38,298 nucleotides of DNA, from contig CALVON010000044.1 of assembly GCA_944350315.1 (NCBI GenBank), forward strand, positions 1 to 38,298, written 5' to 3'. This document shows positions 1 through 38,298 of the stretch, piece by piece. Source of the DNA: an uncultured Bacilli bacterium (GTDB lineage Bacteria; Bacillota_I; Bacilli_A; RF39; UBA660). Numbering within the stretch: the first letter of the stretch is position 1; every line of letters begins with the position of its first letter. A model generated the notes under the pieces. That model was not told the DNA's origin and did no database searches. It was given only the letters and a program-made list of their open reading frames with translations. The position numbers and the translations under genes are program-made.

Positions 1-2
1 GT

Positions 3-104
3 AAATTAGACTTAACTGAAGAAGAAATGACTGACGCTTTTGGTAATGTTTTTACTGGACAAGTTTGTTACACTAATGGCAAAGATTTTTCTTATAGTGA
101 GTAA
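3..104 (+). CDS. C-terminal tail of an unidentified protein (5' end outside the window)
   Basis: An open frame runs in from the left edge and stops at TAA 102-104, giving 33 residues that end in ...CYTNGKDFSYSE. It lies 18 bp upstream of a prepilin-like gene on the same strand, so it probably belongs to the same operon and may be another pilin-like protein. Nothing in the visible tail identifies it. Confidence 0.5.
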   Translation, partial: KLDLTEEEMTDAFGNVFTGQVCYTNGKDFSYSE

Positions 105-122
105 CATGAAAGGATTGGTAGT

Positions 123-650
123 ATGAATAATAAAGGTTTTATGATGGCAGAAGTTGTTGTAGTGTCGGCAATTGTTTTAGTAGCTATAACTGGATTATAT
201 ATAAGTTATAATAAGATATATAGTATTTATAATGCGAGAATAGATTACTACGATGTTACCACATTATATCGTCTAGGTTATTACCGAGATATATTAATAG
301 AAAATGATAAAATTGAAGAAGTTTTAGAAACTGCCAATAATCAAAAAGTTGTTGATATATATAATTCAAGTAATGAAAATGTTATATTTCAATTACCACC
401 AACTGAAACTTCTGAATATACAACTGATACTGTTTTTTTATTAAAAAAGGATAAATTTGGAATTGATGCTTTTAACAATAAAGAAATAAATCAAACATTT
501 AAAGATTATATTACCTTTTTATCAGATTCAACTACAATTAATTCAAATTATTTAATGATAATGGAAAGATGTAATACAAATAGTGATAGCAGTAAAAATA
601 TAGACGACTGCAGTTATGCCTATTTAGAAATATATGACGGAAATGAATAG
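123..650 (+). CDS. Prepilin-like protein with type IV (class III) leader
   Basis: 175 residues. The N-terminus MNNKGFMMAEVVVV carries a short basic leader ending in Gly, then F-M-M-A-E, so Glu is at +5 of the mature protein, followed by about 20 hydrophobic residues. This is the prepilin peptidase recognition pattern of type IV pilins and of ComG/T2SS pseudopilins. The rest is acidic and polar and would lie outside the membrane. An AAAGGA ribosome site at 109-114 supports the start. The stop is next to the ribosome site of a second prepilin-like gene, so the two are co-transcribed. By family knowledge it would be cleaved and methylated by a prepilin peptidase and assembled into a (pseudo)pilus; peptidase and ATPase genes are not in the window. 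Which pilin subtype it is cannot be told. Confidence 0.75.
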   Translation: MNNKGFMMAEVVVVSAIVLVAITGLYISYNKIYSIYNARIDYYDVTTLYRLGYYRDILIENDKIEEVLETANNQKVVDIYNSSNENVIFQLPPTETSEYTTDTVFLLKKDKFGIDAFNNKEINQTFKDYITFLSDSTTINSNYLMIMERCNTNSDSSKNIDDCSYAYLEIYDGNE

Positions 651-660
651 GAGAAATAGT

Positions 661-1530
661 ATGATAAAAAATAACAAAGGATATATGTTAGTAGAAATAA
701 TCTTAGCATCTGCCATAGCTTTTGGGATAGCTTATTTTATTATTGATTTGACAATTAAATTAAAAAATAAAAATGATGATTTAATGGTTGAAACTTTAAT
801 GAATACTGATAAAACCATCATTACCAATAAATTGATGACATATATGATCGAAGAAAATGAAAATTTTTCTTGTAGTAATTTATTAAATGAAGGAAATACT
901 ATTATATATAATGGTGAAGTTGTAGATGTTGTAAATGACTATGCGACCATTGATTCTATTGATTGTAGTAATACAGTGGGTAAAATAAGTATAAAAATTC
1001 CTACAACAGTAGTACAAATGAAAGATCAAAATTTTGATATTGTCGTAGACTATAAATATAAAATAGGTGATATGACACCGCCAACATGTAGTTTAAGCGT
1101 TGGGAGTAATAATGTTATAACAGCGAATTATAGTGATAACGATGATGGGAGTGGAATAGCATATTATGGATGGGATAAAAATTATGAAGGAGAAAATAGT
1201 AATAGTAAATCAATTACCAATACGGGAGAATATGTTTTTTATGTAACTGATAAAGCCGGTAATTCAGCAAGTTGCAAAAGAACTATAATTAATACAACTT
1301 ATACCGTAGTATCGTCAACCCCAATATATGTTCCATACTGTAATTATACCTGCTATCGTTTCGGTTCTACATACTATACTCTTTCAAATATTAGATGGTG
1401 TGCAAATCCATATCCATCACAATGCACACAATCAGCATCATGGTATGCTCAAGAAGGAAGCAATAATACTTATGGATATGTCTGTCAAAGTGGCTATACA
1501 AAATTAAATAATACTTATTGCTACAAGTAG
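661..1530 (+). CDS. Prepilin-like protein with Ig-like domain and Cys-rich C-terminus
   Basis: 289 residues from ATG 661, chosen because AGGAG at 649-653 sits 7 bp upstream; an in-frame ATG at 634 overlaps the previous gene and lacks such a site. The N-terminus MIKNNKGYMLVEIILASAIA is a class III leader (Gly, then Y-M-L-V-E with Glu at +5) with a hydrophobic helix. After a roughly 110-residue pilin-like region comes an Ig-like segment of the kind starting TPPTCSLS and ending YVFYVTDKAGNSASC, seen in surface proteins of Bacillota. The last 80 residues are rich in Cys, Tyr, Ser and Asn (several CxxxC-like pairs), suggesting disulfides outside the cell. Likely a minor or tip pilin displaying an adhesive domain; that role is inference. 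Confidence 0.72.
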   Translation: MIKNNKGYMLVEIILASAIAFGIAYFIIDLTIKLKNKNDDLMVETLMNTDKTIITNKLMTYMIEENENFSCSNLLNEGNTIIYNGEVVDVVNDYATIDSIDCSNTVGKISIKIPTTVVQMKDQNFDIVVDYKYKIGDMTPPTCSLSVGSNNVITANYSDNDDGSGIAYYGWDKNYEGENSNSKSITNTGEYVFYVTDKAGNSASCKRTIINTTYTVVSSTPIYVPYCNYTCYRFGSTYYTLSNIRWCANPYPSQCTQSASWYAQEGSNNTYGYVCQSGYTKLNNTYCYK

Positions 1531-1542
1531 GAAAGGAAAATA

Positions 1543-2070
1543 ATGGATAATAAGAAATATAAAATAATATTAATTATATTAGTCATAATAACAATTATTT
1601 TGTCTGGATGTTTAATATATGTTAAATTATTACATGATAAAGATTTTCAAGATAATAACAAAGAGATGAATAATAATAACTATATATTGAGTGATTATGA
1701 AAATACTCAAATATTAAATAATCTTATTGGAGATTGGGGCATATGTGATAAAACATCATGCCATGGATTAGAAATAATAAAGAAAGAAAATGCCTATTAT
1801 TATACATTTTATATGCCTTGGTCTGGTGGCTTTAGGCAAGCTAAAATAATAAGTAATTTAAAAAAAGTAGGAAATAATAAATATGAGATAGTCGGGTATT
1901 ATGAACCAACAACCGCTGATAGTATATTTGGAGAACAAGAAGCTAAAGAAGAAACAATAACAATAAATATAGATAAGATAAATTCAAATATTATAATAGT
2001 AAATAGTAATAATGTATATGAAAAGATAACAGGAGATAGAGAAGATTTTTATCAAGCTAAATTAAATTAA
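1543..2070 (+). CDS. Putative lipoprotein of unknown function
   Basis: 175 residues. The N-terminus MDNKKYKIILIILVIITIIL is followed by SGC: a basic start, a hydrophobic stretch and an LSGC lipobox, so signal peptidase II processing and lipid anchoring are plausible, though hydrophobicity continues a little past the Cys and a plain membrane anchor is possible. The exposed part contains Leu-Ile-Gly-Asp-Trp-Gly and alternating beta-like segments that recall lipocalin-like stress proteins, but I see no diagnostic motif. AGGAAAGG directly upstream serves as ribosome site. It is 12 bp after the pilin gene, so it is probably the last gene of that operon, closed by the terminator at 2070-2105. Confidence 0.6.
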   Translation: MDNKKYKIILIILVIITIILSGCLIYVKLLHDKDFQDNNKEMNNNNYILSDYENTQILNNLIGDWGICDKTSCHGLEIIKKENAYYYTFYMPWSGGFRQAKIISNLKKVGNNKYEIVGYYEPTTADSIFGEQEAKEETITINIDKINSNIIIVNSNNVYEKITGDREDFYQAKLN

Positions 2071-2105
2071 AAAATGAAAGTATAACAATACTCTCATTTT
2101 TTATT
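2070..2105. terminator. Bidirectional rho-independent terminator between the pilin operon and rodA
   Basis: Inverted repeat AAAAATGAAAGTA / TACTCTCATTTTT with a short loop, A-rich on the left and T-rich on the right. It sits between two convergent genes and can serve both. Confidence 0.75.
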
Positions 2106-2122
2106 ATTTATATAGCAAGTTA

Positions 2123-3262
2123 TTAGTTTTTATTAGTCCATCTAAGACTTTCATTAGATATATTAAAAATCATCCCTAGAAGTAACATATAAGAAAGTAA
2201 TGAAGAACCACCATATGATATAAATGGTAAAGTAATACCCATTATTGGTAAGAGACCAATAGTCATTGAAATATTATATATTTGTTGAAATATTAATACA
2301 CCAATAATTCCTCCAATAGCGTATTTATCAGCATCATTAGTAGTTCTACTAGCATATCCAATCAATGTAAAGTCAAAAAATATTATCACTATTATTAGAA
2401 ACATTGCTCCCATAAATCCAGTATTTGAAGCAAAAACAGCAAATATAAAATCAGTTTGCATCTCTGGAAAATATATTGGTGTTTGATTTATCCCGTGCCC
2501 TAGTATTCCAGAAGAGCCAATTGCAATCATAGAATTATTTAATTGAAAACCACTAGAAGAAGACCAGTTTGTAATTCTATCCATTCTATAGAAAAAAGAA
2601 GTTCCAAAAATATCAATAAATAAATCTTGATTAAAATAATAAATACCTAAAAATATACCAAGAAATATTATAAACAGGCTAATTGATATAATAAACCACC
2701 TAGCTCTAATTCCACCAATAAATAACATTACAAAACTAATAATTAAATACATAATAACAGCTCCAGTATCTGGTTCAATAAATGTCAAAAATGATGGTAT
2801 TGCTATAATAATTAATACTTTTATAATAAATTTAAATTCATCTGATGCACTAGGATATTTATTATTTTCATTAAAATCATTAATCATTCTTGCTAAAACA
2901 ATAATTAAAAATATTTTCATAAATTCACTTGGCTGTAGCGTTCCTAAAAATGGAATTTTAAACCAACAAGTTGCGTTATTGACTGTGATTCCAAAAAATA
3001 AAACTAATATCAATGATAAAACTCCAATAATATAAAAAATATAAGCATTATTATATAAAAATTTATTTCCTAAAATCATTGACATATATGCAAGTGTTAT
3101 TCCTACTAAATACCAAACGATTTGTTTTAAGTACAAATTGCTAAATTCTTCAGAAAGTAAATCTTTAGTGGAAAATATTGAAATTACACTAATTATAAAG
3201 AAAATAAATATGGGTATTAATATTCCTAGTTCAACTTTAAATTTAGAAATATTTTTCAACAT
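2123..3262 (-). CDS. rodA: SEDS peptidoglycan glycosyltransferase, RodA/FtsW/SpoVE family
   Basis: 379 residues with about ten membrane segments. Family landmarks are QPSEFMKI near residue 130, FIEPDTGA near 160, the TDFIFAVFASNTGF block holding the catalytic Asp of SEDS polymerases, and the C-terminal GITLPFISYGGSS signature. SEDS proteins polymerise lipid II into glycan strands with a class B PBP; RodA acts in elongation, FtsW in division and SpoVE in sporulation. The short termini and stand-alone position favour RodA, but the subfamily is not certain. No PBP gene is adjacent. AGGAAGTGAT precedes the ATG. It is transcribed alone and convergently with the pilin operon. Confidence 0.88.
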   Translation of the reverse strand: MLKNISKFKVELGILIPIFIFFIISVISIFSTKDLLSEEFSNLYLKQIVWYLVGITLAYMSMILGNKFLYNNAYIFYIIGVLSLILVLFFGITVNNATCWFKIPFLGTLQPSEFMKIFLIIVLARMINDFNENNKYPSASDEFKFIIKVLIIIAIPSFLTFIEPDTGAVIMYLIISFVMLFIGGIRARWFIISISLFIIFLGIFLGIYYFNQDLFIDIFGTSFFYRMDRITNWSSSSGFQLNNSMIAIGSSGILGHGINQTPIYFPEMQTDFIFAVFASNTGFMGAMFLIIVIIFFDFTLIGYASRTTNDADKYAIGGIIGVLIFQQIYNISMTIGLLPIMGITLPFISYGGSSLLSYMLLLGMIFNISNESLRWTNKN

Positions 3263-3360
3263 ATCACTTCCTATCTTCGTATTTATATTTTAACACACAT
3301 ACTTAATATTTTATACTAAAAAAAATACATTTTTCATATATTTATTTAGGAGGACTTTTT

Positions 3361-3657
3361 ATGGAAGAAAAACCAAAATTATATCAACATAAAGAAAAAA
3401 AAGAATTTAAAAATAATCGCCAAGTATACTATAGTATGGATAAAGAATATACAAATATTATATGGAATAGTAATGATATTAGAAAAAAAATAAACAATAT
3501 TATTAATTCTCCGTCATTCATATATAGAACAGAAGTAAATATTGTTATTGGAAATGAAACAATAGTTAGAAAAATAATAGGAATTTATAATAATAATTTA
3601 GTAACTATTGACAATGAACACATTCCAATTGATAGTATTAAAGACATCTATAAATAA
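3361..3657 (+). CDS. Small protein of unknown function
   Basis: 98 residues, Lys/Asn/Ile-rich, no membrane segment or signal peptide. A perfect AGGAGG at 3348-3353, 7 bp before the ATG, supports it as a real gene. The N-terminal 35 residues are charged and probably flexible; the C-terminal half (about 55-98) alternates hydrophobic residues as in a small beta-barrel (VNIVIGNETIVRKIIGIY..., then VTIDNEHIPIDSIKDI). That layout vaguely recalls YolD-like or SH3-like small domains, but the match is too weak to name it. It is probably monocistronic: divergent from rodA, followed by a hairpin over its stop and by a separate promoter for the next gene. Confidence 0.6.
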   Translation: MEEKPKLYQHKEKKEFKNNRQVYYSMDKEYTNIIWNSNDIRKKINNIINSPSFIYRTEVNIVIGNETIVRKIIGIYNNNLVTIDNEHIPIDSIKDIYK

Positions 3658-3667
3658 ATAGGTGTCT
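3642..3667 (+). terminator. Hairpin overlapping the stop of the small gene; possible terminator
   Basis: AGACATCTAT pairs with ATAGGTGTCT (10 bp, one G-U) around a 6-nt AT loop. No T-tract follows, so it may be a weak terminator or a 3' stabilising hairpin. Confidence 0.4.
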
Positions 3668-3703
3668 ATTATAGGTAAATGATGTAAAAAAAATGACAAG
3701 CTA

Positions 3704-3732
3704 TTGAAACAAATTATATGTTTTGATATAAT
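3704..3732 (+). promoter_or_regulatory. Sigma-A promoter for the large surface protein gene
   Basis: TTGAAA at 3704-3709, 17-bp spacer, TATAAT at 3727-3732. Transcription would begin near 3739, leaving a leader of only about 20 nt before the start codon. Confidence 0.8.
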
Positions 3733-3757
3733 TTAAATATAAGAGTAGGTGATAAAA

Positions 3758-6427
3758 TTGAATAATGTAAATAATGAATATATTGATGGAGACTATAAAA
3801 ATGGAACAGCCACCGATGGTAGAACATGGGTAGAATGTGGCGATGGATATTATGTATCAGATGACACATATGATTTTTATGTTCCTAAAAATTGTAGTCC
3901 AGATACCCCAACTGTTATTTATCGTCATGGTTCTGGCGGTTTCGTTGAAGACCAAAGCAAAGTTATGAACTACTTAGAAAATAACAGCCTTGATGCAGTG
4001 GTTGTTATACCTAAAGGCATTGGAAGTTATCAAGATAATTATGAGTCAAGGAACAATTATTTGTATAATGATGTAATACCCGAAATACATCAAAATGAAG
4101 GGATAGAAAATTCAAATATTTCAGAAGTAAATTATAGTAATTCATATGCATCTGGAATGCAAGGAATGCTAACAAATATAGAAGAAAATAATGCTCAATC
4201 ACAAATATACATTTCCATTGACGGCAAAATAGGAAACTCTGATAGCTATGGACTGCAGCAATTAAATAATTTAAGTGATAGTGATATTGCTTTATTAAAA
4301 CAAAGCGGAACTCAAATAATTGCCTTTGAAAGAGCATCAGAAATAAATGACCCTAATCTGACAAGCACTTTAAAAAGGCTTTCAGAAGCAGGCGTGGAGG
4401 TTATGGTAATTACAGGATCAGAAGATCACGGTGAAGAAAGAGATAATGCAATAGCTAATGGTGCGTTTCTTTTAGCAACGGGGGATACGTCGTGTCTTAA
4501 GAACTTTAGTACCGAAAATGGTTTTTCAATATATAGAATGCAAGAAAATGGTCAGTATACAAACCTTACAATAGAGCAAGCCACTACAATAATTAATAAC
4601 AACCTTAGTAGTTCCAATGCGGATAATTCCATAATATCAGTAGAATATCAATTTATAAATTCGTATATGGATAAATTGAAAACTGCTATTAAAGATACTA
4701 ATATCTTAAGTGTTGGAAATATAACAACTTCAACGAATGGTTCAGCGACTTTATTATCAGCAGTAAATGCATTTAATAGTTATTCAAATAATAGTGCACA
4801 GTTTTTAAGTTCATTAAGTGTTTTGCAAAATAACGTTTTAGTAATAGCTCAATCATATGCAAATCTTGATAGTGAATTAGCAGGAACTATAGATTCAAAT
4901 ATAATTAATAGTATTAATAGTATAGATTTATCAAGTGTAAATAAATTTTTTGATACTCCTTTAGCTATTGATATATCAAATAGTGATGGTAATATACTAA
5001 TAAGCAGAGAAACTTTAAGCAATTTTACATCAGAAAGTAATCTTTTAATAAGTACACTTTTAACAGATATTTCTGATACAAAAGAAATAAAGAGTATTAT
5101 TGACTCATTTACAAGCGAATCAACAACAAAATTACAAGGTGAAGAGTGGGATATAATTAGAAATAAATGTAATGAATTTAGTGAGTTGTGTGATAAAAAA
5201 ATAAATTATGCCCAGTCTTTAATAGACGGAATAACTGATGCTTGTAAAAAATTGCTTGACTATTTAGAAGATTATGACGAATTGGATACCTCAAAAATAG
5301 ATGATTTTGAAAAAGAAAAACAATCTACTATAGAATCTATTAAAAGTTTAAATGAAAGAATTGCATTATTAAAATCAGAAGAAGGAACTTTTCCAATAAT
5401 GGATGCACAAGGAAGGGTAATTGGTTCATATACTATAGATAATAGTGACTTGATAGCTGCGTGTGAAGAACAAATTAGAATATGTGAAAAAATACAAGCA
5501 GAATTAGAAAGGGTTCTTAACAAGTTATATGGACTATCAGGAATAGATAATTCAACATCTGATATTATAACAAATACTGAAAATGAAAATAAAACAGAAA
5601 ATATTAATCAAGATATTCTATCAGGTACATCTAGCGGTAGTAGCGGTGTTGCTTCAATGCCTAATTATGAAACAGATGTTGGAGATACTGAAATAACAAA
5701 TAACATACAACAAAATAATCAAAATAAAAATGACACCACAGAAAGTAACAATAGCGCCTCATCAAATAATACTATTTTATCAAACGACAATACCTCATCT
5801 AGTAGCAGCAATAACAATGTCTCATCGGATAATAATACCCCATCTAATGAAAATAATGATAATCAAGTAAGTAGTAGTGGTAATAATGCTTCAACAAGTG
5901 ATGACAGTAATAATGTTGTCTCATCAAATAATAATATTTTATCAAACAGTGATACTTCATCTAGTAGTAGCAATAACAATGCCTCATCAGATAATAATAC
6001 CACATCTAATGAAAATAATGATAATCAGACAAGTAATAGTGATAATGATACTTCATCTAGTAATAATAATAACAATGCTGCATCAAACAGCAATATATCC
6101 TCAACTAGTGATAAGGAGGATAATACTTTATCAGGAGAAAATAATATAGAGACAGATACAGCAACTGAAGAAAGTAATCAATCAGAAAATGTTACTACAC
6201 CACCGACTCAAGATGAAAACAAAACAGAAAGTAATATCAATCAAAATACAACAATTACTCCAAGTGTCTCAAATGAAAAATCGAATGGTGTAAAATCTAC
6301 TATACTAAAAGTAGTAGGAGGTATTGGTGTTGCTGCTGGGGCAGTTGGTGGAGCGATTGGTATTAAGAAGAAGATGGATAAAAATAATCAAATAGATGAA
6401 GAAGAAAATAATAAAAATGAAGAATAA
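3758..6427 (+). CDS. Large C-terminally anchored protein with hydrolase-like head and Ser/Asn-rich stalk
   Basis: 889 residues. I place the start at TTG 3758, because AGGTGAT at 3747-3753 lies just upstream; a GTG at 3749 lies inside that site. There is no N-terminal signal peptide. Residues about 35-270 resemble an alpha/beta-hydrolase: TPTVIYRHGSGG after a strand, SNS129YASG as possible nucleophile elbow, and SEDH224GE as possible catalytic His. About 290-640 is mainly helical, with a coiled-coil-like stretch near 505-545. About 650-800 is almost pure Ser/Asn/Asp with a 54-residue duplication. A Gly/Ala/Val-rich hydrophobic segment near 849-870 is followed by KKK and an acidic tail. The order suggests a membrane-anchored surface protein exported by an unusual route. 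Function is unknown; the esterase idea is weak because the elbow lacks the usual Gly residues. Confidence 0.65.
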   Translation: MNNVNNEYIDGDYKNGTATDGRTWVECGDGYYVSDDTYDFYVPKNCSPDTPTVIYRHGSGGFVEDQSKVMNYLENNSLDAVVVIPKGIGSYQDNYESRNNYLYNDVIPEIHQNEGIENSNISEVNYSNSYASGMQGMLTNIEENNAQSQIYISIDGKIGNSDSYGLQQLNNLSDSDIALLKQSGTQIIAFERASEINDPNLTSTLKRLSEAGVEVMVITGSEDHGEERDNAIANGAFLLATGDTSCLKNFSTENGFSIYRMQENGQYTNLTIEQATTIINNNLSSSNADNSIISVEYQFINSYMDKLKTAIKDTNILSVGNITTSTNGSATLLSAVNAFNSYSNNSAQFLSSLSVLQNNVLVIAQSYANLDSELAGTIDSNIINSINSIDLSSVNKFFDTPLAIDISNSDGNILISRETLSNFTSESNLLISTLLTDISDTKEIKSIIDSFTSESTTKLQGEEWDIIRNKCNEFSELCDKKINYAQSLIDGITDACKKLLDYLEDYDELDTSKIDDFEKEKQSTIESIKSLNERIALLKSEEGTFPIMDAQGRVIGSYTIDNSDLIAACEEQIRICEKIQAELERVLNKLYGLSGIDNSTSDIITNTENENKTENINQDILSGTSSGSSGVASMPNYETDVGDTEITNNIQQNNQNKNDTTESNNSASSNNTILSNDNTSSSSSNNNVSSDNNTPSNENNDNQVSSSGNNASTSDDSNNVVSSNNNILSNSDTSSSSSNNNASSDNNTTSNENNDNQTSNSDNDTSSSNNNNNAASNSNISSTSDKEDNTLSGENNIETDTATEESNQSENVTTPPTQDENKTESNINQNTTITPSVSNEKSNGVKSTILKVVGGIGVAAGAVGGAIGIKKKMDKNNQIDEEENNKNEE
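5759..6076 (+). repeat. Imperfect tandem duplication, 162-bp period, in the Ser/Asn stalk
   Basis: TCATCAAATA recurs at 5759 and 5921, followed in both copies by a similar series (TTTTATCAAAC, CTCATCT/TTCATCT AGTAG, AGCAATAACAAT, GATAATAATACC, ATCTAATGAAAATAATGATAATCA). The offset is 162 bp, or 54 codons, so the reading frame is kept. The copies differ mainly by point changes. Confidence 0.8.
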
Positions 6428-6429
6428 TA

Positions 6430-6460
6430 AAAAGAACAACAATTTTGTTGCTCTTTTCAC
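6430..6460. terminator. Rho-independent terminator after the large surface protein gene
   Basis: AAAAGAACAACAA / TTGTTGCTCTTTT with a 2-nt loop and one mismatch, T-rich at the 3' side. The convergent gene stops at 6460, so it can work in both directions. Confidence 0.8.
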
Positions 6461-6810
6461 TATTCTGTTTTTTTTAAATTAATGCCAATCATTGAACCAA
6501 CAACACTACTAAAAACAAATAACAAATACATAATCATTATTTTTAAATTAATACCCGTGTGAAAAATAATTTTAATTATTGTAACAAATATTAAATAAAT
6601 AGATGAAAATTTTAATCCTTGAATATAACCTTTTTCTTTTATTCCTCTTCCTAAAATAATACTACTTATAAATAAGGAAATAATTGGTATGATAATTTTA
6701 AAAACATTGATAGGAAGAATTACGAAATAATTAATAGTTGATAAAATAGCTGTTAAAATAATTATCAAAGATAATAAAATTCCATATGATATTAAATACT
6801 TTTTAATCAT
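6460..6810 (-). CDS. TIGR04086-like four-helix membrane protein
   Basis: 116 residues with four hydrophobic segments (about 8-30, 36-55, 65-86, 91-110) and a KEKGYIQGLKFSSIYL loop between helices two and three. Size, helix layout and the GRGIKEKGYIQGL pattern fit the TIGR04086 (YrzE-like) membrane family, whose function is unknown. AGGTGAT lies just before the ATG. It is divergent from the DUF421 gene, with about 70 bp between them. Confidence 0.65.
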   Translation of the reverse strand: MIKKYLISYGILLSLIIILTAILSTINYFVILPINVFKIIIPIISLFISSIILGRGIKEKGYIQGLKFSSIYLIFVTIIKIIFHTGINLKIMIMYLLFVFSSVVGSMIGINLKKTE

Positions 6811-6882
6811 TAAATCACCTAATAATATTTATGTTTTTGTATATTTAATTATTACCGGTTAATAATATAAATGGTGAATAAA

Positions 6883-7530
6883 ATGGAATATATAAAAGTT
6901 ATTGTTAGAATGAGCTTTTTTTATTTTTTTATTATATTAATATATCGACTAATGGGAAAAAGAGAAGTAGGACAATTAGGAATCGTTGATTTAATTGTTT
7001 CAATTTTAATAGCAGAGTTAGTAGCTATTTCCGTTGAAGATATAAACAAAAGCATCTTTGCTTCGTTAATACCTATTATATCCTTAGTTGCTTTGCAAAT
7101 GATTTTATCATATACATCCTTAAAAAGTCCTAAATTAAGAGAAATGCTAGATGGTAGTCCCGTATTTATCATTAAAAATGGTAAAGTAAATTATAATGAA
7201 ATGATTCGTCAAAAATACAATCTTGATGATTTACTTACACAATTAAGAGAAAAAGGATACCGTAATATTGAAGATATAGAATATGCAATTCTAGAAAATA
7301 ATGGTACATTATCGGTTTTTAGCTATCAAAATAAAGCCAACTCTCCATTACCAATGCCGATTATTTTAGATGGAAAAATTCAATATGAAACATTAAAAGA
7401 AATGAATAAAGATGAAACTTTTATAAATAAAATTTTAAAAAATAAAAATTTATATTTAGAAGATATTTTTTATGCTTTTTATAAAGATAAAAATGTTTTT
7501 ATTATAAAATATTGTGATTTGTCAAAATAA
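6883..7530 (+). CDS. DUF421 (YetF/YcaP-like) membrane protein
   Basis: 215 residues from ATG 6883, preferred over ATG 6871 because GGTGA at 6873-6877 lies 5 bp upstream. Three hydrophobic segments occupy the first 80 residues, including the family block YRLMGKREVGQLGIVDLIVSI-like sequence. The soluble part has LDGSPVFIIKNGKVNYNEM and DLLTQLREKGYRNIEDIEYA, both typical of DUF421. Members sit in the membrane with a cytosolic or cortical C-terminal domain and appear in spore-forming and non-spore-forming Bacillota; a biochemical role is not established. It ends in a hairpin shared with the convergent RNase J gene. Confidence 0.85.
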   Translation: MEYIKVIVRMSFFYFFIILIYRLMGKREVGQLGIVDLIVSILIAELVAISVEDINKSIFASLIPIISLVALQMILSYTSLKSPKLREMLDGSPVFIIKNGKVNYNEMIRQKYNLDDLLTQLREKGYRNIEDIEYAILENNGTLSVFSYQNKANSPLPMPIILDGKIQYETLKEMNKDETFINKILKNKNLYLEDIFYAFYKDKNVFIIKYCDLSK

Positions 7531-7560
7531 AAAGATAACTTATTTATAAGCTATCTTTGT
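7531..7560. terminator. Bidirectional terminator between the DUF421 and RNase J genes
   Basis: AAAGATAACTTAT / ATAAGCTATCTTT with a 2-nt loop. The right arm includes the stop codon of the RNase J gene on the other strand. Confidence 0.7.
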
Positions 7561-9233
7561 TTAGCATAACCTTTGATATCCATAATAATTGGTAAAATAA
7601 TAGGCACTCTGCCTGTTTTATCTGATAACATAGGCATCAAATCATTTATAAGTTCATTTTTTAAATCAGCAAAGTTAATATTTTTTTCCTTTAATTTTTT
7701 ATTAATTATTTTCTTACAATACATTTCAATTTCTTTAATTAAATCTAGGGATTCATTAACTAAAATATAACCACGTGTAGTAACTAATGGCGTATTAAGT
7801 AATACTTTATTTTTAGTATCAATATTTGCAATAATTGCCAAAATACCATTATTAGACATCAATATTCTATCTTTGACAACAATATTAGAAACATCTCCAA
7901 TTCTTGAACCATCAACATAAATATCATTAGCCTGAACATGACCTTGTTTTTTAATACTATCTTTACTTATATTAAGTATGTCGCCATTATTAAGAATAAA
8001 AGTATTAGATTTTGGAATTTCACAATCACAAGCTAAATCAGCATGTGTCTTTAACATTCTATATTCACCGTGATAAGGAGCAAAATATTTTGGTTTAAAT
8101 AATCTAATCATTAATTTTAATTCTTCTTGATTAGCATGTCCAGAAGAGTGAATATCATTATTTTCACCGTTCGTATATACTTTAACTCCTTTTAAATAAA
8201 GTTTATTAATTGTCTTTGATATTGACAAAGAGTTACCAGGAATTGGAGAAGAAGAAAATATAACTACATCATTTGGAATAAGTTTAATTTGCTTATGAGT
8301 TCCGCTTGCAATTCTTGATAGAGCAGCTAACGGTTCACCTTGACTGCCCGTACATAGCAAACATACTTTGCCAGGATCTAAATGATTAGCTTCTTCTGCA
8401 GAAACAATAATATTTTTATCTTTAATGTATCCACACTTCCTAGCTATATCAATCGAAGTATCCATACTTCTTCCAAATAGGGCAACTTTTCTTTTATTTT
8501 CTCTACAAGTTTCTATTATATGTTTAAGTCTATATATATTAGAAGCAAAAGTAGCTAAAATAATTCGATTATTTTTATTATTTCTAAAAATTTCTCCTAA
8601 ATTCTCGTCGACAATTGATTCTGATAAAGATATTCCTGGAGATAATGCATTAGTGGAATCACTCATTAAAAGCATTACTCCTTTTTTACCAATCTCTGCC
8701 ATTTTTTGTAAATTTGACATTGGTCCTACTGGGGTAAAATCAAATTTAAAATCGCCAGTCATAACAATTACTCCATTTGGCGTAGATATACTGATACCAT
8801 GTGAATCGGGTATTGAATGTGTTGTTCTAAAAAATTCTATATTAAAATATTTTGTTTTAAGTGTTGTATCTTCAGTATATACTTTTAAGTTTTTATACCT
8901 GATATTTCTTTCCTCTAATTTTTTTTCAATCAATTCTTTTGCTTGATTAGGTGCATAAATTTTAGGTATTTTTACCTGTTGTAATAAAAAAGGTATTCCT
9001 CCAATGTGATCTTCATGACCGTGAGTAATTAGTAAATATTTAATTTTATCTTCATTTTCAACTAAATAACTAAAATCAGGTATAACATAATCAATTCCAA
9101 GTAAATCATCATCAGGAAACATTACTCCTGCGTCAACTATAATAATTTCGTCATTATGACGAACACAATACATATTTTTTCCTACTTCACCAAGTCCTCC
9201 TAATGCAAAGACTTGGGTATTTTTATTTTTCAT
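7551..9233 (-). CDS. rnj: Ribonuclease J
   Basis: 560 residues, the usual length. A metallo-beta-lactamase/beta-CASP nuclease with 5'-3' exo- and endonuclease activity in mRNA turnover and rRNA maturation. N-terminal ALGGLGEVGKNMY and VDAGVMFPDDDLLGIDYVIPD are RNase J hallmarks; the zinc motif is H71-G-H73-E-D75-H76, and further metal or CASP motifs are GDFKFD, SDSTNA, CTGSQGEP, and SGHANQEELKLMI with PYHGEYRML downstream. AGGAGG precedes the ATG and a sigma-A promoter lies at 9308-9336. With only one copy seen I cannot say whether it is J1 or J2; the complete metal motif suggests an active, J1-like enzyme. Confidence 0.94.
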   Translation of the reverse strand: MKNKNTQVFALGGLGEVGKNMYCVRHNDEIIIVDAGVMFPDDDLLGIDYVIPDFSYLVENEDKIKYLLITHGHEDHIGGIPFLLQQVKIPKIYAPNQAKELIEKKLEERNIRYKNLKVYTEDTTLKTKYFNIEFFRTTHSIPDSHGISISTPNGVIVMTGDFKFDFTPVGPMSNLQKMAEIGKKGVMLLMSDSTNALSPGISLSESIVDENLGEIFRNNKNNRIILATFASNIYRLKHIIETCRENKRKVALFGRSMDTSIDIARKCGYIKDKNIIVSAEEANHLDPGKVCLLCTGSQGEPLAALSRIASGTHKQIKLIPNDVVIFSSSPIPGNSLSISKTINKLYLKGVKVYTNGENNDIHSSGHANQEELKLMIRLFKPKYFAPYHGEYRMLKTHADLACDCEIPKSNTFILNNGDILNISKDSIKKQGHVQANDIYVDGSRIGDVSNIVVKDRILMSNNGILAIIANIDTKNKVLLNTPLVTTRGYILVNESLDLIKEIEMYCKKIINKKLKEKNINFADLKNELINDLMPMLSDKTGRVPIILPIIMDIKGYAKQR

Positions 9234-9307
9234 AATTCCTCCTTTTTATTAAAATTCAAACCCGATAAAAAATAATATAAAATAATATAAGAATCAAACA
9301 CTAAATA

Positions 9308-9336
9308 ATTATATCATACATTACTCATAAAATCAA
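9308..9336 (-). promoter_or_regulatory. Sigma-A promoter for RNase J
   Basis: Read on the minus strand: TTGATT (9336-9331), 17-bp spacer, TATAAT (9313-9308). The leader would be about 65-70 nt. It shares the 260-bp region 9234-9493 with the promoter of the opposite gene; I see no other structured element there. Confidence 0.7.
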
Positions 9337-9448
9337 ACTTTTAATTAGTAACCAATTTATATTTTATTTATAATAAGAAATAATCATTAGCGATATATTT
9401 AGTCATTTACATATCTCTTTGATATTTATTGTATTAAATTTAAATTAC

Positions 9449-9477
9449 TTGTCAAACTAATTAATATAAGATATAAT
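9449..9477 (+). promoter_or_regulatory. Sigma-A promoter for the PASTA-deacetylase gene
   Basis: TTGTCA at 9449-9454, 17-bp spacer, TATAAT at 9472-9477. An AGGTG ribosome site at 9484-9488 follows, so the leader is about 10 nt. Confidence 0.8.
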
Positions 9478-9493
9478 TAAAGTAGGTGTAAAA

Positions 9494-10762
9494 ATGAAAA
9501 GAAGCAGTAAAAGAAGAAAAGTAAATTTATTAAAAGTATTAATAGCAACATTAATTATTTTAGTAATAATTTTAGTTGTTTATAAGATTATTATTAAAAA
9601 AGAGGTAAAAGAAGAAAAAATCTTGATGTTAAATATAGTCGGAGAAGATATCACTAAAGCTAAAAAAGATTTAGATAAATATTCTTTGGATATCAATATA
9701 ACATATGAATATAGTGATGATATTTCCAAAGATATAGTAATAAGTCAAAGTATTGCATCGGGAACAGAAATTCATGATCATGATAAGTTAGATATAGTAG
9801 TATCCCTAGGTAAAATAGATAAAGAAAAATTAGCATCAGATGGAATAAATGAATTAGGAAAAGTACCAATAATGATGTATCATGGAATAAAAAATATAAG
9901 TAATAGTGAGACAGATTATATTGGTGGTAATGTTGATAAAGATGGTTATACTAGAACTGCCGAATCATTTAAAGAAGATCTAGAATTTTACTATCAAAAA
10001 GGATATAGAATGGTAAAATTATCTGATTATATTAATGGAAATATAGATGTTCCCTATGGAAAAAGCCCTATAATTTTAACGTTTGATGATGGAAACGCTA
10101 ACAACATTTTAGTTAAAGGACTAGATGAAGAAGGAAATATAATAATTGATGAAAATAGTGCCGTTGGTATTTTAGAATCATTTAAGAAAAAATATCCTGA
10201 TTATAATGTTACGGCTATATTCTTTATTACCAATAATCTATTCAATCAACCAGAATATAATGATAAAATAATTAATTGGTTAGTAGATAATGGCTATGAA
10301 GTAGGCAATCATACTAAAGGACATAATAATTTTTCTAATATTAGTACCGAAGAAACGGAAGAAGTTGTCGGATACATGTATGACAAATTAGAAAGCATTA
10401 TAGGAAATAAGTATTCAAAAATTGTTGCTCTTCCCTTTGGAAGTCCATACAATAAAACTCATGCAAATTATTCACATATAATAAGTGGAACATATAATGG
10501 AAAAACTTATCAAACGGAAGCAGCCCTACGAGTAGGATGGGAACCAGAAGTAAGCCCATTTGATAAAAATTTTGACAAAACTTTTCTAAAAAGATGTCGT
10601 GCATATGATAACAATGGCAAAGATTTTGATATTGAAATGGTCTTTAATAACTTAGAAAAAAATAGATATATTTCCGATGGGAATATAGAAACAATTACTA
10701 CAAGCATCACTAATCAATCATTAATTAATGATTCGACTGATAAACAAATAGTATTATACTAG
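9494..10762 (+). CDS. Membrane-anchored PASTA-domain polysaccharide deacetylase
   Basis: 422 residues. A very basic start (MKRSSKRRKVN) and one hydrophobic helix (about 13-36) give an uncleaved signal anchor. Residues about 42-108 match one PASTA domain: NIVGEDITKAKKDLDKYSLD, then the VISQSIASGTEIHDHDKLDIVVSLGK type of ending. A NodB deacetylase follows: VPIMMYHGI, LTFDD motif with D198-D199, and zinc motif H273-TKG-H277 in GNHTKGHNNFS. NodB enzymes remove N- or O-acetyl groups from peptidoglycan or surface glycans; the PASTA domain would tether it to peptidoglycan, so an extracellular wall-modifying role is likely. The C-terminal 50 residues are unassigned. The small pilin-like gene follows 11 bp downstream. 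Confidence 0.85.
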   Translation: MKRSSKRRKVNLLKVLIATLIILVIILVVYKIIIKKEVKEEKILMLNIVGEDITKAKKDLDKYSLDINITYEYSDDISKDIVISQSIASGTEIHDHDKLDIVVSLGKIDKEKLASDGINELGKVPIMMYHGIKNISNSETDYIGGNVDKDGYTRTAESFKEDLEFYYQKGYRMVKLSDYINGNIDVPYGKSPIILTFDDGNANNILVKGLDEEGNIIIDENSAVGILESFKKKYPDYNVTAIFFITNNLFNQPEYNDKIINWLVDNGYEVGNHTKGHNNFSNISTEETEEVVGYMYDKLESIIGNKYSKIVALPFGSPYNKTHANYSHIISGTYNGKTYQTEAALRVGWEPEVSPFDKNFDKTFLKRCRAYDNNGKDFDIEMVFNNLEKNRYISDGNIETITTSITNQSLINDSTDKQIVLY

Positions 10763-10773
10763 AAGGAGAATTT

Positions 10774-11052
10774 ATGAAATTAAATAATAAAGGGTTTGCA
10801 ATTACAACGATATTATATGGAACTTTAGTACTATTTTTACTATTATTTGTATCCCTTTTAGCAATTTTATCACAATATAGAAAAAATCTAGAAAAACTAG
10901 TTGAAAGTAGTAATGGTGCTAGAGAAATTGTAACCTTAAAACCAGATAAAACAATAAATATTGGCGAGACAGTAACTAAACGAGGACTATACAATATAGA
11001 AAACACTTGTTACAAATACTTATCTATTGACGATGTAGCAAGCTGTGAATAG
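10774..11052 (+). CDS. Small pilin-like protein with atypical leader
   Basis: 92 residues. MKLNNKGFAITTILYG resembles a class III prepilin leader (NNKG, then F) with a long hydrophobic helix, but the +5 position is Thr instead of Glu. The exposed part is only about 55 residues, with two Cys near the end that could form a disulfide (NTCYKYLSIDDVASCE). It lies 11 bp after the deacetylase gene with AGGAG between, so they share a transcript. It may be a divergent pseudopilin or simply a small membrane protein; Glu5 is important for subunit alignment in known pilins, so a structural role is uncertain. Confidence 0.6.
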   Translation: MKLNNKGFAITTILYGTLVLFLLLFVSLLAILSQYRKNLEKLVESSNGAREIVTLKPDKTINIGETVTKRGLYNIENTCYKYLSIDDVASCE

Positions 11053-11062
11053 AATAAAGTGA

Positions 11063-12785
<1,723 letters not shown>

Positions 12786-12821
12786 AAAAGTTAATGTAAA
12801 AAAGGACATTGACTTTTATTT
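12786..12821 (+). terminator. Rho-independent terminator after tag
   Basis: AAAAGTTAATGT / ACATTGACTTTT, 12-bp stem with one mismatch, 8-nt loop, then a T-rich run. Confidence 0.75.
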
Positions 12822-12841
12822 TATTTATTTTTTAAAAAACT

Positions 12842-12869
12842 TTGAATATTATTAATTTTAGTGTATAAT
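12842..12869 (+). promoter_or_regulatory. Sigma-A promoter for gpmI
   Basis: TTGAAT at 12842-12847, 16-bp spacer, TATAAT at 12864-12869; the leader is short and includes AGGTGAT. Confidence 0.7.
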
Positions 12870-12885
12870 TAGATTAGGTGATAAT

Positions 12886-14400
12886 GTGAGCAAAGTATTG
12901 TTATGTATTATGGATGGCGTAGGGATAAGAAAAAATAAACTAGGTAATGCATATCTAAATGCAAATACAAAAACATTAGATAAATTAATAAAAGAGTATC
13001 CGCATACATATCTAGAAGCATCAGGAGAATATGTGGGACTACCTAAAGGCCAAATGGGAAACTCTGAAGTAGGACATTCTACAATTGGTTCTGGAAGAAT
13101 AATATATCAATCTTTAGAAAAAATTAATCGAAGTATCGAAGATAAAAGTTTTTATCGAAACGAAAATATATTAGATACTATAAATTATGCAAAAAAGAAT
13201 AATAGCAAACTACACTTAATAGGACTATTAAGTGATGGTGGAATACATTCCCATATTAGTCATTTATTTGCCCTTATTGATTTATGTAACAAAGAAAATG
13301 TTTCAAATATTTATATTCATATTATAACAGATGGAAGAGATACCTCTCCCCATTCAGCAATTAAGTATATAAATATGTTAGAAGAAAAAATTAAAGATAA
13401 TAAAAATATTCATATTGCAACTATATGTGGTAGATACTATATGATGGATCGTGATAACAATTATGATAGAGTAAAAAAAGCCTATGATATGTTAGTTAGT
13501 GGAATAGGAACAACTTATGATAATGCCAATGAAGCATGGCAAAGTAATCAAGAAAAAGGAATAACTGATGAATTTATGACTCCATCAGTTATTAATAAAA
13601 AGGGAATAATTGAAGATAATGATGCTATTATTACTTATAATTTTAGACCAGATAGATTAAGAGAATTATATTCATGTTTAACAAACAAAGATTTTATATC
13701 ATTTGAAAGAAAAATATTAAATAATCTAAAATTGACTACTATGATGCCAGTTGATAAAAATGTTATATGTACAAATGCTTTTGATAATGAAAATTTAGAT
13801 AATGTTTTAGGACAAGTAATTAGTAATCATAATTTATCACAATTACGTATTGCTGAAACAGAAAAATATGCTCATGTAACATACTTTTTTGACGGGGGCA
13901 AAGAGCTTTCGTTAAAAAACTGCAAAAAAATTTTAATACCTAGTGAAAAAGTAGCCACTTATGATTTAAAACCAGAAATGTCAGCTAATAAAATAACAGA
14001 TGAATTACTAAAAGAATTAGAAAACAAGCCAGATTTAGTAGTATTAAATTATGCCAACGGTGACATGGTAGGACATACAGGCGTTTATGAAAAAGCAATT
14101 ATAGCTGTAGAAACAGTTGACAAGTGTATTAAGAGAATAATAGATAATATTGATTTATCGGAATATACCATTATCATAACGGCAGATCATGGAAATTGTG
14201 AGCAAATGATTAATGATGATGGAAGTATAAATACAGCACATACTACTAATTTAGTACCATTTATCATATTGGATAAAAATATTAAATTAAAAGAAAAAAA
14301 TAATTTATCATTAAAAGATATTGCTCCAACAATATTAAAAATTATGAATCTTGAGGTTCCAAAAGAAATGCTAGGAAATTCTCTAGTATCAGATAAATGA
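12886..14400 (+). CDS. gpmI: 2,3-bisphosphoglycerate-independent phosphoglycerate mutase
   Basis: 504 residues, GTG start after AGGTGAT. A Mn-dependent glycolytic enzyme of the alkaline phosphatase superfamily that interconverts 3- and 2-phosphoglycerate. Metal and catalytic motifs are visible: MDGVG with D10, GQMGNS60EVGH with the phosphorylated Ser, ITDGRDTSPHS, GRYYMMDRD, FRPDR, and the C-terminal NGDMVGHTG and ITADHGN metal sites. Stops with TGA, one of the indications that TGA is not read as Trp here. Transcribed on its own between a terminator and a terminator/promoter overlap. Confidence 0.96.
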   Translation: MSKVLLCIMDGVGIRKNKLGNAYLNANTKTLDKLIKEYPHTYLEASGEYVGLPKGQMGNSEVGHSTIGSGRIIYQSLEKINRSIEDKSFYRNENILDTINYAKKNNSKLHLIGLLSDGGIHSHISHLFALIDLCNKENVSNIYIHIITDGRDTSPHSAIKYINMLEEKIKDNKNIHIATICGRYYMMDRDNNYDRVKKAYDMLVSGIGTTYDNANEAWQSNQEKGITDEFMTPSVINKKGIIEDNDAIITYNFRPDRLRELYSCLTNKDFISFERKILNNLKLTTMMPVDKNVICTNAFDNENLDNVLGQVISNHNLSQLRIAETEKYAHVTYFFDGGKELSLKNCKKILIPSEKVATYDLKPEMSANKITDELLKELENKPDLVVLNYANGDMVGHTGVYEKAIIAVETVDKCIKRIIDNIDLSEYTIIITADHGNCEQMINDDGSINTAHTTNLVPFIILDKNIKLKEKNNLSLKDIAPTILKIMNLEVPKEMLGNSLVSDK

Positions 14401-14410
14401 TGTAAAAATT

Positions 14411-14440
14411 AATGGTGTATTGATTTAACCATTTTTTTTT
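14411..14440 (+). terminator. Rho-independent terminator after gpmI, overlapping the next promoter
   Basis: AATGGT / ACCATT, 6-bp stem with an 11-nt loop, followed by nine or more T. The -35 box of the downstream promoter is in the loop. Confidence 0.65.
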
Positions 14441-14448
14441 GTTATAAT
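14420..14448 (+). promoter_or_regulatory. Sigma-A promoter of the polysaccharide operon
   Basis: TTGATT at 14420-14425, 17-bp spacer (mostly the T-tract of the terminator), TATAAT at 14443-14448. Confidence 0.7.
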
Positions 14449-14486
14449 TAAATTACAAGTAATAATTTAAGAAAAGAGAGTTGTAT

Positions 14487-16061
14487 ATGAATAATGCCGA
14501 AGAATTTAAAAGCACTAGAACGTCTAATGTAATAAGAAATGTTTGGACAGGATTAGTGTGTCAACTATTAATTCTCATATTTAGTTTTGCTAATCGAACA
14601 ATTTTTATCAAAATGTTGGGGAATGATTATCTAAGTATAAATGGATTATTTTCTAATATTTTGAATATGATTTCTTTTGTGGAATTAGGTTTTGGAACAG
14701 CCCTTATCTACATGTTATATAAGCCAGTGGCAGATAATAATATTGAGAAAACTCAAAGTATAATTAAATTTTATAAAAAAACTTATACCTTAATTGGAAC
14801 TGTTATGTTTTTCATTGGTATATTAGTAATTCCTTTTATGAATTTGATAATCAAAGAGCCGCCAGCTATCAAAGAAAATCTTTATATTATTTATATACTA
14901 TATTTAACAAACACATGTATTGGATACTTTTTTGCACATAAAACCGCAATTATCAATGCTAATCAACAAAATTATATAGTAACAATTTATAATCAAATTG
15001 GAAAACTAATTCAATCACTATTGCAAATTGGCTTTTTAATCTTAACTAAAGAATACATTTTATACTTATTAATTCAATTAGTTATGACTATAACTAGCAA
15101 TATCTTGATATCAATAAAAGCAAATAAAATGTATCCATATCTAAAAGAAAAAAATGTTATAAGCCTTACCAAAGAAGAAAAAAATACAATTATATCTAAA
15201 GTAAAATCACTTGTTTTTTATCGCATTAGCCCGGCAATTTTAAACGGAACAGACAACCTAATTATGTCTAGTTATATTGGTTTATCTTCTGTAGGAATAT
15301 ATTCGAATTACTACTTAATAACAAACTATATATTATTATTTTTAAATCAAATAACTTCAGCCTTTGAAACAAGTGTTGGTAATTTAAATGTTAAAGAAAA
15401 GGAAGAACAAAAAGAAAATGTTTTTTATAAAATTGTCTATATTTGTTTTTTATTATACGGAATCGTGTGTATCTTATTAATGGCCACAATTAATGATTTT
15501 ATAAATATTTGGTTAGGTAAAGAATATGTTTTTAGTGGTTTTATTGTTTTTACAATTGTTTTATACCTGTATATAGATGGTTTACATTTTCCTAGTTATT
15601 CATATCGTACTACAGCGGCATTATTCGATAAAGCCAAAATGATGCCTTTAATTGAAGTTGTTTTGAATATTGTTGTTTCTATAGTATTAGCTAAATATAT
15701 TGGAATATCCGGCGTTTTTTTAGGAACCTCAATCTCAAAAATATTAACATTTTTCTGGTCTGATCCTAAATTATTATATAAATACTTGTTTAAAAGTCAT
15801 AATCTAAAGCTATATTATCAAAAATACTTTTATTACCTATTCATTACCTTAATAACTGGTGGATTAATGTATAAATTATCAATTTTATTCCCAGTATCTA
15901 ATTATCTAACATGGTTTATAAGATCATGTATTATGTGCATCTTAACAATATTAATCTTTTATTTATTTACATTTAAAATGAGTGAATGTCAAGAAATCAA
16001 ATATATTATAAAAGAAAGTATTAAAAAAATAAAATTAAAAATATTTCAAAAAAATCATTAG
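14487..16061 (+). CDS. Wzx-like polysaccharide flippase (MOP superfamily)
   Basis: 524 residues from ATG 14487; GAGAG at 14476-14480 favours it over the in-frame TTG 14481. About 12-14 hydrophobic segments, an N-terminal RNVWTGLVCQLLILIFSFANRTIFIKMLG block and LSINGLFSNILNMISFVELGFGTALIYMLY, all as in oligosaccharide-unit translocases. Such proteins flip undecaprenyl-linked repeat units across the membrane for external polymerisation. It is the first gene of a long same-strand run of glycosyltransferases and a polymerase, so it is the probable flippase of that pathway. Confidence 0.88.
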   Translation: MNNAEEFKSTRTSNVIRNVWTGLVCQLLILIFSFANRTIFIKMLGNDYLSINGLFSNILNMISFVELGFGTALIYMLYKPVADNNIEKTQSIIKFYKKTYTLIGTVMFFIGILVIPFMNLIIKEPPAIKENLYIIYILYLTNTCIGYFFAHKTAIINANQQNYIVTIYNQIGKLIQSLLQIGFLILTKEYILYLLIQLVMTITSNILISIKANKMYPYLKEKNVISLTKEEKNTIISKVKSLVFYRISPAILNGTDNLIMSSYIGLSSVGIYSNYYLITNYILLFLNQITSAFETSVGNLNVKEKEEQKENVFYKIVYICFLLYGIVCILLMATINDFINIWLGKEYVFSGFIVFTIVLYLYIDGLHFPSYSYRTTAALFDKAKMMPLIEVVLNIVVSIVLAKYIGISGVFLGTSISKILTFFWSDPKLLYKYLFKSHNLKLYYQKYFYYLFITLITGGLMYKLSILFPVSNYLTWFIRSCIMCILTILIFYLFTFKMSECQEIKYIIKESIKKIKLKIFQKNH

Positions 16062-16086
16062 TTTATTTATAATTAACCAAAAGGAG

Positions 16087-17268
16087 ATGTTTAATATTAA
16101 AAAAATTTGTCTTATTACTCCCAATCTATTACCAGTACCAAATGTTTTAGGTGGAGCAATCGAAACATTAGTAACAAATATATTGAAAGAACAAACAGTT
16201 GAAAATGAAATTGATATAACTATTGTATCAATCTACAATAAATTAGCTTATCAAGAGAGCAAGAAATATAAAAATACGAAATTTATTTATATCAAAAAAG
16301 ATTTTAAATATATTGTCTATGGTCTTTTTTATCGTATTGTAAACAAACTATTTAAGAAAAATTTAAATACATATAATCACTTGGTGTTAAATAAAATAAA
16401 GAAAGAACAATTTGATTATATAATTGCTGAAGGAGGGCACTATGAAAGTTATCAAGAATATTTAAAATATTTTTCTAAAGAGCAACTAGTTCTCCATCTT
16501 CATCACGCCGCTACCTCTAATAAAATTATTGACAATACATTTCATAAAGTGATCGGTGTATCTAATTATGTTTTAGAAAAATTTAGAAATTCTTCAAGTA
16601 TTAAAAAATATTACTTATTAAAAAATTGTATTGATATTAATAGTTTCGATAAGAGACTATCGAATAAAGAATCTCATGAATTAAGAGAAAAATATAATTT
16701 AAATAAAGATGACTTCGTTTTAATGTATTGTGGTAGATTAATTAAAGAAAAAGGAGTCCTAGAATTAATTAAGTCTGTTAATAATCTTGAAGAAAAAAAT
16801 ATAAAACTATTAGTTATAGGTTCAATAAACTTTGCGTGTGGTGGCGAAGATGAATATACTAAAGAAATTAAAAAAATAGCCGAAAAAAACAAAAACATAA
16901 TTTTTACTGGATACATTGATGGTAAAGATTTGTATAAATATTATAAATTATCAAATGCTATCATTATTCCATCTATATGGGAAGAAGCTGCTGGTCTAGT
17001 TTGTATAGAAGCTATGATTTGCAAAAAACAAATTATTACTACTGGACGTGGAGGAATTAAAGAATATGTAAGCGAAGATGCAATTCTTGTAAATTATCAT
17101 AAAAATTATCTTGTAAAAGAACTAACAGATGCGATATTAAAATTATATCATAATCAAGATAAATTACACTCTATAGGTCAAAAGTCATATAAAGAAGCAT
17201 TACAATATTCTACTAAAAATTACTATAAAAATTTAGTTAATATAATTGAGGTGAAATTTAATGAATAA
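16087..17268 (+). CDS. Glycosyltransferase family 4
   Basis: 393 residues if begun at ATG 16087. GT-B fold: N-terminal ICLITPNLLPVPNVLGGAIETL acceptor domain; C-terminal LMYCGRLIKEKGVLELIKSV and the EEAAGLVCIEAMICKKQIITTGRGGIKEYV nucleotide-sugar motif (E-x7-E). It would transfer a sugar from an NDP donor to the lipid-linked repeat unit at the cytosolic face. The start is odd: AAGGAG at 16081-16086 touches the ATG, while an ATT at 16096 is ideally spaced and would begin IKKICLIT, resembling a typical MKKICLIT start. The gene overlaps the next by 8 bp. Confidence 0.87.
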   Translation: MFNIKKICLITPNLLPVPNVLGGAIETLVTNILKEQTVENEIDITIVSIYNKLAYQESKKYKNTKFIYIKKDFKYIVYGLFYRIVNKLFKKNLNTYNHLVLNKIKKEQFDYIIAEGGHYESYQEYLKYFSKEQLVLHLHHAATSNKIIDNTFHKVIGVSNYVLEKFRNSSSIKKYYLLKNCIDINSFDKRLSNKESHELREKYNLNKDDFVLMYCGRLIKEKGVLELIKSVNNLEEKNIKLLVIGSINFACGGEDEYTKEIKKIAEKNKNIIFTGYIDGKDLYKYYKLSNAIIIPSIWEEAAGLVCIEAMICKKQIITTGRGGIKEYVSEDAILVNYHKNYLVKELTDAILKLYHNQDKLHSIGQKSYKEALQYSTKNYYKNLVNIIEVKFNE

Positions 17269-18199
17269 AAAAAATAATTCTGAAATAACTATTATAACTG
17301 CTTATTTCGACATTGGTAGAGGAGATTATAATAATCAATATACCAGAGGCAACAATAAATATATTGAATATTTTAAATTTTGGGCTAGAATACAAAACAA
17401 TTTGATAGTATATACCCAAAAAGAATTTGAAAAGGAAATATATCAGATTAGAGAAAAATTTGGATTAAAAGATAAGACTAAAGTGATAACTATTGATAAC
17501 ATTTATAATATTTTACCAGAAATATATCGGAAAATGACAGCAATTGAAGAAGATAAAATATACTTTAAAAATTATCGCTATATTAAAGAATGCCCTGAAA
17601 ATAAAGCTAACTATTGTTATATTATGTTTCTAAAAACATGGTGTATGATGGATGCTGTAAAAAAAGGTTATACTAAATCTAAATATCTTGCTTGGTTAGA
17701 TTTTGGCTTTAATCATGGAGGAAAATATTTTAAAGATGAAAAAGACTTTGATTTTCTATGGGATTATGAATTTGAAAATAAGATATACATTTCTGGTTTC
17801 AATAAAAATAATAATAAGCCAATCTTTCAGATTGTTCAAAGTGGGGAGGTTTTTATTCAAGGAACACCATTCGTTGTTCCAATAACCCATATTGATGAAT
17901 TTTATAATTTAATGTTAGATTCAACGAATTCCTTGTTAGACGTTGGTTTCATGGATGATGACCAAACGGTAATGTTAATGGCATATCGGAAAAATAAAGA
18001 AATTTTTAAATATGTTGAAAGTAATGAATGGTTTTTATTAATAAAAAAATATGGAGGTAACCATATAAAAACTATATCAACTGAAAGCAAAAAACAAAAT
18101 ATATTTGAGAAAATTATATATAAATATCGAGTTTACAAAAGAAACTATAAATATTTAAAAGGAATCAAAAAGATTTTCTTAAAAGATTATTTAGATTAG
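17261..18199 (+). CDS. HtrL/YibB (WlaTC)-family putative glycosyltransferase
   Basis: 312 residues. N-terminal ITIITAYFDIGRGDYNNQYTRG, then YIEYFKFWARIQNNLIVYT, and central FLKTWCMMDAVKKGYTKSKYLAWLDFGFNHGG fit the HtrL/YibB family found in LPS and capsule loci. The LAWLDFGF segment stands where GT-A-like enzymes place their metal-binding Asp. GAGGTGA is 6 bp before the ATG, inside the end of the preceding gene, so translation is probably coupled. Enzymatic activity for this family is mostly inferred from locus context. Confidence 0.75.
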   Translation: MNKKNNSEITIITAYFDIGRGDYNNQYTRGNNKYIEYFKFWARIQNNLIVYTQKEFEKEIYQIREKFGLKDKTKVITIDNIYNILPEIYRKMTAIEEDKIYFKNYRYIKECPENKANYCYIMFLKTWCMMDAVKKGYTKSKYLAWLDFGFNHGGKYFKDEKDFDFLWDYEFENKIYISGFNKNNNKPIFQIVQSGEVFIQGTPFVVPITHIDEFYNLMLDSTNSLLDVGFMDDDQTVMLMAYRKNKEIFKYVESNEWFLLIKKYGGNHIKTISTESKKQNIFEKIIYKYRVYKRNYKYLKGIKKIFLKDYLD

Positions 18200-18208
18200 G
18201 AGAAATAA

Positions 18209-19150
18209 ATGAAATATAGTCTTATTATTCCTGTATATAATGTAGAAGCGTACCTTGATAAATGCTTAGATAGTATATCTAAGCAAACATATAAAAATTT
18301 TGAAGTAATTATTGTCAATGATGGAACACCTGATAATAGTCAAAAAATTATTGATAAATATATAAAAAAAGATAAACGTTTTAAAGGATATATTAAGGAA
18401 AATGGTGGGTTAAGTGATGCTAGAAATTATGGCATCGAACATATAACTGGTGATTATATGTTATTTATTGATAGTGATGACTTTATCGAAGAAGAATTAT
18501 TATTAAAAATCAATAATATAATTACTATTAAAAAATATGATTTAGTCAGATTTTCTTTATCAACGACTAAGGATAATGGTGAAAAAATTAAAACATATCA
18601 TCTATCAGATAACTTAAATAAACTGCAAGAAAATGAAAAAATTTGTAAACTTTTAAAAGAAGAATTTGTTGAACCAGCTTGGTTATATGCTTATAATACC
18701 ACTTTTTTTAAAAAAAATAAATTTAAGTATCCAAAGGGAAAGATTCATGAAGATTTCGGCTTGACGCTTTTAATTTTATCCAAAGCAAAAAACATATATT
18801 TTCTAGATTATCCAGGATATAATTATGTTCAAAGAGAAAACAGTATTATGAGTAATAATCAATATGAAAAAATTAAAAAACGAGTAGATGACTTTTTATA
18901 TCATCATCTAAATAATCAAAAAAAATTGGGTGATAATATTAAAGATAAATGGCTTCTTAGTTATTCAGCTTCATGTACGATATCAAAAGGTCGTGAATTA
19001 AATGATAAAGATTTAATTGAGTATATTTTTAGGTTGAAAAAAAACAAAGTAATCGATGACATTTATGGAAATACCATTAAAAGAAAATTAAAAAAAATAT
19101 ATTTAAAAATAAATTTAAAAAAATATATTAAATCACTAAGAAAGGATTAA
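18209..19150 (+). CDS. Glycosyltransferase family 2
   Basis: 313 residues. A classic GT-A start, MKYSLIIPVYNVEAYLDKCL, then FEVIIVNDGTPDNSQKII, GGLSDARNYGI and the DxD metal site in FIDSDDFIEEE. The C-terminal part includes IHEDFGLTLLIL, a common position for the catalytic base (ED) in EpsJ/WcaA-type enzymes. Predicted to add one sugar to the repeat unit. AGGAG upstream; 9 bp after the previous stop. Confidence 0.9.
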   Translation: MKYSLIIPVYNVEAYLDKCLDSISKQTYKNFEVIIVNDGTPDNSQKIIDKYIKKDKRFKGYIKENGGLSDARNYGIEHITGDYMLFIDSDDFIEEELLLKINNIITIKKYDLVRFSLSTTKDNGEKIKTYHLSDNLNKLQENEKICKLLKEEFVEPAWLYAYNTTFFKKNKFKYPKGKIHEDFGLTLLILSKAKNIYFLDYPGYNYVQRENSIMSNNQYEKIKKRVDDFLYHHLNNQKKLGDNIKDKWLLSYSASCTISKGRELNDKDLIEYIFRLKKNKVIDDIYGNTIKRKLKKIYLKINLKKYIKSLRKD

Positions 19151-19152
19151 AT

Positions 19153-20013
19153 ATGATAACAGTTTTTACTCCAACATATAATCGAAAAAATGAACTAATT
19201 AATTTATATAATTCTCTATTAGAGCAAAATTATCATGATTTTGAATGGTTAGTTGTCGATGATGGTAGTACTGATGAAACGCAAAAATATCTAAAACAAA
19301 TTAAGAAAGAAAAAAAAATAAATATTAACTATATTTATAAAGAAAATGGTGGCAAACAATCAGCATATAACAAAGGATTAGATTACGCAAAAGGAGAAAT
19401 TTTTTTATGTATTGATTCAGACGATATTTTAAAAAAGAATATTTTATATACTATTGCCAAAGATTTTGAAAAGGTAAAGAAAAATAAAAAAATTGGTGGT
19501 ATTGCTTACATCCAAGGATATATCAATGATAAAAATAAAATAATTGGAACCACTTTTCCCAATGATAATCAAGAAATAAATTATTTTGATATTTATCACA
19601 AACAAAAGGTTAGGGGCGATAAACTAATCATCTTAAAAACAAACGTTGCCAAAGAATATTATTTTCCTCTTATTGAAGGAGAAAAATTTGTCCCTGAAGC
19701 TTTAATTTTTAATCGAATATCAAGAAAATATAATTTTATTGTAAAAAACATCATTGCTGCCTATAAAGAATATCTTAATGAAGGCTATTCAAATAATTAT
19801 TTCAATTTAGTCAAAAGAAATCCATTAGGAAATATGTTATATTTTAAAGAATTATATGATTTGGAAAAAAAGATATATAATATTTATGGATATATTTTAT
19901 TTGGAATATATGGAAAAGTAAAATTTCGTGATATATTAAAAGAACATCCAGCAAAAATATTAATTATATTACTATATATTCCAGTATTTATTATTAGTAA
20001 AATAAGAAAGTAG
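19153..20013 (+). CDS. Glycosyltransferase family 2
   Basis: 286 residues, start 2 bp after the preceding stop with AAAGGA inside that gene. MITVFTPTYNRKNELINLYN, FEWLVVDDGSTDET, NGGKQSAYNKGLDYAKGE and FLCIDSDDIL (DxD) are GT2 signatures. LIEGEKFVPEALIFNRIS resembles the base region of the EpsJ/Cps GT2 group with a Glu at the catalytic position. The C-terminus has a hydrophobic stretch (ILIILLYIPVFIISKI) that may tie it to the membrane. Confidence 0.9.
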   Translation: MITVFTPTYNRKNELINLYNSLLEQNYHDFEWLVVDDGSTDETQKYLKQIKKEKKININYIYKENGGKQSAYNKGLDYAKGEIFLCIDSDDILKKNILYTIAKDFEKVKKNKKIGGIAYIQGYINDKNKIIGTTFPNDNQEINYFDIYHKQKVRGDKLIILKTNVAKEYYFPLIEGEKFVPEALIFNRISRKYNFIVKNIIAAYKEYLNEGYSNNYFNLVKRNPLGNMLYFKELYDLEKKIYNIYGYILFGIYGKVKFRDILKEHPAKILIILLYIPVFIISKIRK

Positions 20014-20021
20014 GAAAATAT

Positions 20022-21113
20022 ATGAAAAAAGCTATCATATTTGGTTATACCATGGATATGGGAGGAGCTGAAAGAGCCTTATTAAATATTATCAATGTTT
20101 TAAAAAAACATTATCAGATAGACTTAGTATTGTTAAAAAAAACTGGGGTTTTAATCAATGAAATTCCTAAAGAAGTAAATGTTAAATCCATTAGGCAAGA
20201 TAATTTTTTTAGTACTTTTCATTATATCTTCTTTAGATATGTTCCTTTTATTCGTAAAAGAATTATCAATAACTTAACCAAAGAACATTATGCTCTAGCC
20301 ATTGCTTTTATGGAAGGACGAGCAGCTACTTGGCTTATTGATATGAAACAATCATGTAAAAAAGTAGCCTGGATTCATAATGATGTATCTAAATTTAATA
20401 TTGGTATTAGCGATAAAGAAATCAAGAAAACTTATTCAAAGTTAGATAATATTATAATTGTTTCTAAACATTCACAAAAAACTTTTTGTGAAAAATATCA
20501 TATTTCTAAAGAAAAAACTCAAGTTATTTACAATCTAATTGATGAAGATGCTATTTTAAAAAATGCTAATAACCAGCAAATAACTAAAAATAAATTCACT
20601 TTTATAAATGTTGCTAAAATGAGGCCTCAAAAAAGACACGATCGTTTAATAGATGCCGTAAAAATACTAAAAGATAAAGGATACGATTTTGAACTATGGT
20701 TAGTTGGCAATGGTGAATTAGAAGAACAAATAAAAGCTCAAGTAAAATCTTTGAAATTAGAAGATACTGTGAAATTACTAGGATTAATTACTAATCCATA
20801 TCCATATATTAAAACTGCGGATTACTTTGTTATGTCAAGTGATCATGAAGGATATCCTTTATCACTTCTTGAAGCATTACTTCTAAAAACTCCCGTTATT
20901 ACTACTAACGTCTCTGGAGCTAAAGAAATATTAGAGGATGATAAATATGGAATTATTTGTGATATTGATACTAATTCCTTGGCGAATGCAATGGAAAGAG
21001 TTTTAAACAATGAAAATATAAAATATATTAAAGAAAATCTAAAAAATTATAAAGGGTCAAATAAAGAGATTATCAAACAACTATTTAAATTATTTAAAAT
21101 TAATAGTAAATAA
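20022..21113 (+). CDS. Glycosyltransferase family 4
   Basis: 363 residues. GYTMDMGGAERALLNIINVL is the GT4 acceptor-side glycine loop; NVAKMRPQKRHDRLIDAVKIL, LWLVGNGELEEQIK and SSDHEGYPLSLLEALLLKTPVITTNVSGAKEIL form the donor-binding half (E-x7-E). About 45% of the protein, the first half, binds the acceptor and is Lys-rich, consistent with membrane association. AGGA lies 8 bp before the ATG and the gene continues the tight operon. Confidence 0.9.
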   Translation: MKKAIIFGYTMDMGGAERALLNIINVLKKHYQIDLVLLKKTGVLINEIPKEVNVKSIRQDNFFSTFHYIFFRYVPFIRKRIINNLTKEHYALAIAFMEGRAATWLIDMKQSCKKVAWIHNDVSKFNIGISDKEIKKTYSKLDNIIIVSKHSQKTFCEKYHISKEKTQVIYNLIDEDAILKNANNQQITKNKFTFINVAKMRPQKRHDRLIDAVKILKDKGYDFELWLVGNGELEEQIKAQVKSLKLEDTVKLLGLITNPYPYIKTADYFVMSSDHEGYPLSLLEALLLKTPVITTNVSGAKEILEDDKYGIICDIDTNSLANAMERVLNNENIKYIKENLKNYKGSNKEIIKQLFKLFKINSK

Positions 21114-21133
21114 TAATACAGAAGGAGAAAAAC

Positions 21134-23695
21134 ATGAAAAACAAACAAGACAAATTATTAAATATATTATTAATATTTATTATATTGCAACCTTTTCTAG
21201 ATATTTTATCATATTTATCTATTAGAGATATTATACCATTTAATATCTCAACTTACCTAAAACCATTATTTGTCTTTGGATTAGGCGGATATTTATTAAT
21301 AATAAAATGCCATAATAAAAAAAGCTGGTTTATCTATATTTCAACTTTTGTAATATTTACAATTGGTCACACCTATATTTTATATCGTTTATTAATCGAA
21401 TCATCAATTTTATTTCATGAGTTAAGATTTATAATAAACATTGCTTACATGATAGCATTATTTATTATCTATTCTATCCTTTACAAAGATTATCCTGATA
21501 AAGAAGCATTATTGAGAAAATTAAAAAGAACTATTCTTATCACTTTTTGTCTATATTTCGGCCTTCTTTTAGTATCTATTTTAACCAATACATCAGCACT
21601 TACTTATGAGTATGCCGATGCCAGTAAGCTAGGATATAAAGGGTGGTTTGATTCTGGACAAATTCTAGGACATGCTTTTTCAATTATATTTCCATTATTG
21701 ATTTACGTTATTTTAAGTCCTAAAAGAACGTGGTATTATCGTATTATTATTCTTTTACTATTTGTTAGTGGAGTAAGTTTAATTGGTACTAAAGTTCCAT
21801 ATTTCATTACTTTAATTGTTCTTATTTTATATTTAATTATTTCTATCTTTATCAAAATTTTTAATAAAGAACATCAAACTAATTATTTTAATATTATCCT
21901 AGTTGTCATAACTATTATCACTATGATTTCAACATATAAATATACTCCTGTTAAATACAATACTGATATTAACAATCGAGTAGTAGATACTGAAATTAAC
22001 GAATATGATTTAAATAATGAATCAGGAATGGCTGATATTTTAACTGAAGAAGAATTAAAAAAAATATACCCCAATAAAGATATAACAAGACAATTAGAAT
22101 ATCAACAATTAAATATTGAAGCTAGTAAATATTTAACTAAATTATTCGAAGAAGGCAAACTTCATCCATCTAACATGCGATTTAAACAAATAAATTATGC
22201 CAAGAAAAAATATCAAATAGCACCTTTAGAATATAAAATATTCGGTTTAGGATTTTTAAATCAAGACACTTCACTAGCTTTAGAAAGTGATTTCTTTATG
22301 GCTTTATTTTCTTTTGGTATTTTAGGATTTATTTTATTTTTAATTATTCCTATTAAAGAATTTATTAAATCAACATTTTTTATTCTAAAAAATTTAAAAA
22401 TTATTGATTTAGAAACCTATATGATTTATATGGGGTTAGGAGTATTTTTCTGTATTAGTATCTATGCTGGCTATACATTTATCTATACAAATTTCTCCAT
22501 CTTCTTAGTGCTACTTATTACTATGCTAAAAATAAAAAGAAGTATTCTAAAAACAACTACTATAAAGGATAAGAAAGTATCGTTTTTACTGCTTCATTTA
22601 GGATATGGTGGTATTGAAACTGCTACTATAAATACTGCTAATGCACTATGCAACAAATATGATATAGAAATTATCTCTTTTTATAATTTAAAGAATAATC
22701 AAGCTAATCGCATCGATAATCGAATTGTTATTAAATATCTTTATAATGGTGAACCCAATAGAGAAGCTTTTAAAGAGAGTCTACATAACAAAGATTTTAT
22801 CAATATAATTAAAGAAGGATTTAAAGCAACTAATATTTTAATCAAAAAAAGAGTCTTGATAATTAAAGCAATTATTAATTGTAAATCTAAATATTTAATT
22901 TCTACCAGATATGATTTCAGTATTCTTTTAAGTCGTTATGGAACAAGAGAAATTATTAAAATAGCAGAGGAACATCATTATCATAATAATAATAAAAAAT
23001 ATATTAATATTTTAAAATACAAATATAATAACATTGATTATTTATTTGCCTTAACTAAGACTCTTAAAAAAGATTATCACGAATTCTTAAAGCATAATCA
23101 TCATACGGAAATAGTCTTAATGCCTAACATGTTATATGAACTTCCAACTAAAAAGAGTACTCTTAATCAACACAATATAATTACTATGAGTAGACTTGAC
23201 AAAGGAAAAAGAAATGATGAAATTATTCGTATTTTTTCTAAAGTTAAAGATAGAGGTAATTGGAAGCTTTATATTCTCGGAGATGGTGAAGAATATGAAC
23301 ATCTTAAATCATTAATCAAAGAACTTAATTTAGAAGATAGTGTTTATTTAGAAGGGTATATTTCTAAAGAAAAATTACCTGATTATCTGTTAAATTCCAG
23401 TATCTTCATCATGGCATCAATTACTGAAGGACTTCCAATGGTCTTGCTTGAAGCAATGAGTTATGGAATTCCATGTATTGCTTATGAAATTCCAAGTGGT
23501 GTCAATGATATTATTGAACATAATCAAAACGGTTTTATCGTCAAGAATCGCAATGAAGAAGAATATAGAAAGAGTTTAGAAAAATTAATGAAAGATAGTA
23601 CATTAAGGAAAAAATTTGGTCATAATACTAACAAAAAATTGGAAGAATTTAAAAAAGAAACTGTTCTTAAAAAATGGTATAGTATTTTAAAATAA
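21134..23695 (+). CDS. Fusion of an O-antigen polymerase/ligase-like membrane domain and a GT4 domain
   Basis: 853 residues. The first ~470 residues hold about ten hydrophobic segments and one long polar loop (about 280-375) ahead of FGLGFLNQDTSLALESDFFMALFSFGILGFI, a layout of Wzy/WaaL-type O-antigen polymerases and ligases, which use a large outer loop. From about residue 478 (KKVSFLLLHLGYGGIETATINTAN) a complete GT4 domain follows, with TMSRLDKGKRNDEIIRIF, LGDGEEYEHLKSL and ITEGLPMVLLEAMSYGIPCIAYEIPSG. One polypeptide thus joins an outside-facing polymerase to a cytosolic transferase. There is no stop or frameshift at the junction and AGAAGGAG precedes a single ATG. The GT probably sits on the cytosolic side. 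Confidence 0.85.
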   Translation: MKNKQDKLLNILLIFIILQPFLDILSYLSIRDIIPFNISTYLKPLFVFGLGGYLLIIKCHNKKSWFIYISTFVIFTIGHTYILYRLLIESSILFHELRFIINIAYMIALFIIYSILYKDYPDKEALLRKLKRTILITFCLYFGLLLVSILTNTSALTYEYADASKLGYKGWFDSGQILGHAFSIIFPLLIYVILSPKRTWYYRIIILLLFVSGVSLIGTKVPYFITLIVLILYLIISIFIKIFNKEHQTNYFNIILVVITIITMISTYKYTPVKYNTDINNRVVDTEINEYDLNNESGMADILTEEELKKIYPNKDITRQLEYQQLNIEASKYLTKLFEEGKLHPSNMRFKQINYAKKKYQIAPLEYKIFGLGFLNQDTSLALESDFFMALFSFGILGFILFLIIPIKEFIKSTFFILKNLKIIDLETYMIYMGLGVFFCISIYAGYTFIYTNFSIFLVLLITMLKIKRSILKTTTIKDKKVSFLLLHLGYGGIETATINTANALCNKYDIEIISFYNLKNNQANRIDNRIVIKYLYNGEPNREAFKESLHNKDFINIIKEGFKATNILIKKRVLIIKAIINCKSKYLISTRYDFSILLSRYGTREIIKIAEEHHYHNNNKKYINILKYKYNNIDYLFALTKTLKKDYHEFLKHNHHTEIVLMPNMLYELPTKKSTLNQHNIITMSRLDKGKRNDEIIRIFSKVKDRGNWKLYILGDGEEYEHLKSLIKELNLEDSVYLEGYISKEKLPDYLLNSSIFIMASITEGLPMVLLEAMSYGIPCIAYEIPSGVNDIIEHNQNGFIVKNRNEEEYRKSLEKLMKDSTLRKKFGHNTNKKLEEFKKETVLKKWYSILK

Positions 23696-23704
23696 GGAGT
23701 GATT

Positions 23705-25000
23705 ATGAGAACAAATAAAAAAAAGAAAAGAAAATTAACTTATATTATATTTGCTATTATTATTTTATTACTAATTAGTTTAATATTCTATGAATTAATA
23801 TTATCTAATAATAACAAAATAAAATTAAAAATTAGAGAAGAAGAAATTGTTAACATAATAAAAAGTCATTATCAAGAAAATGTTATAACCAATAAAGAAG
23901 CAAAGTTATATGATTTAGAAGGAAATCCAATCGGCAAAATAAATACATCAGTTTTGCTTGTCCTTGAAAATATTGAAATTGATGAAAATACTAAATATTT
24001 TAAAATTAAAGATTTTGAAGATACCTATATTAAATATGAAGATGTAGATAAAGCTAAAGAAAAAATTACTTATGATGAAAGATATCAAAAATATATTCCT
24101 TTTAATCAAAATATTAAAACTAAAAATAAAGTATCTTTTTATGATAAATCAGGAAACTATTTATATACCATAAATAAATCATATGATTTTGCTGTCATCA
24201 TTAAAGATACCGATTATTATGGTATTGAGTTTGCTAATCAACTATTATATATTAAAAATGAAGATATTGAAAAAATCTATGATAACCATAATACCGATTT
24301 ATCTAATTCAAATGGTGTTGCTGTGTTAAATTATCATTTCTTTTATGATGAAAATGATCCTGAAGATGCCAAGGGATGCAATGAAGCAATATGTCACTCA
24401 AAATCCCAGTTCAAAACCCATCTAGATTATTTTAAAGAAAATAATATTTTCACTGTTACTATGGATGAATTAGAAATGTACATGGATGGAAAATTACAAT
24501 TACCAAAAAGTCTTTTAATAACCATCGATGATGGTGGAAGAACTAAAATTGGTATTGATATGTTAACAGAATATAAAATGAATGCTACTATTTTTTTAAT
24601 AACTTCATGGTTTGATCCAAGCACATATTATAAAACAGAGTATATTGAATTGCATTCTCATACTCATAATATGCATAATGGTGGTAAATGTCCTGGAGGT
24701 CAAGGCGCTGAAATAAAATGTCTTCCAAAAGAAACTGTTTTAGAAGACTTAACTACAAGCAGAAATTTATTAAATAATGCTAAAGCTTTTTGCTATCCAT
24801 TTTATGAATATAATGATTATGCTATTAATATCTTGAAAGAAGCTGGATTTACTATGGCATTTATTGGAGAAGTACCAACTTCTTATGGATATAAGTTAGC
24901 TGAAGTAGGATCAAATAAATTTAAAATACCTAGATTTGTCATTATGACTCACACAACAATAAAAGATATTGATAAATATTTTAATGAAATAAAAAATTAA
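23705..25000 (+). CDS. Membrane-anchored polysaccharide deacetylase with SH3-like repeats
   Basis: 431 residues from ATG 23705 (AAGGAG at 23694-23699; an in-frame GTG at 23699 overlaps it). Basic start and one hydrophobic helix (about 10-30). Residues about 60-200 seem to be two similar beta-rich modules (TNKEAKLYDLEGNPIGKINT and TKNKVSFYDKSGNYLYTINK), which look like SH3-type wall or glycan-binding repeats. A NodB domain follows: AVLNYHFFYD, ITIDDGG with D275-D276, H317-S-H-T-H321 zinc motif, FCYPFYEYN. It carries extra Cys (CNEAIC, CPGGQGAEIKC). Last gene of the compact operon, so it may trim acetyl groups from the exported polymer. Confidence 0.85.
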   Translation: MRTNKKKKRKLTYIIFAIIILLLISLIFYELILSNNNKIKLKIREEEIVNIIKSHYQENVITNKEAKLYDLEGNPIGKINTSVLLVLENIEIDENTKYFKIKDFEDTYIKYEDVDKAKEKITYDERYQKYIPFNQNIKTKNKVSFYDKSGNYLYTINKSYDFAVIIKDTDYYGIEFANQLLYIKNEDIEKIYDNHNTDLSNSNGVAVLNYHFFYDENDPEDAKGCNEAICHSKSQFKTHLDYFKENNIFTVTMDELEMYMDGKLQLPKSLLITIDDGGRTKIGIDMLTEYKMNATIFLITSWFDPSTYYKTEYIELHSHTHNMHNGGKCPGGQGAEIKCLPKETVLEDLTTSRNLLNNAKAFCYPFYEYNDYAINILKEAGFTMAFIGEVPTSYGYKLAEVGSNKFKIPRFVIMTHTTIKDIDKYFNEIKN

Positions 25001-25012
25001 AAACGACGCTAA

Positions 25013-25039
25013 TTTATTATTATTTATAAAAATAATAAA
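25013..25039. terminator. AT-only hairpin at the end of the polysaccharide operon
   Basis: TTTATTATT / AATAATAAA, 9 bp around a 9-nt loop. There is no GC base pair and no T-tract, so it is a weak terminator candidate at best. The rest of 25001-25178 shows only a TATAAT at 25133-25138 with no good -35 box. Confidence 0.3.
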
Positions 25040-25178
25040 GTTAATTAATATTCTCAACAATTTTTAGATAAGATATATACATCTATTATATGAAAATATA
25101 CACTACAAAACAAAAGATTGAATTGATTCTCATATAATTAAAAATAAATTAACTACATAAAAAAATAAAGGAGTATAT

Positions 25179-25655
25179 ATGAAAAAGAAAAAAGTATTGT
25201 TTATTGCTTCTACTGGAGGACATTTAAATGAACTAATGCAACTAAGTCCACTATTTGAAAAATATGACTATCACATAATAACAGAAAAAACAAAGTCTAA
25301 TTTACCATTAAAAAATAAATATGGTAATAAAATAAACTATCTTATCTATGGGACAAAAGATAAAAAATTAATATATCCTATAAAGTTTATATATAATTGC
25401 TTTAAATCTGCTATTTTATACATAAAAATAAGACCAAAATATATTGTCACAACAGGTACTCATACAGCAGTCCCTATCTGTTATTTTGGAAAATTATTTG
25501 GTACAAAGATAATATTTATTGAAACATTTGCAAATAGTAAGACAAAAACTTTATCGGGAAAAATGATTTATCCAATAGCAAATTTATTTATAGTGCAGTG
25601 GAAAAGTATGTTGAAACTATATCCTAAAGCAGTATACGGAGGGTGGATTTATTAA
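25179..25655 (+). CDS. Alg14/PssD-like glycosyltransferase membrane subunit
   Basis: 158 residues. KKKVLFIASTGGHLNELMQLSPLF, YIVTTGTHTAVPICYFGKLFG and IFIETFANSKTKTLSGKMIYPIANLFIVQW match the Alg14 / PssD / Cps14F family, the acceptor-binding half of a MurG-like split GT. It recruits the catalytic Alg13-like partner to the membrane to add the second sugar onto the lipid-linked primer. Its stop overlaps the start of that partner by one base (TAATG), so the subunits are made together. Confidence 0.9.
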   Translation: MKKKKVLFIASTGGHLNELMQLSPLFEKYDYHIITEKTKSNLPLKNKYGNKINYLIYGTKDKKLIYPIKFIYNCFKSAILYIKIRPKYIVTTGTHTAVPICYFGKLFGTKIIFIETFANSKTKTLSGKMIYPIANLFIVQWKSMLKLYPKAVYGGWIY

Positions 25656-26134
25656 TGATTTTAGTAACACTAGGAACTCAAGATAAAAAATTTACAAGAT
25701 TATTAGAGGCAATTCAAAAACAAATTGACAAGGGAAATATTAAAGATAAAGTTATTGTTCAAGCAGGTTGTACCAAGTATGAAAGCAAAGATATGGAAAT
25801 ATTAGATTTAATTCCTTATGATAAATTTGAAGAGTATATAAAAAAATGTGATATATTAATAACTCATGGTGGAGTAGGTTCAATAATAACAGGCCTTAAA
25901 AATAATAAGATAGTAATTGCTGCTCCTAGATTAGCTAAATATAAAGAACATACTAACGATCATCAAACTCAAATAGTAGATAATTTTTCTAAAAGTGGAT
26001 ATATTTTAGCTTTAAATGATTTTGATAAATTAGATAAAGTACTAAATGAAGCTAAAAAATTTAAACCTAAAAAATATCAATCGAATACTCAAAATATGAT
26101 AAATTTAATAAGTAATTATATAGATGAATTTTAA
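25655..26134 (+). CDS. Alg13/PssE-like glycosyltransferase catalytic subunit
   Basis: 159 residues from ATG 25655 (GGAGGG at 25638-25643; the stop of the upstream gene overlaps by one base). MILVTLGTQDKKFTRLLEAI, CDILITHGGVGSIITGLKNNK and IVIAAPRLAKYKEHTNDHQTQIV are the donor-binding motifs of the GT28 C-terminal half (Alg13/PssE/Cps14G). The HGG.GS and H..H/Q motifs bind the NDP-sugar. Together with the upstream gene it forms a bipartite beta-glycosyltransferase, probably working with the upstream locus although under its own transcription. Confidence 0.9.
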   Translation: MILVTLGTQDKKFTRLLEAIQKQIDKGNIKDKVIVQAGCTKYESKDMEILDLIPYDKFEEYIKKCDILITHGGVGSIITGLKNNKIVIAAPRLAKYKEHTNDHQTQIVDNFSKSGYILALNDFDKLDKVLNEAKKFKPKKYQSNTQNMINLISNYIDEF

Positions 26135-26149
26135 AAAGGAGATAATTAT

Positions 26150-26356
26150 ATGGCGAAAAAAGAAAGAAAAAAATTATATCGCGTAGAAGAAGGAAATAAA
26201 ATATTTGGCGTTTGTGGTGGAATAGCAGAATATTTTGACATTGACCCAACAATTGTAAGAATAGTATGGATTATCACTACTTTGTTATATGGATTTGGAA
26301 TAATAGCATATCTTGTATGTGCATTATGTATGCCAAAAGAATCTGAAATTAAATAA
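26150..26356 (+). CDS. PspC-domain membrane protein
   Basis: 68 residues made almost entirely of one PspC domain: KKLYRVEEGNKIFGVCGGIAEYFDIDPTIVRIVWII, then a hydrophobic helix through YGFGIIAYLVCALCMP. In proteobacteria PspC senses envelope stress; stand-alone short copies in Bacillota are envelope-associated with unknown detail. AAAAGGAG 8 bp upstream. It lies 15 bp behind the Alg13-like gene and ends in a strong terminator, so it is the last gene of that transcript. Confidence 0.9.
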   Translation: MAKKERKKLYRVEEGNKIFGVCGGIAEYFDIDPTIVRIVWIITTLLYGFGIIAYLVCALCMPKESEIK

Positions 26357-26360
26357 TTAT

Positions 26361-26392
26361 AAAACTGTTATTTCAAAAATAACAGTTTTTCT
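26361..26392 (+). terminator. Strong rho-independent terminator after the PspC gene
   Basis: AAAACTGTTATTT / AAATAACAGTTTT, 13-bp perfect stem with a 2-3-nt loop, then T-rich sequence. Confidence 0.88.
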
Positions 26393-26402
26393 TTAAAACT
26401 AC

Positions 26403-26431
26403 TTTATTTTTTAATAATTTTATAGTATAAT
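26403..26431 (+). promoter_or_regulatory. Probable promoter of tRNA-Leu
   Basis: TATAAT at 26426-26431, 17 bp behind a weak TTTATT (26403-26408); about 18 bp before the mature 5' end of the tRNA. Confidence 0.5.
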
Positions 26432-26448
26432 GAACTAAGAAATGAAAT

Positions 26449-26534
26449 GCCAGCCTGGCGGAATGGTAGACGCGATAGACTCAAAATCTATTATCAGTGA
26501 TGGTGTGAGGGTTCAAGTCCCTTGGCTGGTACCA
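26449..26534 (+). tRNA. tRNA-Leu (anticodon CAA)
   Basis: 86 nt including an encoded CCA. The acceptor arms GCCAGCC / GGCTGGT pair with a terminal G-U; D stem GCG/CGC; anticodon arm ATAGA-CTCAAAA-TCTAT with anticodon CAA; a long variable arm (class II, as expected for Leu); T arm GAGGG-TTCAAGT-CCCTT. The CCA is genome-encoded. Confidence 0.95.
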
Positions 26535-26569
26535 TGAAAGTTTACTCTCAAAAAGAGTTTATATAGATG

Positions 26570-26597
26570 ACTAGTTTATTTAAAATTAGTTTTTTTA
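26570..26597 (+). terminator. Probable terminator after tRNA-Leu
   Basis: ACTAGTTT / AAATTAGT imperfect stem followed by seven T. A smaller hairpin (ACTCT / AGAGT at 26544-26558) precedes it. The rest of 26598-26680 shows nothing further. Confidence 0.55.
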
Positions 26598-26680
26598 ATA
26601 TATAATTATTATAAACTATAGATTATTATATATAAATTTGCTAAAATAATAGTAAAATAAAACAAATATAAGGAGATAAT

Positions 26681-27043
26681 ATGGAAATAACTGAAGAAGA
26701 AAAAAAGGAAATTGTTAAAAATGCTCAATCTAGATTGTTATTTAATGACATTGATATTCTTGATTATCAAAAAAATACTGATAATGAAATTATCACAATT
26801 GATTTACCATATATAACAAGTGGAAATATTTTAACGTATGCCTATGATAGCAAATCAAAAAAAATTATATTGTTAGAGTCACTAATTTATACTACTAAGG
26901 AAAATTTTGATCGGAAAGTGCCATATCTTGATAATAATACTATTATGTGCTTATTAAAAATTGCTAGAAAAAGCTCTGACCAGACATCAAAATCTAAAGA
27001 TAAACGTAAAGTAAGAAAAAGAAAACCTAAAAATAAAGAATAG
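26681..27043 (+). CDS. Unknown protein with a basic tail
   Basis: 120 residues, AAGGAG ribosome site. No signal peptide or membrane helix. Residues 1-95 are mixed and slightly acidic (EEEKKEIVKNAQSRLLFNDI, then DLPYITSGNILTYAYDSKSK); the last 25 are almost wholly Lys/Arg/Ser (KSKDKRKVRKRKPKNKE), which suggests nucleic-acid contact or disorder. I do not recognise a family. It ends just before the terminator and promoter that separate it from rnr. Confidence 0.6.
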   Translation: MEITEEEKKEIVKNAQSRLLFNDIDILDYQKNTDNEIITIDLPYITSGNILTYAYDSKSKKIILLESLIYTTKENFDRKVPYLDNNTIMCLLKIARKSSDQTSKSKDKRKVRKRKPKNKE

Positions 27044-27064
27044 AAATGTAATATTTTATGCCTC

Positions 27065-27090
27065 AAGAGACAATAAATCTCTTTTTCTTT
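27065..27090 (+). terminator. Terminator ahead of rnr
   Basis: AAGAGA / TCTCTT, 6-bp stem with a 7-nt loop, followed by TTTCTTT. Its T-tract overlaps the -35 box of the rnr promoter. Confidence 0.65.
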
Positions 27091-27116
27091 ACATCATTTT
27101 TTAAATTTGTTATAAT
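27088..27116 (+). promoter_or_regulatory. Sigma-A promoter of the rnr-smpB region
   Basis: TTTACA at 27088-27093, 17-bp spacer, TATAAT at 27111-27116; the rnr start lies about 25 bp downstream. Confidence 0.75.
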
Positions 27117-27141
27117 ATACATAATGAAAGGATATAAAAGG

Positions 27142-29301
27142 ATGGAACAAGAAATATTAAAAATATTAAGAAAGAAAAAGAATACCTCTCTTACTAGTAT
27201 AGAAATAAATGATTTTTTAGGTCTAAATAGTGTTAGTGATTATAATGAGTTAGAAAAAGTTCTAGATAAACTTTGTAAAGAAGGAAAAATATATTATAGT
27301 GAAAAGAAAAAAAGATATACCCCTATAGAAAATACAGAATTTAAAGTAGGCAAATTACTTGTAAACCCTAAAGGATATGGATTTGTTGTTTTAGATCCTA
27401 TCTTTAATGAAGATGATATTTATATTAAGGGAATAAATTTATTAGACGGTAGAAATAATGATATAGTTGTAATTAAAATTATTGATAAATCAACAAGAGA
27501 AGGAAAAGTTGTCAAAATTCTAAAAAGAGATGATACCGTTTTAGTTGGAGAACTTTATAAAAAAGATGATTCATATTATGTTAAACCAGATAAAAAAGAA
27601 TATAGTGATATATATATACCAGATGAATTCCTTAATGGTGCTGTAGTAGGACATAAAGTATTAATAAGGCAAAAAGATGATTGGCAAGGGCATACTGGAG
27701 AAATTATTAAAATAATTGGTCACAAAAATGATGTAGGAGTTGACATCCTATCTTTTGTATATCAATATGAATTTAACCCAACGTTTAGTGACGATGTATT
27801 AAAAGATATAGAAAATATTCCTACAAAAGTAAGTACTGAAGATTTAGTAGATAGAGTCGACTTAAGAGATAAAGTAATTTTTACTATTGACGGAGACGAT
27901 ACTAAAGATATTGATGACGCTATTAGTATAAAAAAAATATCTAACGATGTCTATGAATTAGGAGTACATATTGCCGACGTTTCACACTATGTAAAAAGAG
28001 ACAGTATATTAGATAATGATGCTTATGATAGAGGAACAAGCGTCTATTTAGTAGATAGAGTAATTCCTATGTTACCACATAAGTTATCTAATGGTATTTG
28101 CTCACTTAATCCCAATGAAGACCGTCTAGCGTTATCATGTGTAATGAATATTAACAGTAAAGGATATGTTATCAATTATAAAATATTTAAATCTGTTATT
28201 AGAAGTAGAAAGCAAATGACCTATAATTGTGTAAACGATATCTTAGAAAAAAATATAATTCCAAACGGATATGAAGAATTTGTAGATGATTTAAAACTTA
28301 TGAATGAATTATCTAATATTTTAAGAAAAAAGATGGTTAATCATGGATACTTAGAATTTAATAGGCCAGAACCTAAAATCTTAGTAGATGAAAAATGTCA
28401 TCCATATAAAATAGAGCTAAGGAAACAATTAACTGGTGAAAAATTAATAGAAAACTTTATGATAGTTGCTAATGAAACCGTAGCTGGTTTCATTGAAGAC
28501 AAAAAGCTACCAGGAATATACCGAGTTCACGATAAGCCAAATAAAGAAAAATTACAAGTATTTTTAAAATTTTTAAATTTAAAAGGATATAACATCAAGG
28601 CAGACATAAATAAATTTAAAGTAAGTGACTATCAAAGATTATTAAAAATGTTTAAAGGAACAGATGAAGAAGTAATTCTAAATACTTTAGCAATTCAAAC
28701 AATGGCTAAAGCCAAATATTCGGACATAAATATAGGACACTATGGAATCGCTTCAAAAAGATATTCACACTTTACTTCACCAATTAGAAGGTACCCTGAT
28801 TTAACTTTACATAGATTAGTAAAAGATTATAGTGACCCAAAAGGTCCTCAAAATGTATCATACTGGAATAAAGTGTTATTTGATATTGCAATTCATTCAT
28901 CTAAAAAAGAACAAGATGCCATTGACTGTGAAAGAGATGTTGAAAAAATGAAAAAAGCAGAATATATGGAAGATCATATTGGAGAAAAATATATAGGAGT
29001 TATTAGTGGAGTGTGTGATTTTGGTTTTTTTGTAGAGTTAGAAAATACTACTGAAGGCTTAGTTAGAATAGATAGCTTATCAGGAGATTATTATGTTTAT
29101 AACAAAGAATTGAATGCTATCATTGGAAAAAATACAAAAAACAGATATATGTATGGAGATAAAGTATTAGTTGAAGTAGTTAAAGCATCTAGAGAAACAT
29201 CTCAAGTTGATTTAGAAATTTGTCAAAAAAATAACTTATCACAAATAAAAAATGAATATAAGAAATCTAAAAAAACATCAAAAAGTACACACAAAAAATA
29301 A
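27142..29301 (+). CDS. rnr: Ribonuclease R
   Basis: 719 residues from ATG 27142, with GAAAGGA at 27126-27132; earlier in-frame ATGs (27058, 27124) lie before the promoter or lack a ribosome site. Order: N-terminal winged-helix-like region (about 1-60), cold-shock/OB domains (FKVGKLLVNPKGYGFVVLD), RNB catalytic domain with DGDDTKDIDDAIS (D250, D256, D258, D259 for metal), HIADVSHYV, DRVIPMLPHKLSNGICSLNP, RYSHFTSPIRRYPDLTLHRL, and a C-terminal S1 domain (about 613-690) with a Lys-rich tail. It degrades structured RNA 3' to 5' and works in trans-translation with SmpB, which is encoded two genes downstream. Confidence 0.95.
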   Translation: MEQEILKILRKKKNTSLTSIEINDFLGLNSVSDYNELEKVLDKLCKEGKIYYSEKKKRYTPIENTEFKVGKLLVNPKGYGFVVLDPIFNEDDIYIKGINLLDGRNNDIVVIKIIDKSTREGKVVKILKRDDTVLVGELYKKDDSYYVKPDKKEYSDIYIPDEFLNGAVVGHKVLIRQKDDWQGHTGEIIKIIGHKNDVGVDILSFVYQYEFNPTFSDDVLKDIENIPTKVSTEDLVDRVDLRDKVIFTIDGDDTKDIDDAISIKKISNDVYELGVHIADVSHYVKRDSILDNDAYDRGTSVYLVDRVIPMLPHKLSNGICSLNPNEDRLALSCVMNINSKGYVINYKIFKSVIRSRKQMTYNCVNDILEKNIIPNGYEEFVDDLKLMNELSNILRKKMVNHGYLEFNRPEPKILVDEKCHPYKIELRKQLTGEKLIENFMIVANETVAGFIEDKKLPGIYRVHDKPNKEKLQVFLKFLNLKGYNIKADINKFKVSDYQRLLKMFKGTDEEVILNTLAIQTMAKAKYSDINIGHYGIASKRYSHFTSPIRRYPDLTLHRLVKDYSDPKGPQNVSYWNKVLFDIAIHSSKKEQDAIDCERDVEKMKKAEYMEDHIGEKYIGVISGVCDFGFFVELENTTEGLVRIDSLSGDYYVYNKELNAIIGKNTKNRYMYGDKVLVEVVKASRETSQVDLEICQKNNLSQIKNEYKKSKKTSKSTHKK

Positions 29302-29352
29302 ACAACATTTATCAAATCATAATAATAAATTAGAAGTAAGGAGTTGTTGTAT

Positions 29353-30615
29353 ATGGCTGTAAGAAAAAGAAAAAAAAGAATTAATTATTTAAAATTATCA
29401 ATATTTATAATTATTTTATTAGTTATAATTAGTGGTGGGATATATGGATTTACAATTGGTAAAAATTACTTAAAAGAACATAATAATAAACCAATCAATA
29501 ATGAACAAGAAGAAAAAATAGAACCTGTTACATATACTGCTGATATGATTATGGTTGGAGATGCATTAATTCATTCTAGCGTATATAAAGATGCAAATCG
29601 TTTATCAAACTATTCTGGATATGATTTTAAGCCCCAAATAGAATTAATTAAAGAAAAAACACAAAATTATGATATAGCTTATTATAACCAAGAAACTATA
29701 TTAGGTGGGACAAGCTTAGGCCTATCAGATTATCCAACATTTAATTCACCTCAAGAAGTTGGCGATGCAATGATTGATGCAGGCTTTAATTTAGTTAGTT
29801 TAGCTACTAATCATACAGTAGATAGAGGAAAGAGTGCTGTTTTATCGTCACGCGAATATTGGAATAAACAAAATAATGTTCAAGCTGTTGGTAGTTATTC
29901 ATCAGAAGAAGAGAAAAAAGAACTTGAAACAAAAGTATTAGAAGTAAATAATATAACATATGCTATGTTAAACTATACATATGGGACAAATGGAATCCCA
30001 GTATCAGAAAATTACTTAGTAAATGTATGGCCTACAGATTTAAATATCAACAATGTTTCTTCAGATACTAAATATCAAGCATACAAAGAAACAGTAAAAG
30101 AAGACATCCAAAATATCCGCGATAAGGTAGACGTCTTGATTGTTGCTATGCATTGGGGAGTCGAATATACACATACACCTACTGCATATGAAGAAGATAT
30201 GGCTAATTTTTTAGCAGAACAAGGGGTAGATATTGTTATTGGAACACATCCTCACGTCATTCAGCCAGTAGAATGGATTGATGACACAATAGTATTTTAT
30301 TCACTAGGTAATTTTATTTCTGCCCAGTATCAAAATCAAGGTACTTGTACCAATTATAAATGTATGGTCGGGCTTATGTCATCACTAACAATTACTAAAA
30401 CTGTAAGTGAAGAAGATACTACAATAACTATAGATAATATAGAAAATGATTTAATTTATACTTATTATAAAAACTGGAGTAATTTCAAAGTAATTCCTTT
30501 TTCTAATTCACAAATCAAAAATTATTTACCAGGATATCAAACAGTCTACGATACATATGCTAAAATAATTGAATCATCCGATGAAAGAATAAAAACGGTT
30601 GCGCTAGCGTCATAA
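29353..30615 (+). CDS. CapA-family (PGA_cap) metallophosphatase-like protein
   Basis: 420 residues from ATG 29353 (AAGGAG at 29338-29343). A basic N-terminus and one membrane helix (about 13-33) anchor an extracellular domain. ADMIMVGDALIHSSV, YNQETILGG, AGFNLVSLATNHTVDRG, VAMHWGVEYTHTPT, GTHPHVIQPVEWIDD and YSLGNFIS are the metal-binding motifs of the CapA fold, related to calcineurin-like phosphoesterases. CapA is needed for poly-gamma-glutamate capsule in Bacillus, but many members lie outside capB/C operons as here, so the substrate is unknown. It lies between rnr and smpB, genes that are usually adjacent. Confidence 0.88.
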   Translation: MAVRKRKKRINYLKLSIFIIILLVIISGGIYGFTIGKNYLKEHNNKPINNEQEEKIEPVTYTADMIMVGDALIHSSVYKDANRLSNYSGYDFKPQIELIKEKTQNYDIAYYNQETILGGTSLGLSDYPTFNSPQEVGDAMIDAGFNLVSLATNHTVDRGKSAVLSSREYWNKQNNVQAVGSYSSEEEKKELETKVLEVNNITYAMLNYTYGTNGIPVSENYLVNVWPTDLNINNVSSDTKYQAYKETVKEDIQNIRDKVDVLIVAMHWGVEYTHTPTAYEEDMANFLAEQGVDIVIGTHPHVIQPVEWIDDTIVFYSLGNFISAQYQNQGTCTNYKCMVGLMSSLTITKTVSEEDTTITIDNIENDLIYTYYKNWSNFKVIPFSNSQIKNYLPGYQTVYDTYAKIIESSDERIKTVALAS

Positions 30616-30640
30616 ACGTTAAAATGGAAAGGAACAAATC

Positions 30641-31078
30641 ATGGAAATTTTAAATAGACAAGCAACTTATAATTATTTTGTCGAAAGTACATATGAAGCT
30701 GGATTAGTCTTAACAGGCACTGAAATAAAATCGATTAGAAACGGAAAATGTAATCTAAAAGATAGCTATGTTATAATAAAAAATAATGAAGCATATTTAC
30801 TTAATACCCATATTGCCTTATATGATAAAGGAAACATATTTAATCACGATGAAAAAAGGACAAGGAAATTATTATTACATAAAAAAGAAATTTTAAAATT
30901 AGGTGATAAAGTAAATACCCAAGGTTATACAATTATCCCTCTCAAAATATACTTTGTAAATGGAAAAGCTAAAATATTAATTGGATTATGTAAAGGTAAA
31001 AAAAATTATGATAAAAAAGAAACTTTGAAAGAAAGAGATATTTTAAGAGAAATAAATAAATCTAATAAATTTAGATAA
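30641..31078 (+). CDS. smpB: SsrA-binding protein SmpB
   Basis: 145 residues, normal length. It binds tmRNA and brings it to stalled ribosomes. Family signature: LNRQATYNYFVESTYEAGLVLTGTEIKSIR-type N-terminus, GKCNLKDSYVII, LLNTHIALYDKGN, HDEKRTRKLLLHKKEI, and the basic tail GLCKGKKNYDKKETLKERD that reaches the decoding centre. AAAGGAAC precedes the ATG. The tmRNA gene is not found next to it. Confidence 0.95.
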   Translation: MEILNRQATYNYFVESTYEAGLVLTGTEIKSIRNGKCNLKDSYVIIKNNEAYLLNTHIALYDKGNIFNHDEKRTRKLLLHKKEILKLGDKVNTQGYTIIPLKIYFVNGKAKILIGLCKGKKNYDKKETLKERDILREINKSNKFR

Positions 31079-31104
31079 ATTTTGTTTAATTTAATAAATA
31101 TATG

Positions 31105-31133
31105 TTGAATAATAGTATTTTTTCTGATATAAT
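31105..31133 (+). promoter_or_regulatory. Sigma-A promoter of rpsU-yqeY
   Basis: TTGAAT at 31105-31110, 17-bp spacer, TATAAT at 31128-31133, then GGGAGG before rpsU. Confidence 0.75.
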
Positions 31134-31162
31134 CTAATTGATATTGAAGGGAGGTATATGGG

Positions 31163-31351
31163 ATGCCTACAATTGTAAAAAATAATAATTTAGAGGGTGC
31201 ATTAAGAAGAGTAAAAATAGAAAGTGCTAGTACACTATCTAAAGCAAGAGAAAGAGCTGACGGTTACAAAAAACCTGGAGTTCGTAATAGAGAAGAAAAG
31301 AAAATTAATACAATTAATTCAAGAAAAAATAGCAAAAATAGAAATAGATAA
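31163..31351 (+). CDS. rpsU: 30S ribosomal protein bS21
   Basis: 62 residues, very basic. The LEGALRRVKIE segment and the later RERADGYKKPGVRNREE segment follow the bS21 pattern ALRRFK...RE..Y.KP..R; bS21 sits near the anti-Shine-Dalgarno end of 16S rRNA. GGGAGG at 31149-31154 and ATG 31163; an ATG at 31158 is out of frame. The neighbour yqeY, 12 bp downstream, is the usual partner in Bacillota, which supports the call. Confidence 0.85.
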   Translation: MPTIVKNNNLEGALRRVKIESASTLSKARERADGYKKPGVRNREEKKINTINSRKNSKNRNR

Positions 31352-31363
31352 TAGGAGGAAAAT

Positions 31364-31813
31364 ATGACATTATTAGAACAAATAAATAATGATATGATTT
31401 TCTATATGAAGAATAAAGATAGTTTTTCTCTTGGGGTAATTCGTATGGTAAAAGGAGCAATTCAATTAGAAAAAATAAATAAAAAAAGAGAATTAACCGA
31501 TGATGAAATTATAGCTGTTGTTTCTAAACAAATTAAAATGCGCAATGATTCTATTAATGAATTTAAAAAGGCTAATAGAATCGACTTAGTAGAACAAAAT
31601 CAAAAAGAAATAACTATACTAAATAAATATATGCCAAAACAATTGTCACAAGAAGAAATTACAATTATTATCGATGAAGCCTTCAATAAGATTAATCCTA
31701 CAAGTAGTAAAGATATAGGATTAATTATGAAAGAAATTTCTCCTAAATTAAAAGGAAAAGCAGACATGGGAGAAGTAAATACTATTATTAAAAAACGATT
31801 AGAAGATTTATAA
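31364..31813 (+). CDS. yqeY: GatB/YqeY-domain protein
   Basis: 149 residues, family length. LEQINNDMIFYMKNKDSFSLGVIRMVKGAIQ, then LTDDEIIAVVSKQIKMRNDSINEFKKANR and YMPKQLSQEEITIIIDEAF, with C-terminal KGKADMGEVNTIIKKRL, match YqeY throughout. The domain resembles the tRNA-binding tail of GatB; a role in transamidation or tRNA binding is suspected but not shown. TAGGAGG overlaps the stop of rpsU, so both genes share a transcript. Confidence 0.93.
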   Translation: MTLLEQINNDMIFYMKNKDSFSLGVIRMVKGAIQLEKINKKRELTDDEIIAVVSKQIKMRNDSINEFKKANRIDLVEQNQKEITILNKYMPKQLSQEEITIIIDEAFNKINPTSSKDIGLIMKEISPKLKGKADMGEVNTIIKKRLEDL

Positions 31814-31820
31814 TGTTATC

Positions 31821-31882
31821 AACTATAGAATAAATCTAGTAATCACTTACACAAAAATATTAGATAAACCTATTCTATAGTT
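31821..31882. repeat. 12-bp inverted repeat with nested arm
   Basis: AACTATAGAATA (31821-31832) and TATTCTATAGTT (31871-31882) are perfect complements. Inside, ATCTA (31834-31838) can pair with TAGAT (31860-31864), leaving a loop of about 21 nt. It lies 8 bp after the yqeY stop. A small GTGC/GCAC hairpin follows at 31893-31905. Confidence 0.7.
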
Positions 31883-31905
31883 TGATATAAAAGTGCACTA
31901 CGCAC

Positions 31906-31938
31906 AAAAAAGCAATGCAAAAACCACATTGCTTTTTT
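31906..31938. terminator. Strong terminator downstream of yqeY
   Basis: AAAAAAGCAATG / CATTGCTTTTTT, 12-bp perfect stem with a 9-nt loop, A-run on the left and T-run on the right, so usable from both sides. Confidence 0.88.
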
Positions 31939-31959
31939 AATGGCAAAAATACAAATAAA

Positions 31960-32012
31960 TTAATCAGGATAAACACATAAGTTTCAAAAACTCATGCGTT
32001 TATCCTGGTTAA
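31960..32012. repeat. 53-bp near-perfect palindrome of unknown role
   Basis: TTAATCAGGATAAAC (31960-31974) pairs with GTTTATCCTGGTTAA (31998-32012), 15 bp with a single G-U in RNA; the arms continue inward as CAT/ATG and AGTTT/AAACT with A-C mismatches, leaving a 3-4-nt loop. No T-tract follows. Its end joins a second short palindrome GTTAAATTAAC at 32008-32018. It is about 70 bp upstream of the CofE-like gene. Confidence 0.7.
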
Positions 32013-32080
32013 ATTAACGTAAAAAGTAGAAAAATATACATATTTATGTTAGAATATAAATATATAAGGAGGATATTGAT

Positions 32081-33262
32081 ATGAGATGTGTTGGAACAGT
32101 TGTTAGAGGTATAAGAACACCAATAATTAAAGAAGATACTGATTTAGTAAGTACAGTAATTGAATCAGTAATGGATGCAAAAAAAAGCGAAGGATTTGAA
32201 TTTAAAGACCGTGACATTATAGCTATTACTGAAGCCGTTGTAGGAATTTCAGAAGGAAATTATGTTACAGTCGATAATATAGCAACAGACGTTATAAATA
32301 AATTTAAAGACAAAGAGGTAGGCTTAGTTTATCCTATTCTAAGTAGAAATAGATTTTCAATGATATTAAAAGGAATAGCAAGAGGTATGGACAAAATAGT
32401 CATGATGTTATCTTTTCCTTCAGATGAAGTTGGAAATGGTATAATGGACGAGGAAAAATTAGAAAATAGCAAATTTAATTTAGGAGATATTATTACTGAA
32501 GAAGAATATTTAGATAATTTTGGAGATTATTTACACCCATTTACAGGTATAAATATGGTTTCCTTTTATAAGGATTTAATAGAAAAGGAAAATTGTCAAG
32601 TAGAATTTGTTTTTTCAAATAATGCAAAAGATATATTGAAATATACGAATAATGTGATAAACTGTGATATTCATACAAGATATAAAACAAAAGAATATTT
32701 AAAAAAATTAGGGGCTAATGTTTATGGATTATACGAAATTATGAATAAATCTATTGATGGTTCTGGTTTCAATCCAGAATATGGATTACTTGGTTCTAAT
32801 AAATCGACTGAAGAGAAATTAAAATTATTTCCTAAAACTGGAGAAAAATTAGTAAATGAAATACACGATAAGATGCTAGAATTGACTGGAAAAAATATTG
32901 AGGTAATGGTTTATGGTGATGGAGCATTTAAAGACCCTATTGGAAAGATTTGGGAATTGGCAGATCCTGTGGTTTCTCCAGCATATACTAAAGGGTTGGA
33001 GGGTACCCCAAATGAAATAAAACTAAAATACATATCAGACAACAAATATGCTAATTTACGTGGTGAAGAATTGGCAAAAGCCATAAAAAATGAAATAAAA
33101 GAAAAAGATAAAAATTTAAAAGGGAAAATGATTACCCAAGGAACTACTCCAAGAAGAATAACTGATTTAGTAGGGTCACTTTGTGATTTAACATCAGGCT
33201 CTGGTGACAAAGGGACACCAGTTGTATATATTCAAGGATATTTTGATAATTATGCTGATTAA
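32081..33262 (+). CDS. CofE-like protein (F420-0:L-glutamate ligase family)
   Basis: 393 residues; AAGGAGG before the ATG. The fold signature is good: GTVVRGIRTPIIKEDTDLVSTVIES, then DRDIIAITEAVVGISEGNYV near the N-terminus, LVYPILSRNRFSMILKGIARGMDKIVMML in the middle, MVYGDGAFKDPIGKIWELADPVVSPAY and LVGSLCDLTSGSGDKGTPVVYIQGYFD at the end. In archaea and actinobacteria CofE adds Glu to coenzyme F420 with GTP and metals; that enzyme is nearer 250 residues, so this copy is longer. No other F420 gene is present, and the acceptor here is probably something else. It stands 17 bp ahead of the HEVSH gene, probably in the same operon. Confidence 0.75.
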   Translation: MRCVGTVVRGIRTPIIKEDTDLVSTVIESVMDAKKSEGFEFKDRDIIAITEAVVGISEGNYVTVDNIATDVINKFKDKEVGLVYPILSRNRFSMILKGIARGMDKIVMMLSFPSDEVGNGIMDEEKLENSKFNLGDIITEEEYLDNFGDYLHPFTGINMVSFYKDLIEKENCQVEFVFSNNAKDILKYTNNVINCDIHTRYKTKEYLKKLGANVYGLYEIMNKSIDGSGFNPEYGLLGSNKSTEEKLKLFPKTGEKLVNEIHDKMLELTGKNIEVMVYGDGAFKDPIGKIWELADPVVSPAYTKGLEGTPNEIKLKYISDNKYANLRGEELAKAIKNEIKEKDKNLKGKMITQGTTPRRITDLVGSLCDLTSGSGDKGTPVVYIQGYFDNYAD

Positions 33263-33279
33263 TATGGTGGTAAACAAAT

Positions 33280-35421
33280 ATGGATATAATTTTAAAATTT
33301 GAAGATAATAATATACAATATTATGTAGTTAAAGAAAATGATGAAATTAAATATTGCTTTATAGAAAATGGAGAAAAAAAATACAATTTGAATGAAGAAC
33401 AAGAGAAACTTGTAAATACGGTTATTAGTAAGATATTACCATCAAATGATAAAATAAAAACAATGGAATATACATTAAATGGAAAAAAATACGATGTATA
33501 TATTGACAAAAAGAATTATTTTCACACTTTTTTTCCAATGCCAAGTAATGAAGAGTTAATAAAACTAAATTTTTTATTTAATAATATGGAAGAACATATT
33601 GCAAATGAGGGGCAACAAACATATTATAACGATCATTTGTCTCCATATGAACCTGAAGAGACAGATTTTATTAAGCGAATTGTTAAAATTGGCCAAAAAA
33701 GTGTTAAGGTATTATTAGCAGGAGGAATAATAGGTATTTCATATTTGCTTCTTTTTGTTAATAGTTATAAATTTATTAGTAATAATATAGAAGAACCTGC
33801 TGAAGAACTACAATATCAACAAGAGATTGTTTATACTCAAAGTTTATCAGATGAGGAATATTTAAAAGAAATAGAAAAAGCTATAAATAGTAATACTAAT
33901 CTTAGCGATGAGGAGAAAAAAGTATATTTAGCCAATCCGAGCATGTATCTTGATACAAAAGAAAATACGTCCATTGCACATTTGAAAGAAATATTAACGA
34001 CTGTTGATTTTCAGTATTTACCTTTATCAGAAAAAAATTATTATTATCCTTCTTCTAATATTATTGTTTTTTCAGCAGAAGATTTTTCTTCCGTTCCAAC
34101 CAAAATAATTAATCACGAAGTATCGCATTCTATTACAAAGTATTTAGAAAATCGTACGGAAGTATTGTGTGAAACAGTAAATACAATTTATAGTATGGAG
34201 TATTTAGATAGTCTAAGTCAAGAGTTTGTTAATGATAGCATGGATTATCCATATAATTGTGTAAAGGCATTAATTGAAATATTGGGGTATGATTGCTTTA
34301 AACAATATCATAGTATTAATGATGATAATTTAATTATTAGTGAATTATGTTCAATAATTTCAAATAAAGATAAAGCGTATACCTTGATTGATAATTTAAA
34401 TAATTATAGGGATATTGAATTTTATTCATTAAGTGATCCAGAACTTGATGAAAATTCTAAAAAGGAATTAATAACAAATTTGGAAAAAATAAGAACTAGA
34501 GTATATGCTTTAATTGATGAATATTGTTATGCTAAAAATGGTACTCATGTGGATGATAATCCAATTATTTTATATTATTTAGATCAAGATCAATTTTATA
34601 AAAAATTGGTAATTGATAATTTGCCAGAGGGTTATGAACTATTTGAAATAAATGAGGTTTCGAGCGATAATCAAATTGCATACTTTAACTCTAAATTAAA
34701 AAACGAGAATATGAAAATTATCAGTCATGTGGTAGCAACTGTGAGTTGTATAAATAAAGATACAGGAGAAAAGATGTATTTTGTCAAAGAAATGGAATTT
34801 ATAACAATAAAAGAATATAGTGTTTTATGTGATGATATTCATATAATTGAAGATTTATTCGATTATGAACATGGAAAAGAACAGTGGATGCCAGATTTTT
34901 ATAGACCTGAATATTTAAGAGCCCTAATTGAAATAATTGGAACTTCCCCAGTAAAAGAAGCATATGAGAACAAGTCGTTTGAGCCAATTTTACAATCTTT
35001 AATTAATCTTAATGGAAGTGAAAAAGATGCTAAAGAACTTGTCAAATTATTGAATATGAAAGCATTAGATGAATCTAGTACGGCAAAAATATATGATTAT
35101 ATGAAAGAATACTATTGTGATAAATATAATGCTAATTTAGAAGATGATTTGATGATGCTATTGTATTTAAATAAACCTCTCTTTGAAAAAGAAATATTGT
35201 CTATGTATAATCTCTCTGATACGTATATAGGGTGTGATACATCTACTTTATCTACAAAAAAATATTTTGACAAAGAGGGTCAAAATAACAAAATTACTAT
35301 TGAGTTATTTGGAAGAAGTAATGTTGATCAAGAGGAGATTTATCCAGAGAATGAATTTGGTATTCTAACTATTGATGATAGTAATAGATATTTAAATAAT
35401 GGAATTTTGCATATAAAATAA
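33280..35421 (+). CDS. Membrane protein with putative HExxH metallopeptidase motif and internal duplication
   Basis: 713 residues. Residues 1-140 seem cytosolic and charged; one membrane helix lies at about 145-163 (AGGIIGISYLLLFV), leaving a large extracellular part. H279-E-V-S-H283 sits after a helix-like IINHEVSHSITKYL and is followed by RTEVLCETVNTIYSMEYL, whose E294 or E298 could be the third zinc ligand, so a gluzincin-like protease is plausible. Around residue 330 (NCVKALIEILGYDCFKQY) and 550 (EYLRALIEIIGTSPVKEAY) two related modules appear; only the first has the HExxH. No family name can be given with confidence. Possibly surface-exposed peptidase or a pseudo-enzyme. Confidence 0.65.
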   Translation: MDIILKFEDNNIQYYVVKENDEIKYCFIENGEKKYNLNEEQEKLVNTVISKILPSNDKIKTMEYTLNGKKYDVYIDKKNYFHTFFPMPSNEELIKLNFLFNNMEEHIANEGQQTYYNDHLSPYEPEETDFIKRIVKIGQKSVKVLLAGGIIGISYLLLFVNSYKFISNNIEEPAEELQYQQEIVYTQSLSDEEYLKEIEKAINSNTNLSDEEKKVYLANPSMYLDTKENTSIAHLKEILTTVDFQYLPLSEKNYYYPSSNIIVFSAEDFSSVPTKIINHEVSHSITKYLENRTEVLCETVNTIYSMEYLDSLSQEFVNDSMDYPYNCVKALIEILGYDCFKQYHSINDDNLIISELCSIISNKDKAYTLIDNLNNYRDIEFYSLSDPELDENSKKELITNLEKIRTRVYALIDEYCYAKNGTHVDDNPIILYYLDQDQFYKKLVIDNLPEGYELFEINEVSSDNQIAYFNSKLKNENMKIISHVVATVSCINKDTGEKMYFVKEMEFITIKEYSVLCDDIHIIEDLFDYEHGKEQWMPDFYRPEYLRALIEIIGTSPVKEAYENKSFEPILQSLINLNGSEKDAKELVKLLNMKALDESSTAKIYDYMKEYYCDKYNANLEDDLMMLLYLNKPLFEKEILSMYNLSDTYIGCDTSTLSTKKYFDKEGQNNKITIELFGRSNVDQEEIYPENEFGILTIDDSNRYLNNGILHIK

Positions 35422-35427
35422 AAACAC

Positions 35428-35455
35428 TTGCTATTTCTAATAATTATGATAAAAT
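35428..35455 (+). promoter_or_regulatory. Possible promoter P1 upstream of the AMP-ligase gene
   Basis: TTGCTA at 35428-35433, 16-bp spacer, TAAAAT at 35450-35455. The direct repeats at 35464-35496 would lie just past its start site. Confidence 0.45.
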
Positions 35456-35463
35456 AGTATCAA

Positions 35464-35496
35464 GTTTAATTAGGGATTATAATCGTTTAATTAGGG
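35464..35496 (+). promoter_or_regulatory. Pair of direct repeats, LytTR-type operator candidate
   Basis: GTTTAATTAGGG occurs at 35464-35475 and again at 35485-35496, identical 12-mers with a 21-bp period, so both face the same side of the helix. 21-bp-period direct repeats with GTT cores are the known target of LytTR response regulators (AgrA, ComE, PlnC). Confidence 0.6.
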
Positions 35497-35500
35497 TTTA

Positions 35501-35532
35501 TTTACACATGAATTATCTAAAACAATTATAAT
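35501..35532 (+). promoter_or_regulatory. Possible promoter P2 with long spacer, just after the repeats
   Basis: TTTACA at 35501-35506, 20-bp spacer, TATAAT at 35527-35532. The spacer is too long for strong basal activity, as in activator-dependent promoters. The start codon of the ligase gene follows after 24 bp with GAGGTGA between. Confidence 0.5.
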
Positions 35533-35556
35533 ACTTTGACTGTTATGAGGTGAATT

Positions 35557-37434
35557 ATGGTACAAAAAGAAGAATTAAAAGAATTAAAAAGGGAAATAGT
35601 TTCATCGGAGGGCAAAGCATTGACTGGTTATGCTACTAAAGATATGCCTTGGTTAAAATATTTTAATAGACAGTTTTCTTTAGATGATATACCAAATATG
35701 TCAATATTTCAACTCGTTGAGCAATCAAATAAAGATAACTTAGATAATATTGCATTGGATGTTAGAACTAGTAAAGATAATTTTAGCAGAGGAATAAAAA
35801 TTACCTACAGAACATACATTGAAAGAATGAAAAAAAGTGCTAAATCATCATTAGATATGGGTATTAATGTTGATGATATTGTACCTATTATTTTGCCTAA
35901 TATTCCAGAAGCAAGAATATTGCTATATTCAAATAGTATTGTTGGTGCTACATCATATCAAATATCTCCATTAATGCCATCGGCACAGTTAGCATCAATA
36001 TTAAGTGAAAACCAAGTTAAAAATATATTTATTTTTGAACAATTCTATGAAAAGTATAGTGAAGTATTAAGGAATTCATCAGTTGACAATATCGTTTTAC
36101 TAGATGGCACTGAGTCTTTACCAACAAGTTTGAAGGTTTTAAAAGAGGTAAAAGATTTTCTTACTGGAACTAGAGCTAAAAATATGGATAAAATATTTAA
36201 ATTAGATAGAAGAATAGTTCCATGGAGTGAATATGATAGAGCAAGTAGATATATTCCCGGGAATATTACTCCATACTATGATGAAAATCATGTTGCGGCA
36301 ATAATTGGAACAAGTGGAACAAGTGGTACATCAAAAGGTGTGTGCATGTCCGATAAAAATATAAATGCAGTAGGGTGTGCTTATAGAGATGGTAATATTT
36401 TGACAGGGAATATAATGGATGCTTTACTTCCATCAATTGGTTATGGAATTTCTTTAATACATTATCAAACAATAGATGGAAAATATGTTTATTTAATACC
36501 TGAATTATTAACGAAAAAATTTCCAGATGCACTATACAAATTAATGCCAGATAATTTTACTGGAGGTCCAGTTCATTTTCTAAATTTAAGAGAAAGCAAT
36601 CAATATAAAAACGGTCAAAAATTAACTTGTAAAAATTTAATATCTGGAGGTGCTTCTTTATCTAAAGATCTTGAGGAGGAGTTAAACAAAGTATCAGACG
36701 GTTACGCTGAAGAAGGAGTTGTAAATAATGATATTATTGTAAGACAAGGTTATGGCTTGACAGAAAATATTGCTATGGGAACATATTCAATGCGAGGTGC
36801 TTATAAATTTGGTAGTATAGGTATTCCAATGCCATATTGTATAATTGGCATATTTAAGCCAGGAACCGATGAAGAATTAAAGTATTATGAAGAAGGAGAA
36901 ATTTGTATAACAGGGCCTACCGTAATGATGGGATATTTAAATAACGAAGAAGAAACAAATCAAGTAATAAAAGTCCATAGTGACGGTCGAAGATGGATTC
37001 ATACTAAAGATATAGGATATATGGATGAAACGGGGCATATTTTCTTTAAAGATAGATTGAAAAATATCTTTATGAGAACAGGATTTAATGTTCATCCATC
37101 AACAATATCTAATACAATAAATAGTCTTCCATATGTAGTAGATAGTGTCACAATTGGTTTTAATGATCCAATTGAGCAGTGTGTTCCTGTTTCCTTTGTG
37201 GTTTTGAATGAAGAAATGTTAAAGGACAAGGACGAGGAAGAACTTAGAAAAGAAATTATAGATTATTGTTATGCTAATTTGGAAGAAACCTCTGTACCTG
37301 TTGAAATAGTATTTACAAATATGCTTCCTATTAATCTAGGTGGAAAGGTAGATACTAATAGAATTGCTAAAGAATCAGAGATTAATTTATATAAGAGTTC
37401 AAAAATTAAAAAAAGAATAAAATTTAATGTATAG
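35557..37434 (+). CDS. AMP-forming acyl-CoA synthetase/ligase-like protein
   Basis: 625 residues. ANL adenylation family: P-loop GTSGTSGTSKG (about 251-261), GGPVHFLN, GGASLSKDLEEEL, YGLTENIA (A5), GSIGIPMPYCIIGIFKPG, GEICITGPTVMMGYLNNEEET, YMDETGHIFFKDRLKNIFMRTGFNVHP (A7/A8) and catalytic K597 in NLGGKVDTNRIAKE (A10). All core residues appear intact, so it should activate a carboxylate as acyl-AMP and transfer it to CoA or a carrier. The substrate is unknown; overall it looks most like the long-chain fatty-acid ligases. It starts behind its own repeat-bearing promoter and is followed 20 bp later by the kinase-like gene. Confidence 0.83.
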   Translation: MVQKEELKELKREIVSSEGKALTGYATKDMPWLKYFNRQFSLDDIPNMSIFQLVEQSNKDNLDNIALDVRTSKDNFSRGIKITYRTYIERMKKSAKSSLDMGINVDDIVPIILPNIPEARILLYSNSIVGATSYQISPLMPSAQLASILSENQVKNIFIFEQFYEKYSEVLRNSSVDNIVLLDGTESLPTSLKVLKEVKDFLTGTRAKNMDKIFKLDRRIVPWSEYDRASRYIPGNITPYYDENHVAAIIGTSGTSGTSKGVCMSDKNINAVGCAYRDGNILTGNIMDALLPSIGYGISLIHYQTIDGKYVYLIPELLTKKFPDALYKLMPDNFTGGPVHFLNLRESNQYKNGQKLTCKNLISGGASLSKDLEEELNKVSDGYAEEGVVNNDIIVRQGYGLTENIAMGTYSMRGAYKFGSIGIPMPYCIIGIFKPGTDEELKYYEEGEICITGPTVMMGYLNNEEETNQVIKVHSDGRRWIHTKDIGYMDETGHIFFKDRLKNIFMRTGFNVHPSTISNTINSLPYVVDSVTIGFNDPIEQCVPVSFVVLNEEMLKDKDEEELRKEIIDYCYANLEETSVPVEIVFTNMLPINLGGKVDTNRIAKESEINLYKSSKIKKRIKFNV

Positions 37435-37454
37435 ATGGATGGTGTGATTGTGAT

Positions 37455-38298
37455 ATGATAGGATTAACTTTTTCTATATCATGTTTATTATTTATTGGTA
37501 TTTTACTTGTATTTTATCTTTCTAAAAAAAGATTAAAAACTGTAGATAATTCTATTTTTTTACATATGATTGTATTAAATATTGTTGGTATTTTTATAGA
37601 TATAAGTGGCTTTATCTTTTTTAAAAAACTTGGAATAGATAATTTAATCAATATAATTATTGCAAAAGTATATTCTGTATATTATGTTTCTTATGTAACA
37701 TTGCTACTAATATATATAATAAATGTATCTACAAATAAATTAAATAAGTATTTAAAAATAATTATGCCAATTTTTATTATATACATTTTATTAGTGGCAA
37801 TTTTACCTATTGAAATTTATTTTGAAAATAATATTGGTTATACAACAGGCCCATGTATTAATTTAGGATACTTTATTGGTTATACTGAAGTTATTTTTAT
37901 GATGTTTTTACTAATAAAAAATATTAAAAAAATAGGATTGAAAAGATATATACCGTTAATAGCATTTGCTATACTTACAATCGTGTGTGCCATAATACAA
38001 AAGTTATATCCTGAAGTAACTTTATTATTATTAACAAATTCATTAGTAACATTTTTAATGTATTTTACAATAGAAAATCCAGATATGAAGATGTTGAAAG
38101 AGATGCATGATGCAAAAGAAATATCTGATAATGCAAATGAGGAAAAGACTTTATTTTTATATAATATGACGCAAGAAATTAGAAATACTACTAAAAATAT
38201 TGATACACATGCAGATACTATTTTAGATAGTGATTCACTAGATATTGATAAAGATAGTGCTAGAAATATTAAAGGTGAAACATCTAAATTTAGAACAA
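37455..38298 (+). CDS. Membrane sensor histidine kinase-like protein, degenerate His box (3' end outside the window)
   Basis: 281 codons visible, open to the right edge; ATG 37455 with GGTGTGA at 37441-37447. About seven hydrophobic segments fill residues 1-210, without a recognisable extracellular sensor domain. A helical linker follows and then EEKTLFLYNMTQEIRNTTKNI, matching the HisKA consensus (FLxNMSHEIRTPL) except that the phospho-accepting His is Gln (Q240, codon CAA at 38172). The ATPase domain would lie past the edge. 20 bp downstream of the ligase gene, so the two are probably co-transcribed. It may act as a pseudokinase or a signal receptor; with the C-terminus missing the class is provisional. 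Confidence 0.6.
   Translation, partial: MIGLTFSISCLLFIGILLVFYLSKKRLKTVDNSIFLHMIVLNIVGIFIDISGFIFFKKLGIDNLINIIIAKVYSVYYVSYVTLLLIYIINVSTNKLNKYLKIIMPIFIIYILLVAILPIEIYFENNIGYTTGPCINLGYFIGYTEVIFMMFLLIKNIKKIGLKRYIPLIAFAILTIVCAIIQKLYPEVTLLLLTNSLVTFLMYFTIENPDMKMLKEMHDAKEISDNANEEKTLFLYNMTQEIRNTTKNIDTHADTILDSDSLDIDKDSARNIKGETSKFRT

Follow-up and report, generated by a model that had tools for sequence, protein, structure and literature searches.

Direct repeats downstream of a shared promoter form a candidate operator of two AMP-ligase/hybrid-kinase operons in an uncultured Bacilli bacterium

In the genome of an uncultured Bacilli bacterium, two identical 12-base direct repeats (GTTTAATTAGGG) lie between a gene of 713 amino acids (positions 33280 to 35421), for which no Pfam match was found, and the gene of an AMP-binding ligase that is followed by a hybrid kinase gene. 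The arrangement raises the question of which promoter the repeats serve and what type of regulator could bind them. The window, i.e., the whole stretch of 38,298 nucleotides that was analyzed, is the entire contig C44 of a 46-contig assembly. The original prediction was that a LytTR-type regulator uses the repeats to switch on a promoter with a long spacer (P2) located after them; as a fallback, it named an upstream promoter (P1), in which case the repeats would sit at the start site and suit a repressor. Direct reading of the window confirmed the repeats, with a start-to-start distance of 21 bases, and the P2 sequence was present as described (Table 1). The match between the copies stretches to 17 nt with one mismatch (94% identity). 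A scan of the 1.18-Mb genome for pairs of the 12-mer with a 21-bp period returned only the pair at 35464 and 35485, and the reversed control pattern gave no matches. With up to one mismatch, the single 12-mer was no commoner than its reversed control (9 versus 10 genome matches). For a 38-kb window, a second-order Markov model predicts 0.07 exact 12-mer repeats with at least four G/C and periods of 12 to 60, and 0.007 at a period of 20 to 22. The repeat pair alone is unlikely, yet not extraordinary across the whole genome; it becomes convincing because of a conserved second copy on contig C18.

Table 1. Features of the repeat-containing leader and the adjoining genes (window positions)
Feature	Position	Strand	Remarks
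P1 promoter, TTGCTA (35428-35433)-16 bp-TAAAAT (35450-35455)	35428..35455	+	extended -10 TG at 35447-35448; predicted start ~35462
Promoter and repeat block common to second ligase/kinase leader	35433..35500	+	C18 counterpart at L099, about 292-356
Repeat copy 1, GTTTAATTAGGG	35464..35475	+	GTTTAATT kept on C18
Repeat copy 2, GTTTAATTAGGG	35485..35496	+	TTTAATTA.GG kept on C18, there 20 bp after copy 1
Third, weaker copy, GTTTATTTA	35496..35504	+	8/9 to GTTTAATTA; 11 bp past copy 2
P2, long-spacer promoter-like TTTACA (35501-35506)-20 bp-TATAAT (35527-35532)	35501..35532	+	no C18 counterpart
Ribosome-binding site of ligase gene, GAGGTG	35548..35553	+	direct sequence reading
AMP-binding ligase (acyl-CoA synthetase/luciferase superfamily), 625 aa	35557..37434	+	Pfam PF00501, PF13193; PDB matches: luciferases, CoA ligases
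7TM hybrid kinase, N-terminal 281 aa up to contig end	37455..38298	+	H-box His to Gln

The C18 copy was found at C18:299-356 by a DNA search of the leader, as the second match within the same genome. It constitutes the leader of a second AMP-ligase gene, which is followed by another 7TM hybrid kinase gene. The alignment of the two leaders reached a local score of 71, compared to maxima of 40 for 2,000 dinucleotide shuffles and 31 for 130 other upstream regions of the same genome, drawn from about 150 kb of genome stretches. Similarity was confined to a single block of 83% identity, with unrelated flanks on both sides. C18 keeps the -35 element (TTGYTA), the extended -10 element (AATTATGATAAAATA), the bases transcribed first (TATCAAGTTTAATT), and TTTAATTANGGTTTA. 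Divergence affects a large part of the spacer, the end of repeat 1, and the remaining leader, and the differences sit between the elements. As the two ligases are just 25% identical as proteins, a neutral leader should not have stayed so alike. The pattern TTTAATT-N10-18-TTTAATTANGG, a loose composite derived from the two sites themselves, matched the genome exactly twice, at these two operons, and its reversed control gave no match. Judged from the two leaders, this conservation pattern is that expected of a working promoter with a putative downstream operator.

P1 was the top-scoring promoter in both leaders and displayed identical geometry on C18 (TTGTTA-16-TAAAAT). Its sequence agrees with that of sigma-A extended -10 promoters, which combine a -35 element, a spacer of 16 to 18 bp, and TGN before TANNNT. 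Compared to promoters of this type in front of the ribosomal gene rpsT (S20, named from protein sequence) in two related Bacilli genomes, 28 of 30 bases were identical; the rpsT promoters lack downstream repeats, whereas P1 has them. P1-like sequences were also seen in the tuf and secE leaders, and the extended -10 sequence TATGATAAAAT also precedes another gene of the bacterium's own genome, on C12. Since P1 is kept on C18 and nearly matches the rpsT promoters, whereas P2 is not kept, P1 is probably the true promoter and P2 probably not the main one. The C18 copy and the rpsT likeness of P1 thus support what had been proposed as the fallback. Relative to the P1 start, as predicted from the -10 position, the repeats would span roughly +2 to +42.

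With modest confidence, we favor the reading of the repeats as the operator of P1, a strong sigma-A extended -10 promoter of ordinary type that would drive the operon of ligase and hybrid kinase. A protein that recognizes head-to-tail repeats with offsets of about one and two helical turns would occupy the region from +2 to +42 and block or slow RNA polymerase, and both ligase/kinase operons would be switched together by the same binder. Several observations speak against an operator. There are just two examples in the genome, and the repeats are missing before the ligase orthologues of relatives; copy 2 starts 21 bases after copy 1 in the window but 20 bases after it on C18; and the kinase parts of the operons are near-identical, so that the promoter, too, could have been spread by recent recombination. 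The element reads as a real promoter/operator that is kept in a paralogous operon and is ordinary in kind.

The spacing of the array bears on the type of binder. The third, weaker copy of the window has a counterpart on C18, where GTTTAATG likewise lies 11 bp past copy 2. Copy 1 is separated from copy 2 by a degenerate unit (4/9). The array is thus spaced by 21 + 11 bp in the window and by 20 + 11 bp on C18, in agreement with the spacing of OmpR/PhoB-type sites (about 11 bp or multiples). The consensus of ArcA (GTTAATTA), a regulator of this family, is similar to the repeats, a likeness that serves as a lead only. ArcA recognizes direct repeats spaced by 11 and 22 bp, and many of its sites comprise at least three elements (PMC3798270). 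Like the array described here, tandem operators of the family (ArcA box arrays and PHO boxes) consist of AT-rich repeats in head-to-tail order, offset by one and two helical turns and often at least three in number; in contrast to them, the array has a degenerate second unit and would be located at +2 to +42. Three OmpR-type (Trans_reg_C) response regulators are encoded in the genome, on C19, C33, and C41. Because the third repeat gives the 21 + 11 and 20 + 11 spacing, as for ArcA, an OmpR-type binder is weakly favored: the spacing suits OmpR/PhoB-type sites better than LytTR sites, and the analogy weakly suggests an OmpR/PhoB-type regulator as the likeliest candidate binder among the response regulators of the genome. 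Up to the contig end on C44 and at the C18 locus, no neighboring gene of either operon was recognized as coding for a DNA-binding regulator. No TGTCGAA-like sequence (Spo0A box) was seen by eye, though Spo0A is encoded on C19.

How does the LytTR reading compare? AgrA half-sites follow the consensus WMMGTTNRK. Each half-site of the window fits this form at 7 of 9 positions, including the GTT that sites of AgrA, ComE, and HdrR/BrsR have in common with it; the original prediction itself called the match partial. The second half-site on C18 fits at only 5 of 9 positions and has lost the GTT. Across 153 kb of the genome, 88 pairs fit as well as 7/9, i.e., one per 1.7 kb. LytTR sites consist of 9-bp repeats separated by 11 to 13 bp and, as a rule, directly precede the -35 element (PMC6193735). 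Two 9-bp direct repeats at such a distance are present in both leaders (period of 21 bp, i.e., 9 bp + 12 bp, in the window and 20 bp on C18). They lie upstream of a -35 element for P2 alone, relative to which they would sit at about -75 to -43, and not for the conserved P1. The 20-bp spacer of P2 is of the long type found in agr P3 (PMC4227749). The placement downstream of P1 does not by itself exclude LytTR binding, because a site downstream of the promoter allows AgrA to repress bsaA (PMC4227749). A LytTR protein does exist in the genome, as the original prediction required, but its gene, the only one of its kind, encodes an AgrA-like regulator on C13, unlinked to the ligase/kinase operon. 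It stands beside a GHKL AgrC-like kinase gene in a separate AgrA/AgrC-like locus, and no matching repeat was found before this C13 operon. Likewise, no LytTR gene was evident among the listed open reading frames beyond the ligase and kinase genes in two relatives (G029 and G024). The C13 locus (L097, 11276-14052) resembles an agr quorum-sensing locus also in that an AgrB-like gene and an apparent gene for a short AgrD-like peptide lie on the strand opposite to the LytTR regulator and GHKL kinase genes. With P2 lacking a C18 counterpart, GTT missing from the second C18 half-site, and the half-sites at noise level, LytTR control is not supported, and activation of the long-spacer P2 by an AgrA-like regulator bound to the repeats is very unlikely. 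In a genome this rich in A and T, a partial match to the published LytTR half-site carries little information.

The distribution of the element in relatives, most of which were uncultured Bacilli in the protein search, gave a divided answer to the conservation check. The repeats are kept before the paralogue in the same genome but were absent before 12 ligase orthologues in other genera of the family, whose leaders were read. The composite was absent from the other 59 genomes searched with 3 mismatches allowed, and its loose form was absent from 384 of 386 family genomes; the one further match, in G031, lies in an AT-rich stretch and is probably due to chance. Six genus-mates had neither a close orthologue nor the composite, several of those assemblies being incomplete. 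Of the hundreds of weak, AT-rich matches that the DNA search returned across the 386 genomes, only the promoter-type ones were used, besides the C18 match. The other ligase relatives, from 62 loci of the protein search, are more distant (mostly 28 to 36% identical, at most 46% over a fragment) and were left out. Because the repeats are absent before the 12 orthologues, the element looks like a lineage-specific operator of two operons.

Two further explanations were considered. The shared leader could act as RNA: at the 5' end of the transcript, the repeats would pair into a stem or serve as a site for a protein or small RNA, and in this way control stability or translation. The predicted 5' leader does contain the repeats, conservation is among the highest at the first transcribed bases, and in the window copy 1 can pair with copy 2 (z = -2.3); however, this pairing is lost on C18 (z = +0.9), neither full leader folds better than its shuffles, and the leader has no Rfam match. 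The loss of the hairpin and the shuffle-like folding argue, without proof, for action on DNA, and we consider an RNA function unlikely. A riboswitch or other known RNA was rejected for want of an Rfam match; a CsrA-type AGGGA site, which is present in copy 1 only and is lost on C18, was rejected as well. Alternatively, the repeats could have no function if recombination carried the promoter from one operon to the other and slippage duplication produced the 21-bp repeat. The absence of the repeats from other genomes would fit, and the kinase cores of three operons are near-identical in DNA (218 to 221 of 226 nt), which makes exchange between operons likely. Against this reading, the leader block is 83% identical and not near 97%; moreover, the differences avoid the -35 element, the -10 element, and the repeat cores, and both flanks are unrelated. 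We regard the absence of any function as unlikely too; the promoter may have been moved by such exchange and then kept. The operator reading remains the one that we prefer, and the repeats are probably a shared on/off switch of two operons rather than a LytTR-type quorum-sensing site, because the same promoter-plus-repeat block precedes one other similar operon.

The near-identical kinase segments (38072-38298 in the window; contigs C1, C18, C24, and C46) end C44, C1, and others, which indicates that the right edge of the window is an assembly break in a repeat. C18 starts with the end of such a kinase gene, so that ligase/kinase units may be arranged in tandem. On C24, an apparent T-box leader (L147, about 290-500; recognized by eye) precedes a threonyl-tRNA synthetase-like gene directly after the receiver end of a kinase. 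Full-length relatives of the kinase carry HisKA, HATPase_c, and receiver domains; G029 and G024 both have the ligase followed by a full kinase with the receiver at its end. A kinase match adjoined the ligase in 11 of the 12 orthologous loci, upstream in one of them. The paired 7TM hybrid kinases (37455-38298; L099, 2327-3838) have a degenerate core, with Gln in place of the H-box His in each of the three copies; the C18 copy also displays an N-box Asn-to-Ser exchange and a shortened ATP lid, and its receiver Asp seems kept. Among the relatives, G024 has the canonical form, and G029 also carries the Gln. A more elaborate and quite improbable scheme would combine these parts into an undescribed circuit, in which the AMP-ligase would make or modify a signal, the paired 7-helix hybrid kinase, with catalytic residues lost and the receiver kept, would sense it, and a dedicated regulator on the array would shut off both operons together.

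An AMP-ligase gene or a PlsC-type acyltransferase gene beside a 7TM hybrid kinase gene recurs across the genera of the family (L095, L096, L100-L108, and L135). For this pairing, which is found throughout a family of uncultured gut-type Bacilli and has no assigned function, the repeats downstream of P1 provide a concrete candidate operator of the ligase/hybrid-kinase operon.
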